From contig JAFXRG010000041.1 in the NCBI GenBank assembly GCA_017526525.1, forward strand, positions 1 through 64,000: a DNA stretch of 64,000 nt, written 5' to 3'. This DNA comes from Clostridia bacterium (GTDB lineage Bacteria; Bacillota; Clostridia; Christensenellales; Aristaeellaceae). How positions within the stretch are numbered: the first letter of the stretch is position 1; each line of letters opens with the position of its first letter. The position numbers were made by a program, and so were the translations under genes. The notes beneath the pieces are model-generated. The model was not told the origin of the DNA, did no database searches, and saw only the letters and a program-made list of their open reading frames with translations. Of the stretch, positions 1-64,000 are shown one piece after another.

Positions 1-1
1 C

Positions 2-340
2 TTTGAGGAGCGGATCGCCCGCCTGGTGAATACAGTTTCCATCAGCCTGACCGCGCGGAATGAACAGGGCCTGCTGGTGGGCGTGCTGTTCGGATTGACG
101 GATTACGCCTATTGGCTCTATATCACCGATCTGGGGGTGGACAGGGATTATACCCACCGGGGCATCGGCAAACGCCTGATGAAAACCGCGCATCAGCTGG
201 CCGGCGGAGAAAAGGACATCGCGGTGTATCTGATTGCCAACGAAAACGCCGTGCCCTTCTACGAAAAGTGCGGCATGAAAAGAGCCGACGATGTGATGAA
301 GTACAATCACATCGAATGGACGGAGTTCACAGTGACGTGA
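2..340 (+). CDS. GNAT family N-acetyltransferase (5' end outside window)
   Basis: C-terminal part of a GNAT acetyltransferase, which would move an acetyl group from acetyl-CoA to an amine; the substrate is unknown. The reading frame is open to the left edge, so the internal GTG at 26 is not taken as the start. The acetyl-CoA binding segment DLGVDRDYTHRGIGKRLM (motif A, with the Q/RxxGxG/A-type sequence RGIGKR) is clear, followed by the motif B region AVPFYEKCGM typical of the family. The final strands are complete and the stop is at 338-340. It is followed by the MerR regulator in the same direction after an 84-base gap that holds a separate promoter. Family assignment is firm. Confidence 0.88.
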   Translation, partial: FEERIARLVNTVSISLTARNEQGLLVGVLFGLTDYAYWLYITDLGVDRDYTHRGIGKRLMKTAHQLAGGEKDIAVYLIANENAVPFYEKCGMKRADDVMKYNHIEWTEFTVT

Positions 341-366
341 TTGCGCAAAAAAACTGGATTTGTCTC

Positions 367-397
367 TTGACTCTCCTCTACGGGGAGGCCCTATGAT
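367..397 (+). promoter_or_regulatory. MerR-type promoter with 19-bp spacer
   Basis: TTGACT (367-372) and TATGAT (392-397) are separated by 19 bp. The spacer carries the inverted repeat CTCC-N7-GGAG (373-387). Over-long spacers with an embedded dyad are the hallmark of promoters twisted into an active shape by MerR-family activators. Predicted start is near 404, just ahead of the purine-rich ribosome site and the ATG at 425, so autoregulation by the next gene is likely. Confidence 0.75.
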
Positions 398-424
398 GAG
401 CGCTGAGGAGAGGAGGCTGACGGC

Positions 425-1252
425 ATGCTGAAGATCGGTGAATTCTCCAAACTGTCACACCTGACGGTGAAGGCCCTTCGGTTTTATGAGAAGGAGTGCA
501 TCCTGCTTCCGGCGTCCACGGACAGATGGACAGGATACCGTCTTTATGAAACCGCCCAGCTGGAAGCGGCCGCAAGCGTCAAAGCCTACAGGCAGCTCGG
601 ACTGTCCATCGAAGAGATCAGGGCAATCCAGGCCGGGGCCGATGTCAGGCAGCTCCTGACCGAAAAGGCCAAAGCGCTGACTGAAGAAAAGCGCGTGATC
701 GACAGCCGTCTCTCCATCATACATCATATACTGGAGGACAGAGAGATGAGGTATCAGGTTACAGAAAAAACGATTCCGGAGATGATCGTGTACTCTTCCG
801 AAACCGTGCTGGCTCAGCACATGGACATCATGCGATGGATCCCCTCAGTCGGGGAGGAATGCCTGAGACTGAACCCGGGAATGAAGTGCGCCGACCCGCC
901 CTATGAATTCTGCGAATTCCTGGACGGGGAGTACCGGGAGACGGACGTGAAGATTCGCCACAGCGAAGCAGTAACCTCTGCGGGAAAAGAAAACGACCAA
1001 ATCAACTTCCGCCGACTGCCTGCCGCGAAGGTGCTGAGCGTCTTTCACAAAGGATCCTATGATAGTATCGGTGAAGCCTATGCCTTCATCATGCGGTATG
1101 CGGAGCAGAACGGCTTTCACGCAGCTGGACCGGCACGGGAATGCTACATCGATGGTATCTGGAACAAGGAATCGGAAGAAGATTGGTTGACCGAGATCCA
1201 ATTGCCGGTTGAGCAACAGATTCCAGTATGTCGAGATCATAGTAATTCGTAA
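425..1252 (+). CDS. MerR family regulator with GyrI-like effector domain
   Basis: Transcriptional regulator of 275 residues. Residues 1-70 form the winged helix DNA-binding domain, starting MLKIGEFSKLSHLTVKALR and continuing with FYEKECILLPA and the wing sequence TGYRLYE. Residues about 75-115 form the dimerising helix, and about 120-270 resemble the GyrI-like (AraC_E_bind) small-molecule binding fold, as in BmrR-type multidrug sensors. The start is supported by a purine-rich ribosome binding site (gaggagaggagg) ending about 8 bases upstream and by the MerR-style promoter before it. No efflux gene follows, so the target may be its own promoter or lie elsewhere. Family call is firm; the ligand is unknown. 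Confidence 0.9.
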   Translation: MLKIGEFSKLSHLTVKALRFYEKECILLPASTDRWTGYRLYETAQLEAAASVKAYRQLGLSIEEIRAIQAGADVRQLLTEKAKALTEEKRVIDSRLSIIHHILEDREMRYQVTEKTIPEMIVYSSETVLAQHMDIMRWIPSVGEECLRLNPGMKCADPPYEFCEFLDGEYRETDVKIRHSEAVTSAGKENDQINFRRLPAAKVLSVFHKGSYDSIGEAYAFIMRYAEQNGFHAAGPARECYIDGIWNKESEEDWLTEIQLPVEQQIPVCRDHSNS

Positions 1253-1398
1253 AGCTGGAATTCTGTTTGCCATAATGGAATTCCAGTAATATATAGTTCT
1301 GTACACATGCAAATTGGAGCTGAGAAAAAAGGAGAAAGCAATTATTGGCTTTCTGCTTTATAGGCGAACGATCTACTACCGATAACTTAAAAGAAAGA

Positions 1399-1439
1399 CG
1401 CTGGAAAGTGACTTGAAATAAGCACTTCCCAGCGTTTTT
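1399..1439 (+). terminator. Rho-independent terminator after MerR gene
   Basis: Twelve-base arms (1399-1410 and 1423-1434, one mismatch) with a 12-base loop are followed by TTTTT. It lies about 150 bases after the MerR stop. Confidence 0.75.
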
Positions 1440-1864
1440 CTTTGATTAGAAGATGGATTTGGGAGGAGGATTGCTAACCATTCTGCAAATTCCTTTCGCT
1501 TCTGTTAGAAAAACCATTATTTTCTGCTTTCTGCATATGCGGCGGACGGTAAGAAAAAACCATGCAAGTGTGAGCATACCGAAAAAATGGCGTCATATAA
1601 GGTTTTCGCGAGTTTCGCTGTGCGATCAGATGAGCTCGGTTCTGAGGCACGTCCAAACAACAGTCGGAAATGAATGTGTATGACGAAAACTCTAAGAAAT
1701 TATATGTTTAGGTTATCAATAACGCAAACTTGACAATTTCTTTGGTTCACTAAAAGGCGTTATGAAAAAAACCGGTATGGTTTATGATCACAGCTCCTCC
1801 TGCGCAAAGAATGACGAAGTGCTGTATTTGAGTCGGACGTTTACGTGTTCCGGCTCCCTTGATT
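1440..1864. other. Gene-poor AT-rich stretch
   Basis: Only short ORFs without recognisable similarity occur here, on either strand. Base composition is lower in GC than the flanking genes. No hairpin with a T run was seen that could end the minus-strand operon at 1865. I see no convincing gene in it. Confidence 0.5.
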
Positions 1865-3214
1865 TCAGCCTTCCGCGTTCAGAACGCAGGTCATGATCCC
1901 GCCTGCCGGAAGCGAAACCGGGTAGCAGTTTCCTTCTATCCGCAGGGTCAGGCGTTCTTCCGTTTTTCCCGGATTGAGCAGGACAGCGGCGACGCTGCCG
2001 TCCGGATTCTGCGCGGCCGTCGCTTCAATCCGGTCCGAAAACCGGCTGACGCCCAGCCGCACTGCCCCGGGACGGATGTGACGGGAGAAATGGCCGATAT
2101 AATCCAGCGAAAGCTTTTTGTGCAGCCGGCGCTCCGCGGTGTCGTACATCATGGGCGCGTCGCAGTAATTGCCCACATGGTTGGGGCCGCCTTTTTCATC
2201 GAGCAGCAGGTTCCAGTCGATAAGCGTGTCCGCGCCGGCGTTGAGGTCGCCGATATACTCATGGGCATACTTGACGGCGCCCGTCAGCTCCGCTCCGGTT
2301 CCCCATATGGAGTGCTCCACGCAGCCTTCGGTGAAAACGAGGCGCTTTCCGGGGAAGCTCCGGGCGGTCATCTCCAGGTTCTCAAAATGGTCGCCGGCGT
2401 ACCAGTGGAACGCCACACCGCCGACGGCGGCCTTCATGAAATCATCGTTCATAACCTCGAGGGCGCGGTCCTGCGCCCTTTCCTTGTTGTGGTCCCAGAT
2501 CAGCAGGTCCAGCCGCCGGTCCAGGCCGCTGCGCTGCAGGGCGGGCAGCAGGTGACGGCGGATAAACTCCCTTTCCTGTTCGCCGGTATAGACGCAGCTG
2601 TCCCAGGTCTGCACCGCGTTGGGCTCGTTCTGAACGGAGAGCAGGCGGACGTCCATGCCGGTTTCGATGCAGTGAAGCGCATAGCGGCAGATGTATTCCG
2701 CCCACAGCGGCGCGAATTCCGGCCGCAGGGATCCGCCGTGCACCCGGCTTCCGTTGGTTTTCATCCAGGCCGGCGGGGTCCAGGGCGTCAGCATCATCTG
2801 CAGCGGGTGTCCGGCGGCTTTTTCCGCGTCGCGCAGCATGGGCAGGATATACTTTTCGCCCCGGGCATAATCCATGTGTTCCAGCCCGATGTCCTCCGGA
2901 TCATTGTCTGCCGCGTACATTTCCGTTGAAAAGTCGCAGCTGTCGATGGAGGTGCGTCCCCAGGCGTATCCCATCTCCGAGGGATCAAAGTAGGTGCGGA
3001 TCACGTCCTGCCGGTCCTTTTCGTCCATCCGGGAATAGACGTATCCCGCTGCGTCCGTAAACGCGCCGCCGAAGCCGCGGATTGTCTGGAAGCGGGCCTG
3101 CGGGTAAACGGTTACGAGGTTCATTTCCGCGTTCCTGAGCGATTCATCCGCCCGGATGATTTTCCGCTCTGTTATTTTCTGATCCCGGTCCATGCCGGTG
3201 ATGTATGTAATCAT
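1865..3214 (-). CDS. GH30 family glycoside hydrolase, cytoplasmic
   Basis: Retaining beta-glycosidase of 449 residues in the GH30 clan, which includes beta-glucosylceramidase-like, endo-beta-1,6-glucanase and beta-xylosidase or fucosidase activities. It shows the family start GFGGAFTDAAG (residues 48-58), TPWTPPAWMKTN (143-154), the acid/base Glu197 in SVQNEPNA and the nucleophile Glu296 in VFTEGCVE. A C-terminal beta domain from about 375 ends the protein. There is no signal peptide, so it should act on imported oligosaccharides. It is the last gene of the LacI-controlled operon, 36 bases after the LacI gene. Beta-1,6- or beta-1,3-linked glucosides are plausible substrates; that is inference. 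Confidence 0.92.
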   Translation of the reverse strand: MITYITGMDRDQKITERKIIRADESLRNAEMNLVTVYPQARFQTIRGFGGAFTDAAGYVYSRMDEKDRQDVIRTYFDPSEMGYAWGRTSIDSCDFSTEMYAADNDPEDIGLEHMDYARGEKYILPMLRDAEKAAGHPLQMMLTPWTPPAWMKTNGSRVHGGSLRPEFAPLWAEYICRYALHCIETGMDVRLLSVQNEPNAVQTWDSCVYTGEQEREFIRRHLLPALQRSGLDRRLDLLIWDHNKERAQDRALEVMNDDFMKAAVGGVAFHWYAGDHFENLEMTARSFPGKRLVFTEGCVEHSIWGTGAELTGAVKYAHEYIGDLNAGADTLIDWNLLLDEKGGPNHVGNYCDAPMMYDTAERRLHKKLSLDYIGHFSRHIRPGAVRLGVSRFSDRIEATAAQNPDGSVAAVLLNPGKTEERLTLRIEGNCYPVSLPAGGIMTCVLNAEG

Positions 3215-3250
3215 GATCTGTTCCTTTGCCGGCCTTCTGCCGGTCTTTTT

Positions 3251-4249
3251 TTATTTTCCTTTGGCGATGGCGGTGGATTTGCGCACCACCAGAACCCCCT
3301 CCTGGATCAGCAGGCGTCCGGATTCGCCCCGGATCAGCCGCAGCACCTCTTCCGCGGCGCGGGTGCCGATCAGCTGGAACTGCGTACGGATCGTGGTCAG
3401 GGGCGGGCTGATATATTCGCACAGGGTGATATCGTCGCATCCCATGACGCTGACGTCCTCCGGGATACGGTATCCCATTTCGGTAATCGCGGAGATGCAG
3501 CCGATGGCGCTCAGGTCGTTCGCGGCGAAAATGGCGTCCGGCAGCGGATTGCCTTCCCGCAGGTATTTCCGCATTTCCCGGTACGCGGCCGGCCGTTCGA
3601 ATTTACCCTCGAGCATGCGGACGTCCTTCCGGCTGATCCCGTGCTTTTCGAGTCCCGCCAGAAAGCCCTCGCAGCGCATTTCCGAGTCATAGTTGCCCGA
3701 AAGGCCGAAAATATGCATCAGCTTCCGCATGCCCAGGCCGTACAGGTAATCCGCGGCCATTTCCCCCTGCTTCCGGGATTCAAAAAGGATGCCGGAAGCA
3801 TGCGGGCCCTTCAGGTTCATGGACAGGAAAACCAGGGGACAGTCGCCGGCGATCATCTCCCTCGCGTCCTCCTCGTTCACCGCGTCCCAGAAGATCACGG
3901 CGCCGTCCATGGAATGGTCCAGCAGCTTGGAGCGGATGGATTCGATATCGGAAACGATGCAGATATGCAGTTCATATCCGCTGGAACGGCAGACCTGGTT
4001 CATGCTGTCCGCCAGGATACCGTAGAAATCTCCTGTCATGGCGTTGACAAACAGGCCGATGGTCTTGCTCTGCCTGGAGCGGAGGCGTTTGCCGGCGGCG
4101 TTGGGCACGTAGGCGAGGCGCCGGGCCGCTTCAAAGATCGCCTCCCGGGTCGCGGGGCGGACGATCTCCGGATTGTTCATTGCGTTGGAGGCGGTTGCCA
4201 CCGAAACGCCGGCTTCCCGCGCCACATCCTTGATGGTTGCTTTCTTCAA
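3251..4249 (-). CDS. LacI family transcriptional repressor
   Basis: Regulator of 332 residues. The N-terminal helix-turn-helix and hinge helix (residues 3-48, with VSVATASNAMNN as recognition helix region) are followed by the periplasmic-binding-protein-like effector domain (about 60-330). It lies inside the operon between GH5 and GH30, and probable LacI operators with the core AAACGTTT occur at the operon promoter and before GH5. That points to local repression relieved by a sugar. The effector is unknown, but the neighbours suggest a beta-glucoside. The family is certain; the target set is inferred from operator position. Confidence 0.93.
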   Translation of the reverse strand: MKKATIKDVAREAGVSVATASNAMNNPEIVRPATREAIFEAARRLAYVPNAAGKRLRSRQSKTIGLFVNAMTGDFYGILADSMNQVCRSSGYELHICIVSDIESIRSKLLDHSMDGAVIFWDAVNEEDAREMIAGDCPLVFLSMNLKGPHASGILFESRKQGEMAADYLYGLGMRKLMHIFGLSGNYDSEMRCEGFLAGLEKHGISRKDVRMLEGKFERPAAYREMRKYLREGNPLPDAIFAANDLSAIGCISAITEMGYRIPEDVSVMGCDDITLCEYISPPLTTIRTQFQLIGTRAAEEVLRLIRGESGRLLIQEGVLVVRKSTAIAKGK

Positions 4250-4274
4250 TGGGGTCTCCTTTCTTTCGGCCGGT

Positions 4275-5903
4275 TTACGGAACGGGGCAGATCAGCAGCC
4301 GCTTAATGCAGGCGCAGCCGGACAGCACCGTCAGACGCAGCTCGCACTGGTCAGCGGTGTAGAGATGCATACCGGACAGCAGCTGCGTGCCGCGGTAGCC
4401 GCTCAGGTCGAACGCGCTCAGGAGCATCCCGTTCTGCCGGATCTCCAGGCGGGAGGGCGTTTCCGCCTCGCACTCGATCTCCAGGCGGATGCTGGTGGTC
4501 ACGTCATAGACGGTATACTGGGCCCACTCGTTTTCGTGCAGGCGCAGCAGCGCCGTCCGCCAGGGACCGTCAAAGTAAAAGGCCTTCTGCCATTCCTCCG
4601 CTCCCTGGACGATCTCCATGCCGGTGCCTTTCCGATAGCAGCCATCGGGATGCGGCGCCTCCCGGTGATAGCTTTCGTTTTCGCCCGGCAGCTCGTCAAA
4701 ATCCGTTCCCCGGATTTCGCACCCCGGAATCCGCAGGATATGGGCCTGCAGGCCGCTGTTGATCCGGCAGTTTTCCGTCCGGATGTTCTGCAGCAGCTGG
4801 GTGAAGATCTGCTGCGCCTTTTCGTAGGACGGCTGCATGCCGCCGGCGAGGAAGGTGCGGAGCAGGTGCCATTCCGCCGGCTCCGCGAAGGAGCAGGGGG
4901 AATTGTCGCATTCGATCTTCTTCCAGGGCCAGAGGGTCACGCTGATGCCGTAGCGGAACGCCAGCGGGATCATGGCGGAGAACCAGGCCATGGTGTTCTC
5001 TCCCGTTTCTCCCAGCCACAGGGGGACGTTCAGCTTCTCCGAAACCTCCAGGTAGGGGCGCAGGGAGCTGATGTCCGGCGGGCAGCCGTAGCGGTGGAAG
5101 TGAAGGACCATATTGTCATCGTACACATGGTCGAAAATATCTGTGTCCGCCGCCCAGTGGGGGCCTTCCAGCGCGACAAGGTGGTTTTCGTCGTGGCGGC
5201 GGATCCGTTCGATGGCCTGCGCGTAGAATTCCCGCAGGCAGGGAATGCAGGCGTCCAGGTCGGTATCCCCGGGGAAGCGCGGCGGCCGGATCGGCTCGTT
5301 CAGCAGGTCGTATCCGCCCACGATCCACCGCCCGGCGTACCGGCGGGCGATTTCCTCCCACAGGTCCAGCCCACAGGCAAACTGCGCTTCGTCGATAAAC
5401 AGGCGGCACAGGTCGTCCGCCGAATCGTCAATGTTTGCGCCGGTCTGTCCGCCTGGCGCGGCGTGCAGGTCGATAAAGGCGTACAGGCCGTATTTCTCGC
5501 ACCACTCCAGCAGCCGGTCCAACAGCCGGAAGCCTTCCTCCCGGAAGCGCGGCCGGGGCCCTTCCTCCAGGAAGAGCCGGGAAGCAATCGGTACGCGCAG
5601 CGAGTTGCAGCCCATCTCCGCCATCAGGGCGATGTCTGCCTCGGTGATGTACTGGTCCCGGAAATGGGTCCAGAAGCGCTCCGCGAATTTATCTCCCGTC
5701 AGGGTGCGGACGGTTTGCTCGATCCGGCGCGGGCGGTCAAACTGCGGGTTTCCGTCAAAGCCCCACATGTATCCCTCGCACAGCAGCCAGTTGCCAAGGC
5801 CCCAGCCCAACAGCAGCACCCGCTCCTCCCGCCCGTTCCGCAGCTCCGTTCCGGCGGCGTGCAGGAAACCGGAAACACGGGAGCGTTCAATTGCCTTCTT
5901 CAT
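4275..5903 (-). CDS. GH5 family glycoside hydrolase with C-terminal beta domain
   Basis: Cytoplasmic retaining glycosidase of 542 residues. The TIM barrel occupies about residues 25-345, with SLRVPIASRLF (101-111), IDLHAAPGGQTG (144-155), acid/base Glu203 in YDLLNEP and nucleophile Glu299 in WLGETGEN. The pattern resembles exo-beta-1,3-glucanase-like GH5 members. Residues about 410-542 form a beta-rich domain like carbohydrate-binding modules of the CBM6/35 type. No signal peptide is present. It begins 179 bases after the binding-protein gene. A perfect LacI-type palindrome lies 26 bases upstream of the start, so it may have its own regulated promoter. Exact specificity cannot be read from sequence. 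Confidence 0.9.
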   Translation of the reverse strand: MKKAIERSRVSGFLHAAGTELRNGREERVLLLGWGLGNWLLCEGYMWGFDGNPQFDRPRRIEQTVRTLTGDKFAERFWTHFRDQYITEADIALMAEMGCNSLRVPIASRLFLEEGPRPRFREEGFRLLDRLLEWCEKYGLYAFIDLHAAPGGQTGANIDDSADDLCRLFIDEAQFACGLDLWEEIARRYAGRWIVGGYDLLNEPIRPPRFPGDTDLDACIPCLREFYAQAIERIRRHDENHLVALEGPHWAADTDIFDHVYDDNMVLHFHRYGCPPDISSLRPYLEVSEKLNVPLWLGETGENTMAWFSAMIPLAFRYGISVTLWPWKKIECDNSPCSFAEPAEWHLLRTFLAGGMQPSYEKAQQIFTQLLQNIRTENCRINSGLQAHILRIPGCEIRGTDFDELPGENESYHREAPHPDGCYRKGTGMEIVQGAEEWQKAFYFDGPWRTALLRLHENEWAQYTVYDVTTSIRLEIECEAETPSRLEIRQNGMLLSAFDLSGYRGTQLLSGMHLYTADQCELRLTVLSGCACIKRLLICPVP

Positions 5904-5928
5904 ATTACTTACCCCCGGCAGGACAGAT

Positions 5929-5940
5929 TAAAACGTTTTA
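5929..5940. promoter_or_regulatory. LacI-type operator before GH5
   Basis: TAAAACGTTTTA is a perfect 12-bp palindrome 26 bases upstream of the GH5 start. It shares its core with the two sites at the head of the operon. A LacI-family operator is the best reading, from family knowledge plus position. Confidence 0.75.
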
Positions 5941-6030
5941 CAGAAAACCTTACCATACTCCGGTTAAAATCCGCAAGTTTTTCAACTGATCTTTTTATCA
6001 GGATGTTTTTTCGTATCCGATTTTTCCGGA

Positions 6031-6060
6031 ACGGGCCGGAGGGAATTCCCTCCGGCCCGT
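6031..6060 (-). other. Strong mRNA hairpin after the sugar-binding protein gene
   Basis: A 30-bp perfect palindrome with 13-base arms (acgggccggaggg and complement) around AATT lies 23 bases after the binding-protein stop. On the minus strand it is followed by an A-rich, not T-rich, stretch, so it is not a classical terminator. It could protect the upstream message from exonucleases or mark a processing site, raising binding-protein levels above the downstream enzymes. Confidence 0.7.
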
Positions 6061-6082
6061 GAAAACCCGTTTTCCGGCTGGA

Positions 6083-7600
6083 TTACTGATAGTTGTATTC
6101 GGCGCAGTAGTCCGCCCACTGTTCTTTGAAACCTTCGCGGCAAGCTTCGAGTCCGGCTTCGGTTACCTTGGCGCGGAACTCTTCGACCGCGGCGTCCACA
6201 TCGCTGACCAGGCCGGCCTGCAGGGGCGCGAGGTACTGGCGCAGCACGTTACCGACAGCGGCGCGCTCGGCGGAGTATTCGGTGTAGTCTTCGGTGAAGC
6301 CGTCCCAGATGTTGACGTTCGGCCATTTGGTCTTTTCGCCCAGCGCGGCGTACTTGTCAAACATCGCCTGCAGGGCCACGTCGGTGGGCTGCTTGAGCTT
6401 GAACTCGTTGACGCGCAGGTTCCAGGTGTTGAAGCCTTCATAGGGGAAGGCTTCGTCCAGGTTCACATAGAAGCCGTTCTCGTCCAGCTCGTAGTGTTTG
6501 CCTTCGATGCCGCACTGCACCAGGCGGTTCATGGTTTCGTCCGTCATGATGTAGTTCAGGACCATCATGCAGCGTTCCGGATACTTTGAGGAGCGCAGGA
6601 TGGCGGTGCCGTTCTGGGTGGCGTGTCCGGGATAGATGACGCCGGTGTTCTCGCCGTAGGCGATGTAGGCGCTTTCCCATTCGGGATGATCCTTGGCGAA
6701 GCTGTTCGCGGAGGAAATCTGCTTGTTGGGGTTCATGCCGGCCACTTCAGCGACGGCCAGGCCGTTGTCATAGGCTTCGTTGTCGTTGGTGTCGCTCAGC
6801 GCGCTCTTGGACCAGAAGCCCTGATCCGCCCAGGATTTGAACATTTTGCAGTCCGTGACGAAGTCATCGGAGAACCAGTAGTCGTACACTTCGGAGGGAG
6901 TGTCGTAATTGGCGGTCAGGCCGTAGGGCATGCCGAAAGGCGCGACCCAGGGATACTTGGCAGCCAGCAGATAAGCCGTGTCAAAGCCGATGGACAGGCT
7001 GGAGGCGGATTCGGTGTTGGTGGGGCGCAGCAGTCCCTGGCTGGGATCGGCCGCCTGGATGCCCTTCAGGTACGCTTCGATGTTTTCGAGGGTGTCCGGA
7101 TAGGGCAGCTCGTACTTCGCGCGCAGATCCTCGCGGTACTTGATGCCCAGGCACACGTATTCCGGCCACAGGTTCGGGATGCAGTACAGTTCGCCGTTCA
7201 CGCGGCACATGTTCAGCATGCCTTCGCCGCACAGCGCCTTCAGTTCGGCGCCGTAGGTATCCAGCAGCCCGTCCATTTCCAGGAAGGCGCCGTTGTTGGC
7301 ATTCAGGCCGTAGTTCTCCCAGTTGGCGACGTAGATCAGGTCGGCGCCGGCGGAGATCAGGGTGTTGTTGTACTTGAGGTTGAAGTCGGTCCAGGTGGAG
7401 AACTGGAAGTCGATGGTCGCGTTGAATTTTTCCTTCAGGATTGCGTTGATGGCGTCTTCGACAGCCGCTTCGTCCTTAGGCGCGTCGCCCATCACGTAGA
7501 AGACCAGGTTGGCCTCCTCGTTCATGTCGTCCGCGGCAGCCCAGCCTGCGGCCGACAGGCACAGAATCAGGGCAAGCACAATACTCAGCAGTTTCTTCAT
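6083..7600 (-). CDS. ABC transporter sugar-binding protein (LplA/DUF3502 type)
   Basis: Extracellular solute-binding protein family 1 member of 505 residues, with a signal peptide (about residues 1-23, cut after GWAAA). The body fits the group paired with LplB/LplC permeases, which often carries a DUF3502-like C-terminus. It would capture an oligosaccharide outside the membrane and pass it to the two permeases encoded just upstream. The only Cys in the leader (LILCLS) does not fit a lipobox, so no lipid anchor is predicted. No ATPase is in the operon; as in many Firmicutes, a shared MsmK-like ATPase elsewhere would be needed. Confidence 0.9.
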   Translation of the reverse strand: MKKLLSIVLALILCLSAAGWAAADDMNEEANLVFYVMGDAPKDEAAVEDAINAILKEKFNATIDFQFSTWTDFNLKYNNTLISAGADLIYVANWENYGLNANNGAFLEMDGLLDTYGAELKALCGEGMLNMCRVNGELYCIPNLWPEYVCLGIKYREDLRAKYELPYPDTLENIEAYLKGIQAADPSQGLLRPTNTESASSLSIGFDTAYLLAAKYPWVAPFGMPYGLTANYDTPSEVYDYWFSDDFVTDCKMFKSWADQGFWSKSALSDTNDNEAYDNGLAVAEVAGMNPNKQISSANSFAKDHPEWESAYIAYGENTGVIYPGHATQNGTAILRSSKYPERCMMVLNYIMTDETMNRLVQCGIEGKHYELDENGFYVNLDEAFPYEGFNTWNLRVNEFKLKQPTDVALQAMFDKYAALGEKTKWPNVNIWDGFTEDYTEYSAERAAVGNVLRQYLAPLQAGLVSDVDAAVEEFRAKVTEAGLEACREGFKEQWADYCAEYNYQ

Positions 7601-7677
7601 GGGGTTATCCTCCTTTTTATTTATGATTCAGCCCCGAAGGGCGAAAATCCGTCTGTGGACAAATGCGTTTCTTCCTG

Positions 7678-8565
7678 TCAGCCCTTGACCGCGCCGACGG
7701 TGATGCCGCTGACGAAGTAGCGCTGAACGAATGGATACAGGATCAGGATCGGGCCGGTGGCCACCACGGACATGGCCAGCTTTACCGACTGGGTCGGCAG
7801 GTCGGCCGTGTTGATGTCCGCGTACTGGGCCATCTGGCGCATCGCCTGGGTCGAGTTGACCAGGTCGTACAGGTAGAACTGCAGGGACCAGGTTTTCGAG
7901 CTGGTCGAGAACATCGAGGAGCGGTACCAGTCGTTCCAGTAGCCCAGCGCCTGGAACAGGCCGACCGTGGCGAGCCCCGGCCCCAGCACCGGCAGCACGA
8001 TCCGCCAGAAGATCCGCCAGTGGCCCGCGCCGTCGATCTTGGCCGATTCCACAACCGCATCCGGAACCGCACCGACGATGAAGGTGCGCATCAGGATCAC
8101 CAGGAAGGGCGTGATCAGCGCGGGGAACCAGATGGCCAGGGTGGTTCCGCGGAGGTTCAGGACGTTGGCGTACATCAGGTACCAGGGAATCATGCCGCCG
8201 CCGAAGATCGTCGTGAAGTAGATCAGGAAGGAGACCTTGTTACGGTATTTGAATTCTTTCCGGGAAATCACGTAGGCCGTCAGGGTGATGATGATCAGGC
8301 CCAGGGCGGTGCCGATGAACGTATAGTAGAAGTTCATCTTGTAGGCCTGGAGGATATCCTCCGGCGTCTTGAAAATGGTGCCGTAGGCTTCCGCCGTGAA
8401 GCCGCGGGGCAGGAGGCTGAATCCGTTCCGGATGATTTCCTGGTTGCTGGTGAAGGAACCGGAAACAATCACGATGAACGGAAGCACACACAGGAGGGAA
8501 AGGATGGTCAGAAGGATGCCCTTGATGATGTCGAAGCCCCTTCCGGAGCGGTCCCGGATCTTCAT
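7678..8565 (-). CDS. Carbohydrate ABC transporter permease (LplC/YtcP type)
   Basis: Inner-membrane permease of 295 residues with six predicted membrane segments. The EAA loop that docks the ATPase is visible as ESAKIDGAGHWRIFWRIVLP. Length and sequence fit the LplC/YtcP group that pairs with LplB-like subunits for oligosaccharide uptake. It lies 14 bases after the first permease gene and 77 bases ahead of the binding-protein gene. The gene is ordinary for its family. Substrate is inferred only from the GH5 and GH30 neighbours. Confidence 0.92.
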   Translation of the reverse strand: MKIRDRSGRGFDIIKGILLTILSLLCVLPFIVIVSGSFTSNQEIIRNGFSLLPRGFTAEAYGTIFKTPEDILQAYKMNFYYTFIGTALGLIIITLTAYVISRKEFKYRNKVSFLIYFTTIFGGGMIPWYLMYANVLNLRGTTLAIWFPALITPFLVILMRTFIVGAVPDAVVESAKIDGAGHWRIFWRIVLPVLGPGLATVGLFQALGYWNDWYRSSMFSTSSKTWSLQFYLYDLVNSTQAMRQMAQYADINTADLPTQSVKLAMSVVATGPILILYPFVQRYFVSGITVGAVKG

Positions 8566-8579
8566 GTCGCCGCCTCCTC

Positions 8580-10073
8580 TCAGAATAACGCGTATTCGGG
8601 ATTCTTCCGTTTGATGAGGAAGTTTGTGAGGATGATCACAATGAACCCGAACAGGGACTGGAACAGTCCCGCCGCCGTGCCCAGTCCCATGGAGAGGGGC
8701 TGCGTCGTGGTGATACGGTACACATAGGTGTCAAAGATATCGGTGGTGGAGAACAGGGTGCCGTTGTTGCCCACCAGCTGATAGAACAGTTCAAACTGTC
8801 CCTTCATGATGCCGCCGAGCGCATAGAGCAGGAGAATAATGAAGGTCGGCTTGAGCAGGGGAACCGTGATGTACCGGATCTGCTGCCAGATGTTCGCGCC
8901 GTCGATCTGGGCTGCCTCGTAGTAATCGGAGGAAATCCCGGTGATCGTCGCCAGATAGACCACCATGCCGTAGCCGATGTTCTTCCACAGGTAGAACACG
9001 GTGATGATCCAGGGCCAGTAGGAGGGCGTGTTGTAGAAATCAACCTTCGGGCTGCCGATGGACGTCATGAAGTTGTTGAACAGCCCGACATCGTATTCGA
9101 ACACGTTGAACACCAGCACCCGCAGGATGACGTAGGAAACGAAATACGGCATGAAGATCATCGTCTGGGAGGTCTTCTTCAGATATTTGTTTGCCACCTG
9201 GCTGATCAGGATCGCGAAGAAGATCTGCAGCACGTTGCCGACGACGATAAAGACCAGATTGTACAGGATCGTGTTGGTGGTCAGGTGCAGGATCTCCGAA
9301 TGGAGCAGGAACTCGAAGTTCTTGAATCCGACGAAGGGGCTGGCGAACAGGGAGTCCCGGAAATTGAACTGCGTGAAGGCGAAGTAGATGCCGGCCATGG
9401 GCAGGTAGTTGTTGATCAGGAAGAACACGAAGCAGGGAACCAGGAACAGGAACAGGATCCAGTTCCGGCGCACTTCCTCGAGAAATCCGTGCTCCCGGCG
9501 GAGGGTCCGCTCGTCCTTCTCCATCCTTTTGCTGGCCAGGTATCCGATCACGCTGACCGCGGCGGAGGCGTAGACCGGCGCGCCGGCCCGAAAGCCCGCC
9601 ATGCCGTAATGGTTATTTGCGAAAAGGATCAGGCCCAGGGTGCCAGCTGAAAGGAGCAGGGAGAAGAGCATGCCGGACTGGATGCGGCTGTACATGGGCA
9701 GCATGCCTTTTCCGCCCGCTGCTTTCTTCCGCAGGAAGAACAGCCCGAGGCCCCAGAGGTGGAACGCCGCGGACGCCGCGGCAATCATCAGCAGGATGAA
9801 GGACCACAGTCCCAGCACGCCCTGCTTGCTGTCCTGCACAAAGGAGAGGAAGGTGAAGACGGAATAGCTGCCGCTCAGCTTCTTCACCGCGGAAGCCTTC
9901 AGCTTCATCACGTCAAACAGGGCTTCCGTTTCGTTCAGGAAAATCCAGTGAACCATGGGAAGCAGCATCAGCAGGAGAAGAGCGGACGCAGCAGCCGCGA
10001 TATAGATATTCCTGTGCCTGGTGACGGACTGCCTGCAGGCCGGATTTCCCTTTCCGATGGCGGCGACGTTCAT
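8580..10073 (-). CDS. ABC transporter permease (LplB type) with extra N-terminal membrane domain
   Basis: First gene of the operon, 497 residues. Residues about 205-497 form a normal LplB-like permease (start RNWILFLFLVPCFVFFLINN, EAA loop EAAQIDGANIWQQIRYITVP). Family members are usually about 300 residues. Here about 200 residues come first, with four further predicted membrane segments (around residues 25-47, 87-113, 130-150, 163-182) and a polar loop between the first two. I see no frame break that would make it two genes, and no ribosome site for a separate internal start was recognised. The extra part may gate or anchor the transporter; that is speculation. Confidence 0.88.
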   Translation of the reverse strand: MNVAAIGKGNPACRQSVTRHRNIYIAAAASALLLLMLLPMVHWIFLNETEALFDVMKLKASAVKKLSGSYSVFTFLSFVQDSKQGVLGLWSFILLMIAAASAAFHLWGLGLFFLRKKAAGGKGMLPMYSRIQSGMLFSLLLSAGTLGLILFANNHYGMAGFRAGAPVYASAAVSVIGYLASKRMEKDERTLRREHGFLEEVRRNWILFLFLVPCFVFFLINNYLPMAGIYFAFTQFNFRDSLFASPFVGFKNFEFLLHSEILHLTTNTILYNLVFIVVGNVLQIFFAILISQVANKYLKKTSQTMIFMPYFVSYVILRVLVFNVFEYDVGLFNNFMTSIGSPKVDFYNTPSYWPWIITVFYLWKNIGYGMVVYLATITGISSDYYEAAQIDGANIWQQIRYITVPLLKPTFIILLLYALGGIMKGQFELFYQLVGNNGTLFSTTDIFDTYVYRITTTQPLSMGLGTAAGLFQSLFGFIVIILTNFLIKRKNPEYALF

Positions 10074-10088
10074 CCTGATCCCTCCGGT

Positions 10089-10100
10089 GTAACGTTTTAA
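10089..10100. promoter_or_regulatory. LacI-type operator, downstream copy
   Basis: GTAACGTTTTAA, an imperfect palindrome sharing the AACGTT core, lies in the leader of the operon 16 bases before the first start codon. Its centre is 33 bp, about three helical turns, from the operator at 10121-10134, a spacing suited to cooperative binding. Confidence 0.6.
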
Positions 10101-10120
10101 TAAAATACGTCTCTAAAAAA

Positions 10121-10134
10121 TTGAAACGTTTTAA
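10121..10134. promoter_or_regulatory. LacI-type operator at transcription start
   Basis: TTGAAACGTTTTAA, a near-perfect palindrome, sits directly downstream of the -10 box of the operon promoter, where a bound LacI repressor would block initiation. Confidence 0.75.
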
Positions 10135-10143
10135 TTCGAGCGC

Positions 10144-10172
10144 ATTCTATCATGGATGTACGGGCGTGTCAA
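10144..10172 (-). promoter_or_regulatory. Promoter of the glycan import operon
   Basis: On the minus strand TTGACA (10172-10167) and TAGAAT (10149-10144) are 17 bp apart. The predicted start falls just before the operator at 10134-10121. Confidence 0.82.
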
Positions 10173-10309
10173 TACAGTTTTTCAAAAAAAATCCCGTACC
10201 AGGGCAGTCTCATTTAAAATCAACGCCAAAATGTAAAGGATGGTAGCCAAATTTACCAATTAGCCAAAGGATTCGAAGCGCCTCAAAGCGAATAAAATCA
10301 ACGAGGTGA

Positions 10310-10507
10310 GGCACGTTAGAGAAGGCAAAAGTACTGTCGTTGGATCGCATAATGGAACTGTTCGAGGAGATACCAGATCCAAGACGTCCCGGAGGCAATA
10401 TTAAGCATAAATTGGTGGATCTTCTGGTCATCATTCTTCTTGGAGTGATCTGTGGATGCGAGACGTGGATTGAGATATCGGCATGTTTGTTCCCGCCGCG
10501 ATTATAG
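10310..10507 (+). pseudogene. ISAs1 family transposase, N-terminal fragment
   Basis: The frame reads EKAKVLSLDRIMELFEEIPD, then PRRPGGNIKHKLVDLL and VIILLGVICGCETWIEI, which is the N-terminal DDE_Tnp_1-associated domain of ISAs1-type transposases. Similarity stops after WIEI, and the frame then ends at a TAG at 10505. No DDE catalytic region is present. The segment agggcagtctca at 10201-10212 might be one end of the element, but a matching inverted repeat was not found. It is a relic between the glycan operon and the kinase pair, and marks this border as a past insertion point. Confidence 0.75.
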
Positions 10508-10566
10508 AAACCATCGGAATACTGATTGGCATTTCCATTATTAACACTGGGGGAAAAGCAGGGAAT

Positions 10567-11064
10567 ATGAAGGTCATAATCATCAACGGCCCCATGGGTG
10601 TCGGGAAAACCGCAACAGGAAAGTATATTGCTGAAAATAATCCTGGGACTGCTTTCATTGACGGCGACTGGTGCATGGATATCCATCCTTTTATCGGAAA
10701 CCGTGAGACAAAAGCCATGGCAATCGATAACATTCTGCATATGATCGGCAATTATCAGAAATGCAGCGAATGCAAAATGGTCGTATTAGCCTGGCTGATG
10801 GATGATCAGTGGGTACTCCAGAGTATTATGGATGGACTCTCCGCCCTGCAGACAGAAGTAAAAAGTGTCACGCTGACATGTGACAGGGAAACGCTGACCA
10901 GACGTTGGAAGAGTGATCACAATTGCGAATGGAGAACGAATCAATGGCTTGAGGTCAGTCTGAAGTCACTGCCGTATTTCTCATCCATGAAAGATGCCAT
11001 TGACACCTGCGATTCAGCCGTTGATCAAATTGCTGGCGTGATTATGGGGGAGGGAAGATCATGA
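10567..11064 (+). CDS. P-loop kinase-like protein
   Basis: Small NTP-binding protein of 165 residues. The Walker A motif INGPMGVGKTATGK is at residues 6-19, followed by a possible substrate-site acid in FIDGDWCMDIHPF. This resembles shikimate/gluconate kinase-like or chloramphenicol phosphotransferase-like small kinases, with a lid-like region RETLTRRWKSDH. The ATG at 10567 starts the P-loop strand in the usual place and follows gggaaaagcaggga; the upstream in-frame extension to 10483 overlaps the transposase relic and is unlikely. The stop overlaps the next start (ATGA), so the two are translationally coupled. Substrate unknown. Confidence 0.75.
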   Translation: MKVIIINGPMGVGKTATGKYIAENNPGTAFIDGDWCMDIHPFIGNRETKAMAIDNILHMIGNYQKCSECKMVVLAWLMDDQWVLQSIMDGLSALQTEVKSVTLTCDRETLTRRWKSDHNCEWRTNQWLEVSLKSLPYFSSMKDAIDTCDSAVDQIAGVIMGEGRS

Positions 11065-11867
11065 GTGATATATCAGGGTGCATGAATCAGGTACCGGCTT
11101 CGATCGCTGCTATCCTTGGAAATCAAACCGGGAAAATGGATAACCTTGGAAAGTCCATGGCGCAGGTATTTCTTTTTGATGATTATGTGCTGAAAATCCG
11201 TCCCGAGGGCGGTTGGGATACAGAAGATGTGAAGATTTTGCAGTGGCTTACCGGGAAAGCACCTGTTCCCCGGGTGGCGGCTCATGAAGTAAGGGATGGC
11301 AGAGATTGGCTGCTCATGACCCGGATTCAGGGACAGGAACTGTGCATGCCCAAAGTGATGAACAATCCTGTGCTCCTGCTGGACTGTATGGCTGAAGCCT
11401 TGCATACATTGTGGTCGATTCCCGTGGCTGATTGCCCGTTTGAAAGAACCGTTCCAGATAATCTTTCTCATGCTGAAGCGACAATCCTGTCCGGACGTTT
11501 TGATTCTTCTGACTGCGAGCCGGAAACTTTCGGACCAGGCGGGTTTGAAAATCCGAAAAAACTCCTGGACTGGCTGAAAAACAATCTGCCGCCTCAGGAT
11601 CGCGTGGTAACACACGGAGATTTCTGCCTGCCGAATCTCTTTACAGATGGGAAACAATTCACAGGATTTATTGATGTAGGAAACGCAGGAGCGGGTGATC
11701 GCTGGATGGATCTTGCCCTGGGATGGCGGAGTCTGAAACACAACAGCGACGGGCACTACGGAAAAGTCTATCCGAATATTGATCCGGATGATCTGTTCCG
11801 GGCAGCAGGGGTTCTGAAGGATGAAGAGAAACTCCGGTACTACATTCTGCTTGATGAATTGAACTGA
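11061..11867 (+). CDS. APH(3')-like aminoglycoside/small-molecule phosphotransferase
   Basis: Protein of 268 residues with the phosphotransferase fold of aminoglycoside 3'-phosphotransferases. The catalytic loop VVTHGDFCLPNLF (HGDxxxxN) and the metal-binding FIDVGNAGAGDRWMDLAL match APH(3') closely in pattern, and length is normal for that family (about 264). It is coupled to the kinase gene before it by a 4-base overlap. Whether it gives resistance to kanamycin-type drugs or phosphorylates another small molecule cannot be decided. The nearby transposase relic would be consistent with acquisition. The family call is firm; the drug spectrum is not. Confidence 0.85.
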   Translation: MSDISGCMNQVPASIAAILGNQTGKMDNLGKSMAQVFLFDDYVLKIRPEGGWDTEDVKILQWLTGKAPVPRVAAHEVRDGRDWLLMTRIQGQELCMPKVMNNPVLLLDCMAEALHTLWSIPVADCPFERTVPDNLSHAEATILSGRFDSSDCEPETFGPGGFENPKKLLDWLKNNLPPQDRVVTHGDFCLPNLFTDGKQFTGFIDVGNAGAGDRWMDLALGWRSLKHNSDGHYGKVYPNIDPDDLFRAAGVLKDEEKLRYYILLDELN

Positions 11868-11893
11868 TGGAGATAACTCATATACTTTGCTTT

Positions 11894-11974
11894 TTAAGGT
11901 TCATTAAAGGTTTCTGCAGATAATTACAGATGCGGGGTATCGTGCAGCCATCAGGCGTAAGACCGGATACTTCC
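11894..11974 (+). repeat. 81-bp dispersed direct repeat, copy A
   Basis: Starts ttaaggttcattaaagg and ends gaccggatacttcc. It matches 19921-20001 at 77 of 81 positions with no gaps, in the same orientation. It lies between the phosphotransferase stop and the esterase start. No coding role was recognised. Confidence 0.9.
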
Positions 11975-12002
11975 CTTATCACTCATTCAGGAGGGAATCA
12001 AA

Positions 12003-12962
12003 ATGAAACGTTTACTGGCTGTACTGATCGTAATGTCTGTGCTGATATCCGGAACTGCTTCCCTGGCAGAAGGACCGGGCGGAGGACGAGGAGGCCGCGG
12101 CGGAATGGGCGGTATCAGCAAGTCGGGAGACACCGAACTGCAGGCCATGATTGCCGAGACAGCTCCCAAATTTCAGCTGATGACCTATGAGGATACAGAA
12201 ACCGGAACCAGCCTGCAATATCAGCTGTTTATCCCGGAGAACTATGATGCTTCTGTCAGCTATCCCCTGATTCAGTTCATCCCCGATTCCAGTGTCGTCG
12301 GGAAGGGGGCAGATGCCGTGCTGACGCAGGGCTGGGGCGGCCTGATCTGGGCGACAGAAGAAGAACAGGCGAAGCATCCTGCCTTTGTGGTTGTGCCAGT
12401 CTTTACCGGAACTGTTGTGGATGATAATTTCAATCATTCAGCCCAGATTGATGTGGCCATGCGTCTGCTTAAATCACTGACGGAAACGTATTCGATTGAT
12501 ACAGACCGTATCTATACAACCGGCCAGTCCATGGGCGGCATGACCTCATTCCATCTGAGCATTGAATATCCGGATTTCTTTGCTGCATATTTGTTTGTCG
12601 GCAGCCAGTGGAATACCAGCCTTCTGGGCGGCCTGGAGCAGAAAAGTTTCTTCTATGTCGTTTCTGCCGGCGATCCTAAAGCATCCGCCGGCCAGGCGGA
12701 GCTTCTTGCCCTGTTCGATGCGGATGGTGCTGCTTACAGCCATTCAGAGTGGAGCGCGCAGGATGATGCTGAAACACAGAATGCTGCCGTTATGGCCATG
12801 CTGGCAGAAGGTAACAGCGCAAACTTTGTAACTTTCACACCGGGGACCACACTCGCGGAGGGACAGACTGGCGGAAACGGTGCGGGTGAACATATGACTT
12901 CTTTTGACTATGCGTACAAACTCGAAGCAGTCCGTAACTGGCTGTTCGAACAGAGCAAGTGA
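12003..12962 (+). CDS. Secreted alpha/beta hydrolase (esterase/depolymerase-like)
   Basis: Exported protein of 319 residues. A signal peptide (1-22, ending ASLAEG) is followed by a Gly/Arg-rich low-complexity run (residues 24-35, GPGGGRGGRGGM) before the catalytic domain. The hydrolase fold resembles LpqC/PHB-depolymerase-type esterases. The nucleophile Ser is in TTGQSMGGMTSF, and a late Gly-rich segment ends with GEHMTSFDYAYK, where the His may be catalytic. It would act on an ester outside the cell, for example an acetyl or feruloyl group on plant polysaccharide, though the substrate is not shown. The start follows ggaggg by seven bases. It sits directly after repeat copy A. Confidence 0.83.
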   Translation: MKRLLAVLIVMSVLISGTASLAEGPGGGRGGRGGMGGISKSGDTELQAMIAETAPKFQLMTYEDTETGTSLQYQLFIPENYDASVSYPLIQFIPDSSVVGKGADAVLTQGWGGLIWATEEEQAKHPAFVVVPVFTGTVVDDNFNHSAQIDVAMRLLKSLTETYSIDTDRIYTTGQSMGGMTSFHLSIEYPDFFAAYLFVGSQWNTSLLGGLEQKSFFYVVSAGDPKASAGQAELLALFDADGAAYSHSEWSAQDDAETQNAAVMAMLAEGNSANFVTFTPGTTLAEGQTGGNGAGEHMTSFDYAYKLEAVRNWLFEQSK

Positions 12963-13033
12963 ACATCACATGAGAGGATAAGCTTCTGCAGATAACAGCA
13001 GCTGTGAAGTATCATTGCCGGCAAATGGTATAT

Positions 13034-13759
13034 CTATCTCTTGAAATCGGCCACGGAAGCAATCCGTCCATCCTGATGAAGGGCGGCAAAATGCACAGTA
13101 TCTCCTATCATTTTGCTGCGAACTGAGATTTCTTCTCCTTCCTTGCACTGGGACATAAAGCAGATTTCCATTTCCTTCGGGGAAAAATCCTGCCAGAATC
13201 CGCTGTCATAAGCATCCTTGAACATAGAGATGTAATGCAGGTTATTCATATGCCGGTTTACATCAAGATCAGAGCTCCGGACCGTACGGATATACCGCTC
13301 TTCCGTTCCGTCCGCCGTTTTCCCGATACCGAGGAAATCCGGAATATCATTGGGGATATCCTCGGTGAAATCCTCCGGAAAATCGATTGCGGTCAGGCGC
13401 AGGGGACGCTGCCTGGCCAGGCTGAACACACAGCACTCCAGCTTTCCGCAGGCGGCAACCTTTCCATGCTGCAGGATTTCAATATTTTCATTCACCAGCA
13501 CAGGCTGCCGGTAAGGCTCCATCCATGCGCGGAGCGTCAGTTCCCCCTGATAATCCATCTTCTGTTTCAAAACCACATGATACCGGGTGTAGATCCAGCC
13601 TGCCTCATATTTCTGCGGCAGGACATCGTTTCCTTTGTCAATGGAATGCAGATGCCAGGTATGGACGTTTTGGAAATAATACATTGCACCGCGCAGACCG
13701 ATCAGTCCGTCATCATCCGCGTAATGATACTGAGGTAAATCTTTCTGGATAAAAGGCAT
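13034..13759 (-). CDS. Acyl-ACP thioesterase
   Basis: Double hot-dog fold thioesterase of 241 residues, the bacterial relative of plant FatA/FatB, which releases fatty acids from acyl carrier protein. The first hot dog contains WHLHSIDKGND and the second the typical SSDLDVNRHMNNLHYISM with the Asn/His residues used in the active site. Length is normal for clostridial members. It directly follows the ArsR-like fragment in the same direction with a 24-base gap and a good ribosome site (aggagga). It may adjust membrane fatty-acid supply; the link to neighbours is unclear. Confidence 0.88.
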   Translation of the reverse strand: MPFIQKDLPQYHYADDDGLIGLRGAMYYFQNVHTWHLHSIDKGNDVLPQKYEAGWIYTRYHVVLKQKMDYQGELTLRAWMEPYRQPVLVNENIEILQHGKVAACGKLECCVFSLARQRPLRLTAIDFPEDFTEDIPNDIPDFLGIGKTADGTEERYIRTVRSSDLDVNRHMNNLHYISMFKDAYDSGFWQDFSPKEMEICFMSQCKEGEEISVRSKMIGDTVHFAALHQDGRIASVADFKR

Positions 13760-13783
13760 TACTGGTCTCCTCCTATTTTTACA

Positions 13784-13939
13784 CTATTCTGTGATGTCAG
13801 GCACACGGGAACCGCGATAATCCATACGCATCATTTCAAGAATAATATGCTGCCTGGTCTCATCACCCATGGCAGAAAGTGTTTTATGGCATGCTTCAAA
13901 GTTCATGGCAAGATTTTCAATCTCTTTCGACAGATCCAT
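13784..13939 (-). pseudogene. Truncated ArsR-type regulator fragment (51 aa)
   Basis: The frame starts MDLSKEIENLAMNFEACHKT and continues LSAMGDETRQHIILEMMRM, then GSRVPDITE and a TAG. This is the N-terminal third of an ArsR-family winged helix, cut just before the recognition helix (normally followed by LSRPAVSHHL-like sequence). It has its own ribosome site (aaaggag, 7 bases ahead) and an extended -10 promoter. The in-frame upstream extension to 14221 shows no family similarity and is not adopted. It is either a remnant or a short leader or coupling ORF ahead of the thioesterase. Confidence 0.65.
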
Positions 13940-13981
13940 AACAGCACTCCTTTCAAATGATCCGTTTGAGTACTTGAACAA

Positions 13982-13990
13982 ATCATACCA
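13982..13990 (-). promoter_or_regulatory. Extended -10 promoter of the ArsR fragment/thioesterase unit
   Basis: TGGTATGAT on the minus strand gives an extended -10 (TGn-TATGAT) with no clear -35. The predicted start leaves a leader of about 36 bases before the ATG at 13939. Confidence 0.45.
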
Positions 13991-14174
13991 CAAGACTGCG
14001 TCAAGTGCTCTTCTGTAAAGAAAATCGATACGGATAATCACATCATAGTCGGCCATGTTCTCCACAACGGAAGCCAGTTCAGGCCGGGCGAAGGCAAATA
14101 TCGCACTTGCTTGATATTGGTTTTTTTGAAAATCGGTTGACATTGTGCGCATCTCTATGATATAAATCATAACG

Positions 14175-14188
14175 TTAGTTATCACTAA
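14175..14188. promoter_or_regulatory. TTAG-N6-CTAA dyad, distal copy
   Basis: TTAGTTATCACTAA lies inside the palindrome GTTAGTTATCACTAAC, 90 bases before the DUF3793 start. It has the same half-sites and spacing as 14251-14264. The pattern resembles DtxR/IdeR-type metal-responsive boxes, by analogy only. Confidence 0.55.
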
Positions 14189-14250
14189 CAAACATCCCCG
14201 CTTTAATTCCGACGTTATCATGGACAGCAGATTTTATTTTTGCAGAAGCA

Positions 14251-14264
14251 TTAGCTAAAACTAA
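14251..14264. promoter_or_regulatory. TTAG-N6-CTAA dyad, proximal copy
   Basis: TTAGCTAAAACTAA lies immediately upstream of the ribosome site of the DUF3793 gene (ATG at 14278). Its centre is 76 bp from the distal copy. It is a probable operator for the DUF3793-flavodoxin pair. Confidence 0.55.
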
Positions 14265-14277
14265 CCATAGGAGGCTT

Positions 14278-14826
14278 ATGTCACACGAGATGCTGATCCG
14301 GTGCTGTGCGCCAACCATGGCCAGCCTGAAGACCGGGAACATGTTCAACTGCCCGTTTGACAGCAAGAAGGAAATGACTGCCGAGCTGAGACGGCTGAAT
14401 CAGATTCTCGGCCCCAAAGGGCTCCGCGCTATTCCCCTGCGCTGGAATGACGGACGCGCCCTTGTGTATCTGTACCGGCCGAAAATGCTGGAGAAAGACC
14501 TTCAGAATGACCTGGCCGCACAGCTGCTTGCCGAATGCGGATACACCTGCGGAAATCCCAATGGCTGCGTTGCCCAGCTGATTGCCCGGCTTCGTGACTG
14601 CCATGATTTTCCGCATGAAGTAGGACTGTTTCTCGGCTATCCTCCGGCGGATGTAGACGGTTTCATACACCGGAAACACGCGTGCAAGCTTTCCGGAATC
14701 TGGAAGGTATATGACGATGTGGAAAGCGCTTCCCGGCAGTTTGCGCGCTGCAAGCGCTGCACGGAAATATACCTGCAGCGTTACCGCCAGGGATATTCCC
14801 TGGACAGGCTGACGATAACAGCCTGA
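14278..14826 (+). CDS. DUF3793 family protein
   Basis: Protein of 182 residues of the DUF3793 family, found mainly in Clostridia and of unknown function. Typical features are the opening HEMLIRCCAPTMASLKTGNMF, the CGYTC...CVAQLIARL segment, FPHEVGLFLGYPPADVDGFI, and a conserved run of Cys at the C-terminus (SRQFARCKRCTEIYLQRY). Several Cys residues could bind metal or haem, but no ligand is known. It lies 66 bases ahead of a flavodoxin gene, a common pairing in anaerobes, suggesting a redox or iron-linked role. Two TTAG-N6-CTAA boxes precede it. The start has an AGGAGG site 6 bases upstream. Confidence 0.88.
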   Translation: MSHEMLIRCCAPTMASLKTGNMFNCPFDSKKEMTAELRRLNQILGPKGLRAIPLRWNDGRALVYLYRPKMLEKDLQNDLAAQLLAECGYTCGNPNGCVAQLIARLRDCHDFPHEVGLFLGYPPADVDGFIHRKHACKLSGIWKVYDDVESASRQFARCKRCTEIYLQRYRQGYSLDRLTITA

Positions 14827-14892
14827 AATTTGCTGTTTCGTTTCCCGCAAGGGAATGGAATAGACCACAGAAGAAAGGATGGATTTACTACC

Positions 14893-15309
14893 ATGGGCAA
14901 AGTTGCGGTGATCTACTGGAGCGGTACCGGCAACACGGAGGCGATGGCGAACGCCGTCGCGGAAGGCGCAAAAGCGGCGGGAGCAGAGGTTGACCTGCTG
15001 ACCTGCGCGGATGTAAAGGGAGTGGACGGCTATGACGCTGTTGCGCTCGGATGCCCTGCCATGGGCTCAGAAGAACTGGAGGACGGCGAATTCCAGCCAA
15101 TGCTGGAGACCATTGAGCCTGCCCTTCCCGGCAAGAAAGTCGCGCTGTTCGGCAGCTATGACTGGGGAACGGGCGAATGGCTGGAAAGCTGGGAAGCGCG
15201 CTGCGCGGAAAAAGGAATTGCCCTGGCCGCTGATAGTGTGAAAGCGAACAACGCACCGGACGACGCTGCACTGGCCGCCTGCAAAGCGCTGGGTGCGGCA
15301 ATTGCCTGA
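14893..15309 (+). CDS. Flavodoxin
   Basis: Short-chain flavodoxin of 138 residues, an FMN electron carrier in the cytoplasm that can replace ferredoxin under iron shortage. The phosphate-binding loop WSGTGNTEAMA is at residues 9-19, and the flavin-contacting loops GCPAMGSEELED and FGSYDWGTGEWLESW follow in the expected order. The ATG at 14893 fits the first beta strand and follows aaagga; an upstream in-frame start at 14830 would add residues absent from the family. It is probably co-transcribed with DUF3793. Confidence 0.95.
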   Translation: MGKVAVIYWSGTGNTEAMANAVAEGAKAAGAEVDLLTCADVKGVDGYDAVALGCPAMGSEELEDGEFQPMLETIEPALPGKKVALFGSYDWGTGEWLESWEARCAEKGIALAADSVKANNAPDDAALAACKALGAAIA

Positions 15310-15331
15310 GTCTGAATATGATCTGGCCTGC

Positions 15332-16462
15332 TCACGAACGAGCATTGCGGAACCGGGCTTCGAGTGACTTTGTCCGCTCCCTGATTTCTTCGATGATCTG
15401 CCTGCAGGTTTTCAGCGGGAGACCGGCCTTTTTCCCGACTGCTGTCAACTCTTTTTCTCCTGGGTCGCGTCCGTTTCCATCCACCGTGGTGGTGTGCTCT
15501 CCGAAGTATGTGGTGCTCCAGGTCAGATCATAGGCCGGAGAGGGATGCCAGCAGTCGTACCGTGGATCGTAAATCCAGGTGAAGTTTTTCAGGTGATCAT
15601 CCCGGTTGTGGGCGTACACATTGAAGCACATTCGCCGGTACATTTGCAGAAGATCTTCTTCATTGCTGCGGGAAAGGATGGTGGTCATCTTCATCAGCGT
15701 GTGATAATCCAGGGATGCGGATCTCCAGTCTGCTTCCAGTATTGCAGCGGCGGTCAGCATATGCAGGCGCTTCCCTTTGACGCGATCGAAACGCCGGACG
15801 GCGAAAAATCCGCTGCATCGTTTGGAGGGCAGGAGCTTTGTTTCCGGGACGAGGATGCCGCAGGAAGCGGCGCAGTCCATATAGGCCTTCTCCATAAGCC
15901 CGGTGTCTTGCATGTCCCCGGACGCAGGAAACTTGATGATCCATTCTTCGGTCATCACCTTGGGCCTGGCCCCGCCGCTGCTACCGCCCAGTTGGAAAAG
16001 TTCATCCGGGTCTGCGGCGTCATCATGCTGCAGCAACGCGCTGCACTGAGCGGCAAGGGTGTCCAGATCCTTGATCACCGTATCATGGGACAAATCCCAG
16101 GCAGGGCGGTAGGTCAGTGCGCCCATTCCGGCACTGCTCACGATGGCCAAACGTTCAAGCGTCGAAACGTCGTCAGGCGCATAGCCGTGGCTGCGCAGCA
16201 TTCGATCCACAAGGAGCCGTCCCCAGGCGTCAGGCAGACTGTCGGCAAATACGCCCCACAAGCCCTGAAAGTTCAGGGAAGCCGGGACATAGACCTTCTG
16301 CTCCAGAGGAAGCGAGAAGGGGCTGATGGCAAAGCCGTCTGCGAGCCAGTCGTCCTCATACGCAAACGCGACCCGATGATCTGCGGTTTCCGCCAGTGTG
16401 CCAACCAGGCGGCCTTCCAGGAAAACTTCCGCTTTATGTGCGCTCACGAATGACCTCCTCAA
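15332..16462 (-). CDS. HipA-like serine/threonine kinase toxin
   Basis: Protein of 376 residues of the HipA family, kinases that halt growth by phosphorylating targets such as glutamyl-tRNA synthetase. Residues 10-110 form the HipA N1-type domain (LPDAWGRLLVDRML). The Gly-rich P-loop GGSSGGARPKV is at 159-169, the catalytic loop AHNRDDHLKNF (Asp288 as base) at 284-294, and the metal-binding Asp312 in PSPAYDL. It is shorter than E. coli HipA (440) but has all catalytic motifs. The start overlaps the HTH gene by 29 bases, so the pair is a toxin-antitoxin unit with the antitoxin first. Confidence 0.9.
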   Translation of the reverse strand: MRRSFVSAHKAEVFLEGRLVGTLAETADHRVAFAYEDDWLADGFAISPFSLPLEQKVYVPASLNFQGLWGVFADSLPDAWGRLLVDRMLRSHGYAPDDVSTLERLAIVSSAGMGALTYRPAWDLSHDTVIKDLDTLAAQCSALLQHDDAADPDELFQLGGSSGGARPKVMTEEWIIKFPASGDMQDTGLMEKAYMDCAASCGILVPETKLLPSKRCSGFFAVRRFDRVKGKRLHMLTAAAILEADWRSASLDYHTLMKMTTILSRSNEEDLLQMYRRMCFNVYAHNRDDHLKNFTWIYDPRYDCWHPSPAYDLTWSTTYFGEHTTTVDGNGRDPGEKELTAVGKKAGLPLKTCRQIIEEIRERTKSLEARFRNARS

Positions 16463-16709
16463 TGGAATTGTACGTCACATCCGCAAACAGCTGCCGGATA
16501 GCGTCTGCGCAGTCCAGCGCCACGGCAAGCCGGGTCAGGGAGATCAGAGAAATCAGGCCGGTGCTCTCAAAACGCTTGATGCTGCCAAAACTGACATTGC
16601 TCTTTTCACTCAGTTGCTGCTGTGTGAGTCCCCGGCGCTTGCGGATTCCACGCAGCCGTTGTGCCAATGCCAGATCCATTTCTTCCGGCGTTTCCCATGT
16701 GAATCCCAT
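16434..16709 (-). CDS. HipB-like XRE family antitoxin
   Basis: DNA-binding protein of 91 residues with a Cro/C1-type helix-turn-helix (residues about 12-65, including LRGIRKRRGLTQQQLSEKSN and VSFGSIKRFESTG). It precedes and overlaps the HipA gene. Antitoxins of this type bind the kinase and repress their own promoter. The ATG at 16709 is chosen because aggagg lies 7 bases upstream; longer ORF starts lie beyond that site. A perfect 16-bp palindrome 16 bases upstream of the start is the likely operator. Confidence 0.88.
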   Translation of the reverse strand: MGFTWETPEEMDLALAQRLRGIRKRRGLTQQQLSEKSNVSFGSIKRFESTGLISLISLTRLAVALDCADAIRQLFADVTYNSIEEVIRERT

Positions 16710-16724
16710 TTGGTGCCCTCCTGT

Positions 16725-16740
16725 GGATAATATATTATCC
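16725..16740. promoter_or_regulatory. HipB-type operator palindrome
   Basis: GGATAATATATTATCC is a perfect 16-bp palindrome in the promoter region of the HTH-HipA pair. A second half-match, ATAATATTATCC, lies at 16770-16781. Together they look like two operator sites for autorepression. Confidence 0.7.
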
Positions 16741-17008
16741 AAATTTGCAGAATATAGCCTTTAAAAGCTATAATATTATCCGCATTCATTATACTACGCC
16801 AGATGAATTTCAACAACAGGAAAGTGTTTTTTGCAGGTACCCGTTCTGCGCGATGTGTTCTTCACTTCGAAGCAAGGCCAATTGAAATGCAGATGATTAT
16901 CGGACAATTCAGCATTTTGAACATTTCCTGTTTGTTACTTTATATGCAACATGCTAATATATATGTTACATGCAGAAATGCATATAAGTTTCTCCCGGAG
17001 GTGTACCC

Positions 17009-17179
17009 ATGCTAACGAAAGCCGAACTGCCGGGCTGTCCGGTTGCTACGACACTGCGGCTCATCGGAAACAAATGGAAGATGCTGATCCTGCGAAACCT
17101 GCTGGTCCGCCCGTGGCGATTCAACGAAATGCTCCGTTCCATTCCCGGGATCAGCCAGAAGGTGCGTGAAAGAGAATGA
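17009..17179 (+). pseudogene. Truncated HxlR family regulator (56 aa)
   Basis: The frame starts MLTKAELPGCPVATTLRLIG and has NKWKMLILRNLL and RFNEMLRSIPGISQKV, the N-terminal half of an HxlR-type winged helix, with the conserved first Cys. It stops at GISQKVRERE, inside the recognition helix, and lacks the wing and dimer helix. It keeps a good ribosome site (ggagg) and its stop overlaps the macrodomain start (ATGA). It is either a broken regulator or a short coupled leader. An imperfect TGTTAC/GCAACA repeat (16930-16948) upstream may be the old operator. Confidence 0.7.
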
Positions 17180-17955
17180 ACCAGAATGAAAGACGCCGAT
17201 GGCTGATCCATGCCCTGCTGGAAGAAATGCCGCAGGATCAATATCCGGTTTTTCCGCTTGCGGCGGATCGCCAGTGGCGGCTGCTTCGAAGCCTGATGAA
17301 CGTCCGTCAGCCAATGCCGGTATCGGAGGAGTTCCTGCAAGTCCAGGATGCCTTCCTGAAGGAAATGACAGAGGAAAAGGGCATAACTGACGCGGACAGC
17401 CTGCCGCCCTGCGCCGGAGACAGCAGTCTCGTCCTTTGGCAGGGGGATATTACAACCCTTCGGTGTGACGCCATCGTCAACGCCGCGAACAGCCAGATGC
17501 TGGGCTGCTTTTCTCCGTGCCACGGATGCATTGACAATATCATCCATACCATGAGCGGCGTGCAGCTGCGCCTGGCTTGCCATGAGCTGATGCAGGCACA
17601 GGGACATGAGGAACCCACCGGACAGGCAAAGATCACCCCCGGCTTCAATCTTCCTGCGAAGTACGTGTTGCATACGGTCGGACCGATCATCAATGATGAG
17701 GTCACCCCGGAAGACGAAGCATTGCTGGCATCCTGCTATCGTTCCTGCCTGGAACTGGCAGAGGAGCACAATCTGCATTCCATAGCCTTCTGCTGCATCT
17801 CCACCGGTGTTTTCCGCTTCCCGCCGGACCTCGCGGCAGAGACTGCCATCCGGACTGTGGGGGAATTCCTGCGGAAAGGAACCGGTATCCGGCGCGTGAT
17901 TTTCAATGTATTCAAAGACAGCGATCTGGAAATATACCGGAATCTCCTGGCATAA
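17176..17955 (+). CDS. Zinc-dependent macrodomain protein-ADP-ribose hydrolase
   Basis: Protein of 259 residues of the SirTM-linked macrodomain class, which removes ADP-ribose from protein side chains. The ADP-ribose pocket starts at [13 protein letters not shown]. The zinc-binding insertion follows as CFSPCHGCIDNII, with Cys/His ligands as in the staphylococcal and streptococcal members. AKITPGFNLPAKYVLHTVGP and CISTGVFRFP complete the fold. Residues 1-85 are the helical N-terminal part seen in this class. It overlaps the HxlR fragment by 4 bases and is followed 138 bases later by the SirTM gene, its usual partner. Confidence 0.92.
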   Translation: MNQNERRRWLIHALLEEMPQDQYPVFPLAADRQWRLLRSLMNVRQPMPVSEEFLQVQDAFLKEMTEEKGITDADSLPPCAGDSSLVLWQGDITTLRCDAIVNAANSQMLGCFSPCHGCIDNIIHTMSGVQLRLACHELMQAQGHEEPTGQAKITPGFNLPAKYVLHTVGPIINDEVTPEDEALLASCYRSCLELAEEHNLHSIAFCCISTGVFRFPPDLAAETAIRTVGEFLRKGTGIRRVIFNVFKDSDLEIYRNLLA

Positions 17956-18093
17956 AAAATGCTCCCGGCCTGCCTGTAACTGCCCGGTTACAAAAAGGTA
18001 ACTGACTGATAAAAAAGTGCGTACTGTCGCTGATTTCATGGATATGATATGGTTGGAAGGCCGAAGGAAATACAGAATCGGCGGGGAGTGATC

Positions 18094-18981
18094 ATGATGG
18101 ATGCAAAGGTATTGCTGCTGAAGGAAAAGATTGATCAGGCGGACGCTGTGATCATCGGCGCGGGCGCGGGACTGTCCACGGCTGCCGGATTTGTGTATGC
18201 CGGAGAACGGTTCGACAGATACTTCAGTGATTTTAGCCGGAAGTACGGTTTCAGGGACATGTATTCCGGCGGATTCTGGCCCTATAAAACACAGGAAGAG
18301 TTCTGGGCCTACTGGAGCCGGTATATCTGGATCAACCGCTACATGGACGCGCCGAAATCCGCCTACAGCGATCTGTACCGGATTGTGAAAGACAAGGACT
18401 ATTTTGTCCTGACCACCAACGTTGACCATTGCTTTCAGAAAGCCGGGTTCGACAAAAAACGGCTGTTCTATACCCAGGGAGATTACGGCCTGTTCCAGTG
18501 CACAAAGCCCTGCTGCAAAAAGACTTGGGAAAACGAGGACATGGTCCGGAACATGATCCTGTCCCAGGGGTATACCATCGGCGAGCATAATGAACTGATT
18601 CTCCCGGACGGCGCTGAAGCAAAGATGAGCATTCCGGCAGAGTTGCTGCCGAAGTGCCCCGACTGCGGACGTCCCCTGACCATGAACCTTCGGTCGGATA
18701 ACAGGTTCGTGGAGGACGAAGGGTGGCAGGCCGCCGCTGCCAGGTATGAGATCTGGCTGACGCAGCATCAGAACCGGAAGATTGTTTTCCTGGAGATCGG
18801 TGTGGGGTACAATACCCCCGGCATTATCAAATACAGCTTCTGGCAGCAGGTATATCAGAACAGGAACGCAACCTATGCCTGCCTGAACATGGAAGAAGAA
18901 CGGGTTCCGGAGGAGATCCGGGAACAGTCCGTCCTCATCAGCGGGGATTCCGCACAGGTTATCCGGGAGCTGATCTCATGA
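18094..18981 (+). CDS. SirTM-class sirtuin (protein ADP-ribosyltransferase)
   Basis: Class M sirtuin of 295 residues, expected to attach ADP-ribose from NAD+ to a protein rather than deacetylate. NAD-binding GAGAGLSTAAGF is at 22-33 and TTNVDHCFQKAGF at 107-119. The usual catalytic His is replaced by Gln128 in FYTQGDYGLFQC, the mark of SirTM. Zinc-ribbon Cys pairs are C136/C140 region and CPDCGRP. In described operons the target is a lipoylated GcvH-like carrier; none is visible here. The ATG at 18094 follows ggggag; 18097 is an equally possible start. It is followed by DUF1848 with a 4-base overlap. Confidence 0.9.
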   Translation: MMDAKVLLLKEKIDQADAVIIGAGAGLSTAAGFVYAGERFDRYFSDFSRKYGFRDMYSGGFWPYKTQEEFWAYWSRYIWINRYMDAPKSAYSDLYRIVKDKDYFVLTTNVDHCFQKAGFDKKRLFYTQGDYGLFQCTKPCCKKTWENEDMVRNMILSQGYTIGEHNELILPDGAEAKMSIPAELLPKCPDCGRPLTMNLRSDNRFVEDEGWQAAAARYEIWLTQHQNRKIVFLEIGVGYNTPGIIKYSFWQQVYQNRNATYACLNMEEERVPEEIREQSVLISGDSAQVIRELIS

Positions 18982-19916
18982 TCATCAATACAGGGATGCG
19001 CACAGATATTCCCGCCTTCTACTCTGACTGGTTTGTGAACCGGCTGAAGGCCGGGTTTGTGCTGGTCCGCAATCCCTACAATCCCCGTTCCGTTACCCGC
19101 TACCGGCTCTCACCGGACGTGGTGGACCTGATCGGCTTCTGTACGAAGAATCCGGCGCCCATGTTCCCGCATATGGAACTGCTCCGTCCCTACGGACAAT
19201 ACTGGTTTGTCACGGTCACGCCGTATGGAAAAGAGATCGAACCGCGTGTTCCGGACAAGCGGAACGTACTTGAAAGCATAAAGCGTCTTTCTGATACAGT
19301 TGGTGCGGACAGCGTAGGATGGCGGTACGACCCGATCTTCATCAGCGATCAGTATCCGGTTGAACGGCACATCAAAGCATTCGGGTATATGGCAAAAGCA
19401 CTGTCGGGGTATACACGCACGGCAGTGATCAGCTTTATTGATCTGTATGAAAAAACGAAGCGAAACTTCCCGGAGGCGAGGCAGGTCACCGCGGAACAGC
19501 GGCTCTTGCTGGGAAAGACATTTACAGAGATCGGGAAGCAATATGGCATGACAATCCGTCCCTGCGGAGAAGGAAATGAATTGGCACCCTTCGGCGCGGA
19601 CTGCAGCGGATGCATGACGAAAGCTACCTATGAGCAGGCACTGCATCAGCGGCTGAAGATGCCGAAGACTGCACCGGCCCGGAAGGAATGCGCCTGCTAC
19701 CTGGGCGGAGATATCGGAGCATATAACACCTGCGGCCATCTGTGCCGATATTGTTACGCGAACTATGACGCAAATACAGTCAGGAAGAACATGGCCATAC
19801 ATGACCCGAAATCGCCGCTTCTTATCGGACAGTTGATGCCGGAGGACCAGGTACATGAAGCCAGACAGGAAAGCTGGATTGATCCTCAGATTTCTATTGA
19901 CAGCATTATAGTATGA
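18978..19916 (+). CDS. DUF1848 family protein with C-terminal CxxxCxxC
   Basis: Protein of 312 residues. The N-terminal DUF1848 region includes RTDIPAFYSDWF, FVLVRNPYNP and FCTKNPAPM, then a TIM-barrel-like core (SVGWRYDPIF). The C-terminal quarter is Cys-rich: CSGCM, ECACYLGGDIGAYN and CGHLCRYCYANYD, the last a CxxxCxxC as used for the 4Fe-4S cluster of radical SAM enzymes, though in an unusual C-terminal place. The ATGA overlap with SirTM implies one operon with the macrodomain gene. No function is established; processing of an ADP-ribosylated or lipoylated target is only a guess from context. Confidence 0.85.
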   Translation: MIINTGMRTDIPAFYSDWFVNRLKAGFVLVRNPYNPRSVTRYRLSPDVVDLIGFCTKNPAPMFPHMELLRPYGQYWFVTVTPYGKEIEPRVPDKRNVLESIKRLSDTVGADSVGWRYDPIFISDQYPVERHIKAFGYMAKALSGYTRTAVISFIDLYEKTKRNFPEARQVTAEQRLLLGKTFTEIGKQYGMTIRPCGEGNELAPFGADCSGCMTKATYEQALHQRLKMPKTAPARKECACYLGGDIGAYNTCGHLCRYCYANYDANTVRKNMAIHDPKSPLLIGQLMPEDQVHEARQESWIDPQISIDSIIV

Positions 19917-19920
19917 TGAT

Positions 19921-20001
19921 TTAAGGTTTATTAAAGGATTCTGCAGATAATTACAAATGCGGGGTATCGTGCAGCCATCAGGCGTCAGACCGGATACTTC
20001 C
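19921..20001 (+). repeat. 81-bp dispersed direct repeat, copy B
   Basis: Second copy of the repeat at 11894-11974, 77 of 81 positions identical, same orientation, about 8 kb away. It begins 4 bases after the DUF1848 stop. Confidence 0.9.
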
Positions 20002-20214
20002 AGAACTCTGATTCAGGAATGTGTCCGTTATGAAGCGCGTGATGGCTGTTTGTCACCCGCAATACCCTCCGGATACGACACATCTGAGGCACGGGAAGCT
20101 GCGATTGATTTCGAGAACGTTGCCTGGCAGGCCACGGACAGTATGTCCCCGGCCCTGCGGGATATTATTATGGAAAGCGCCTGGTACCGGGTTGTATGGT
20201 TTATTACAATGTGC
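20002..20214 (+). pseudogene. Possible decayed coding segment after repeat B
   Basis: The frame continuing through the repeat encodes a protein-like stretch (ECVRYEARDGCLSPAI, then EARDAAIDF-like sequence and SPALRDIIMESAWYRVV) with no start of its own and no family I recognise. It runs into the TetR promoter. It may be the tail of a lost gene. Low certainty. Confidence 0.3.
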
Positions 20215-20261
20215 TTGACAAGTGACCTTTTGCTTACTACAATTGGTGACCGTAGGGTCAC
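20215..20261 (+). promoter_or_regulatory. TetR gene promoter with operator
   Basis: TTGACA (20215-20220) and TACAAT (20238-20243) have a 17-bp spacer. GTGACCGTAGGGTCAC (20246-20261) is a dyad with perfect 6-base arms around the start site. A further half-site AAGTGACC lies in the spacer at 20220-20227 and is mirrored by GGTCACTT at 20256-20263. This is a likely autorepression site for the TetR protein encoded 23 bases on. Confidence 0.82.
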
Positions 20262-20283
20262 TTGATTTGACGCGGAGGTTATT

Positions 20284-20883
20284 ATGGCAAAAGATACGAA
20301 AGAAAGAATCCTGATGGCAGCGCTGGATATGTTCTCAAAAAAAGGATATGAGGGCACCAACATACGGGAACTGGCCGAGTCCCTCGGGCTGGTCAAATCC
20401 GGCATCTACAAGCACTATGAGAGCAAAGAAGCCATCTGGAATGCCCTGCTGGACAGGATGATTGCCTATTACGGGGAACGCTTTGGCTCCGCCGGGCATA
20501 TGCTTCCGGTACCGGATTCCCCGGAAGACTTCTTTTCCATGACCCTGCGGATGGTGAATCTTACGATCCATGACGAGCAGATCGTGAAGACGAGGAAGGT
20601 GCTTACCCTGGAGCAGTACCGGGACGAGCGCGCGCGGGACCTGGCGACAAAGCACTTCCTGACCGGCCTTACAGAGATGTTTACGCGCATCTTCTCCGGC
20701 ATGATGGCCAAAGGCTTGCTGAAAAAGGAGGACCCCGCCATGCTGGCCTTCGCCTACGTGACACCGATCTCCGCCCTCATTCATCTGTGTGACCGGGAGC
20801 CGGAGAAAACAGAGGATGCGATCAGAAAGATCGAAGCATTCAGCCGGCACTTTCTTGCGACCTATGGGGTGAAGCAGGCATAG
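20284..20883 (+). CDS. TetR/AcrR family transcriptional regulator
   Basis: Regulator of 199 residues. The TetR DNA-binding domain covers residues 5-52 (ERILMAALDMFSKKGYEGTN, then IRELAESLGLVKSGIYKHYESKEAI). The remainder is the helical ligand-binding and dimer domain, which includes LTLEQYRDERARDLATKHF. The promoter holds symmetric GTGACC sites, so autorepression is probable. The oxidoreductase gene follows after 91 bases in the same direction and is the most likely co-regulated target. Ligand unknown. Confidence 0.92.
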   Translation: MAKDTKERILMAALDMFSKKGYEGTNIRELAESLGLVKSGIYKHYESKEAIWNALLDRMIAYYGERFGSAGHMLPVPDSPEDFFSMTLRMVNLTIHDEQIVKTRKVLTLEQYRDERARDLATKHFLTGLTEMFTRIFSGMMAKGLLKKEDPAMLAFAYVTPISALIHLCDREPEKTEDAIRKIEAFSRHFLATYGVKQA

Positions 20884-20974
20884 GGTACTGCCCGGCGGTG
20901 AGAAAGGGATGACGAAGCGTGATTACCAGGAAAGAATGGCTGAACGAAGAAAAACAGGAAGAGGTAAACGAAAA

Positions 20975-21664
20975 ATGAAAATCCTTGTATTGAACGGAAG
21001 CCCCAAACGGGATAAAAGTGACACCATGCATATTACCCGGGCGTTTTTGGAGGGAATGCGGGATGCCGGGCAGCAGGATGTTCATGTGATCGACGTGATC
21101 GACCGCCGTATTGAATACTGCACCGGCTGCTTTGCCTGCAAAATGAACGGCGGCACCTGCATTCATAACGACGATATGAGGGCCATCCTGGATGAAATCC
21201 TGGAAAGCGACCTGCTGCTGTTCAGCTTCCCGCTGTATTGCTATGGCATGCCCGCGCCGCTGAAAGCGCTGCTGGACCGCACCATGCCGCTGTCCTCCAT
21301 GGCTATGCGGAAGGCGGGAGACCGGTATGAGCATGTAGGCCAGGCGGACTTTTCACGCCTGAAGTACATGATGATCTGCGGCTGCGGTTTCCCCAACAGC
21401 AAGCACAATTTCGAGCCTGCGGTCGCACAGTTTAAGCTGTGTTTCCCGGGAAACCGCACCATCATCACCATTCCCGAAAGTCCCATGTTCAGCGCGCCTG
21501 AGGCGGCGATCGTTACTGAACCGAGGCTGGATCTTGTCCGGCAGGCAGGAAAGCAATACGCCGAAACGGGCAGGATTGATGAAGCGCTGCTCTCTGAAAT
21601 CGGGTCGCCCATGATCCCGGAGGAGCAGTACGCGGCCATTGTGAACGGAAGCACTGAAAAATGA
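20975..21664 (+). CDS. NAD(P)H-dependent FMN oxidoreductase (flavodoxin fold)
   Basis: Flavodoxin-fold protein of 229 residues in the NADPH-dependent FMN reductase / YwqN-like group. It shows the opening MKILVLNGSPKRDKSDTMHI with the FMN phosphate loop, CTGCFACKMNGGTCIHNDDM, where two Cys pairs recall iron-sulfur flavoproteins, and the flavin loop FPLYCYGMPAPLKALLDR. The ATG at 20975 is chosen because it opens the first strand and follows gaggta by ten bases; an in-frame start at 20909 would add a basic tail absent from relatives. It probably reduces a quinone, metal or nitro compound under TetR control. Confidence 0.9.
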   Translation: MKILVLNGSPKRDKSDTMHITRAFLEGMRDAGQQDVHVIDVIDRRIEYCTGCFACKMNGGTCIHNDDMRAILDEILESDLLLFSFPLYCYGMPAPLKALLDRTMPLSSMAMRKAGDRYEHVGQADFSRLKYMMICGCGFPNSKHNFEPAVAQFKLCFPGNRTIITIPESPMFSAPEAAIVTEPRLDLVRQAGKQYAETGRIDEALLSEIGSPMIPEEQYAAIVNGSTEK

Positions 21665-21753
21665 ACGAATACATTGCTTGCTGTGAATCACTTTGCCACA
21701 TCCGGCAATGCGCCATGTAAAAGCAGATCCGGACACGCGGCACCTGTCCGGAG

Positions 21754-21900
21754 ATGAAGTCCGGCGCAAAAGCCCTGTCGGAAAACGGTGATGAAGGTAC
21801 CGACATAACGGTAACCGGCCGGCTTGAAATCTATGAAGAGAACGGATTCAGCTATCTTCACCTGGTGGACGCGGAAGTGCTGTGGGAGGAACAGCCGTGA
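21754..21900 (+). pseudogene. C-terminal fragment of an OB-fold-like protein
   Basis: A 48-residue frame reads GTDITVTGRLEIYEENGFSY and LHLVDAEVLWEEQP, resembling the last strands of small OB-fold lipoprotein domains. The preceding 90 bases hold no matching N-terminus. It is most likely a remnant. Confidence 0.4.
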
Positions 21901-22083
21901 AAAGATTTCATTGATACAGAGCGTGCAGCCGCACGTGACTGCATTCTCCATGCTGCCTCCAAACGCAGTGATGTGCCATCAGCAGGGAAGTCCTCCCTTG
22001 CTGCTGACAATCAGATAATACAGGCTGATTATTGAAGAAAAATTGAAGAAACTGTAAAAAAGGGAATCATGGATTGTGTTCTC
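21901..22083. other. Intergenic stretch, no gene seen
   Basis: Holds an imperfect hairpin (TCAGCAGGGA paired with TCCC..TGCTGA, about 21977-22007) with no T run. No ORF with family similarity was seen on either strand. Confidence 0.4.
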
Positions 22084-22112
22084 TTGCAACCGCAGATACA
22101 AGATGATAGAAT
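22084..22112 (+). promoter_or_regulatory. Promoter of the DUF4317 gene
   Basis: TTGCAA and TAGAAT separated by 17 bp, about 100 bases before the ATG at 22212. Confidence 0.65.
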
Positions 22113-22211
22113 ATGCCCCGTGCTGCATTCAAAAGCCATGAGATATTCAGAAAAGCCGGAACCTTGAAATGCAGCTGAAAACAAGCAACATGAAAGGACA
22201 AACCGAAGAAC

Positions 22212-23369
22212 ATGAATCAAAGAGACCTGGCGGAAATCAAAAGAAGGCTTAACCCTGACAAGCGCAATCCCTCGCTGATCTGCGGCTGCTACGTTGACCA
22301 TATCGGGAATCCCATCACCAGCTTTGAACTTCCGGTTTCCTCGCTTTACGAGCAGGAAAATGAAAAATATATGACCCTCTTCAGGAAGGTGCTTTCCGGA
22401 CAGATCGGACAGAATCTGACGCCCATTGCTTTCCCGACCGAAAGTGACGACCTCCTTCTTCGTGTTCGGGATACCGCCCTGAATGATCCGGAAACCCTTC
22501 AGGCGCTGTTTACCCGCCTGATTGCAGGAATCAGGGCGGAACATCCCGATATGCAGTCTGTTGAAGACGCGCAGAACGCAGAAAACTGGCTGATCCTGCT
22601 GATGCATGATGACCTGGATGTCCGGAAACGCGACGTGAACGGAGAAATCGACTACGAAAACTCTGACCGGGCCTTCAGCTACTTCCTCTGTGCTGTCTGC
22701 CCCGTAAAACAGGAGAAGCCGGCGCTGAGATACCTGCCTTCTGACGGACTCTTCCATGAACGCTCTCCAGAGTGGCTGGCAAGCACTCCGACACTCGGAT
22801 TCCTTTTCCCGCTCTATGAAGGCGGCGCCGCTGACGTTAACACGATCCTTTTTTTCAGCAAGGATTGCAATGACGCGCACGCGGATTTCCTGAAAGCCGC
22901 TTTCAATGTCGAAGCAGAGATGCCTGCCGCGGAGCAGACGGAAAACTTCCAGACACTTCTTGCCCAGAGCCTGGGTACTGAGTGCTCCCTGGACGTGGTG
23001 CAGGAAATGCACGAAGTGGTCTCCGGACTGATCGAAGAGCAGGCCAAAGACGATGAGCCCCTGATGCTTTCCAAAAACGATGTGGCCAGGATGCTCACTG
23101 ACGGCGGTGTTTCGGAAGACCGGGTTGAGGCATTCCAGAAGGGATTTGACGCTACGTTCGGCGCCGGTGCTGTTCTTCCGGCAGTCAATGTGGTAACGCC
23201 CAAACAGTTCAAGGTGGAAATGCCCAGCGTTTCCATCAGGGTGGATCCCAAGCAGGCGGATTTGCTGGAAACACGGGTCATAGATGGCCGGAGCTATTTA
23301 TTAATACCGATTGACGGCGATATCGCCGTGAATGGCCAGCCCGTATTCGCGGCAAAACAAACAGAATAA
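22212..23369 (+). CDS. DUF4317 family protein
   Basis: Cytoplasmic protein of 385 residues matching the DUF4317 family of Clostridia, of unknown function. Typical features are the opening NQRDLAEIKRRLNPDKRNP, the ICGCYVDHIGNPITSF segment, the acidic middle with ENSDRAFSYFLCAVCPVK, and a C-terminal domain ending RSYLLIPIDGDIAVNGQPV. No catalytic motif or membrane segment is seen. It has its own promoter and terminator and stands alone. The family call is firm; the role is unknown. Confidence 0.88.
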   Translation: MNQRDLAEIKRRLNPDKRNPSLICGCYVDHIGNPITSFELPVSSLYEQENEKYMTLFRKVLSGQIGQNLTPIAFPTESDDLLLRVRDTALNDPETLQALFTRLIAGIRAEHPDMQSVEDAQNAENWLILLMHDDLDVRKRDVNGEIDYENSDRAFSYFLCAVCPVKQEKPALRYLPSDGLFHERSPEWLASTPTLGFLFPLYEGGAADVNTILFFSKDCNDAHADFLKAAFNVEAEMPAAEQTENFQTLLAQSLGTECSLDVVQEMHEVVSGLIEEQAKDDEPLMLSKNDVARMLTDGGVSEDRVEAFQKGFDATFGAGAVLPAVNVVTPKQFKVEMPSVSIRVDPKQADLLETRVIDGRSYLLIPIDGDIAVNGQPVFAAKQTE

Positions 23370-23412
23370 TGCCGGCAGGAACAGGCTCCGGACCGGCTGA
23401 AGCCAACTTTTT

Positions 23413-23451
23413 CAGGGAAAGAGCGGGAAAACGCCCTTTCCTGTTTTTTTT
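23413..23451 (+). terminator. Rho-independent terminator after DUF4317 gene
   Basis: Arms cagggaaagagcg and cgccctttcctg (one bulge) are followed by a run of eight T. Confidence 0.8.
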
Positions 23452-23547
23452 CAGCGGTTCCAACGCATACCACAGGCAGGAGGGGCTGCGGTTTTATCAG
23501 ATTTCGATGTCCGTAAGCCTTATACATTTTCTGGAATTGGATGACGC

Positions 23548-23575
23548 TTGATGATATACTGATAAATGATATAAA
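23548..23575 (+). promoter_or_regulatory. Probable promoter of the two-component operon
   Basis: TTGATG and TATAAA with a 16-bp spacer, about 55 bases before the response regulator start. Confidence 0.45.
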
Positions 23576-23631
23576 ATTCAATCTTTTCTCAAGCTTTGGA
23601 TATATCATCATCCGGGGAGGGAAGCAACAAT

Positions 23632-24315
23632 ATGCGTATTTTGTTGGCAGAAGATGAAAAAAGGATGGCGGCAGCGCTTGTGGCCTTGCTGAAACAGGAA
23701 AAATACGACGTGGACCATGTGGAGGACGGAGCTTCGGCGCTGACGGCGCTGGAGAGCGGCGTTTACGACATTGCCGTTCTTGACGTGATGATGCCGGAGA
23801 TGAATGGGTTTGAGGTTGCAAGAACAGCCAGGAACAATGGCATCAAAACTCCCATCCTGATGCTGACGGCGAAAAGCCAGCTGGATGACAAGGTTGAAGG
23901 CCTGGACAGCGGCGCGGACGATTACCTCACAAAGCCTTTCCAGACGAAAGAACTGCTGGCGAGGCTGCGCGCCCTCGGCCGCAGAAACGCAAGCTTTCAG
24001 GACGGGAAGCTGTGTTACGGGGATTTGTCGCTGGATACATCGACAGCGACCCTTACATGTACGTCAACAGGACAAAGCGTCCGGCTCAGCGAGAAGGAGC
24101 TCCGCATCCTGGAGTATATGTTCACCAATCAGGGCCAGATCATGACAAAAGAACAGCTGACTGTAAAAATATGGGGCTTTGACAACGAGACTGAATACAA
24201 TAACGTGGAAGTATACATGTCCTTCACGCGGAAGAAACTGGTCTTTGTTGGTTCCGGGGTTGAAATCAAGGCTGTTCGCGGCCTGGGCTATGAATTGAGG
24301 GAGAAGGATGTTTAA
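23632..24315 (+). CDS. OmpR/PhoB family response regulator
   Basis: Response regulator of 227 residues. The receiver domain (1-115) has the acidic pair in LLAEDEKRM, the phospho-acceptor Asp in IAVLDVMMPEMNG (about residue 51), the Thr in LMLTAKSQ and the Lys in YLTKPFQ. The winged-helix output domain (130-225) includes LSEKELRILEYMFTNQGQIM and YMSFTRKKLVF. The ATG at 23632 lies 11 bases after ggggagg. The histidine kinase gene overlaps its end by 8 bases, forming a cognate pair. Confidence 0.95.
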   Translation: MRILLAEDEKRMAAALVALLKQEKYDVDHVEDGASALTALESGVYDIAVLDVMMPEMNGFEVARTARNNGIKTPILMLTAKSQLDDKVEGLDSGADDYLTKPFQTKELLARLRALGRRNASFQDGKLCYGDLSLDTSTATLTCTSTGQSVRLSEKELRILEYMFTNQGQIMTKEQLTVKIWGFDNETEYNNVEVYMSFTRKKLVFVGSGVEIKAVRGLGYELREKDV

Positions 24316-25576
24316 ACAATCCAGGAAAAAGATCATTCTGGCGATCATGGGGTCGCTGGTGCTGCTGTTCGCCATCACGCTGTCCGTGATCATGCTGGCT
24401 AGCTATCGGGAGATCCGCCAGGAAAACATGGAGATGCTGAAGCGGCATGTGGAGCTGTATTACCTGGCAGGTGAAACAGGCGGTCCGGCTGATTTGCCGC
24501 CGGAAGCACCGATGAACGGCTTTGACGGACATGCCCCGGCACCCCGGGAAAAACCGCCCCTCGATCAAAAGCCGGATTATCAGCTGTCCACATTCTATTC
24601 CGTTGCCTTCGGAGACAATGAAACGGTCATTGCGGTTGACAACGGGGAGAAAGAGGTTTACAGCGAAGAAGAACTGATCGGGATCGCAAGGGAAATCCTG
24701 ACAGGAAACAACACATCCGGGCGTTCCGGCGCCCTGACTTATATCGTGGAACACAGACCGGATTACACGCTGGTTGCCTTCATGGACAATACGGTGTCGG
24801 AGAGCGGCCTGAGGACATTGCTTCACAATGTGCTTATCATCGGCAGCACAGCCATCCTCCTGATGTTTTTTATTTCCCTGTATCTGTCCAGTCGCATCAT
24901 AAGGCCGCTGGAAGAAAACGACCGGAAGCAAAGGCGGTTTATCTCGGATGCAAGCCACGAACTGAAAACACCGGTCGCTGTCATCAGCACGAATGCTGAA
25001 CTGCTGTCCAGAGAGATCGGGGAAAATGAATGGCTTTCCAACATCCGCTACGAGAACGAGCGTATGGGCGGGCTGGTCACGCAGCTGCTGGACCTCTCCC
25101 GGGCCGAAAACGCGGAAGCGCCTGTGGAACAAGTTGACTTTTCCCGCATTGTGACCGGAGAAACCCTTGCGCTTGAAACGCTTGCCTTTGACTGCGGCAG
25201 GACTTTCCGGGCAGACATTGAGGATGACATCATCCTGGCGGGCAACCGGACCCAGCTGACACAATTGGTTTCCATCCTGCTGGACAACGCGATCCGCCAT
25301 ACCACCGGGAATGAAATTGGAATTTCGCTGAAGCGCCAGGGACATCACGCTGTGCTGGACGTGATCAATGACGGCGATGAGATCCCGCCGGACAAGCAGG
25401 AGCACCTCTTTGACCGCTTCTACCGGGTGGATGAAGCCCGAAACAGCGAAGAGCGGCACTACGGGCTCGGCCTGTCCATCGCGAAGGCGGTAACCGAAAA
25501 ACACGGCGGCATCATCGACGTTTCGTGCAAGGACGGCAAGGTCAGGTTCACCGTTTCCATACCGATCAAAAAATAA
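24308..25576 (+). CDS. Sensor histidine kinase
   Basis: Membrane histidine kinase of 422 residues. Transmembrane segments at about 10-32 and 178-198 enclose a sensor region rich in Pro and acidic residues. The dimerisation and phospho-acceptor helix has FISDASHELKTPVAVI. The ATPase domain has LDNAIRHTTG (N box), VINDGDEIPP (G1), LFDRFYRVDEARNSEERHYG and GLGLSIAKAV (G2). The loop after TM2 is short (SRIIRPLEENDRKQRR), so a full HAMP domain is absent. It is coupled to the response regulator. The signal is unknown. Confidence 0.93.
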   Translation: MFKQSRKKIILAIMGSLVLLFAITLSVIMLASYREIRQENMEMLKRHVELYYLAGETGGPADLPPEAPMNGFDGHAPAPREKPPLDQKPDYQLSTFYSVAFGDNETVIAVDNGEKEVYSEEELIGIAREILTGNNTSGRSGALTYIVEHRPDYTLVAFMDNTVSESGLRTLLHNVLIIGSTAILLMFFISLYLSSRIIRPLEENDRKQRRFISDASHELKTPVAVISTNAELLSREIGENEWLSNIRYENERMGGLVTQLLDLSRAENAEAPVEQVDFSRIVTGETLALETLAFDCGRTFRADIEDDIILAGNRTQLTQLVSILLDNAIRHTTGNEIGISLKRQGHHAVLDVINDGDEIPPDKQEHLFDRFYRVDEARNSEERHYGLGLSIAKAVTEKHGGIIDVSCKDGKVRFTVSIPIKK

Positions 25577-25883
25577 CGGCTATACGCTGTATATAAACGG
25601 CGCGGCAGTCAATCAACCTGATCGCTGGCTTTGATCATTTCAATCAATGCATTCCTGGAGTTCCTGACGGTTGCCGTCAATAACTACAGCCTGCAGAGCC
25701 AGATCGTCCTGAACGCGAATTCCATCGGAAAACTGAATGTTGACAGGCTCAGGAGCGGGGATCAGAAAAAATTATGAAACCCGCGCCCTGATCGTCCACG
25801 GCGGAACAATCGTGGCCATTATGAAGCGACGGCGATTCCGCACGGGAATGATTATGATGATCGGGCTTATTCGCAAATCCGCC
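25577..25883. pseudogene. Decayed sequence with short protein-like fragments
   Basis: Two short plus-strand frames look like gene debris. One is AFLEFLTVAVNNYSLQSQIV, ending at about 25777. The other is ETRALIVHGGTIVAIMKRR at about 25773-25830, which recalls the second His motif of histidine phosphatases (CobC-like HGG). Neither has a start or a full domain. If the second reading is right, it would be a relic of a cobalamin-pathway gene next to the corrinoid transporter. Confidence 0.3.
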
Positions 25884-26654
25884 TCAGTTTGCCTGCCATT
25901 GGGAAAGCATTTCCTGCATCCATGCATATACATCCATTCCATAAACACGCTGCAGGTTTTCGGGCGTCATCACTTCACTGATCCTGCCCTGGGATATGCT
26001 CCTGCCATGATCCATCAGGACGGCATGGGATCCGTAACGCCTGGCAAGGCTCAAATCATGTACTACGGACAATACGGCCCGTCCCGGTTCTTTCAGCCAT
26101 TCCTGTATAAGCGTAAAAATATGCTGCTGATACTTCAGGTCCAGATGATTGGCCGGTTCGTCCAGAATCAGCACCTGCGGGTTCTGGGCGAAAACCTGTG
26201 CCAGGAAAACCCGCTGCATCTCCCCGCCGGAGAGAGTCAGCACACTGGCGCACCGCAATTCAGCCAGCCCTGTGAGTTCCAGGGCTTTTTCCACTGCTTC
26301 TTTCCCCCGGCCGTCCTTTGCGGAAAACAGTCCTGCCTTATAAGCATACCGTCCAAGTCCGACAACTTCCTCAACGGTATAGGCATAACCCACATTGTTT
26401 TTCTGTGACAGGATGCCGATCCGCTGTGCAAGCTGAGCGCCTTTCAGTGTGCGAATATCTTCACCTTTCCACCGAATCATACCGGTATAAGGAACGCCTT
26501 GTGCGATTGCTTCAATCAGGGTGGATTTTCCCGCACCGTTCGGGCCGGCCAGCATCAGCCATTCTCCCTCGCTGAGATGGAAGGAAAGGTCATCAACAAC
26601 TGCGCAGTTTCCATAGCGGACCGTGATATGTTCTCCTTGCAGCATCTGAATCAC
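25884..26654 (-). CDS. btuD: Corrinoid ABC transporter ATP-binding protein (BtuD-like)
   Basis: ATPase of 256 residues in the FecE/BtuD group. Walker A is LAGPNGAGKSTLIE, the signature LTLSGGEMQRVFLAQ, Walker B VLILDEPANHLDLK and the switch His is in VVHDLSLARRYG. Start and stop overlap with the permease by 4 bases. Its place in an operon under a cobalamin riboswitch, downstream of a binding protein and an FecCD-type permease, identifies the substrate class as cobalamin or another corrinoid. Confidence 0.9.
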   Translation of the reverse strand: MIQMLQGEHITVRYGNCAVVDDLSFHLSEGEWLMLAGPNGAGKSTLIEAIAQGVPYTGMIRWKGEDIRTLKGAQLAQRIGILSQKNNVGYAYTVEEVVGLGRYAYKAGLFSAKDGRGKEAVEKALELTGLAELRCASVLTLSGGEMQRVFLAQVFAQNPQVLILDEPANHLDLKYQQHIFTLIQEWLKEPGRAVLSVVHDLSLARRYGSHAVLMDHGRSISQGRISEVMTPENLQRVYGMDVYAWMQEMLSQWQAN

Positions 26655-27694
26655 CTAGCCTTCCTGGTCTTATAGAAGATAATCACAAACGCGACGGCAC
26701 CGACAATGGAAGTGACCACGCCGATCGGGAGTTCGATCGGACTGAGAAGGGTGCGGGCAGTTAAATCCGCAAGCAGCAGGAAAATTGCCCCGGAGAACAG
26801 GGACGCGGGCAGCAGACGTTTGTGGTTCGGGCCGACGAGCATTCTTGCGATGTGCGGCATAATCAGGCCGACAAAGCTGACGGTGCCCGCAATGGATACG
26901 CAGACCCCGATCAGCACAGAAACGGTGATCAGGATGATCAGTTTAACCCGTTTTACATTTACGCCAATGTGGCGGGCATTGTCTTCTCCAATCGCAAACG
27001 CGTTCAGCTCCGGGCTGAAACGGATCAGAATTCCCCCGCAGATCACCAGCGCAATGCCCAGGATTTTTGCCTGGTCATAATTGACGCCGGAAAAGGATCC
27101 CATCGTCCAGAAGCTTAAGGTTCGGGTATGATCGCTTGCAAAAGTGACAATCAGCGAGATAACCGCTGATATGAACATTGTGAAAATGACGCCGATGAGG
27201 ATGATGCTTCCGGTGCTCAATGAGCGATCCAGCGCATAGGAAAGGGATAAAATGAGAATCAGCGACCCAAAGGCAAACGCCATTGCCAGGACCATACTTC
27301 CGCCAAATGAAAGCCCCGGCAGGACAAAGCCGGTTGCGACCGCAATGATGGCACCCAGGGCAGCGCCGGAGGATACCCCCATTGTGGAACCGTCCGCAAG
27401 GGGATTGCGCAGCAGTCCCTGCATGGCCGCACCGCATATGGACAAAGCCGCCCCGGCCAGCGTAACGCAGAGCACGCGGGGCAGACGAACATTCAAAATG
27501 ATGTTTTTGGCAATATTTTCCGGTATGGGCAATCCCCAGACCGCATTCCATACGGAAGTTACCGTGTCTGAAAAAGATATCCTGACACTACCGACGCAGA
27601 TACACAGGATCATTGTAAAAAAAAGCGCAATGGTCAGCAGTATGTATGTGAAGGGTGAGAACTGCTCCCGCTTCAGCTGTCGTGGATTCTGCAT
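26651..27694 (-). CDS. btuC: Corrinoid ABC transporter permease (BtuC-like, FecCD family)
   Basis: Inner-membrane permease of 347 residues with about ten predicted membrane segments and the usual FecCD motifs, such as LPRVLCVTLAGAALSICGAA, QGLLRNPLADGSTMGVSSGA and GTVSFVGLIMPHIARMLVGP. It lies between the binding-protein and ATPase genes. A strong intrinsic terminator-like hairpin stands in the 59-base gap before it, which should lower its expression relative to the binding protein. The cobalamin riboswitch upstream supports the BtuC name over a siderophore permease. Confidence 0.9.
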   Translation of the reverse strand: MQNPRQLKREQFSPFTYILLTIALFFTMILCICVGSVRISFSDTVTSVWNAVWGLPIPENIAKNIILNVRLPRVLCVTLAGAALSICGAAMQGLLRNPLADGSTMGVSSGAALGAIIAVATGFVLPGLSFGGSMVLAMAFAFGSLILILSLSYALDRSLSTGSIILIGVIFTMFISAVISLIVTFASDHTRTLSFWTMGSFSGVNYDQAKILGIALVICGGILIRFSPELNAFAIGEDNARHIGVNVKRVKLIILITVSVLIGVCVSIAGTVSFVGLIMPHIARMLVGPNHKRLLPASLFSGAIFLLLADLTARTLLSPIELPIGVVTSIVGAVAFVIIFYKTRKAR

Positions 27695-27705
27695 ATGTAC
27701 CTCTT

Positions 27706-27742
27706 GAAAAAACCGGGGAGCCGAAACAATCCGGCTCCCCGG
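27706..27742 (-). terminator. Internal terminator between btuF and btuC
   Basis: Perfect 11-base arms (CGGCTCCCCGG and complement) with an 8-base loop are followed on the minus strand by TTTTTT. It lies inside the operon, so it is probably a partial terminator that sets the ratio of binding protein to permease, and it also protects the btuF message. Confidence 0.85.
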
Positions 27743-27753
27743 GAAAAGTGTGA

Positions 27754-28665
27754 TCAGGCAGCGGGCTTTTCCTCTGCCTCGATTTCATAGACAAAGTTAT
27801 ACAGCTCAATGGCCGCATCCTTCAGACGGGGGCTGGGCCGCGCCATGCAGCTGTCCTCGTCATTGAAAACCTTCTGGTTCTTAATGGCGTTGATATCGCC
27901 CCAGCCTTTACGGGACAGGATTTCTTCAACACCGGCGCTGCCCATATTGGTAATGAGCACGATATAATCCGGATTGCGTTCAATGACCTGCTCTTCGCTG
28001 ATCATCAGCCAGGCATCCTCCTGGTCGCCGAAAATATTCGTGATGCCGCAGATTTCCGCCAGTTCATTCATGTAGCTGCTGCTTCCGGCAGTGTACAGAT
28101 AGGGGGGCGGAGAAATCTCGAAATAGACTTTTTTGGTTTCGCCGGAAACCTTTGCTTTTATCTCGTCAAAGGTTGCCTGCATGTCAGCAATAACAGCCTC
28201 CGCTTCGGTTTCTTTACCCATCACTTTTCCGATCAGCTGAATTGCGGTGTAAACGCTTTCGATATTGGATGTGGTACTGATAACGACCTTCACGCCATTC
28301 TCTTCCAGCTGTTTAACCTGTTCTTCGCTCTGGCTCATGCTGTTCATCAGCACAACCTGGGGCTGAAGGGCCAGGATTTCCTCAACGTTCGTTTCCGCGC
28401 CGGTCTGCACAACCGGTACTTTAAGAATGGACGCCGGGTAGTCAACATACTGACCACGTCCGACAATTGCTTCTTCGCAGCCAATTGCACACAGGATTTC
28501 GCAATCGGAAGGCTGCATTACAACAATGCGTGCAGCAGGCTCAGACAGAGTGACTTCACGGCCAAGCATATCCGTCACAACGATTTCAGAGCCTTCGGCC
28601 AACGATGCGGCTGCACTGAAGGCCATCAGGAGAACAAGAAACAGGGAAACCATTTTTTTGGACAT
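27754..28665 (-). CDS. btuF: Corrinoid-binding protein (BtuF-like)
   Basis: Periplasmic-binding-protein fold of class III (TroA/BtuF type), 303 residues. The signal peptide (1-24, AASLAEG) is followed by EIVVTDMLGREVTLSEPAAR, the family opening, then VNMSQSEEQ-like and SPPPYLYTAGSSSYMNELAE segments. No lipobox Cys is present. The ATG at 28665 is chosen because gaggaggg lies 8 bases upstream and the leader then fits a normal signal peptide; a longer frame to 28752 lacks these. Expression should fall when cobalamin is plentiful, through the riboswitch upstream. Confidence 0.9.
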   Translation of the reverse strand: MSKKMVSLFLVLLMAFSAAASLAEGSEIVVTDMLGREVTLSEPAARIVVMQPSDCEILCAIGCEEAIVGRGQYVDYPASILKVPVVQTGAETNVEEILALQPQVVLMNSMSQSEEQVKQLEENGVKVVISTTSNIESVYTAIQLIGKVMGKETEAEAVIADMQATFDEIKAKVSGETKKVYFEISPPPYLYTAGSSSYMNELAEICGITNIFGDQEDAWLMISEEQVIERNPDYIVLITNMGSAGVEEILSRKGWGDINAIKNQKVFNDEDSCMARPSPRLKDAAIELYNFVYEIEAEEKPAA

Positions 28666-28750
28666 TTTCTGTCCCTCCTCATAATAATGATCAAATGAAT
28701 CAGCGAGAAGAACGCCTAAAAGAAAGCGTCCCTCCCCGAGGCACGCCAAC

Positions 28751-28780
28751 AAAACCTGCAGGTTTTTACCCGTGCAAGTT
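28751..28780 (-). promoter_or_regulatory. Riboswitch expression platform with alternative pairing
   Basis: The 16-bp palindrome AAAACCTGCAGGTTTT (28751-28766) is next to ACTTGCAC (minus strand, 28779-28772). This is complementary to GTGCAAGT inside the aptamer (28861-28854). The two pairings cannot coexist with the aptamer fold, so this may be the switching helix. Confidence 0.5.
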
Positions 28781-28818
28781 TCCTAGCATATCCCACCCCC
28801 AGGGGAATGATTAATTCA

Positions 28819-29001
28819 CGGTGTAAACAAGTCTCCCGGCTTTGCCTCATCCTACTTGCACACCTTCCCGTCCCAAAGGACAGTGGCTTCATCACGTGCT
28901 TTCGTCCGCTTCACGGTTACTGGGATAGCCCGGAACTTTCATCCGTATTCCTATGGCGCATTCTGGAAGAATGCGTCGCGCATCGCTGCGCAGATACACC
29001 G
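28819..29001 (-). ncRNA. Cobalamin riboswitch
   Basis: On the minus strand the leader carries AAGCCACTG, GGGACGGGAAGG, GGATGAGGCAAAGCCGGGAG and ACTTGTTTACACCG in the order of the cobalamin aptamer, the last part being the B12 box. The ends pair through CGGTGTA (29001-28995) and TACACCG (28825-28819) as stem P1. It sits between a consensus promoter and a binding-protein/permease/ATPase operon, exactly the context known for B12 control. Boundaries are set by the P1 pairing. Confidence 0.92.
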
Positions 29002-29021
29002 GCTATTCATTTGTCCCCGCC

Positions 29022-29050
29022 ATTATATAGCCCAAGGCAGGGATCGTCAA
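29022..29050 (-). promoter_or_regulatory. Promoter of the btuFCD operon
   Basis: TTGACG (29050-29045) and TATAAT (29027-29022) on the minus strand with a 17-bp spacer. The predicted start near 29015 gives a leader of about 350 bases that contains the riboswitch. Confidence 0.82.
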
Positions 29051-29116
29051 TGAATCCCTGTGCCGGGCCTTCACAAGCGCTGACGGTTTCCCGGAGATCC
29101 CTGCCATGGACCAGGT

Positions 29117-30094
29117 TTACAGCATACCCGATGCATCCATACAGTTCTGATAGCATTCCCTCGTTGCCACGTCGTAGCAAACCATGATCACTGCCATGCC
29201 ATAGTCCGGATTTTCTGACAGCCATCCGGAAACGGAATGAAGGGCAATGGCCGCCGCTTCCTGCTTCGGGTACCCATAGGCTCCGGTGGAAATGGCCGGG
29301 AAAGCAATACTGTGGATATCATGTTTTTTGGCAAGCTCCAGGGAATTCCAATAGCAGTTGAACAGCTGCTGCCCGCACATTCTGTTTCCGGCCTGATAAT
29401 GCGGCCCGACCGTGTGAATGATGTACCTGCAATCCAGGTTCCATCCGCCTGTGATCTTTGCCTGGCCAACCTGGCAGCCGCCGAGTTTTCTGCATTCGTT
29501 CAGCAGCCCGGGACCGGCAGCCCGGTGGATTGCGCCGTCCACGCCTCCGCCGCCAAGCAAGGTCTGATTTGCGGCATTGACAATTGCGTCCACCTTCATC
29601 TTCGTAATGTCGCAGATTTCAAAACAGATGTGATTATCCGGGGTATCCGCCTCCAGGATCATGCGAATCAGGTCTTTCGTCAGGAGAAAGGATTCCCCCC
29701 ATGGATTGATCATAATTCCTTCTTCCCGCATATTCCTGCTGCCTTTAAGAATGTCCTCCACAGGCTGGCAGATTGTGGAGGTGCTTTCACCCTTTTCAAG
29801 CTCTTCGCCGGAGGTAAAAGCAGCCATCCACTCCCTGCCGTCGCCGGTTTCAATATGATTTACCCTGAAATGCAGCTCTTCTTCAACCGTGAACGTATCT
29901 CCGACGCTGATTGTCTCCGGATTCAGCATATCAAACATCTCCAGCGGAGGAATAACGGGGATCATCCATTCACCGCCTTCGTGCATGCTTGCCCTTATCG
30001 CTTCCAGGACCCCGATGATCGTCTTCCTGTCCGGCTTTTCGTAATACAGATGAATGGCATCCGCAAGCTTTTTGCCGGCAGCCGGGTTTTCCAT
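29117..30094 (-). CDS. SseB-domain/macrodomain fusion protein
   Basis: Protein of 325 residues with two parts. Residues 15-145 resemble the SseB N-terminal domain ([50 protein letters not shown]). Residues about 155-325 are a MacroD-like macrodomain: [20 protein letters not shown] is the ADP-ribose loop, with [20 protein letters not shown] and [16 protein letters not shown] completing the pocket. The macrodomain should hydrolyse ADP-ribose esters or O-acetyl-ADP-ribose. It overlaps the ADP-ribosylglycohydrolase gene by one base, so the two erasers are made together. Confidence 0.9.
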
Positions 30095-30897
30095 CAGGCT
30101 TTCCCCCTTTTCATTCCATCGAAGCGGTCAAGAACGGCTTTCATATTCTCCGGCAGCCGGTCCCTGCATTCCCGCTTCAAATAATCCGGGATGCCGTACA
30201 TTGCTTCCGCGATTCCGGCGGCAATGCAGGTCAGCGTGTCACAGTCTCCGCCCAAAGACACCGCGGTCCGGACCACATCCTCAAAGCCGTCTCCTTCCAT
30301 AAAGGCCGTAATGGCTTCCGGAACGGTTTCCTGGCAGGTTTCGATGTGGTAATAGGACGGGCGGATTTCATCGCAGGTCCGGGACAGATCATACCCGAAT
30401 TCCCGGATGATGTAATTCCGGATTTCGTCCTTGCTGCTGCCGTTCCTGGCCATCCAGACAGCGCTGGCCGTGGCTTCCGCGCCTTTGATGCCTTCCGGAT
30501 GATTGTGCGTTACTTCCGCGGTCAGGCCGGCTATATGCCGTGTTTCCTCCAGCGTATCAAACAGCCATCCAGCGGAAGACACCCGCATAGCGCTTCCGTT
30601 GCCGAAACTGCCATAGGGTTTCGGATTCAGGGTGTGCAGCCACTGATAGAACATGCCGCCGTAGCCGGCATCCGGGAATAACCGGCCCCATTTTTTCATG
30701 GACTTCACCAGCGCATCTTTGATTTCATCATCCGATTTGCCCAGGGTATCCATCAGGGCTTCCGCAACGGCAACGGTCATCACGGAATCATCCGTGAATT
30801 CGGAACGGTTGCAGAACAGCGGGAATTCCTTTGTTTTCGGGCTCCTGTCAAACTCATAGGGGGCACCAATCATATCGCCCAGAATGGCTCCGATCAT
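30094..30897 (-). CDS. ADP-ribosylglycohydrolase (DraG/ARH family)
   Basis: Mg2+-dependent hydrolase of 267 residues that removes ADP-ribose from protein, nucleic acid or small molecules. The family start [19 protein letters not shown], the metal-binding [15 protein letters not shown], the mid-helix [13 protein letters not shown] and the late metal motif [19 protein letters not shown] are all intact, and length matches bacterial members. It is the first gene of a two-gene unit with the SseB-macrodomain fusion, with ggaggt upstream of its start. It may clear ADP-ribosylation placed by the SirTM 12 kb away or by incoming toxins; that is inference. Confidence 0.93.
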
Positions 30898-30943
30898 CTT
30901 TCATGACCTCCTTCGTTCCTGATGATATCAGTATAAACGAGCG

Positions 30944-30989
30944 AAAAAAAGAAGCGGTCGTTTGCCGGACGACAAATCAACCGCTTCCG
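30944..30989 (-). terminator. Rho-independent terminator of the macrodomain-HTH gene
   Basis: GAAGCGGT and ACCGCTTC arms (30951-30958, 30980-30987) with a 21-base loop, followed on the minus strand by seven T. Confidence 0.72.
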
Positions 30990-30992
30990 GAT

Positions 30993-32084
30993 TTATTCGC
31001 CGAGGATCGGCTGGCCGTATTTGAAGAGCGCCGCGTTAATTTCGAAAATATCGTAGATGCCATGGGTGACGAAGTACGTGATAATCAGATCAAACTTGTT
31101 GCTGGGAGAGAACGCGATTTCTGCGCGGGACAACAGATCCAGCATGGTGGGCATATCCAGCTGCAGCGCAATGGCGAAGGCTACCGCCGTCCTTTTCTTC
31201 GGCCTGTAGTCTTCCCTGCAGCGTATCCGGGAGAACACTTTCCGATCGATATTGGCCTTCTTGTAGACGGTTACATCATCCATGCCGCTGGCATCAATCA
31301 GCTGGAACAGCTTCTGCTGGAAAGTGTCCCCGGTGTTCTGAAGCATATCATCCAGCGATTTGCTTTCGATGTCCGGAATGGATGCGCATTTTGGAGCCGC
31401 GGGTTCCGGCGCGCTGTCAAAGAACACTGCTTCTTCATCCGGAAAATCTGTTTTGCGGCGGAACGGCCTGTTGTCAGCCGGCATGCCGGCCATTTCCCTC
31501 CTGCGGCGTTCCAGACGGCTCATACCGCTGCCGTATTCCGCTTCCCGCGCAAGCTGTACACCGTGATCATCGATAAACTCATCAATTGCGCCGACAAGCC
31601 GGCCGGAGAGCTCAAAGGCTTTGCGGTCAAAAACAACCAGAATGACATTCATATCATGAGTCAGCAGGAACCTGCCGATCTCAGCAAGGGCGATGCTCAG
31701 CGCTTCATCCCTGGGGAATCCATACACGCCCGTTGCGATCAGCGGGAAAGCAATGCTTTCCGCCTTCAGTTCCGCCGCTTTGGCCAGAGATTTCTCATAG
31801 CATGAGTGAAGAATATCCCGCTCCCCGTGATTTCCGTCCTCCCATGCCGGACCGACGGTATGAATGACATAGTCGGCAGGCAAATTGAACGCCGGTGTCA
31901 CGGCGACCTGGCCCGGGGCAATCCGGCCGATCTTTTTCCGCTCGGCAAGCAGCTGCTGTTCACCGGCGGCATGATAGACCGCGCTGTCTGTTCCGCTGCC
32001 GACCACGGGATACGGATTGGCTGTATTAACGATCACATCGGCCCTGACCTTTGTAAGGTCATTTCGAACAATCTGAAACGGCAT
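30993..32084 (-). CDS. Macrodomain protein with C-terminal helix-turn-helix-like module
   Basis: Protein of 363 residues. Residues 1-170 are a macrodomain with DVIVNTANPYPVVGSGTDSA, where the usual Gly-rich loop [10 protein letters not shown] is altered, so binding rather than catalysis is possible. The segment 170-245 is a polar linker. Residues 250-363 form a conserved clostridial module (KLFQLIDASGMDDVTVYKKA, NIDRKVFSRIRC, FDLIITYFVTHGIYDIFEIN) that looks like a small XRE-type helical domain. The ATG at 32084 has ggagggg 5 bases ahead; the longer frame to 32135 lacks one. It could sense ADP-ribose and act on DNA or a partner protein. Confidence 0.85.
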   Translation of the reverse strand: MPFQIVRNDLTKVRADVIVNTANPYPVVGSGTDSAVYHAAGEQQLLAERKKIGRIAPGQVAVTPAFNLPADYVIHTVGPAWEDGNHGERDILHSCYEKSLAKAAELKAESIAFPLIATGVYGFPRDEALSIALAEIGRFLLTHDMNVILVVFDRKAFELSGRLVGAIDEFIDDHGVQLAREAEYGSGMSRLERRRREMAGMPADNRPFRRKTDFPDEEAVFFDSAPEPAAPKCASIPDIESKSLDDMLQNTGDTFQQKLFQLIDASGMDDVTVYKKANIDRKVFSRIRCREDYRPKKRTAVAFAIALQLDMPTMLDLLSRAEIAFSPSNKFDLIITYFVTHGIYDIFEINAALFKYGQPILGE

Positions 32085-32140
32085 TTTTCCCCTCCGTGAA
32101 ACAGGAACCATAACGTAAAAACCACAATTCGACACAGGCC

Positions 32141-32521
32141 TTGCGGAATCCTGCCTGCGGCTCGTTTGGAGCTACTGCTTCAGCCATTATACAGGCTCGG
32201 CTGCGCGCCGGTGCATCCTTTGATTTCGCGGAGGACGGACAGAGCTGCCTGGAGATGGTTTCTTCCTCTCCGCCGGATTATTATGACCTGATCCTTATGG
32301 ATATCTGCATGCCGAAAATGGACGGCCTGGATGCAACAAAAAAGCTCCGCCGGATGGGGTGCTCCCTGCCGATCATCGCCATGACCGCAAATGTCAGCGA
32401 ACAGGATAGAAACGCCGAGATGGAAGCCGGGATGAACGCATTTGCGGAAAAACCTATTTTTATCGAAAAACTTTTCGCCCTTATGACCAAATATTTACAG
32501 GAGAAACCGGACAAATCCTGA
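32141..32521 (+). pseudogene. Orphan receiver-domain fragment
   Basis: From about 32185 the frame reads like a receiver domain of a hybrid kinase: FDFAEDGQSCLEMV, LILMDICMPKMDGLDATKKL with the phospho-acceptor Asp, IIAMTANVSEQDRNAEMEAG and AFAEKPIF with the Lys. The first strand with the acidic pair is missing, and no start with a ribosome site was seen (the frame opens with TTG at 32141). It is likely the 3' remnant of a signalling gene. It sits 70 bases ahead of the HD-GYP gene. Confidence 0.65.
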
Positions 32522-32591
32522 TTTCCAGAAGGATGAACCGCATCTGACGGCGAAAGCTTCAATGGAATAAAATGTGGGGTGAAGAACAAAA

Positions 32592-34742
32592 ATGGCTGAT
32601 CAGATGAACGGAACTCCGGAGCGGCAGAAAAGATTCAGCAGCTGCACGTTCCTGCTTTGCCTGTCCGGACTGCTGATCAATATTGGCTTTGCCTATCTGG
32701 CACGGACCCTGGCACTGCCCCTGTATCTGGACAATATCGGCAGCGCCCTGGCCGCAGCTTTGGGCGGTTATGTCCCGGGTATCATCGTCGGATTCCTGAC
32801 CAACCTGATCAATGGAATCTGGGATTATTCCTCTATTTATTACGGATCCCTGACAATCCTGATTGCCATGGCGTCCGCCTGGTTCGCCGGAAAGAAGTAT
32901 TACAGCTTCAAAAAGCCGTGGCGCCTTCTGGCGGTTATCGCGGTTTTCGCGCTGATCGGCGGCGGCCTGGGCTCCATCATGACCTGGTTTCTTTACGGGT
33001 TCTCGTTTGCTTCCGGCATTTCCGCGCCGCTGGCTCTCCGCCTTTTCTCCGGGGGAATCCCGAATGAATTCCTGGCACAGCTCTCAGCGGATCTGCTGGT
33101 CGATCTTGCGGACAAGAGTATCACTGTTCTCATTGTTGCCCTGTCCTTCAGTGTCCTGCCTGCATCGCTTCGGAAACGTCTGTATTTTGCAAGCAGGCAT
33201 CAGAATCCGCTGTCCAGGGCGGAACGGGACGGCGCCAATAAAAAGCATTCCCGGATCGTATCCCTGCGCCTGAAACTTATTACCATTGTTATTGCGGGCG
33301 TGATCATCACTGCCGCGGCCGTGACAGCGATCAGCTTTGCTCATTTCAAAGCTTCCTCCCGGCAGGAGCAGGAGAATATGGCCTGGAGTGTTGCCAGCGT
33401 TGCCTCCGACGCGATTGACGGGGATCGTGTGGATGAATACATCCGCCTGGGAGAGGAGGCGGAGGGCTATTCCCAGATCGCGAAGCGTTTCGACGATCTG
33501 GCAAAAAGTTCGGAAAACATTCGGTATGTATATGCTTACCGGATCCTGGAAAACGGCTGCCAGGTTGTATTTGACGCGGATACGCCGGATGTGCCGGGCG
33601 GAGAACCCGGCGAAATGGTGGAATTCGATGAAGACTTCCTGGATAAGCTGCCGGACCTGCTTGCCGGCAGGGAAATTGAACCCGTTGTCGCCTCCGGGCA
33701 GTTCGGCTGGCTTCTGACGGTTTACAAGCCGGTCTACGACAGCCAGGGAGTCTGCCAGTGCTATATCGGCGTGGATATCAGCATGGAGCACATTCTCCGG
33801 AACGGTTATCAGTTTCTGGCCCGGGTGATATCCCTGTTTTTCGCTTTTCTTCTGATGCTCCTGACCATTACCATCCTGTTTGCTGAGTATAACATCATCC
33901 TTCCTATCAACGCCCTGGACGATGCCATGGATCGTTCGGGCTATGATACGGAAGAGGAAAGGGACGCGGCGGTTTCCCGTATCCGGGATCTGCAGATTCA
34001 CACGGGGGACGAGATCGAGGACCTCTATCATTCCATCACCGGAACCACCGAAGCCATGGTGCAGACAGTGCAGAACATGGAGCATCAGAGCGAGGTCATC
34101 AACAAGCTGCAGAACGGCCTCATTCTTGTACTGGCCGACATGGTGGAAGGCCGTGATAAATGCACCGGCGACCACGTAAAAAAGACCGCGGCCTACGTGG
34201 ATCTCATCATGCGGGAGCTGAAACGGGAAAACATCTATACGGATCAGCTGACGGATGAATTTATTTCGGACGTGGTTCACTCGGCGCCTCTTCACGATAT
34301 CGGCAAGATCCGGATTTCCGATCTCATTCTGAACAAGCCGGGAAAGCTTACTGAAGAAGAGTTTGAAACCATGAAGACGCATACTACCGCCGGAGCCGAG
34401 ATCATCCGGCACGCCATGAATATGGTCTCCGAATCCGATTCCGGGTATCTCAGGGAAGCCATGAACCTTGCCCAGTTCCACCACGAAAAATGGAACGGGA
34501 CAGGATATCCCAGCGGACTGAAGGGAGAGGAGATCCCGCTTTCCGCCCGGATCATGGCGGTGGCGGACGTGTTCGACGCGCTGGTGTCCAGGCGAAGCTA
34601 CAAGGAACCCTTCCCGTTCGAAAAAGCGATGCAGATTATTCAGAAGGACGCCGGCTCCCATTTTGATCCCGCGATTGCAGGCGCATTCTGCCGGGCAGGG
34701 GAGGAAGTCCGCCGGATCATGGAAAGCGTCATGGACAGCTGA
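32592..34742 (+). CDS. Membrane sensor with HD-GYP domain (probable c-di-GMP phosphodiesterase)
   Basis: Protein of 716 residues. Residues 20-200 hold about six membrane segments resembling an ECF-transporter S-component or MASE-like sensor (LYLDNIGSALAAALGGYVPG). A second membrane pair (about 222-243 and 400-425) brackets a Cache-like extracytoplasmic domain. A HAMP-like linker and coiled coil lead to the HD-GYP domain, with HDIGK at 568-572 and HHEKWNGTGYP at 630-640, the full motif. It should cleave cyclic di-GMP in response to an outside signal. The diguanylate cyclase gene follows at 34941 and probably opposes it. Confidence 0.9.
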   Translation: MADQMNGTPERQKRFSSCTFLLCLSGLLINIGFAYLARTLALPLYLDNIGSALAAALGGYVPGIIVGFLTNLINGIWDYSSIYYGSLTILIAMASAWFAGKKYYSFKKPWRLLAVIAVFALIGGGLGSIMTWFLYGFSFASGISAPLALRLFSGGIPNEFLAQLSADLLVDLADKSITVLIVALSFSVLPASLRKRLYFASRHQNPLSRAERDGANKKHSRIVSLRLKLITIVIAGVIITAAAVTAISFAHFKASSRQEQENMAWSVASVASDAIDGDRVDEYIRLGEEAEGYSQIAKRFDDLAKSSENIRYVYAYRILENGCQVVFDADTPDVPGGEPGEMVEFDEDFLDKLPDLLAGREIEPVVASGQFGWLLTVYKPVYDSQGVCQCYIGVDISMEHILRNGYQFLARVISLFFAFLLMLLTITILFAEYNIILPINALDDAMDRSGYDTEEERDAAVSRIRDLQIHTGDEIEDLYHSITGTTEAMVQTVQNMEHQSEVINKLQNGLILVLADMVEGRDKCTGDHVKKTAAYVDLIMRELKRENIYTDQLTDEFISDVVHSAPLHDIGKIRISDLILNKPGKLTEEEFETMKTHTTAGAEIIRHAMNMVSESDSGYLREAMNLAQFHHEKWNGTGYPSGLKGEEIPLSARIMAVADVFDALVSRRSYKEPFPFEKAMQIIQKDAGSHFDPAIAGAFCRAGEEVRRIMESVMDS

Positions 34743-34940
34743 CGGGTTTCAGTGCTGGACTGACACCGATCTGCCGGCATGACGAGGCGGGATGACGTCG
34801 GATCAAATCAAAAACCCGGGCTTCCGCGGTGATGCCCCCTTTATAAATGACAGGACTTGTAGTAAAATTAATAAGATTTTTTAAAACTCTCAGATGCATG
34901 GCCTGTTCCGGGCTGGATTGCCCACAGAAGGAGTGCGAAC

Positions 34941-36707
34941 ATGAAACAGTTCCAGACTGCTTATCGCGGAGAAGATTCATTCAGGACCGTTGTGTCCGAA
35001 TGGCAGTCACATTCCACCCAGACACCGGCGCTCATTCATTTGTTCTCGGACGGTGCGGATCCGGCAGAGATCACGGCTGCCTGCAGCATCCTTGACGAAC
35101 TCATGCCGGACGCGGTTTATGTCGGAGCGTCCGCATCCGGCTGCCTCTTTGAAGGCCGGGTATCCAATGAAAAGCTCGTGATTTCGTGTACGCTGTTTGA
35201 AAGGCCGGACAGCTTTGCACAGGTTTGCTGGTTTCCGGTGGATCCGGCGGATCTTTCTGCTTTCCGGTCTTCCCTTCGTGAAACGCTGCAGCAGGTTGCA
35301 GACGTGAAAGCCATCGAGGTGGTTGCCACCATTGACACGATTCCGATCCGGGACGTCTGCAGGACGATTCAGGCGGAAGTGCCGGAAGGTATTCCGGTCT
35401 GGGGAGGCGGAGCATTCGGGGATAATCAGTTCCGTGCGTTCTTATTCAGCAAGGGGGAGGATTTCCATCACGCCGGCGTTATGATGACCCTGATCGGCGG
35501 ATCGGATATCCATGTTCAGTATGCTTATGTCAGCGGATGGAAACCGCTGGGCTATCCTCTGAGGGTAACACGGGCGGAAGGATACGTCCTCCACGAGCTG
35601 GACGGGCAGCCGGCCTACAAGATTTATCAGCATTATCTGCGTATTCCCAATGATGAACATATTTTCTATAACGCGCTGGAATTTCCGTTTGCCGTACAGC
35701 ACGGGAACAGGACGCTGCTGCGGCATGCCATGTCCTGCGACAGCCAGGGCGCGCTGACTATGAGCACCCGTATTCCGGAGGGCAGTGTGCTGCACGTTAC
35801 ATACGGAGACCCGGAAACCATTATGCAGGACGTTATGCAATGCGCACAGGCCATTGCGGATTTCAAACCGGAGGTTATTTCGGTTTTTGACTGCTTTGGC
35901 AGAAAAACTTTCTGGGGCGGTACGGAAGCAACCCGGGAAATTACCCCGTTCCATCGGATTGCTCCCACGTACGGATTCTGCACAGCCGGGGAACTGATCC
36001 GCTGGGAAAACGATATGGATCATCATAACCTGACCCTGATTATTGCCGGAATGCGGGAAGGAAACGCCAAAGAAGGGACCGCAGTTATGGTTTATCCTGA
36101 AACCAGGAGCAGCGAGTCCACCATGACCCTGATCAACCGGCTGGTAAACTTCATCAACACCGCCACAGCGGAGGTGATGGAAGCGAACGCCACGCTTTCC
36201 CTGATGGCAATTACGGATCAGCTGACAAAACTGTACAACCGCGGAGAAATCCAGCGGCGGATTACGGAACGGGTCGAAGAGAAAAAGAACCGGCCGGACG
36301 GAGAAGACGCAACCAGCATTGTCATGATTGACCTGGACGATTTCAAGCACATCAACGATACCTATGGCCACCAGGAGGGGGATCAGGTGCTGATGCGGAT
36401 TTCCCATCTGATTCATGAAGCGATCGGGAAACTGAATATCAACGCATCGGACGGCCGCTGGGGCGGAGAGGAATTTATGCTCATGCTTCCCGGTGTAACG
36501 CAGGAAGCTGCAGCGGCATTTGCTGAGGAGGTCCGGCTGGCCATTGAGGGCCTGCAGTTTGAAAAATGCGGCAAAGTATCCGCCAGTTTCGGTGTGGCCC
36601 AGGCCATGCCCGCGGAAGACGCTGATCCGCTGGTGGTTCGGGCGGACACGGCACTGTATAAGGCCAAGGCCGCCGGAAAGAATACCGTATGCCAGGCAAA
36701 GGAATAA
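34941..36707 (+). CDS. FIST-domain diguanylate cyclase
   Basis: Cytoplasmic protein of 588 residues. Residues about 25-230 and 235-390 match the FIST N and FIST C sensory domains, thought to bind small ligands such as amino acids (DAVYVGASASGCLFEGRVS, VWGGGAFGDN, TYGFCTAGELI). A short helix leads to a GGDEF domain (425-588) with DQLTKLYNRGEIQRR, MIDLDDFKHINDTYGHQEGD and the active-site GGEEF at 508-512. It should make cyclic di-GMP. No membrane segment. It is paired with the HD-GYP protein and ends at a bidirectional terminator. Confidence 0.92.
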   Translation: MKQFQTAYRGEDSFRTVVSEWQSHSTQTPALIHLFSDGADPAEITAACSILDELMPDAVYVGASASGCLFEGRVSNEKLVISCTLFERPDSFAQVCWFPVDPADLSAFRSSLRETLQQVADVKAIEVVATIDTIPIRDVCRTIQAEVPEGIPVWGGGAFGDNQFRAFLFSKGEDFHHAGVMMTLIGGSDIHVQYAYVSGWKPLGYPLRVTRAEGYVLHELDGQPAYKIYQHYLRIPNDEHIFYNALEFPFAVQHGNRTLLRHAMSCDSQGALTMSTRIPEGSVLHVTYGDPETIMQDVMQCAQAIADFKPEVISVFDCFGRKTFWGGTEATREITPFHRIAPTYGFCTAGELIRWENDMDHHNLTLIIAGMREGNAKEGTAVMVYPETRSSESTMTLINRLVNFINTATAEVMEANATLSLMAITDQLTKLYNRGEIQRRITERVEEKKNRPDGEDATSIVMIDLDDFKHINDTYGHQEGDQVLMRISHLIHEAIGKLNINASDGRWGGEEFMLMLPGVTQEAAAAFAEEVRLAIEGLQFEKCGKVSASFGVAQAMPAEDADPLVVRADTALYKAKAAGKNTVCQAKE

Positions 36708-36710
36708 ATA

Positions 36711-36753
36711 AAAAACGGCTGGCAGGGGTTTTGCTCCCTGCCAGCCGTTTTTT
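36711..36753. terminator. Bidirectional terminator
   Basis: Perfect arms (aaaaacggctggcaggg and complement, 36711-36727 and 36736-36752) with an 8-base loop, A run before and T run after. It serves both the plus-strand FIST-GGDEF gene and the minus-strand secreted protein gene. Confidence 0.92.
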
Positions 36754-38479
36754 ATCTTGGAGACAGCTGGGTCGCACCGCTGGGCATATCAAAGGCACTG
36801 TTGCTGTAGTATACGGTTCCGTTGCTTCCCTCCCAGACATAGTCGTAGGAGGTGGAAATACTGCAGCTGTACCCGTCGCTGGTGGTATATTCATTCCGGT
36901 CAAAGATATAGTCCGAGAACCGGTCCGAGGCGCTGTAACTTGAAGAGGACAGGTAGCTGTTCACGGACTGGGAAGTCAGCGCGTTCATGGCCCTGACGTA
37001 GGCATTGCTGGCTGCGATGGCAGCGGCCCAGGTGCTTTGAATATGCCGCTGGATCTCTTTGGTCAGATCCTCCTGAAGCTGTTTGAATGTATCGCTGACG
37101 GCGGTGTTTGCAATGAAGGCCTGGAAGTCAGTTGCATGAATCCGTTCATAATCGGAAAGAGGACAGGACATATAGTAGTATTCAGGGATATCCCAGGCAG
37201 TCATCACTTCGCCTGCGGCATTGAGCTGATAAGCCCGTACTTCGGCGAGGATGCACAGGGCATAGGTTACGCCTCCGTATTCATAGGTGTATACTTTGTG
37301 GGCTGCGGTAACGTCGAACCAGTTCGTATTAATATGATTTTGTGCTTTCAATCCGGGCTCAACTTCATTTCTGTATTCATTCAGGGCAGCTTCCACCTTG
37401 CTGTTGAAGAAAGAGGAATCCTCATTTTTCCAGAAGGAAGATCCGGAAACCAGCCTGGAAGCAAGCCAGTCGCAGCACTGGGAAGCGTCCATGTACCTCA
37501 TCATAAAGATGTACATCTGCGAGTCCAGTTGTCCGTCCCTGTGGGGGAAGTAACCGGATTTGATCCGCTCAAGATACATTTCGCTGCTGAAATAGCCCAG
37601 CGTGGAAGATGCGGAGTTTGAAACGACTTGCGCGTGAACACGAATCGGTGCGCCCAGGCAGGTGGTTTCGTCCCCGCAATGTACTTCCGAATACAGGGTG
37701 TATCCTGCCGGAACGGCACACTTTCCCAGCCCGGCGCCCTGCCACGTGATCGGCTGCATCGTGAAGGAGCCAACCCCGTTCGCGAGAACGGGACCGGAGG
37801 GAGAAGGATTGGAGGGAGAAACTCCGGAGGCGGCTGCTTTGTGAAGGGTTTCTTCCGGAATAGCTACCGTGAAATCCGCAATGACCACCGCGGACGGCTG
37901 ACCGCCGGAGAAAGAGAGAACCGTGCAGGAACGGTCAGGGTCCGGAAGATCATTTCCGGCCAGTAAATCCGCAAAGCCGTTTCCGTCGTAATGTGCGATG
38001 TTTTCGCCGGAATGCATCCAGTAGAAGCGGAAAGCATCCGGCAGCGGCAGCATTAGCGTATAGTCGCCGACAAAGCGGCCTACCGCGCTGTCATTACGGG
38101 TTGCAACGTAAACCTCTCCCAGGGGCCTGAAAACAACCGGAACCGTGTTTTCGCCGCCGTCAATGGCTATGGATCCGTCGTCCCGGACGGTTACCTGGGA
38201 AACCCTGTATTCCGCACCGCCAACCTGTACGGAACTGCCGGCGTGCAGTGCTTCAATATCTTCCAGCCGGTACTGATCCTGCGCATACAGGGAGACTTTG
38301 ACGGAACCGCTGTTCAGGAGGCCGGATGCATCCGGGATGTCCGCCAGATATACCCCCCAGGAGGTATTCACCTCCGTTTCAGCCGGAAAGGGAAGAACCA
38401 TGTTTTCTTCTGCCAGGACGCTGCCTGAAGACAGCAGGATCATGGAGAGAACCAGGAAAAGGGCGAATATGCGTTTCAT
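36752..38479 (-). CDS. Large secreted protein of unknown function
   Basis: Exported protein of 575 residues with a signal peptide (1-23, SVLAEEN). Residues about 45-215 share a domain with the secreted protein at 44783-45757: both have a YxQDxY segment, an AL-x-GxxV/TxxxxxxxxV turn, a later LPLPDAFRFYWMHSGE / LPLGDGFEYIRISSGE match and a VLSFSGG/CEFRNGG strand. The rest (about 230-575) is unique here, with Cys pairs, a helical stretch near 440-520 rich in Ser, and a C-terminal motif YDYVWEGSNGTVYYSNSAFD. I recognise no enzyme family. It is monocistronic. A cell-surface or matrix role is a guess. Confidence 0.75.
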   Translation of the reverse strand: MKRIFALFLVLSMILLSSGSVLAEENMVLPFPAETEVNTSWGVYLADIPDASGLLNSGSVKVSLYAQDQYRLEDIEALHAGSSVQVGGAEYRVSQVTVRDDGSIAIDGGENTVPVVFRPLGEVYVATRNDSAVGRFVGDYTLMLPLPDAFRFYWMHSGENIAHYDGNGFADLLAGNDLPDPDRSCTVLSFSGGQPSAVVIADFTVAIPEETLHKAAASGVSPSNPSPSGPVLANGVGSFTMQPITWQGAGLGKCAVPAGYTLYSEVHCGDETTCLGAPIRVHAQVVSNSASSTLGYFSSEMYLERIKSGYFPHRDGQLDSQMYIFMMRYMDASQCCDWLASRLVSGSSFWKNEDSSFFNSKVEAALNEYRNEVEPGLKAQNHINTNWFDVTAAHKVYTYEYGGVTYALCILAEVRAYQLNAAGEVMTAWDIPEYYYMSCPLSDYERIHATDFQAFIANTAVSDTFKQLQEDLTKEIQRHIQSTWAAAIAASNAYVRAMNALTSQSVNSYLSSSSYSASDRFSDYIFDRNEYTTSDGYSCSISTSYDYVWEGSNGTVYYSNSAFDMPSGATQLSPR

Positions 38480-38694
38480 GAGAATCCTCCTTTTTGTGAT
38501 GGCTTGACCGGCCGCGCCGGAGCTGTGTTTCTTTTTCGATAGGTCAGACGTACAGAGAGGGCGGAAAGTTCCTTTTTTTGCTGATGTTATTATAACGAAT
38601 CTGAACGTTCAGATCAACGGGAAGCTTTGCCTGAAGTTTATATATATGAAAGCACGCCTGCCGGGGCCGGCAGGCGTATTTTTTCGCATTGCAT

Positions 38695-40458
38695 TCAGCG
38701 AATGATCCGATAAAGCTCATATCTTCCGGGTACAGCCGTAAGCTCAAATACGGTTTCGCCGTCCCGGGTATACAGCGGGGAAATCCGGGAAGGTTCACCG
38801 GCAGGACTGCTTTTCCGGACGGGCATTTCAAGGGACCGGGCTTCTCCGGCCACATGCAGGTAAACCGTCAAGGGCTGGGCCTGGGAGGTAACATAGGGAT
38901 AAATAATCAGCGTATCATTATCATAGGGGAAGAGGCTGATGCCGGCTTTACACGCAAGATATGCGCCGGTATTGAATTCCTTTCGGATCCGGGTCAGCAC
39001 CCGGCCGGGCATTTTGTAAAAATCCGGGAATGAATCCGGGACCGCCAGGGTCCACATCTGTCCGTTTCCGTAGGTATCCTTCAGGAAGATGCCGAAGCTT
39101 TCCTCTGTATCCGCTACTTTTGCGACAGCCCAGGTGGAATTGTTCCGGAATTCGCATACCGGGACATTGATTTCTTCGGTTCCGGTGGGGAAGTCCAGTC
39201 CGCGGTGGCTGTTTTCCACCCGGTAGCGGCGTCCGTGAATATGCCGGCCGGTGAAACGAATGGAAGTCATCCGCTGAATACCGCGATCCATGGCGGCTTC
39301 CAGGAAGCCGCTGGTCACCAGGGCTTTGCCGCCTTCCGCGACATATTTTTCAAGCTTTTCCACCACATTGGGATCGCAGGCGGAGGAACGGGTCAGCAGG
39401 AGGGCGGATGCTTTTTCCGGCCAGAAGGGCGTCAGCATGACCGGCAGGCCGCACATGCCCAGGAAATCCTGTACGTTATCCTCTCCCTGGCAGTTGTCCG
39501 GCAGATAGCATGGAATGCCAGCCGGGGACCCGCAGTGATCCATCACCTCATCCAGCTTATCCAGATGATATCCCAGGGAAGGAACGAAGGGATGGTCTGC
39601 CAGTGCCTGGAAACAGAACATCATGACTTCCTTCGGCCGGGAGAAAACCGTCAGGAAGGCCTGCTCCAGATACTGCTCCGTGATGCGGAGATCAAAAGGA
39701 TCAAACCAGCCGCCGCCGTTATGGCCCGGCCACATGGATTCAAAATAGGTCATCAGGGAATAGCTCAGGTAGCGGGGGAGATGCTGATCCGTTGTGATGG
39801 TATCCCGGGCTTCTGTTCCGGTGTAGATTCGGTCGAACAGCTTCCGCTGCGCCGCGGGGTTATAACCTGTTTCCTGGTAGCTTTCCGCCCAGTTCGGATA
39901 CTTGATGGTGATCCGACAGGCAGGGTTGGCAGCCTTTGCGGGGCTGATGACATCCTCCCGGCTGACCTTTTCCATCAGAGCGAGCCGGTAGGCCTGCCAG
40001 CTTCCATCCCTGATGCCATGGGAGAGGTTGTATTCATCGCGCCCCCTGCGGCAGGCACTGCAGGTGCAGTTGGTGAAAAAGAAATCATCGATGATGAATT
40101 CATTGAAATGCTTCCCCAGATATGAACAGACGTCCCGCAGGCGGGCAAGCATTTTTTCGTCGTTATAACAGAAGGTGTCAAAAAGACGCTGTTTCGGCGG
40201 ATCTCCCTCCGGTGTCGGAATTGTCGTGGTGAGACCGCCGGCGACCTCGATGCCATGCTCTTCGAAGACCTTCCGGCAAAGCTCCAGATGCGCTTCATCC
40301 GCCAGAACGCCGGAGCGGAAAGGCTCCAGATACACCTTGTCTACCCGCATGTGCTTTTCAAAAAAGGCGATATCCTTTTCCAGCTTTTCTTTTTCCGCAC
40401 GGGCTGTTCCCTGAGCGACAAAATAGTATACAAGCCTGAAATTCCGGTAGTTGCCCAT
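38695..40458 (-). CDS. TIM-barrel glycosidase-like protein of unknown family
   Basis: Cytoplasmic protein of 587 residues without signal peptide. Residues 1-340 look like a (beta/alpha)8 barrel: KVYLEPFRSG, then EFIIDDFFFTNCTCSACRRG with acidic residues at a strand end and a CxCxxC cluster, RITIKYPNWAESY, and a long middle region. Residues 345-420 resemble a Rossmann-type GATase-like domain (LLLTRSSACDPNVVEKLEKY, VAEGGKALVTSGF), as in the trimerisation domain of GH42 enzymes. The C-terminus is beta-rich. Domain order suggests a glycoside hydrolase relative, but no catalytic pair can be named. It stands 41 bases after the ABC exporter genes in the same direction. Confidence 0.65.
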   Translation of the reverse strand: MGNYRNFRLVYYFVAQGTARAEKEKLEKDIAFFEKHMRVDKVYLEPFRSGVLADEAHLELCRKVFEEHGIEVAGGLTTTIPTPEGDPPKQRLFDTFCYNDEKMLARLRDVCSYLGKHFNEFIIDDFFFTNCTCSACRRGRDEYNLSHGIRDGSWQAYRLALMEKVSREDVISPAKAANPACRITIKYPNWAESYQETGYNPAAQRKLFDRIYTGTEARDTITTDQHLPRYLSYSLMTYFESMWPGHNGGGWFDPFDLRITEQYLEQAFLTVFSRPKEVMMFCFQALADHPFVPSLGYHLDKLDEVMDHCGSPAGIPCYLPDNCQGEDNVQDFLGMCGLPVMLTPFWPEKASALLLTRSSACDPNVVEKLEKYVAEGGKALVTSGFLEAAMDRGIQRMTSIRFTGRHIHGRRYRVENSHRGLDFPTGTEEINVPVCEFRNNSTWAVAKVADTEESFGIFLKDTYGNGQMWTLAVPDSFPDFYKMPGRVLTRIRKEFNTGAYLACKAGISLFPYDNDTLIIYPYVTSQAQPLTVYLHVAGEARSLEMPVRKSSPAGEPSRISPLYTRDGETVFELTAVPGRYELYRIIR

Positions 40459-40499
40459 GAAAAGAAACCTCCCTGTTCATCTTTTATGCTGTGCCGCCG

Positions 40500-42323
40500 T
40501 TACGCAGCCCGGTCAAACTGGCTGTTGAACAGTTCCGCATAGAAGCCGCCCTTGGCCAGCAGCTCTTCATGGCTTCCCTGTTCCACGATATCCCCGTCCC
40601 GAAGCACCAGAATAATATCTGCGTTCCGGATGGTGGACAGACGGTGCGCGATCACAAAGCTGGTACGATGTTCTGTAAGCCGGTCCATGGCCTGCTGGGT
40701 AATCAGTTCCGTGCGTGTATCCACGGAGGAGGTCGCTTCATCCAGAATCAGCATGGGACTGTTCTGAATCATGGCCCGGGCAATTGTCATCAGCTGCTTC
40801 TGGCCTTCGGAAATTGTTGTATTGTCCGACAGGATCGTATCATAGCCTTCGGGAAGCGCTTTGATGAAGGAATGAATTCCGCAGGCTTTGCAGGCAGCCT
40901 TCATCTGCTCTTCCGTCACATGCTGTGTGTTGTAAAGCAGGTTTTCACGAACCGTTCCTTCAAACAGCCAGGTATCCTGCAGGACCATACCGAACTGATC
41001 ATGGACCTCGCTGCGCTTCATATCCCGGGTGTTGGTGCCGTCGATCAGGATCTCCCCGTCCGTGGTTTCATAAAAGCGCATCAGAAGGTTGACCAGCGTG
41101 GTTTTGCCCGCACCGGTGGGGCCGACAATGGCCACCTTCTGGCCGGGAAGGATGTGGGCGGAGAAATCTTTGATGATGAGTTCCTCCGGTTTGTCAGGGT
41201 AGGCGAACCGGACATGACGGAACTCCACTTCGCCCCGGACTGTATCGATCTTTTTTCCTTTTTCCGCTTCGCCGTCCATTTCCGGTTCGTTCAGGAATTC
41301 AAAAATCCGCTCCCCGGCTGCTGCGGCCGACTGCAGGTTGGTCATGGCCTGGCCGATTTGCTGCACCGGGCTCTGGAACTGCCGCACATAGATCATGAAA
41401 GCGGTAATGACGCCGAAAGTAATCGTACCGTTCATGGCCAGAACGGCGCCGATCACGCACACGGCCACATATCCGAAATTGCCGATGAAACCCATCAGGG
41501 GCTGAACGAGCCCTCCCAGGAACTGGCTTTTGAAGTTTGCTGCCTTTACTGCCGCGTTCAGCCGGTCGAATTCCGTTTTCACCTGCCGGTCCGCATTGGA
41601 AACGCGGATGATGTCATGACCGGTATACATTTCCTCAATATATCCGTTCAGGTCCCCCAGGTTCTGCTGCCGGGCGATAAAGTATTTCTGGCTCCGGCCG
41701 ATGATGATGATCATCAGGATCATGGCAAGGACCGTGGAAGCCACCGAGGTACCTGCCATGATCCAGTTTGTAATGACCATCATGATCAGACAGCCGACAA
41801 ACTGGGCGACGGAGGATACAATGGTTGCCAGGGAATTGGACAGGGAAAAGCTGATCGTATCCACATCATTGGTGATCCGGGACAGCACATCCCCGTGCTC
41901 GTGAAAGTTAAAATAGCTCAGGGGCAGCCGGTTGATTTTTTCCACAATGTCCCTGCGCATCCGTTTGGACAACCGCTGGCTGAAGCCAGCCATCAGGTAA
42001 TGCTGCAGGAAGGTCAGCAGGGCACTGACGGCATAGATCACTGCCAGCAGGATGCCCGTTCGGGCAATTCCGGCCATATCAATACCGGACATCAGCCCGG
42101 CTGTAATATAGTCCGTAATTTTGCTGATCTGCCGGGGACCGATGATGGTCAGCGCGGCACCTCCCGCGGCAAAAAGCAGGGAGATGATGACAACCGCCGC
42201 ATCCTTCCGGCTGTAATTCAGCAAATCCCCCATGGCTTTTTTCATATTCCGGGGCTTTTCAGGCACGCCCCCGGGCCCGAAACGCGCATTGCGCCGGGCC
42301 TTTCCGCTTTGATTTCCGTGCAT
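40500..42323 (-). CDS. ABC exporter half, canonical ATPase site
   Basis: Type IV (exporter) ABC protein of 607 residues: six membrane segments (about 35-345) and an ATPase domain (365-600). Walker A is VGPTGAGKTTLVNLL, the signature is modified to ISEGQKQLM, Walker B is MLILDEATSSVD with the catalytic Glu, and the switch His is in VIAHRLSTI. The start at 42323 is chosen over 42386 because it follows ggagggagcc and overlaps the previous stop by one base (TGATG). With its partner it should form a heterodimeric drug or lipid exporter under MarR control. Confidence 0.93.
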   Translation of the reverse strand: MHGNQSGKARRNARFGPGGVPEKPRNMKKAMGDLLNYSRKDAAVVIISLLFAAGGAALTIIGPRQISKITDYITAGLMSGIDMAGIARTGILLAVIYAVSALLTFLQHYLMAGFSQRLSKRMRRDIVEKINRLPLSYFNFHEHGDVLSRITNDVDTISFSLSNSLATIVSSVAQFVGCLIMMVITNWIMAGTSVASTVLAMILMIIIIGRSQKYFIARQQNLGDLNGYIEEMYTGHDIIRVSNADRQVKTEFDRLNAAVKAANFKSQFLGGLVQPLMGFIGNFGYVAVCVIGAVLAMNGTITFGVITAFMIYVRQFQSPVQQIGQAMTNLQSAAAAGERIFEFLNEPEMDGEAEKGKKIDTVRGEVEFRHVRFAYPDKPEELIIKDFSAHILPGQKVAIVGPTGAGKTTLVNLLMRFYETTDGEILIDGTNTRDMKRSEVHDQFGMVLQDTWLFEGTVRENLLYNTQHVTEEQMKAACKACGIHSFIKALPEGYDTILSDNTTISEGQKQLMTIARAMIQNSPMLILDEATSSVDTRTELITQQAMDRLTEHRTSFVIAHRLSTIRNADIILVLRDGDIVEQGSHEELLAKGGFYAELFNSQFDRAA

Positions 42324-44095
42324 CAGGCTCCCTCCAGTTCCGTACGGGAGAGCTGCGATTCCGCAATCTCCCGGTAAATACTGCAATGCTCCATCAGTTC
42401 CTCATGGGTACCGATTCCGGCGACCTTTCCTTCCTCCAGGACCACAATCCGGTCCGCGTGCTTAATGGTACCGATTCGCTGGGCGACGATCAGGCAGGAA
42501 GTTCCTTTCAGGTCCGTGGCAAGGCGTTTCCGCAGAGCGGAATCCGTCCGGTAATCCAGGGCGGAGAAGGAATCGTCAAAAATGAGGATTTCCGGTTTCC
42601 TGGCAATGGTCCTGGCAATGGACAGGCGCTGTTTTTGTCCGCCGGACAGGTTTGCACCGCCCTGGGCGACATTGGCGTCATATTCTCCCGGAAGCTTTTC
42701 GACGAAATCCGCGGCCTGGGCAATATCCAGGGCAGTTTTCCAGTCTTCTTCCGTGATGGGACGGCCGGTATCGCCGAAGGTCAGGTTTTCCTTTACCGAT
42801 CCGGAAAAGAGGACTGCTTTCTGTGAAATATAACCGACTTTGGAATACAGCTGGCCGAATGTATACGTACGGATATCTTTTCCATCCAGCAGGATTTCAC
42901 CCGCTGAAGGATCAAACAGGCGGGCCGCAAGGGAAACCAGCGTAGTTTTTCCGCTTCCGGTTGCACCGATAAAGGCGACTGTTTCACCGGGACGCACATC
43001 AAAGGAAATATCCTGCAGGCAGTCTTCCGACGCGTCCGCGTAACGGAAGGACACGTTCCGGAAGGACAGGCTGCCTTTTTCCGTACCTTTTGTTCCTTCG
43101 CCCTCCCGGACCCGGGGACGGGAGGCCAGCACTTCCTCGATCCGGGCGGCGGATACCTGCGCCCTGGGAAGCATCATAAAGATCATGACCATCATCATAA
43201 AGGACATGATCACATAGATGGCATAGGAGGAAAAGACCACGATTTCACTGAACATTTCCACCCGTTCCGCGATGGATGCCGGACCGAGAACGGGAATGCC
43301 GTTGACCAGGGAGGCTCCCAGCCAGTAGATGGCCAGGGAAAGGCCGCTCATGACCAGCGCAATGACCGGCATGAGCACCGCCAGATGCCGGGAGGTATAC
43401 AGCTGGGTTGCCATCAGGTTTTGGTTGGCTTTTTCAAACTTGTCTTCCTGATATTTTTCCGCGTTGAAGGCGCGCACGATCCGAAGCCCTGTCAGGTTTT
43501 CCCTGGCGGATCGGTTTACATCATCGATCTGCTGCTGCACAATACGGAACTTCGGAAGCAGCAGGCGCATGAGGATCAGGATCACCGTCATGATCACCAC
43601 CACGGCCGCGGCGGTTACCAGGGAAAGCTGCCAGTTTTTCCCTATGATTTTCAGCACGGCCCATACCGCCATGATGGGAGCTTTGATCATAACCTGCAGT
43701 CCCATGGCTACCAGCATTTGAATCTGTGTTACGTCATTGGTGGTGCGGGTGATCAGGCTGGCGGTGGAGAACCGCTTGATTTCCTCCGCGCCGAAATCCG
43801 TTACCCGATGAAAGACCCTCTCCCGGATGGTGAAGCTGAAGTTGGAGGCCAGCCTGGCAGCGAAATATCCCACAATCACCGCCAGCAGTGTACTGCCCAG
43901 CGTGCACAGGAGCATTTTGCCCCCGGCGATCCAGATGACAGACATGGCGCTGCCGGGAGTGACAATGAGGCGGGTAATATCACTCATGTAATCCGGCATG
44001 GTCAGATCCACCCAAACCTGGCCCGCTACCAGCAGCACACACAGGAAGGCATACCACCGATCCTGCCTGCGCATAAAACGAAATGTTTTCCACAT
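42323..44095 (-). CDS. ABC exporter half, degenerate ATPase site
   Basis: Exporter-type ABC protein of 590 residues with six membrane segments (about 15-310) and an ATPase domain (330-575). Walker A GATGSGKTTLVSLA and signature NLSGGQKQRLS are normal, but Walker B ends ILIFDDSFSALD, with Asp where the catalytic Glu should be. That is the pattern of the non-hydrolysing half in heterodimeric exporters such as TM287/288. Its gene lies between the MarR regulator (3 bases) and the second half (1-base overlap). Substrate unknown. Confidence 0.93.
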   Translation of the reverse strand: MWKTFRFMRRQDRWYAFLCVLLVAGQVWVDLTMPDYMSDITRLIVTPGSAMSVIWIAGGKMLLCTLGSTLLAVIVGYFAARLASNFSFTIRERVFHRVTDFGAEEIKRFSTASLITRTTNDVTQIQMLVAMGLQVMIKAPIMAVWAVLKIIGKNWQLSLVTAAAVVVIMTVILILMRLLLPKFRIVQQQIDDVNRSARENLTGLRIVRAFNAEKYQEDKFEKANQNLMATQLYTSRHLAVLMPVIALVMSGLSLAIYWLGASLVNGIPVLGPASIAERVEMFSEIVVFSSYAIYVIMSFMMMVMIFMMLPRAQVSAARIEEVLASRPRVREGEGTKGTEKGSLSFRNVSFRYADASEDCLQDISFDVRPGETVAFIGATGSGKTTLVSLAARLFDPSAGEILLDGKDIRTYTFGQLYSKVGYISQKAVLFSGSVKENLTFGDTGRPITEEDWKTALDIAQAADFVEKLPGEYDANVAQGGANLSGGQKQRLSIARTIARKPEILIFDDSFSALDYRTDSALRKRLATDLKGTSCLIVAQRIGTIKHADRIVVLEEGKVAGIGTHEELMEHCSIYREIAESQLSRTELEGA

Positions 44096-44098
44096 GGT

Positions 44099-44569
44099 CT
44101 ACTTTGTCTCCTTGCATTGATTTCGAAGATAATCCTCCGCAATATTCAGCATTCTCTGATAGATGCGGATCAGGTTTTCCGTGTCTTCCCGGCCCAGACG
44201 GGACAGCAGCCCCGTTGTGGTTTTCACGGCCTCCAGCTGCTTTTCCCGGACCAGCTGCCGGCCGGTATCGGACAGGGAGACCATGATTCCGCGCCGGTCC
44301 GACGGATTCATCACACGGCATGCATATCCTTTTTTCTCCAGGGAATTCAACAGATTGGCCACTCCGCCGGAGCCGATGCCCATCACTTTGCCCAGTTCAC
44401 CGGCTGAGATGGGCTTCTGCTTTTCATTCAGGCAGTACATTACACCGAATTCACCCATTGAAAGGCATCGGGCATTCTGATGGACCGGTTTTCTTTGGGA
44501 TTTGGTCAGCAGCTCAAGCAGTTTTTCCGCAGCCCGGCGGAAATAAATCTCATCTTCCAAGCATCTCAC
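44099..44569 (-). CDS. MarR family transcriptional regulator
   Basis: Regulator of 156 residues with the MarR winged helix (about 35-130): LSMGEFGVMYCLNEKQKPIS, AGELGKVMGIGSGGVANLLN, and the wing region SLEKKGYACRVMNPSDRRGIMVSLS. It is the first gene of an operon with two ABC exporter halves, the classic context for drug or bile-sensitive repression. The start lies directly after gaggtgag. The consensus promoter ends just upstream, and CTCATGAG near the start codon may be an operator. Confidence 0.92.
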   Translation of the reverse strand: MRCLEDEIYFRRAAEKLLELLTKSQRKPVHQNARCLSMGEFGVMYCLNEKQKPISAGELGKVMGIGSGGVANLLNSLEKKGYACRVMNPSDRRGIMVSLSDTGRQLVREKQLEAVKTTTGLLSRLGREDTENLIRIYQRMLNIAEDYLRNQCKETK

Positions 44570-44579
44570 CTCATGAGAG

Positions 44580-44607
44580 ATTATATTCGGGACGACGGAC
44601 TTGTCAA
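44580..44607 (-). promoter_or_regulatory. Promoter of the MarR-ABC operon
   Basis: TTGACA (44607-44602) and TATAAT (44585-44580) on the minus strand, both perfect, with a 16-bp spacer, 10 bases before the MarR start. Transcripts would be nearly leaderless unless the ribosome site gaggtgag is just included. Confidence 0.75.
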
Positions 44608-44629
44608 TATGGCATTTTTCTTATATTCT
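44601..44629 (+). promoter_or_regulatory. Possible divergent promoter of secreted protein gene
   Basis: TTGTCA (44601-44606) and TATTCT (44624-44629) with 17 bp between. Its -35 box overlaps that of the minus-strand MarR promoter, so the two units may share regulation. Confidence 0.4.
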
Positions 44630-44782
44630 TTTTCTGAGATACCGGCAGCCGGATCCGTAAAAAACGGGATGCTTCCGGTAAAAGAATGCTTCTCCCAAAG
44701 AAAAATAAAAAAGGCGGCCGGGATGGGAACATTCCGCCGGAACGATCGTCCAACACAGTGAAAGGAAAAGGAGGAATCACTG

Positions 44783-45757
44783 ATGAAAAGCAACCGTATT
44801 CTGACCGCATTGGTTCTGGTTCTGCTGTTTTCCGCGGTACTGATGACCTGCGCTTTGGCCATGGAGGTTCATCCTGTTCCGGTGGACCATGACCGGACGG
44901 ACCTGGCAAACGGGAGTTACTCCCTGACCGTCAGAAGCGCGGACCGGATCGCCGGAAGCAACTATTTCATCGCGGTGCTGTATCAGCAGGATGTTTATGA
45001 CGGGGAACGGATCCGGGCGCTGGCACCGGGGGATACTGTATACGCAGATGACCGGAAATGGACCGTAAAGGAAATCGTTCTCCATCCTGCCGGGGAAGAT
45101 CCGGCCGCAGGGGTGACGCTGGAGGTTTTTACGGAGGAAGAACCGGACAGCTATCTGGTTTTCAATCCCCGGGAGGACGGAACCTACGCTGCTGTGATCA
45201 ACGACTGGATTCCTGTTACGCTGCTGGGATCGGTGAAGGTTACGCTTCCGCTGGGGGATGGTTTTGAGTATATCCGCATTTCTTCCGGGGAAGAGGAGGA
45301 TCCGGCAGGGGAAGCGGAACTGAAGGGTGACCTGGATCTCTTTGGAGGGGATTCCTTTACTGCCTATAATACCACCTGTGAATTCCGGAATGGCGGGTTG
45401 GTTCGGGTGACTCATGCCGATTACCCCCAGGGCCCGGCGGAATACGAAGAGACGCTGCCTGTACCGGTATGGAAATTCTGCCACGGCCTGCGGGACGGCC
45501 TGGATATCGCGGTGATTACAGGCTGGCGCTCGGATTGTGAGGAAGGGAGCATACAGGTTGAAATAACCCCCGAAGAAACGGAAGAGATCCGCCGCCTGGC
45601 AATCAACGGAATGGTTACCGCCAAAGGCAGCGATGAATCAGTTACCGGAGGCACATGGTTTTATCGCTTTGAAACGCCGGGAGGAAAGCATCTGCTGACG
45701 ATTGAACTGTACAAAGGGATGATTGTTGCCGCTGACGGCATGTACCGTTACAAATAA
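44783..45757 (+). CDS. Secreted protein sharing a domain with the protein at 36752-38479
   Basis: Exported protein of 324 residues with a signal peptide (about 1-30, TCALAMEV). Residues about 40-205 match the N-terminal domain of the larger secreted protein 6 kb away in length and in several blocks (AVLYQQDVYDGERIRALAPG, VKVTLPLGDGFEYIRISSGE). Residues 215-324 form a second beta-rich part (PVPVWKFCHGLRDGLDIAVI, VTGGTWFYRFETPGGK). No known family is recognised. It has an aaggaggaa ribosome site and is followed closely by a convergent GGDEF gene. Confidence 0.72.
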   Translation: MKSNRILTALVLVLLFSAVLMTCALAMEVHPVPVDHDRTDLANGSYSLTVRSADRIAGSNYFIAVLYQQDVYDGERIRALAPGDTVYADDRKWTVKEIVLHPAGEDPAAGVTLEVFTEEEPDSYLVFNPREDGTYAAVINDWIPVTLLGSVKVTLPLGDGFEYIRISSGEEEDPAGEAELKGDLDLFGGDSFTAYNTTCEFRNGGLVRVTHADYPQGPAEYEETLPVPVWKFCHGLRDGLDIAVITGWRSDCEEGSIQVEITPEETEEIRRLAINGMVTAKGSDESVTGGTWFYRFETPGGKHLLTIELYKGMIVAADGMYRYK

Positions 45758-45802
45758 AAAATAAAACAGGGACACAAATGGGCGGATTCCGACAGGGAAG
45801 GA

Positions 45803-46450
45803 TCAGGACCGGATACTTACCCTGTTTTTTCCGTCCTTTTTGCCTTTGTATAATTCCTCGTCCGCCGAATTGATCCATTCGTCAATACTCTGGCCTTCCC
45901 CGTACCAGGCTGCGCCGATGGTGACGGTCACCCGCAGCTTTTCTCCCTGGTATTCGAAGGGCCAGGATCCGACTTCTTTCTGTATTTTATAAAGAATATC
46001 CAGGTTCTTCCTGCTGCCGGCCAGGAGGAATTCCTCTCCGCCCCACCGGCATACTTCGATGCCTTCCTGCTGACGGAAGATTCCCGCGACGGTTTTCAGG
46101 ATATAATCCCCGCAGTTATGCCCGCGGGTGTCGTTGGTCTGTTTGAAATCATCCAGGTCGGCAATGGCCAGCCAGCTGTTTCGGTTCATGATTCTCGGAA
46201 ACACGGAGGCTATATAATACCGGTTCGGCAAACCTGTCAGCTTGTCATGCATGGCTTCGCTGGACAATTCTTCCTGGGATCGGACGGCCACCAAAACAAA
46301 AATCTGAAGGATGATCAGCATGATCACAAAAACGATAAACGCCCAGAAAAGCTGTAATCCTGCCTGAAAAGCTAAAACGGTTTCCGGATTTGCTTCATCC
46401 GGAACGGTGAAAAACGTCCTTTGAATCCAGACGGGTTTCCGGTCCGGCAA
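45803..46450 (-). CDS. Membrane-anchored GGDEF protein (probable diguanylate cyclase)
   Basis: Protein of about 215 residues: one membrane segment (about 30-55) and a GGDEF domain (about 65-215) with HDKLTGLPNRYYIASVF, ADLDDFKQTNDTRGHNCGDY and active-site RWGGEEF. It lacks the sensory domain usual before the membrane helix. The frame opens only within the tail of the gene upstream, with TTG at 46450 as first plausible start and no clear ribosome site, so it may have lost its N-terminus or use translational coupling. A catalytic GGEEF motif suggests it still makes cyclic di-GMP. Confidence 0.75.
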   Translation of the reverse strand: MPDRKPVWIQRTFFTVPDEANPETVLAFQAGLQLFWAFIVFVIMLIILQIFVLVAVRSQEELSSEAMHDKLTGLPNRYYIASVFPRIMNRNSWLAIADLDDFKQTNDTRGHNCGDYILKTVAGIFRQQEGIEVCRWGGEEFLLAGSRKNLDILYKIQKEVGSWPFEYQGEKLRVTVTIGAAWYGEGQSIDEWINSADEELYKGKKDGKNRVSIRS

Positions 46451-46452
46451 AA

Positions 46453-46935
46453 TCAGCGATCAACAGATTCCAGCGAATTCATGATCCGGACAATCAGATC
46501 CCGGTCAGCGTCCGCATTTTCCTCCCGGCCGATTCCAAAGAACGCATAGATTGTGCTGCCTTTTCGAATCAGGAAATTGTTGCTGATCTGGGGTATGCCC
46601 TCTTTTTCATAGCTGAAACGATAGCCTTCCGCTTTTTCCTTTCCGGCCTGCAGGGAGAAAAACTCCAGCAGCCGGTAGCCATAGCCCTCGTAGGCTTTGC
46701 GGGTCAGCTGTTCATCCTTTTTTACCACTGTTTTCAGATCCGTGACCCAGGAAAGGAACAGGGGGGATTTTTTCCAGAGCGCCAGGAGAACGACGTGGTT
46801 TTCCCGGTCCCGGACTCCCCACAGGAACGGGTTGGGCGATTTCCGGTACATTTCAAGCAGGGTCGTTTCCGACAGGATTTCAAATGAATCCGGAATCTGC
46901 AGCGAAAAGGTTTCGTTGATGATTTGCTTTTTCAT
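46453..46935 (-). CDS. Hypothetical protein, DcrB/DUF1795-like fold possible
   Basis: Cytoplasmic or loosely bound protein of 160 residues with no signal peptide. It starts MKKQIINETFSLQIPDSFEI, and the pattern of a short beta strand, RDRENHVVLLALWKKS, then a late ISNNFLIRKGSTIYAFFGIG strand resembles DcrB/PsbP-like small domains, but the match is weak. The ATG at 46935 follows gaagga; an in-frame upstream start at 47022 is less likely. The GGDEF frame begins as this gene ends, so the two are probably one unit. Confidence 0.6.
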   Translation of the reverse strand: MKKQIINETFSLQIPDSFEILSETTLLEMYRKSPNPFLWGVRDRENHVVLLALWKKSPLFLSWVTDLKTVVKKDEQLTRKAYEGYGYRLLEFFSLQAGKEKAEGYRFSYEKEGIPQISNNFLIRKGSTIYAFFGIGREENADADRDLIVRIMNSLESVDR

Positions 46936-47060
46936 GGCGGTTCCTTCCTGACGGAACAGATTTTCTCCGTCACGACATTTTTGCCGGACTCCCGGGGTAC
47001 GTTTATTTTGCGTCTTTGACAATCTGTGGATCCAGTCAGGCTTCCCCTGCCGGTTTTTAC

Positions 47061-47089
47061 ATTATACAGCAGCTTTCCTTCCGCATCAA
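47061..47089 (-). promoter_or_regulatory. Promoter of the hypothetical-GGDEF unit
   Basis: TTGATG (47089-47084) and TATAAT (47066-47061) on the minus strand with a 17-bp spacer, leaving a leader of about 120 bases. Confidence 0.6.
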
Positions 47090-47161
47090 TCGGGGACCGC
47101 CCTGCTTCGGCAAACCGGAGGTTTTGCCCGGGAAGAATCCGGCTTCCCGGAAAATTGGTCA

Positions 47162-47190
47162 TTGTAAAGGCGGGATTTATCTGTTAAAAT
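47162..47190 (+). promoter_or_regulatory. Promoter of the zinc-ribbon/sstT/sdaA operon
   Basis: TTGTAA and TAAAAT with a 17-bp spacer, about 55 bases before the zinc-ribbon start. Confidence 0.6.
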
Positions 47191-47245
47191 TGCGATGGGA
47201 GTTCTGCATACAGTTTATATAATCTATTAAGCAGGGGATGTACAG

Positions 47246-47650
47246 ATGCGCCTGACAGAGAGAATCAAAGCACTGATTATCCGGAAAAAGCCGGAACCGG
47301 TTCAGAAGCCGGAAGAGCCGGAGCGCCCGGCACGGATAAAAAAAGTTTGCAGCGGATGCGGAAAGACGTTTTCCGTTGATCCGTCCTGGGAACATATACC
47401 GAATTACTGCAAGGAATGCAAAACCCGGTTTACGCAGGAGAAGGAAAAGAAACAGCGGGCGGGAGCTCCCCGGAAAATCACCCGGAAATGCAGGACATGC
47501 GGCAGGTTTTTTACCTTTCCGAGCACGCTTCCTCATTATCCGAATTATTGCAGCAACTGCCGGAAAAGCCATCAGGCAGCCATGAAGGAAAAATACAGGA
47601 ACCCTTCGGCAGGAAAAAAGGGAAAGACCGGGGAGGTGAAACATCCATGA
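47246..47650 (+). CDS. Small protein with two zinc ribbons
   Basis: Basic protein of 134 residues. Two similar zinc-binding units are visible: KVCSGCGKTFSVDPSWEHIP with NYCKECKTRF, and RKCRTCGRFFTFPSTLPHYP with NYCSNCRKSH. Each is CxxC-x(14-15)-P-NYC-xx-C. The charged N-terminal 30 residues and a basic C-terminal tail suggest nucleic acid binding. It overlaps the SstT start by 4 bases (ATGA), so it belongs to the serine operon and may be a regulator or simply a coupled gene. Function not established. Confidence 0.78.
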   Translation: MRLTERIKALIIRKKPEPVQKPEEPERPARIKKVCSGCGKTFSVDPSWEHIPNYCKECKTRFTQEKEKKQRAGAPRKITRKCRTCGRFFTFPSTLPHYPNYCSNCRKSHQAAMKEKYRNPSAGKKGKTGEVKHP

Positions 47651-48906
47651 GTAAGCTGATTCGGAAGGTGCGTCAGACAAGTCCCATGCTGCGGATTATC
47701 ATTACCCTTGTGATCGGTGCTGTTCTCGGAATCCTGGCTCCGGGAATTACGATTATCGAAATGATGGGGTCTGTATTTGTCGGGGCTCTGAAAGCAATTG
47801 CCCCGATTCTTGTGTTTGTTTTGGTTATTTCTTCCCTGACACAAAGCAAAGCCGGGCTGGACAGGCGATTCGGCACCGTGATTTTCCTGTATCTGCTGTC
47901 CACCGTTCTTGCCGGTGTGGTGGCGGTGTCGGCCTGCTTCCTGTTTCCGCTTAAGGTACCGCTGCCGATGAAAGTGGAAGAAGTGACCGGAACGCCGACC
48001 AGCGTCTGGGTGGCTTTGGGGGACCTGGTGATCGGGATGGTCAGCAATCCTGTGGCGGCGCTGGCGGAGGCAAACTATATCAGTATTCTGTTCTGGGCTG
48101 TGCTGCTGGGGCTGATCTTCCGGAAAAAGGCTTCCGAATCCATGGTTCAGGTGATTTCCGACCTGTCGGATGGAATTTCAAAGCTGGTAAGCTGGATTAT
48201 CAGCCTGGCGCCTTTGGGCATTATGGGGTTGATTTACAATACGGTTTCGCACCACGGGATTTCCATCTTTGCTGATTACGGGAAGCTGCTGCTCCTGCTG
48301 GTCGGTACGATGCTGGTGTGCGCACTGGTGCTGAATCCCCTGCTGGTTTTCCTGGCGATCCGGAGGAATCCCTATCCGCTGGTTTTCCGGTGCCTGAAGG
48401 AAAGCGCGGTGATGGCATTCTTCATGCGTTCTTCCGCGGCAAACATCCCGGTGAATATGAAGCTTTGCAAGAAACTTGGACTGGATGAGGAAGTGTATTC
48501 CGTATCCATTCCGCTGGGCGCCACCATCAATATGGACGGAGCGGCGGTGGTGATTTCCATTCTGGCCATGACGGCTGCCTATACGGTGGGCGTGAAGGTT
48601 GACCTGGCATCCGCGATTGTTCTTTCGCTGGTATCAACCATAGCAGCCTGCGGAACATCCGGTGTGGCCGGCGGATCGCTGCTGCTTGTACCGCTGGCCT
48701 GTTCCGTTTTCGGCGTTCCTCCGGACGCGGGTATGGCGATGGTGGGCGTCGGGTATGTGATCAACGCGATTCAGGATTCCTTTGAAACAGCTTTGAATTC
48801 GTCCGGAGACGTGCTGTTTACCGCCACTGCGGAATACCGCCAGTGGCGCCGGACCGGGAAAAGCCTGCCCCGTTTCCTCGGAGGAACCACGGAAACAGAG
48901 ATTTAG
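47647..48906 (+). CDS. sstT: Serine/threonine:sodium symporter SstT
   Basis: Inner-membrane symporter of 419 residues in the dicarboxylate/amino acid:cation symporter family. Family marks are a Ser-rich re-entrant loop near KESAVMAFFMRSSAANIPVN, the IPLGATINMDGAAV motif typical for SstT and relatives, and VGYVINAIQDSFETALNSSGD, where the last Asn and Asp residues are used for substrate. Eight membrane helices and two hairpins are expected. The L-serine dehydratase gene follows after 15 bases, giving a pathway of serine uptake and deamination to pyruvate. Confidence 0.93.
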   Translation: MSKLIRKVRQTSPMLRIIITLVIGAVLGILAPGITIIEMMGSVFVGALKAIAPILVFVLVISSLTQSKAGLDRRFGTVIFLYLLSTVLAGVVAVSACFLFPLKVPLPMKVEEVTGTPTSVWVALGDLVIGMVSNPVAALAEANYISILFWAVLLGLIFRKKASESMVQVISDLSDGISKLVSWIISLAPLGIMGLIYNTVSHHGISIFADYGKLLLLLVGTMLVCALVLNPLLVFLAIRRNPYPLVFRCLKESAVMAFFMRSSAANIPVNMKLCKKLGLDEEVYSVSIPLGATINMDGAAVVISILAMTAAYTVGVKVDLASAIVLSLVSTIAACGTSGVAGGSLLLVPLACSVFGVPPDAGMAMVGVGYVINAIQDSFETALNSSGDVLFTATAEYRQWRRTGKSLPRFLGGTTETEI

Positions 48907-48921
48907 GGAGAGTGCAGTTTT

Positions 48922-50124
48922 ATGAAGACCATCAAATCTGTATACAAAATCGGTCACGGCCCCTCCAGTTCCCATACGGTGGGTCCCTACCGGGCGGCTG
49001 TGCTGATCCGGAAACGCTATCCGGAGGCGGATGGCTTCAGGGTTACACTCTTTGGCTCCCTGGCGTTTACCGGGGAGGGACACGGAACCGGGAAGGCGAT
49101 CCTGAGCGGCCTTCCCGGGGCAAAGATCCTGTTTAACCGGAAGGAAACGGATCTTCCGCATCCGAATACCATGCTGTTTGAAGCTTTCCGGGAGGGAAAA
49201 ACCATCGGAACCAACCGGGTGTTCAGCATCGGCGGCGGAAATATCCGTTTCGAAGGCGAAACATCGGAAGAAGAAAAGGAAGTTTATCCCCAGAAAAATT
49301 TCACCGAAATCCTGGAAACCTGCAAAGAGAAAAAAATATCCCTCTGCCGGTTCATCACGCAAATGGAGGATGACGGGCTGAGGGAATACCTAAAAACGGT
49401 ATGGCAGGCCATGAAAGAATCCGTTGTTCGCGGCCTGGCTGCGGAGGGAACGCTGCCCGGAGGCCTCGGCGTGGCCCGAAAAGCCGGAACGCTGTTCCGG
49501 AAACGCTGCTACAATGAAAGCGCGGATGTGGCTATGAACCGCATCATCGCGGCCTATGCCTATGCGGTCAGCGAAGAAAACGCGGATGAACATATTGTAG
49601 TGACGGCGCCAACCTGCGGAAGCTGCGGGGTTCTGCCTGCCGTGATGTACTATATGGAAACAGACCGTGGCTTTCCGGAGGAGGAAATCCTGAGCGCGCT
49701 GGCGGTGGCAGGCCTGGTGGGCAACGTGATCCGCACCAATGCCAGCATTTCCGGCGCGGAATGCGGATGCCAGGCAGAAATCGGCAGCGCCTGCTCCATG
49801 ACGGCGGCGGCGCTGGCGTCCCTGTACGGCCTGAATACGGATCAGATCGAATATGCTGCGGAGATTGCCATGGAGCACAACCTGGGGCTGACCTGTGACC
49901 CGGTGAAGGGCCTGGTCCAGATTCCCTGTATCGAACGCAACGCCGTTGCGGCCATGCGGGCGATCAGTTCCGTGAACCTGTCCAGGTTCCTGTATGAAAC
50001 CCGGAAGATTTCCTTTGACGAGGTGGTGGCGACCATGTACCGCACCGGGAAGGATATGGACGAAAAATACCGGGAAACAAGCCACGGCGGACTGGCGCAG
50101 ATCTATACCGGGTATCAGGGATAA
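48922..50124 (+). CDS. sdaA: L-serine ammonia-lyase, iron-sulfur dependent, single chain
   Basis: Enzyme of 400 residues that converts L-serine to pyruvate and ammonia. The beta domain (1-140, IGHGPSSSHTVGPYRAA) and alpha domain (150-400) are fused. The Cys residues for the 4Fe-4S cluster are in TAPTCGSCGVLPAV, GAECGCQAEIGSACSM and LTCDPVKGLVQIPC. It is shorter than E. coli SdaA (454) but complete. It is cotranscribed with SstT, so serine probably serves as carbon and nitrogen source. Confidence 0.94.
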   Translation: MKTIKSVYKIGHGPSSSHTVGPYRAAVLIRKRYPEADGFRVTLFGSLAFTGEGHGTGKAILSGLPGAKILFNRKETDLPHPNTMLFEAFREGKTIGTNRVFSIGGGNIRFEGETSEEEKEVYPQKNFTEILETCKEKKISLCRFITQMEDDGLREYLKTVWQAMKESVVRGLAAEGTLPGGLGVARKAGTLFRKRCYNESADVAMNRIIAAYAYAVSEENADEHIVVTAPTCGSCGVLPAVMYYMETDRGFPEEEILSALAVAGLVGNVIRTNASISGAECGCQAEIGSACSMTAAALASLYGLNTDQIEYAAEIAMEHNLGLTCDPVKGLVQIPCIERNAVAAMRAISSVNLSRFLYETRKISFDEVVATMYRTGKDMDEKYRETSHGGLAQIYTGYQG

Positions 50125-50160
50125 CCGATCCGCGGAAAGCCCGCCGGGCAATCCGACGGA

Positions 50161-51744
50161 TCAGTGCTGAATCTGCGTGCCTTTCTGCGCCATCTGCTTC
50201 GCAACTGCCGGGGCCAGATAACGGACGACCGCGGGAATCAGTTCGTGATCAAAATTTTCACGCACATCGCATTTTTCCCCGATGACCAGGGTGGATTCGC
50301 ATCCCGGACGGCAGGCAGGCCAGGCGGGAAGGGTATCGTGTCCGGGCCGGCCGGTCCGGGCGAAGGCCATGACGCTGCCGAAAACCTGCTCCTGGACCCT
50401 TTCCGCGGTGCTGTTGTCGCCGTCCGGCCGGTGGGTATGCTCCACCAGATCGATATTGTGGAATACATACGGAATATCGCTGCAATGCCAGGGAGGCGTG
50501 GAGCCGCAGAGGGGCTGGTCCAGGCTGAATAGATAGGAGAAGGTGCAGTCGTTCAGCGCGGAACGCCGGGCAATGTATTCGATTTCCGGGCCGCGGAAAA
50601 TGTAATCCAGCTGCAGGAGGTCGATGAGTTCCCGCTCCGGATAGGCTTTGCGGAACAGGGGGATCAGGATGTCCGCCGCTTCATCGCCGGCGATGCCGCG
50701 CAGGATTTCCTGTTGCTTCGGCCCGGACAGGGAAGCCCTGTCAAAGGGCGGGGGCGCAAAGGAAAAGAACTCACTGAAGACGCTGCCGACCATCAGCGGG
50801 ACTTGCCGGGTTTCCTTCCGGAACCCGACCCGGCAGGGATCGCCGGCATAAAACGCGTTGGGGTGCGGTTTGCAGCCCACATACTTTCCTGCCTTCTGAA
50901 AAGCGGGCCGGAGCTTCAGATACGCCCGGGCAAGCCGCCGGTAATCCACGGTTTCCAGGTCGTGGACGGAGGACAGGCCCAGTTCGGCCAGGAGGGCTTC
51001 GGCCATTTCCCGGCCGGAGTTCCGTTCGTCCGCCAGCATGCCGATGACGCCGCTCATATTGATTCCTTTGGCGTACAGGCCGTCCGCCGCGGGCGTCTGC
51101 AGCAGGGTTGTGACTTTTGCCCCACCGCCGGACTGGCCGAATACCGTAACGTTTGCCGGATCGCCGCCGAAAGCGGCGATGTTTTCATGCACCCATTGCA
51201 GGGCCGCGATGATATCGTCCGTGCCGGCATTGGCGGAGTTTGCGTACTCCGTGCCGAAATCGGAAAGATCAAAATAGCCCAGGATATTCAGCCGGTGATT
51301 GACGGTAACCACCACTGCATCGCCGAGCCGGGCCATGTTCGCGCCGTCATAAGCCACCTGCTCAATGGCGGAGCCGGCTTCGAATCCGCCTCCGTGAAGC
51401 CATACCAGAACGGGCCGCCCCCGGTCATCCGGCGCGGGGGTCCAGATGTTCAGGTTCAGGCAGTCCTCATCCATGGGCCAGAATCTGTGGGGAACATAAA
51501 GCTCACCGCTCGGCCTGTCGTTTGTCATCAGCGGGCAGACATAGCCGTAGCTGGCGGCGTCAAAAACGTTTTCCCATTTTTCAACGGGTTCGGGGGCGTG
51601 GAATCTTTTTGCTTTGGCATAGGGGATTCCCTTGAAAATATAAAGGCCGTTCTGCTCATAGCCCTTTACGGACCCCTTGTCCGTCCGGATGACCGCGGTG
51701 CCGCTGTCGCATCTGAAAGTCTGGCCCATTTCCGTATCACGCAT
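50161..51744 (-). CDS. Type-B carboxylesterase/lipase
   Basis: Cytoplasmic alpha/beta hydrolase of 527 residues in the para-nitrobenzyl esterase group. The oxyanion hole is VLVWLHGGGFEAGS, the nucleophile Ser is in VTVFGQSGGGAKVTTLLQTP, and the typical EDCLNLNIWTP strand and IPYVFHNI segment before the catalytic His region (PLCGSTPPWHCSDIP) are present. No signal peptide. It could remove acyl groups from imported plant sugars or aromatic esters; substrate is not determined. Its promoter is separate and the gene stands alone. Confidence 0.9.
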   Translation of the reverse strand: MRDTEMGQTFRCDSGTAVIRTDKGSVKGYEQNGLYIFKGIPYAKAKRFHAPEPVEKWENVFDAASYGYVCPLMTNDRPSGELYVPHRFWPMDEDCLNLNIWTPAPDDRGRPVLVWLHGGGFEAGSAIEQVAYDGANMARLGDAVVVTVNHRLNILGYFDLSDFGTEYANSANAGTDDIIAALQWVHENIAAFGGDPANVTVFGQSGGGAKVTTLLQTPAADGLYAKGINMSGVIGMLADERNSGREMAEALLAELGLSSVHDLETVDYRRLARAYLKLRPAFQKAGKYVGCKPHPNAFYAGDPCRVGFRKETRQVPLMVGSVFSEFFSFAPPPFDRASLSGPKQQEILRGIAGDEAADILIPLFRKAYPERELIDLLQLDYIFRGPEIEYIARRSALNDCTFSYLFSLDQPLCGSTPPWHCSDIPYVFHNIDLVEHTHRPDGDNSTAERVQEQVFGSVMAFARTGRPGHDTLPAWPACRPGCESTLVIGEKCDVRENFDHELIPAVVRYLAPAVAKQMAQKGTQIQH

Positions 51745-51814
51745 CCTTTCGTTTTGCCGTTCATTGCTTTGCTATCCATGTTTTTTCAGCCGCTGCTGCG
51801 TTTTTTCTGAGTCC

Positions 51815-51842
51815 ATTATACGTGAAAGAAACAGAAAAGCAA
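51815..51842 (-). promoter_or_regulatory. Promoter of the carboxylesterase gene
   Basis: TTGCTT (51842-51837) and TATAAT (51820-51815) on the minus strand with a 16-bp spacer. Confidence 0.6.
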
Positions 51843-51975
51843 CAGTGCTTTTTCCGGGTCCGGACGAACGTTGTTTTTCTGACGGCAAACGGGTAAAATG
51901 TCACCGGACAAGCCTGACACCGCGGCGGGGAATGCTTCCGGCTCGGGAAGAATGAACGGGGATTCAGAGGATAAT

Positions 51976-52740
51976 ATGATTGAATATCATGTGAGGATTA
52001 ACGGGATTCAGGTGAACGCCTCCTTCCGGGAACAAACGGTGGAAAAGATTTTTCTTCCGCTGCTGCAAAGACTGACGGCGCTTCAGAAAAACCGGGGGAA
52101 GCGGATCCTGGTGATGCTGGCGGCGCCGCCTGGCGCGGGGAAAAGCACACTGGCCGGCTTCCTGGAACAGCTTGCCCGGGAACAGAAGGAGCCGGACAGC
52201 TTCCAGAGCATCGGGATGGACGGCTTTCACAGAAGACAGGAATACCTGGTCAGCCATTGCACCGAACGGAATGGCCGGCAGATTCCGATGGTGGAAATTA
52301 AAGGGGCGCCCGTTACCTTTGACCTGGAGCGCCTGACCGATAGCGTCAGGAGGGTGGCATCCGGGGCAACCTGCGGATGGCCTGTTTACGACCGGATGCT
52401 CCATAATCCGGTGGAGGATGCGCTGACCGTCAGCGGAAAGGTTATTCTCCTGGAGGGAAACTATCTTCTGCTGAATGAGCCCGGATGGAACGAACTGAGA
52501 AACTATGCCGATTATACCGTATCCGTCCGCGCGGAGGAGGCGTTTCTGCGCGAAAGGCTGACGGACAGGAAAATCAAAACCGGAAAGGATCCGGAAGAGG
52601 CCGCCCGCTTTGTGGATTTCAGCGACATGCCGAATGTCCGCCTGTGCCTTGAAAAAACGGCAGAGGCGGACCTGCAGCTGCAGCTGGACCGCAGCGGGGA
52701 TTATCATCTTGTTTCAGAAAAGGCAAACGGTGGAGACTGA
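51976..52740 (+). CDS. Uridine kinase/phosphoribulokinase-like P-loop kinase
   Basis: Kinase of 254 residues resembling YggC/FrcK-type nucleoside or sugar kinases. The P-loop is LAAPPGAGKSTLAGFLEQL, the substrate loop SIGMDGFHRRQEYL, then KGAPVTFDLERL, WPVYDRMLHNPVEDAL, Walker B-like VILLEGNYLLL and the lid LRERLTDRKIKTGKDPEEAA. The ATG at 51976 follows cagagg by six bases; a start at 51952 is also possible. It converges on the oxidoreductase gene with a 6-base gap and may feed a sugar into metabolism. Substrate not determined. Confidence 0.85.
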   Translation: MIEYHVRINGIQVNASFREQTVEKIFLPLLQRLTALQKNRGKRILVMLAAPPGAGKSTLAGFLEQLAREQKEPDSFQSIGMDGFHRRQEYLVSHCTERNGRQIPMVEIKGAPVTFDLERLTDSVRRVASGATCGWPVYDRMLHNPVEDALTVSGKVILLEGNYLLLNEPGWNELRNYADYTVSVRAEEAFLRERLTDRKIKTGKDPEEAARFVDFSDMPNVRLCLEKTAEADLQLQLDRSGDYHLVSEKANGGD

Positions 52741-52746
52741 AAGCAG

Positions 52747-53901
52747 TCAGTAGGTTCCTTCCGTGCTGAATACGATGCCTTTGTCCTCTTTTTTGACGGA
52801 GGTATTCCGGCGGCGGTTCAGTTCCCGGAGGAACAGGTCTTCATCAAAGGGAATTTCCACCGTTTCATTCAGCCAGGAGGACAGGTACATGGCGTTGGAC
52901 AGGGTCAGGCCGCGGATTCCCTCCGTGCCCTCCGCCACCAGCGGTTCGCCGCGGAGAATGCGGGCAGCAAAAGCTTTCATTACGCCGATATGCTGCTCGT
53001 TCATCCCGTCCGTTTCCGGAAGGAGGTGTTCCACCTCCGGTTTCCGGAACCCTTCCCGGCAGGTTTTGCAGAAAACGCGTTCGTTTTCGCTCAGCCGGTC
53101 AAATTCCAGCCGGTCATTTTCACAGATGATTTTACCCATCTCAAAGGTCAGCTCCAGGCGGTTGGTGCCCGGCGCGTCGCCGGTGGTGGTGACAAACACG
53201 CCGGTGGCGCCGTTTTCGAATTCAAGATAGGCGGTAACATCGTCCTCCACCTCAATATCATGCCATTTTGCCTCGTGGCAGAAAGCCCGGACTTTTTTCG
53301 GCATTCCGCACAGCCATTGCAGGAGGTCCAGCTGATGCGGGCACTGGTTCAGCAGCACGCCGCCGCCTTCTCCGTCCCAGGTTGCTTTCCAGCCGGCGGC
53401 ATCGTAATAAGCCTGGGTACGGTACCAGTCCGTGATGATCCAGTTCATCCGCTTCATGGCGCCCAGTTCGCCGCTGCTGATCATTTCATGCAGCTTGCGA
53501 TAAACGCAGTTGGTGCGCTGATTGAACATGATGGCGAAAACCTTGCTGCTTTTTTCCGCAATTTCATTCATTTCCCGGACCTGGCGGGTATAAACGCCGG
53601 CCGGCTTTTCGCTGAGCGCATGTACGCCGTGCTGCAGGGCGTAAATGACATATTCCGGATGATAATAATGCGGGGTGGCAATCAGAACAGCGTCGCAGCA
53701 GCCGGAATCGATCAGCTGCCGGCCGTCAGAAAAGCGCTGAACCTCTTCGGGAAAATGTTCCCGGGCATATTCCAGACGCGCCGGCCGGATGTCCGCCACC
53801 GCGGTCAGCTTCAATTCCGGAACCTTACCGGCCAGAAGACCTTTGGCGTGCTCGGTTCCCATTCCGCCGATTCCGATAATTCCAAGACGAACCTGCTCCA
53901 T
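52747..53901 (-). CDS. Gfo/Idh/MocA family oxidoreductase
   Basis: NAD(P)-dependent sugar or inositol dehydrogenase-like protein of 384 residues. The dinucleotide-binding fold starts with LGIIGIGGMGTEHAKGLL (residues 6-23). The motif HGVHALSEKPAGVYTRQVRE holds the Glu-Lys-Pro typical of the family, and VLLNQCPHQLDLLQWLCG includes the conserved His and Asp near the active site. It has its own promoter. Adjacent genes do not fix the substrate. Confidence 0.92.
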   Translation of the reverse strand: MEQVRLGIIGIGGMGTEHAKGLLAGKVPELKLTAVADIRPARLEYAREHFPEEVQRFSDGRQLIDSGCCDAVLIATPHYYHPEYVIYALQHGVHALSEKPAGVYTRQVREMNEIAEKSSKVFAIMFNQRTNCVYRKLHEMISSGELGAMKRMNWIITDWYRTQAYYDAAGWKATWDGEGGGVLLNQCPHQLDLLQWLCGMPKKVRAFCHEAKWHDIEVEDDVTAYLEFENGATGVFVTTTGDAPGTNRLELTFEMGKIICENDRLEFDRLSENERVFCKTCREGFRKPEVEHLLPETDGMNEQHIGVMKAFAARILRGEPLVAEGTEGIRGLTLSNAMYLSSWLNETVEIPFDEDLFLRELNRRRNTSVKKEDKGIVFSTEGTY

Positions 53902-53936
53902 ATTTGATTCCTCCTGTTGAACGCAGATTTTTCTGC

Positions 53937-53965
53937 ATCATAACATGAGAAGGGAAACCAGTAAA
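53937..53965 (-). promoter_or_regulatory. Promoter of the Gfo/Idh/MocA gene
   Basis: TTTACT (53965-53960) and TATGAT (53942-53937) on the minus strand with a 17-bp spacer. Confidence 0.55.
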
Positions 53966-53995
53966 TACCCCGGAAGGAATCGGCCGCGGAATTCA

Positions 53996-54024
53996 TTGAC
54001 TGCCGGAAAAACTTGAAATATAAT
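53996..54024 (+). promoter_or_regulatory. Promoter of the small ORF/secreted protein pair
   Basis: TTGACT and TATAAT with a 17-bp spacer, about 58 bases before the small ORF start. Confidence 0.78.
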
Positions 54025-54081
54025 GAAACCGCTCAGGAAAAAACGAGGCGATGCTTCGATATTAAAAAACGGAGGGAAGCC

Positions 54082-54240
54082 ATGTCGCCGGATCTTCAGG
54101 ATCTGCTGCGGCTTCAGGATCCGCACAACGCCACCGGCGGGGCTTTCGACGATATTCTTAACGGACTGAGCAAAATTTCGGTTGCTGTCTGGCCGATGGT
54201 GATCCGGCGGCTCTGCGGTGACGGAACGGAAGACGAATAA
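54082..54240 (+). CDS. Small ORF of 52 residues, unknown function
   Basis: Short protein MSPDLQDLLRLQDPHNATGG followed by AFDDILNGLSKISVAVWPMV and an acidic tail. It has a strong ribosome site (ggaggga, 6 bases ahead), a consensus promoter, and lies 21 bases ahead of the secreted protein gene with its own ribosome site. One weak hydrophobic stretch (VAVWPMVI) is too short for a membrane helix. I recognise no family. Translation signals make it a likely real gene or a leader ORF. Confidence 0.55.
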   Translation: MSPDLQDLLRLQDPHNATGGAFDDILNGLSKISVAVWPMVIRRLCGDGTEDE

Positions 54241-54261
54241 ACAAAAACGGAGGAAAGAAAC

Positions 54262-55506
54262 ATGAAAAAAATGACAAAAAGGCTGGTTTTCCTGGCACTG
54301 GCGCTGGTTCTGGCGCTGACCCAGACGGTTTCCGCGGAGGAATCCGGCCTGGTGAAAGGCATTTTTGACGCGCTGACAGCGGAAGGATCCTACTACAGAT
54401 CCATCAAGGAGACGGACATTGCTGACGGGGCCCGGTTTGAGGAAACCCTGGACGGAGACAGCTTCACGATTACCATCAGCGGAACCGACAGCCTGGACGG
54501 GAGCTGGACTTTCACAAAGGAGGGCGATTTCCTGACCGCCACCATGGATGCCACGGATATTTTCGGCAGGATGCTGTCCATAGCGGTTTTACGGGCCGCC
54601 GGGGACTACTACGGAATCAACGGGAAGCTGCTGAACGGTTATATCGCCGGCATGAGCGTCCTGGGGCTGGAGAATCCTTACTTCCGGTTCGAAACGGATG
54701 AAAAGGAAGAGAAACAGAAGGCTGTCATCTACATTGCAGCGCCTTTCGAGATGGCGGAGCTGGAGCAGATGGTTGCCACCGAGGAGATTGTCGAACGGTT
54801 CGGATTTGAACCTTTCGGGACGGAATACATGACCCGGATGTTCAATCTCGGCCGGATCACCATGATGATGAACGGCAGTGCGGACAATGCCACGATCCTG
54901 CTGCTCGAATACGGCGACCTGGACGAAGCGGCATATCAGTCCGTGATCGGCGCGGTGAGCGCGATGAAGCCGGACGGATGGGAAGCTTTTGTGAAAGAAT
55001 TTACGGAACTGAAAAACGCCGAAGGCGAAGGATGGTCTGTGCAGCTGAACGCGGATGAGGAAACCGTACGCGAAATCGAGCCGGAACCCTACGAAGAATA
55101 CAGTAACATCGTGATCCGCTTCGGCGCCCGGGAGACCGGGACGGAAGGGAACGCCGCGGAAACCGAAGAGAATACCGCGCAGGAACAGGATTTCCAGTAC
55201 GTTCTGTACGTGGGCACCAACGACAAGGATACCAATACGCCGGTGTTTACCCAGGAAGAAGCGCTGGAAAGGACCATTGAGATCCTGCTGAAGCATTTCG
55301 GCGGCTACACCATTCAGGAAGCCCACGGCGGATGGATCTCTGACGGGAAACAATACCGGGAATATACGCTGGTGATCTACCTGAGCGATACGGACATCGA
55401 TTCCGTGCACGCCGCCGCAGACGAGCTGCTGGAAGTTTTCCACCAGAGCAGCGTGCTGATTCAAAAAAACGAGACCCATACGGAGTTCTATTCTTCGGAG
55501 AAGTAA
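54262..55506 (+). CDS. Secreted two-domain protein of unknown function
   Basis: Exported protein of 414 residues with signal peptide (1-26, TVSAEES). Residues 30-270 form a mixed alpha/beta region without a known match. Residues 310-410 are a compact domain (YVLYVGTNDKDTNTPVFTQE, LKHFGGYTIQEAHGGWISDG, TLVIYLSDTDIDSVHAAADE) resembling the DUF3574-like ferredoxin-fold domain found in surface proteins of Clostridia. A Glu/Thr-rich linker (280-308) joins them. It is probably co-transcribed with the small ORF and ends at a good terminator. Role unknown. Confidence 0.75.
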   Translation: MKKMTKRLVFLALALVLALTQTVSAEESGLVKGIFDALTAEGSYYRSIKETDIADGARFEETLDGDSFTITISGTDSLDGSWTFTKEGDFLTATMDATDIFGRMLSIAVLRAAGDYYGINGKLLNGYIAGMSVLGLENPYFRFETDEKEEKQKAVIYIAAPFEMAELEQMVATEEIVERFGFEPFGTEYMTRMFNLGRITMMMNGSADNATILLLEYGDLDEAAYQSVIGAVSAMKPDGWEAFVKEFTELKNAEGEGWSVQLNADEETVREIEPEPYEEYSNIVIRFGARETGTEGNAAETEENTAQEQDFQYVLYVGTNDKDTNTPVFTQEEALERTIEILLKHFGGYTIQEAHGGWISDGKQYREYTLVIYLSDTDIDSVHAAADELLEVFHQSSVLIQKNETHTEFYSSEK

Positions 55507-55523
55507 CGGACGAAAAGGAAAAC

Positions 55524-55560
55524 CCGCCGGTTCCGCAATACGGGCCGGCGGATTATTTTA
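55524..55560 (+). terminator. Rho-independent terminator
   Basis: CCGCCGG (55524-55530) and CCGGCGG (55545-55551) with a 14-base loop, followed by ATTATTTTA. Confidence 0.7.
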
Positions 55561-55577
55561 TACGCTTTTTCCGGTGA

Positions 55578-57023
55578 TCAGTTCAGCAGGAAGGTCAGCA
55601 GGGTAAAATACCCCAGCAGCAGGATCAGCAGCAGGATCTCCTGCTTCCAGCGGCTTTGCAGGAGGCTTACGGTTTCCCGCATAAAGGCGTTGGGCCAGAA
55701 CCACCATTTGGTTTTGCTGCCGATACCTTCCGCGAAAAGACCGGCTTTGGATGCCCAGATTCCGCTGCGGAAAACGTGATAGCTGGTGGTGGAGAAAACG
55801 ACCTTGCTTTCCGGTTTGAGCCGGCGGATGATTTTTTTGGAAAATGCCATATTTTCAAAGGTGTTTTTTGAGGCGGTTTCCGGAACAATCAGTTCCTCTG
55901 GCACATCCCTGGAAAGCAGATAGCGGCGCATGGCCTCCGCCTCCGGCATGGATTCATCCGGCCCCTGGCCACCGGAGGGAATAAAAAGGGCTTCTTTGCC
56001 GGTCTGTTCTTTCTGTTCGCGCCAGAAGTCCAGGGCCCGGTCCACCCGGCCCCGGAGCAGGGGCGGAAGGCTTCCGTCCTTCCGGAACCAGCAGCCGAGA
56101 ATGACGATGAAATCCTTATCCGGAGCGGGCCGGCGGCGGGCGGCGGTGATGCCGCTGATGACGGAACCGGCAAGCATGCATTCCCAGTAAACAAACACCG
56201 TCGAATAAGCGTTTTCAAAAACACTGCGGATCCGGTTTTCCCATTCCGATCCGGAAAAATCCCGGAAAATCAGCAACAGGCCTCCGACGACGCCCAGAAT
56301 CAGCAGCAGGCTGATGCCCAGCGCGAAAACGTTGCGCAGACGGGGACGCTCCCGCCGCAGCAGCACGATGTTGCTGACCGCCATGGTCAGGGAAAAGAGA
56401 ATAAACAGGGGAGAGGTCAGGAGCATGAATTGGGTGGAGGCGCCGCTGAGGGCGGAATACACGGAGTACATCGGGTAATTGACCGGATCGGACAGGTGGC
56501 GGATGGTGACCTCCAGAAGGCAGAGGCCTGTTACCAGGGAAAAGAGGGAAAACCCGGCAAAATAAATGGTCATATGCTGATAGAAAGCGGCGCCTTTGGC
56601 GTTTCGAAAATGCCGGAGCATCACACCGCCGGTCATCAGCCAGAACAGGGTGGACGCGACCATGAAAACGGAATCCCCGGTGAAACCGCCGGTTGCGGCG
56701 TCATACAGCGTCAGGAAACGGGAGACACGGACCGGGAGGAAACTCAGGACGTTCCCATCCCGGTCAAGAAGCGTCAGGTCCGTTTCTCCCTGTCGGCGGG
56801 CAAAAACCGGGACCCGGACGGCTTCGGAAACGATTTCCGGCGTTCCGACGTCCACGATTCCGGGCTGCGTTGATACCACCCGGTAGCTGTCCAGGGTTGC
56901 GCCTTCCTGTACGGAAGTACGGAAATAGATCCGGTGGCTCTGAAAAAACGAAACGCGGCAGACCGCGCAAAACAGAAGCAGCAGTAAGGCACCGAGGGCG
57001 ATCTGTTTTCCTGCTTTTTTCAT
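55578..57023 (-). CDS. YdcF/DUF218 family membrane protein with extracytoplasmic N-domain
   Basis: Membrane protein of 481 residues. A first membrane segment (5-24) is followed by about 85 residues outside the membrane with a beta-sandwich look (VSTQPGIVDVGTPEIVSEAV, LPVRVSRFLTLYD), then about five membrane segments (115-285). The C-terminal DUF218 domain (about 300-455) has DKDFIVILGCWF, PSGGQGPDESMPEAEAM, ENMAFSKKIIR and VFSTTSYHVFRS, as in SanA/ElyC/YdcF, linked to envelope polysaccharide metabolism. A final membrane segment ends the protein. Typical YdcF proteins are about 260 residues, so the N-terminal part is an addition. Confidence 0.85.
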   Translation of the reverse strand: MKKAGKQIALGALLLLLFCAVCRVSFFQSHRIYFRTSVQEGATLDSYRVVSTQPGIVDVGTPEIVSEAVRVPVFARRQGETDLTLLDRDGNVLSFLPVRVSRFLTLYDAATGGFTGDSVFMVASTLFWLMTGGVMLRHFRNAKGAAFYQHMTIYFAGFSLFSLVTGLCLLEVTIRHLSDPVNYPMYSVYSALSGASTQFMLLTSPLFILFSLTMAVSNIVLLRRERPRLRNVFALGISLLLILGVVGGLLLIFRDFSGSEWENRIRSVFENAYSTVFVYWECMLAGSVISGITAARRRPAPDKDFIVILGCWFRKDGSLPPLLRGRVDRALDFWREQKEQTGKEALFIPSGGQGPDESMPEAEAMRRYLLSRDVPEELIVPETASKNTFENMAFSKKIIRRLKPESKVVFSTTSYHVFRSGIWASKAGLFAEGIGSKTKWWFWPNAFMRETVSLLQSRWKQEILLLILLLGYFTLLTFLLN

Positions 57024-57119
57024 GATGATTCCTCCACGTGGGTGCTTGCAGCTTTTTTATCATACCACAAAAAGGCGGATTGCGGAGAAACCTATTTTAT
57101 TTCAGGAACGCGGTTCCGA

Positions 57120-57148
57120 TTGACACCGGGCAGAGGGTTCGCTATAAT
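57120..57148 (+). promoter_or_regulatory. Consensus promoter of the MerR-MMPL operon
   Basis: TTGACA and TATAAT, both perfect, with a 17-bp spacer. The predicted start near 57155 lies just before the 19-base element at 57158-57176. Confidence 0.85.
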
Positions 57149-57157
57149 CCTCCTGAC

Positions 57158-57176
57158 ATTGAAGCTTGCTCTAAGT
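57158..57176. promoter_or_regulatory. MerR-type operator element, also found before GH9
   Basis: ATTGAAGCTTGCTCTAAGT. The same element (15 of 19 bases, differing only in the middle four) lies at 61449-61467 in the GH9 promoter. Here it lies between CTGACA (57153-57158) and TATACT (57178-57183), a 19-bp spacer typical of MerR promoters. A start from that -10 would fall inside the ribosome site, so it may work mainly as an operator. Confidence 0.65.
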
Positions 57177-57198
57177 ATATACTTGGGAGGAACCTGGA

Positions 57199-57585
57199 AT
57201 GTATTCGATTCAGGAAGTGAGCCGCAGGACGGGACTGAGCACGCATACGCTGCGCTTTTATGAAAAGGAAGGACTGCTGACCGGGGTAGAACGGAGCGTG
57301 GGCGGTTTCCGCCAGTATTCCGACGAGGATCTGGAGACACTCGGGCTGGTATGCTGCCTGAAAAATACCGGGATGTCCCTGCGGGAGATCCTGCAGTTTG
57401 TCCAGCTGACCCGGGAAGGGGAGCATACCCTGAAGGAACGGGTGGCGCTGCTGCAGGAACACCGGGAAAATGTGATCCGGCGGATCAGCGAAATGCAGAA
57501 GCATCTGGACAAGGTCACCTGGAAACTGAATTATTACTCTGAAAAGCTGAAAGAATATCAGACGGGAAAGCAGGAAAAGAAATGA
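57199..57585 (+). CDS. MerR family regulator, short form
   Basis: Regulator of 128 residues: winged helix 1-70 (YSIQEVSRRTGLSTHTLRFY, EKEGLL and SVGGFRQYSDEDLETL) and a dimerising coiled coil to the end (VALLQEHRENVIRRISEMQK). It has no effector domain, as in small members that sense through the coiled coil or act with the next gene. The MMPL transporter gene overlaps its stop by 4 bases. The element at 57158-57176 is the likely operator, and a second copy before GH9 suggests a wider role. Confidence 0.92.
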   Translation: MYSIQEVSRRTGLSTHTLRFYEKEGLLTGVERSVGGFRQYSDEDLETLGLVCCLKNTGMSLREILQFVQLTREGEHTLKERVALLQEHRENVIRRISEMQKHLDKVTWKLNYYSEKLKEYQTGKQEKK

Positions 57586-59783
57586 AAAGAAAACTGGCGG
57601 AAGGGATTGTAAAGGCTCGGTTTTTCCTGATGGCGCTTGTGCTGCTGCTGACCGTTCCGGCGGCACTGTCCATCGGCAAAACCAGGATTAATTATGACCT
57701 GAACCGTTATCTTTCGGACAGCACGATGACCAAGCGCGCCCTGAAGGTGATGGAGCAGGAATTTTCCTCCGGCGAACAGCTTCGGGTGATGTTTTCGGAC
57801 CGCACGGCGGAGGAACTGGCAGAATATACCGCCGAACTGAACGCAATGCCGGAGGTGCTGCTGGCATCCCATCAGCCGGAAACGGGCGTGGTGCAGGAAA
57901 ACGGAACCAACTGGCAGCTGGTGACGGTGGCGCTGAATGATTGCGACGGCGCCCAGACCGTACAGAAAATCCGGAGCATGTTCCCCCAGGCGGGAACGTA
58001 TTACGTGGGAGGAACGGCGGCTTCACAGCTGGATGTGCAGCACAGGGTGGGAGAAGAAATCCCGTTGGTGATGATTATTGCTGTTGTGGTGGTACTTGCA
58101 ATGCTGCTGCTGACTTCCCACGCCTGGGCGGAACCGGCGGTGCTGCTGGTGGTACTCGGGACCGCCATCGTGCTGAACATGGGAACAAATTTCGTGTTTC
58201 CGGACGTATCTTTCATCACGTTTGCCGTCAGTGCGATTCTGCAGCTGGCGCTGAGCATTGATTATGCCATTATGCTGCTGCATACGTTCAACGGCTTCCG
58301 GGACGCGGGAATGACGGCGACGGAGGCCATGACGGAGGCGCTTCGGGAGTGCTTCATGCGGATTGCCTCCAGCGCGCTGACCACGGTGGCCGGACTGCTT
58401 TCCCTGCTGTTTATGAGCTTTACTATCGGCTTTGATATCGGGATGGTTCTTTCCAAAGGAATCCTGATCAGCATGCTGTGCGTGTTCCTGCTGATGCCCG
58501 GACTGACGCTGCTGATGGAAAAACCGCTGCAGGCAACCCGGCACCGGCCGGTGCGCCTGGGAGGAGAGCGGCTGGCCGGGTGGATCGTGAAGGCCCGGCG
58601 GCCTTTGGCGGTTGTGCTGGCGTTGGCGGTGATCGGCGGATTTTACCTGAACAGCCGGGTGACCTACAGTTTCAGCGGTCCGGATGTGACCGGCATGTCG
58701 GAGACGAAGGCCATCAATGATCGGTTCCGGGCTTCCTCGCCCATTGTGATCCTGATGCCGGGTGGGGAAGAGGACGAGGACTACGACCGGCAGCGGCAGC
58801 TTGCGGAGAAGCTGAAAGAGATCCGGCGGGCAGACGGAACACCGGCGGTGAAGGGAATTTCTGCCATGGTGACCACCGGCGCCGAGGCGCTGAAGCAGTA
58901 TACACCGGAGGATGTGGCGGCCCTGGCGGGAATCGATGTGAACACGGTACGGGTCTTTTTCTCCCTGATGGGATTCGGGGAATCCGTGCGGGCGGATAAG
59001 ATCCTGGCGGCGGCGGCATCGCTGGCGGCAGGCAATGAAAAAGTTGAGGAGCTGCAGAAACAGCTGGCGACAGCCCGGGAGGCTTTTATCGGACCGAACT
59101 ATGCCCGGATGCTGGCGGATCCCGCTTTTTCCACCGGCGACGGAGATTTCAGGGATTGCATGAAAGCCGTGCTGGATGCCTGCGGGGAGGTTTACGGGGA
59201 CCAGGTTTACATAACGGGCACCCACATGTCCAATTATGATATTTCCAACGCATTCCGCGGGGACCTGCTCCGGGTGAACCTGATCACGCTGCTGGCGATC
59301 CTGCTGATTGTGACGGTTTCCTTCCGGGCCCTTCGGCTGCCGGTTCTGCTGGTGTTTGTGATTGAAGGCGCCATCTGGATCAACATGGGAGTTTCCGTGT
59401 TGACCGGAAGCACCATCTTCTTCATTTCGTACCTGATCTGCCTGTCCATTCAGATGGGCGCCACGATCGATTACGGGATCCTGCTGAGCGATCAGTACAG
59501 GGCGCAGCGGCGAAGCGGGAAAACCGCAGGGGAAGCGCTGTCCGAAGCCATGAAAAAGGCCCTGCCGACCGTTCTGACCTCGGGGATCATCCTGATCGTG
59601 GCAGGGTTCATTATCGGAAAATGCTGCAGTATTTACTATATTTCCAGCATTGGTTTGCTGGTATCCCGGGGCGCCCTGGTTTCCGTGGCGCTGGTGCTCC
59701 TGCTGCTGCCGCCGCTCCTGCTTTCGGACAGGATTTCGGGCGTTATTCCGTCCCGGCGCCGTTCTTCACGCAAAGCTGAGTGA
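57582..59783 (+). CDS. MMPL/RND family transporter
   Basis: Inner-membrane protein of 733 residues with two RND halves. Each has an extracytoplasmic loop (about 30-165 and 365-550) and a group of six membrane helices including sterol-sensing-like segments (LALSIDYAIMLLHTFNGFRD in half 1, SIQMGATIDYGILLSDQYRA in half 2, each with the proton-relay Asp-Tyr pair). It resembles MmpL/YdfJ exporters of lipids or drugs. It is coupled to the MerR gene by ATGA overlap. Its 3' end overlaps the convergent GH9 gene by 41 bases. Confidence 0.9.
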   Translation: MKRKLAEGIVKARFFLMALVLLLTVPAALSIGKTRINYDLNRYLSDSTMTKRALKVMEQEFSSGEQLRVMFSDRTAEELAEYTAELNAMPEVLLASHQPETGVVQENGTNWQLVTVALNDCDGAQTVQKIRSMFPQAGTYYVGGTAASQLDVQHRVGEEIPLVMIIAVVVVLAMLLLTSHAWAEPAVLLVVLGTAIVLNMGTNFVFPDVSFITFAVSAILQLALSIDYAIMLLHTFNGFRDAGMTATEAMTEALRECFMRIASSALTTVAGLLSLLFMSFTIGFDIGMVLSKGILISMLCVFLLMPGLTLLMEKPLQATRHRPVRLGGERLAGWIVKARRPLAVVLALAVIGGFYLNSRVTYSFSGPDVTGMSETKAINDRFRASSPIVILMPGGEEDEDYDRQRQLAEKLKEIRRADGTPAVKGISAMVTTGAEALKQYTPEDVAALAGIDVNTVRVFFSLMGFGESVRADKILAAAASLAAGNEKVEELQKQLATAREAFIGPNYARMLADPAFSTGDGDFRDCMKAVLDACGEVYGDQVYITGTHMSNYDISNAFRGDLLRVNLITLLAILLIVTVSFRALRLPVLLVFVIEGAIWINMGVSVLTGSTIFFISYLICLSIQMGATIDYGILLSDQYRAQRRSGKTAGEALSEAMKKALPTVLTSGIILIVAGFIIGKCCSIYYISSIGLLVSRGALVSVALVLLLLPPLLLSDRISGVIPSRRRSSRKAE

Positions 59784-61383
59784 AAAAAGCGGCGACGAAG
59801 ACTGCCGGGGAATTCCAGTATACGGCGATTTCGTTCGTATCCGCGGAAAAAGTTTCATCCACGAAGGATTTGGCGGGCGGCGTGTTTTCGCCCAGCCGGC
59901 TGCGGGTGGCCGGGAAGGAAGCATATTTGTTCGGACCGCCGGAGATCAGTCCCGGAACGGGGGCGTCGATGCCGTCGGCCCCGGAGGGCCGGTGATGGGG
60001 GAAGCGCACCGTGTTTTCGCCGAAACCGGTGACAAAGCACAGATCCAGCGCATTCATTCCCAGAACGTAATACCACTGATCCAGCGCCGCGTCCAGCATA
60101 TCCGTCCGGCCGGTGAGCAGGTGGTTCATCATCATGGCCATGGCGCCGGAAAGAATGGGAAGGACGCTGCCCCAACCGTACTGCTCCGGTGAAAGGGCGG
60201 TTCCGTAACCGGAAGCCCGGGCGCAGGAAAGGGGCTTTTCGCTCTGGCGCAGGAATTTTTCGCGGAGCTCTGTGAACAGCACAGGGCCCGCTTTTTCTTT
60301 CAGGACAAACAGGCAGCACAGGGCGCCGAGGCCGCCGACGTTTGCCCAGCCGAAGGCTGTCAACTGCTGGCCGGCGGCATACAGCCGTTCCGCTTCCTCC
60401 CGGAAGCGGGATTCCCCGGTGGAGGCAAAAAGCTCACAGGCCGCCCAGAAACGCTCATCCGAATCGCTGCCGTCCCCGTATACGCCGGTATGCACGCCCT
60501 CCGGATTCCGGAAGGGGACAAAATCGGGATGATGCTGCAGCCAGTCCCAGGCATGGACGGCGGAAAGAAGCATGCGGTTCGCAAAGGCCGGATCATACGC
60601 CCGGTAAATCCGGAAAGCCAGCGCCAGGCAGGCGGCGGCCGCCGCCGTGGCACAGTGGGAGGCCGGCATCAGGTATTCCGGATCCAGATCCTCCTGGGGC
60701 ATGATAAAAGGCGCAAAATGATCTTTGGTTAGCTTGTGGTGGAAGGAACCGTCGGAACGCTGCATCTGCAGGATCCAGTTCAGTTCCCAGGCACATTCGC
60801 TCAGCAGGTCCGGCAGTTCGCTTCCGGATTCGGGAATGTTCAGGGAACCGGAACATCCTTCCGGAAAGAGAAGCCAGGCATACAGAAGATGAGCGGCCGC
60901 GACAGCGCCCGGCCCGGTGTATTTTCCGTAATCGCCGGCATCGTGCCAGCCGCCGGTGACCCGACGGGAAACGGAGCGGTCCAGCCAGTCCACCGCGGGC
61001 GCGGTGTGGCAGGCGGGATGCGCATAATCCCCGGCATGCCGGCGATCCAGCGCACAGCCGCAGCGCTGAAAATAGAAGCCTTTGATCAGCGCGTCGGTGA
61101 CGCTGCGCCAAGGGTCGGAGGTCACTTCGAATCTGCGCTTTTCCCCGCAGGCTTCCAGAAAGTAGCAGCCGGGGGCAAGCCGGCCCGGACTGAACAGGGC
61201 GGCACGGTCGCCGGAAGCGGCGTCCGTCGGCGCAGGTTCCGCTTCCAGGCGGAAAAGCTCTTTTCCGGTACTGTCCTTCAGAACAGCCGGGCCCTCCCCG
61301 ACGAGGACAGCGCGCACCGGCAGAACGGAAGCATAGCCTTCCTGGCAAAGACGGAAGACGGAGGAGCGGGCGGGATCGGTCAT
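59743..61383 (-). CDS. GH9 family glycoside hydrolase, cytoplasmic
   Basis: Inverting glycosidase of 546 residues: an N-terminal Ig-like CelD_N-type domain (10-90) and the (alpha/alpha)6 GH9 barrel (95-546). Catalytic Asp148 and Asp151 are in GGWHDAGDYGKYT, the substrate-contacting His/Arg in GFGENTVRFPHHRPS, and the acid Glu518 in FSADTNEIAVYWNSP. There is no signal peptide, which fits intracellular cellodextrinase or exo-beta-glucosaminidase-like members that work on imported oligosaccharides. Its promoter has a 19-bp spacer with the MerR element seen before the MerR-MMPL genes. Confidence 0.93.
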   Translation of the reverse strand: MTDPARSSVFRLCQEGYASVLPVRAVLVGEGPAVLKDSTGKELFRLEAEPAPTDAASGDRAALFSPGRLAPGCYFLEACGEKRRFEVTSDPWRSVTDALIKGFYFQRCGCALDRRHAGDYAHPACHTAPAVDWLDRSVSRRVTGGWHDAGDYGKYTGPGAVAAAHLLYAWLLFPEGCSGSLNIPESGSELPDLLSECAWELNWILQMQRSDGSFHHKLTKDHFAPFIMPQEDLDPEYLMPASHCATAAAAACLALAFRIYRAYDPAFANRMLLSAVHAWDWLQHHPDFVPFRNPEGVHTGVYGDGSDSDERFWAACELFASTGESRFREEAERLYAAGQQLTAFGWANVGGLGALCCLFVLKEKAGPVLFTELREKFLRQSEKPLSCARASGYGTALSPEQYGWGSVLPILSGAMAMMMNHLLTGRTDMLDAALDQWYYVLGMNALDLCFVTGFGENTVRFPHHRPSGADGIDAPVPGLISGGPNKYASFPATRSRLGENTPPAKSFVDETFSADTNEIAVYWNSPAVFVAAFFTQLCVKNGAGTE

Positions 61384-61439
61384 GGTTGAATCAGGCTCCT
61401 TTCATCAGACAAAGGGGATTTTCAGCCGGGAATGACCTT

Positions 61440-61470
61440 ATTTTACGGATTGAAGTGCCCTCTAAGTCAA
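61440..61470 (-). promoter_or_regulatory. GH9 promoter with 19-bp spacer and MerR-type element
   Basis: TTGACT (61470-61465) and TAAAAT (61445-61440) on the minus strand, 19 bp apart. The spacer holds most of the element ATTGAAGTGCCCTCTAAGT (plus strand, 61449-61467), which nearly repeats 57158-57176. Predicted start near 61433 gives a leader of about 50 bases. Confidence 0.65.
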
Positions 61471-61487
61471 TTTTTATCTTTGAGGTG

Positions 61488-63866
61488 TCAGAATCGTCTC
61501 CGCCCGGAAGAATGGCAGGTATCGCAGAGACGGTATGGCCAGTTCCAGGGAAGCCGGCGGCGGCAGGAGGGACAGGTCCGCTGCTGCAGTTTCTGGGTGG
61601 AAAGAATATGCACAATCCCCTGGGAAATCAGATCCTTCCTTCGCTGGATTTCCGCCAGCAGGGAATCCGGATCCTCCAGGAAGAGCCGGGTGTAATTGTA
61701 ATACAGGTCACAGCGGCGGTAATCCGCCTCCAGGTCATCCAGCATCCGGATGGTGCAGCTTTCCGGATCCAGCATTTCCGGAAGCTCCGGCAGCACATCG
61801 ATATGCGTACTGTGGCATTCGGCGTGATACATGGCCTTCCAGCGTGAAAGGAGATCCGGTTCTTTTTCGTCAAAGGGAATACACAAAAAGCGATACAGAA
61901 GATGCCGGTCGGTTTTCGGGGTTTCCATCATGGCGGCCAGTTCGGCCATCCGGGCGGCGGAAGCCTTTGAAAAGCATCCCTTGTCCTGCATGCGCAGCCA
62001 CTGTTCGAGAATGCGGGTCAGGGGCAGGGGAATGCCCAGCAGGGAATCCGGAAAGCTGATGACGCCTTCGGTGAGGGGCATCAGCGGACGGGAAAGGGCC
62101 TGCACAATTTCCTTTTTAAAACCGAAGGCATTGACGTAGCCGATTTCATATTTCCCGTAGCGGCCGGCCCGGCCGGCAATCTGCTTGATTTCCGCATCCG
62201 TGAGCATCCGGGTGACGTCCCCGTCATATTTTTCGGATTCCAGGAAGACGACCCGCTGAATCGGCAGGTTCATGCCCATGGCAATGGCATCGGTGGAGAC
62301 CACGACCTCCGTGACGCCGCGCATGAAACGGTCCGCCTGGTTTCGCCTTACATCCGGAGGCAGCGCTCCGTAAATCAGGGAAACCTTGTATCCCCGGCTT
62401 CGAAGCTCCGCGGCAACGGCGTGAACCCGGGCTTTTGAAAAGACGATCAGGGCATCCCCCGGCCGTACGGAGCCGGGAAACTGAAAACCTTCCTTTTCCA
62501 CTTCCAGCGGGGTCATGCGCTCATGGCGCACAAGGGTCAGATCATCCCCGCAATCCTCAATAATCTGCGTCAGCAGTTTCTCGGCATCCGGGGAGGCACA
62601 GGCATGAATTTCATCCGCGCACAGGCCCAGAATCGCCGCGGTCCAGGCGCCGCCACGGTTCCGGTCGGCGATCATCTGGCATTCGTCGATGACTGCCACG
62701 TCGTAATGGGTTTTGAGATCGGCCATCTCCACGGTGGAGGACTGAACCCGGCTGAAGGGAACCCGGATCTGCTCCTCGCCCGTAACCAGGGAACAGGGAA
62801 TATCGTCCAGGTTCAGCGCCTCGAACTGTTCGGCGGCCAGAAGGCGCAGGGGGCCCAGATACAGGCCGTTTTCGGCGCCGTGAAGCCGCTGGATTCCTTC
62901 ATAGGTTTTTCCGGAGTTGGTGGGTCCCAGATGCAGGAAAAAGCGGCGCTTCATCTGACGGGCCAGCGGATACAGATCCCGGTAATGCTCCGGAATTGCA
63001 TCCAGCAGCGCGGTGCGGATGCGCTTTTCCCGCCGGTAAGCGGCATCCTGCTGCTTTTGCAGCCGGATCAGGGCGGGATTCTTTTCCAGGAGGCGGCGGA
63101 TCCGCTCCCGGGGGAACCGGCCGTTCAGCGCGTTGAGCAGCAGCCGGGCGGCGCGCTCCGTTTCCCGGCTGACGCCGGTGGCTATGGTTTCTCCGGAGGG
63201 AAGGCGGATGCTGCGGCAGGGGGAAAGGTCCGGAAATGCTTTGGAGGCCTCCCCGCGGAGGAAGGACTCCGGAGTGCCCGGATGAAAGGCCGGGGCGATA
63301 TTTTTCAGGGTCAGGCCCCCGGGATAGGAAAGATTCAGAACCCGGCGGACCACGCTGGCGCCGGAATCATCTTCCGGCAGGCGGGCGGCGGGATCCCCTG
63401 TCCGCAAAAAGCGGACCATCCGGTTTTCCGCCCGGGCGGTCAGCTGCCCGAGATTATCTTCGAAAAAGCGCCGGAGGTTTCCGCTGCGGAGGACGTTCAG
63501 GGCGGCGTAAGCCTTTTCCAGGGGAACGCGGCATTTTTCCACCGTCCGCAGGAAGGAAAGATCCACCGGACGGCCGGCGTCCAGTTCCCGGGAGATCATG
63601 CGGGCGAGACGGTCAAACTCGGCCCGGGCTCCGGGCTGAACCAGTTCGCCCTGCACAAGCCCCTGGTAAATCCGGTCCCGGCGCTGCAGCTGGCGCAGGG
63701 TGTTGCGGAAAGCGTCACTTTGCAGGTAGGCTTCCTTTTCAGCGGGCTTCATGCTGCGGGTGATGACGCGGACCTTGTTCAGGGCACTCTGGTAGATGTA
63801 TCTGTCACGCTCGGAAAGCAGCGACTGAACATAGGCATCCAGGGCTTTCCGGTTTTCCCGGTTCAT
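61488..63866 (-). CDS. SUV3-like DExH RNA helicase
   Basis: Helicase of 792 residues related to the mitochondrial/bacterial SUV3 group. Residues 1-300 are an N-terminal helical region. The helicase core has FLHLGPTNSGKTYEGIQRLH (motif I), AVIDECQMIADRNRGGAW (motif II, DECQ box), ALIVFSKARVHAVAAELR, EVVVSTDAIAMGMNLPI (motif V) and EIKQIAGRAGRYG (motif VI). The C-terminus carries a zinc-ribbon-like CPSCRRRLPWNWPYRLCDTC. The ATG at 63866 is chosen because ggaggtgg lies 7 bases upstream. It probably unwinds structured RNA in turnover. Confidence 0.92.
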   Translation of the reverse strand: MNRENRKALDAYVQSLLSERDRYIYQSALNKVRVITRSMKPAEKEAYLQSDAFRNTLRQLQRRDRIYQGLVQGELVQPGARAEFDRLARMISRELDAGRPVDLSFLRTVEKCRVPLEKAYAALNVLRSGNLRRFFEDNLGQLTARAENRMVRFLRTGDPAARLPEDDSGASVVRRVLNLSYPGGLTLKNIAPAFHPGTPESFLRGEASKAFPDLSPCRSIRLPSGETIATGVSRETERAARLLLNALNGRFPRERIRRLLEKNPALIRLQKQQDAAYRREKRIRTALLDAIPEHYRDLYPLARQMKRRFFLHLGPTNSGKTYEGIQRLHGAENGLYLGPLRLLAAEQFEALNLDDIPCSLVTGEEQIRVPFSRVQSSTVEMADLKTHYDVAVIDECQMIADRNRGGAWTAAILGLCADEIHACASPDAEKLLTQIIEDCGDDLTLVRHERMTPLEVEKEGFQFPGSVRPGDALIVFSKARVHAVAAELRSRGYKVSLIYGALPPDVRRNQADRFMRGVTEVVVSTDAIAMGMNLPIQRVVFLESEKYDGDVTRMLTDAEIKQIAGRAGRYGKYEIGYVNAFGFKKEIVQALSRPLMPLTEGVISFPDSLLGIPLPLTRILEQWLRMQDKGCFSKASAARMAELAAMMETPKTDRHLLYRFLCIPFDEKEPDLLSRWKAMYHAECHSTHIDVLPELPEMLDPESCTIRMLDDLEADYRRCDLYYNYTRLFLEDPDSLLAEIQRRKDLISQGIVHILSTQKLQQRTCPSCRRRLPWNWPYRLCDTCHSSGRRRF

Positions 63867-63898
63867 TCGCAGCCACCTCCCGATTTTTTTCCGGAAAC

Positions 63899-63907
63899 AG
63901 TATACCA
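63899..63907 (-). promoter_or_regulatory. Extended -10 promoter of the helicase gene
   Basis: TGGTATACT on the minus strand, about 33 bases before the ATG at 63866; no clear -35. Confidence 0.4.
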
Positions 63908-63964
63908 TGATTTCACAGGCCGGAACAGCGCCCGGGGAAAAGAAGGAAAAAGAAACGGACCGGA

Positions 63965-63988
63965 AAACAACCGCGGGAAACCCCGCGG
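63965..63988 (-). terminator. Terminator of a gene beyond the right edge
   Basis: CCGCGGG and CCCGCGG arms (63971-63977, 63982-63988) with an AAAC loop, followed on the minus strand by TTGTTTT. It would end a minus-strand gene lying outside the window. Confidence 0.55.
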
Positions 63989-64000
63989 CTGCCTGAGGGA

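Follow-up and report, generated by a model that had tools for sequence, protein, structure and literature searches.

The window, a 64,000-nucleotide stretch from a Clostridia bacterium of the family Aristaeellaceae, carries a class M sirtuin (SirTM) next to a zinc macrodomain protein (Zn-Macro), and raises the question of what such a pair acts on when no lipoyl carrier is encoded beside it. The extended operon of S. aureus and S. pyogenes, which also comprises LplA2, GcvH-L, LLM, and OYE, shares with the window the families of writer and eraser together with their motifs, and redox flavoproteins are likewise frequent beside clostridial SirTM. In contrast to this operon, the window has no LplA2, GcvH-L, LLM, or OYE gene among the neighbours scanned, and instead a DUF1848 gene overlaps that of SirTM. 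The first-pass annotation had seen in the missing lipoyl partners and in DUF1848 a possible new version of the modification system. However, SirTM/Zn-Macro pairs devoid of lipoyl partners have already been described, and such operons are termed independent or minimal (PMC4518038, PMC11490716); therefore the absence of GcvH-L is not novel by itself. The window resembles these minimal operons in having the pair without lipoyl partners, but differs from them in the coupling of SirTM to a third gene. MorMacro, which originates from a minimal operon, is inactive on GcvH-L (PMC11490716), and the portions of PMC4518038 and PMC11490716 consulted here do not name the native substrate of minimal operons.

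The locus and its writer and eraser

Four genes, all on the forward strand, succeed one another at positions 17009-19916 in the order HxlR remnant, Zn-macrodomain, SirTM, and DUF1848. The hxlR remnant (17009-17179, + strand) encodes 56 residues that cover positions 1-35 out of 91 of PF01638 (36.9 bits), and its score with NF047364 RrpB (43.9 bits) is below the cut-off of 175. DNA alignment with the longer genes of the congeneric loci L071, L072, and L073 reveals a 165-bp in-frame internal deletion, which leaves the coupling to the next gene intact, the end of the HxlR fragment overlapping the macrodomain ATG (17176) in an ATGA. The region upstream of the hxlR start is retained as compared with these three congeners, with a shared catgctaatat-like stretch.

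The ensuing Zn-macrodomain protein (17176-17955, + strand) is a predicted ADP-ribosyl hydrolase, i.e. the eraser. It matches the protein-ADP-ribose hydrolase model NF003163 with 353.9 bits (cut-off 272), and its solved relatives 5kiv and 8rsl are hit with E values of about 1e-81. The macro domain starts at residue ~84-101 out of 259 in total, following an N-terminal extension, and exhibits the motifs NAAN at residue 102, Cx4HxC at residue 111 (CFSPCHGC), and Dx3H at residue 120. Downstream, and linked genetically to it, SirTM (18094-18981, + strand, 18094 being the likely start; 295 residues) is the predicted ADP-ribosyltransferase, or writer. It is related to SpySirTM (5a3a) with an E value of 4e-68, contains QG in place of the catalytic HG (TQGDYG at residue 127) and the GVGx[NT]TP motif (GVGYNTP at residue 236), and conserves in the alignment to 5a3a the counterparts of SpySirTM Asn118, Gln137, and Arg192, which are numbered according to PMC4518038 with a 10-residue chain offset derived by hand. 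The defining motifs of both families were taken from the consulted portions of PMC4518038 and PMC11490716. Every sequence test made assigns the two proteins to these families, and their enzyme activities are predicted. The zinc insertion and the glutamine replacing the catalytic histidine, both reported by the first-pass annotation, are thus confirmed, as are the two ATGA overlaps, the second one joining the SirTM stop to the start of the DUF1848 gene (18978-19916, + strand) over 4 nt. The annotation had further proposed a single operon; the macrodomain and SirTM genes are separated by 138 bp, so that a single transcript across this interval is what we infer.

Two other features lie close to the locus. 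Just upstream, at positions 15332-16742 on the reverse strand, are genes of a HipA-like protein and its HTH partner. About 9 kb downstream, also on the reverse strand, the segment 29117-32135 forms a second ADP-ribose-removal island, in which a SseB-macrodomain protein, an ADP-ribosylglycohydrolase (PF03747), and a further macrodomain protein are consecutive.

Lipoyl partners in the genome and in its relatives

Could the operon still serve lipoate, through a GcvH of the canonical type or a different lipoyl-domain protein that is encoded away from the locus and modified by SirTM? Profile search of the window genome, which is 63.7% complete and leaves some room for this possibility, reports no match for GcvH or lipoate ligase (TIGR00545). 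Neither gene is found in the congeners G097, G284, and G179 (97-99% complete), whereas the congener G254 possesses GcvH and lipoate ligase ~3 kb apart on its contig C12, SirTM being located on contig C49. A carrier and ligase pair elsewhere in the genome, which the first-pass annotation had named as an argument against its proposal, is thus not found in the window genome and the three near-complete congeners, but is present in G254; GcvH and LplA encoded at a distance were rejected as a general answer for the genus. The same search, restricted to GcvH and TIGR00545, was performed on 80 of the 98 SirTM-positive genomes. GcvH is over the cut-off in 17 of these 80 and lipoate ligase in 24, and the nearest GcvH sharing a contig with SirTM is more than 100 kb away (G035). 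A lipoyl target encoded elsewhere, in favour of which G254 has its two genes on one contig, is very improbable.

The DUF1848 protein

The third component covers the full PF08902 profile (positions 1-262 out of 262; 326.2 bits, over the curated cut-off). Its invariant cysteines are residues 196, 212, 238, 240, 252, 256, and 259, the last three belonging to a CX3CX2C motif (CGHLCRYC at residue 252) whose cysteines are invariant across 79 aligned sequences. In the radical SAM superfamily, the CX3CX2C motif normally follows the first strand of the barrel. In DUF1848 the motif is C-terminal (residues 252-259 out of 312 in total), beyond the barrel segment according to the AlphaFold2 model and the VIA-align rows, which is not the placement expected of a radical SAM enzyme. 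The model (pLDDT 91) resembles a radical SAM barrel in which the motif is shifted C-terminally: in the radical SAM enzymes SPL, NifB, PFL-activating enzyme, and MqnE, the aligned part begins well within their chains, and the aligned ranges are those that a circular permutation would give. DUF1848 returns no credible sequence relatives in the PDB, and Foldseek comparison of the model with the PDB does not single out one clear fold. Comparison of native and rotated DUF1848 profiles with radical SAM and DUF5131 profiles matches the cysteine motif only, with no gain upon rotation, and hence the permutation reading rests on the aligned ranges in the VIA-align rows. Most likely, DUF1848 is an iron-sulfur protein whose scaffold is a radical SAM barrel in rearranged form. 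No paper on the DUF1848 Pfam family was found in the literature searched.

Recurrence of the SirTM-DUF1848 pairing

SirTM scores at least 100 bits in 67 of the 297 genomes of the order sample. The 107 neighbourhoods compared are that of the window itself, 74 from the order, and 32 from the class, the latter taken from its higher-scoring loci; some are ended by contig ends, and a few belong to distant sirtuins. DUF1848 is encoded within 5.5 kb of SirTM in 8 of them, five in the window's genus (the window and L071-L074) and three (L282, L283, and L284) in two other families. Within the genus, DUF1848 adjoins SirTM in all five SirTM-positive genomes out of six sampled, and the sixth (G079) contains neither gene. 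This recurrence, in the genus and in other families, rules out that the adjacency noticed by the first-pass annotation is an accident of one genome. In a quick tree, the window SirTM belongs to a starred nine-row clade in which every row has DUF1848; the clade includes L135, but four of its rows were drawn from the DUF1848 search.

The pairing is also seen from the DUF1848 side. A scan of GTDB genomes provided at least 576 confirmed relatives, and in 18 of the best 80 of these loci SirTM or Zn-Macro is a neighbour, two gene orders being represented. SirTM is just upstream in 12 of the best 80, including L165, where the contig end truncates it, and L176, where it is a short remnant; it is downstream in four, and two others have a macrodomain alone downstream, near a contig end. 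At L184 (Eubacterium minutum), DUF1848 and SirTM are separated by nothing more than a macrodomain piece of 40 bits. Neither SirTM nor a macrodomain occurs within 3 kb of the remaining 62 of the best 80, some of which are short of flank, and among the 59 of the best 80 with at least 1.5 kb of flank on both sides, 11 are linked. Where SirTM precedes DUF1848, the exact 4-nt overlap is present in 12 of the 15 pairs measured (five from the genus plus ten more; the measurement left out L176 and also L135, where a frame is inserted), the other three having gaps of 4, 15, and 258 nt. A second DUF1848 copy with a C-terminal remnant of SirTM upstream occurs at L280 (G254:C28). Linked genes, which make up 26 of the 90 rows of the DUF1848 tree, are scattered over it and require at least 16 changes. 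Because numerous branches are poorly supported and flank is short for some of the unlinked rows, the tree indicates recurrent gain or loss rather than the number of gains. Among genomes of the order, 22 of the 61 with DUF1848 also have SirTM (odds ratio 2.4, p 0.009), suggesting that DUF1848 also works elsewhere.

These counts bear on whether DUF1848 does no more than accompany SirTM frequently in operons, for instance as another stress protein under the same regulator, the target of SirTM/Zn-Macro being unlinked. Such a role would fit the many DUF1848 loci standing alone, the SirTM loci, most of which have other neighbours or none, and the existence of minimal pairs such as that of MorMacro with its inactivity on GcvH-L. 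It accounts less well for the precise and repeated overlap, for the occurrence of the pairing in two gene orders, and for its persistence at loci whose macrodomain gene lies far off or was not seen in the vicinity. Mere companionship is accordingly possible but on the unlikely side.

The ACGX cassette of Clostridia

Across the 107 SirTM loci, the recurrent neighbours are HxlR (51), PNPOx-ferredoxin (32), cupin (15), a radical SAM gene (13), Rrf2 (12), nitroreductase (12), DUF1848 (8), and DUF5131 (6). Compared with PNPOx-ferredoxin and the ACGX radical SAM gene, DUF1848 is not the usual replacement of the lipoyl partners, and the first-pass proposal finds no support on this point. DUF5131 (PF07505, assigned on L037), another cysteine-cluster protein, is found near SirTM at L037, L087, L091, L094, L290, and L296, and never together with DUF1848 in these 107 loci. 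Further recurrent contexts are HxlR/cupin/macro/SirTM and SnoaL/Rrf2/PNPOx/macro/SirTM (many loci, e.g. L078, L086, and L051).

In Clostridia, SirTM and Zn-Macro often end a cassette that comprises HxlR, a short ACG-repeat peptide (ACGX), a radical SAM-SPASM gene, then nitroreductase and PNPOx-ferredoxin. The radical SAM gene is TIGR04340 rSAM_ACGX of NCBIfam (609 bits at L155, cut-off 400). It exceeds the cut-off in 24 genomes of the order and class, of which 23 have SirTM and 15 show physical linkage. In the order, these are 9 of 297 genomes, 8 with SirTM and 3 linked on one contig (G023, G212, and G272), the two genes of G155 being apparently split at contig ends; in the class, they are 15 of 391 genomes, all 15 with SirTM and 12 within 4 kb. 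Co-occurrence yields Fisher p values of 3.5e-5 (order) and 6e-13 (class), kinship of genomes being ignored. The peptide adjoins all 16 over-cut-off TIGR04340 loci of the class and none of the three below the cut-off, while in the order it is present at 4 of 9 over-cut-off loci, and contig ends truncate two of the remaining five. A pattern of uninterrupted ACGx repeats gave no matches, and these peptides were collected with a looser expression set after reading by eye; the peptides that it caught at L035 and L050 were rejected as false. Of the 129 ACG units, 81 are CGxxD and 40 run straight into another ACG. The CGxxD units place Cys and Asp at the CX3D distance over which PapB links these two residues (PMC9413430). 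Since Zn-Macros cleave cysteine adducts and SpyGcvH-L is modified on Asp27 (PMC11490716), the Asp or Cys of the ACGX units could, by analogy, be ADP-ribose sites. The literature searched contained no paper joining ACGX or SirTM with radical SAM, and among the papers listed none mentions TIGR04340 or TIGR04341.

The same SirTM/Zn-Macro pair, sometimes with DUF1848, thus ends the ACGX cassette, and DUF1848 is found within such cassettes at L155, L183, L196, L284, and L332, the last of which (G550:C26) is the second cassette of this kind in its genome and has DUF1848 immediately behind nitroreductase. L135, which is among the window's nearest relatives (DUF1848 88-90% identical), harbours the peptide, radical SAM, and nitroreductase genes between macrodomain and SirTM, in opposite orientation. 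These loci, together with the almost constant presence of SirTM in TIGR04340 genomes, would be explained if the ACGX peptide were the main clostridial client and DUF1848 one of its handling enzymes, the window's lineage having kept a reduced SirTM/Zn-Macro/DUF1848 set that acts on another protein. In contrast, the window genome, at its 63.7% completeness, has no over-cut-off TIGR04340 gene and no ACGX pattern, and no ACGxACG DNA match is found in the six genomes of the genus. This pattern recovers the known peptides of G155, G212, and G023 (the reversed control pattern gives two matches, both in G212), although a peptide without the doublet would escape it. Besides, the congener G179 possesses an over-cut-off TIGR04340 gene with no ACGX peptide nearby, 94 of the 107 SirTM loci have no such radical SAM gene nearby, and L135 is compatible either with cassette loss in the genus or with its gain in L135. 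We consider the peptide as main client rather doubtful.

A proposed reversible ADP-ribosylation module with DUF1848

The explanation that we favour, with a probability of roughly 0.45, is a reversible mono-ADP-ribosylation module in which DUF1848 is a dedicated third component. SirTM would write and Zn-Macro would erase mono-ADP-ribose, and DUF1848, probably co-translated with SirTM, would occupy the place of the lipoyl carrier. The target would probably be DUF1848 itself or a protein that DUF1848 makes or matures, and ADP-ribosylation may toggle the redox or radical chemistry of this target under thiol or oxidative stress, with the HxlR regulator, partly deleted in the window, as a putative sensor. 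The sequences establish the protein identities and key residues, the overlaps, the recurrence, and the lack of GcvH and ligase in three near-complete congeners, whereas the iron-sulfur and radical functions, the relation of DUF1848 to the substrate, and the role in stress are inferred parts of this module. The best reading is that reversible ADP-ribosylation is coupled here to the chemistry of Fe-S clusters, radicals, and thiols rather than to lipoate. In a broader version, clostridial SirTM/Zn-Macro would serve radical-made thiol chemistry, with the Cys- and Asp-rich ACGX peptides as reversibly ADP-ribosylated redox carriers that replace lipoyl-GcvH-L; DUF1848 would be a radical SAM partner with a circularly permuted chain, kept without the peptide in the window's genus. 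This version is more speculative and, taken as a whole, improbable. The locus represents a real variant of SirTM/Zn-Macro ADP-ribosylation that recurs, with a partner predicted to be an Fe-S protein, in genomes most of which have neither GcvH nor lipoate ligase.

The targets of SirTM/Zn-Macro outside lipoyl operons are left open in the consulted portions of PMC4518038 and PMC11490716. The loci described here supply concrete candidate targets, namely DUF1848 and the ACGX peptide, open to testing on a few small proteins, and would give a first biological context to the DUF1848 Pfam family and to the ACGX system. Together, the clostridial loci point to an unexplored branch of the SirTM/Zn-Macro modification system.
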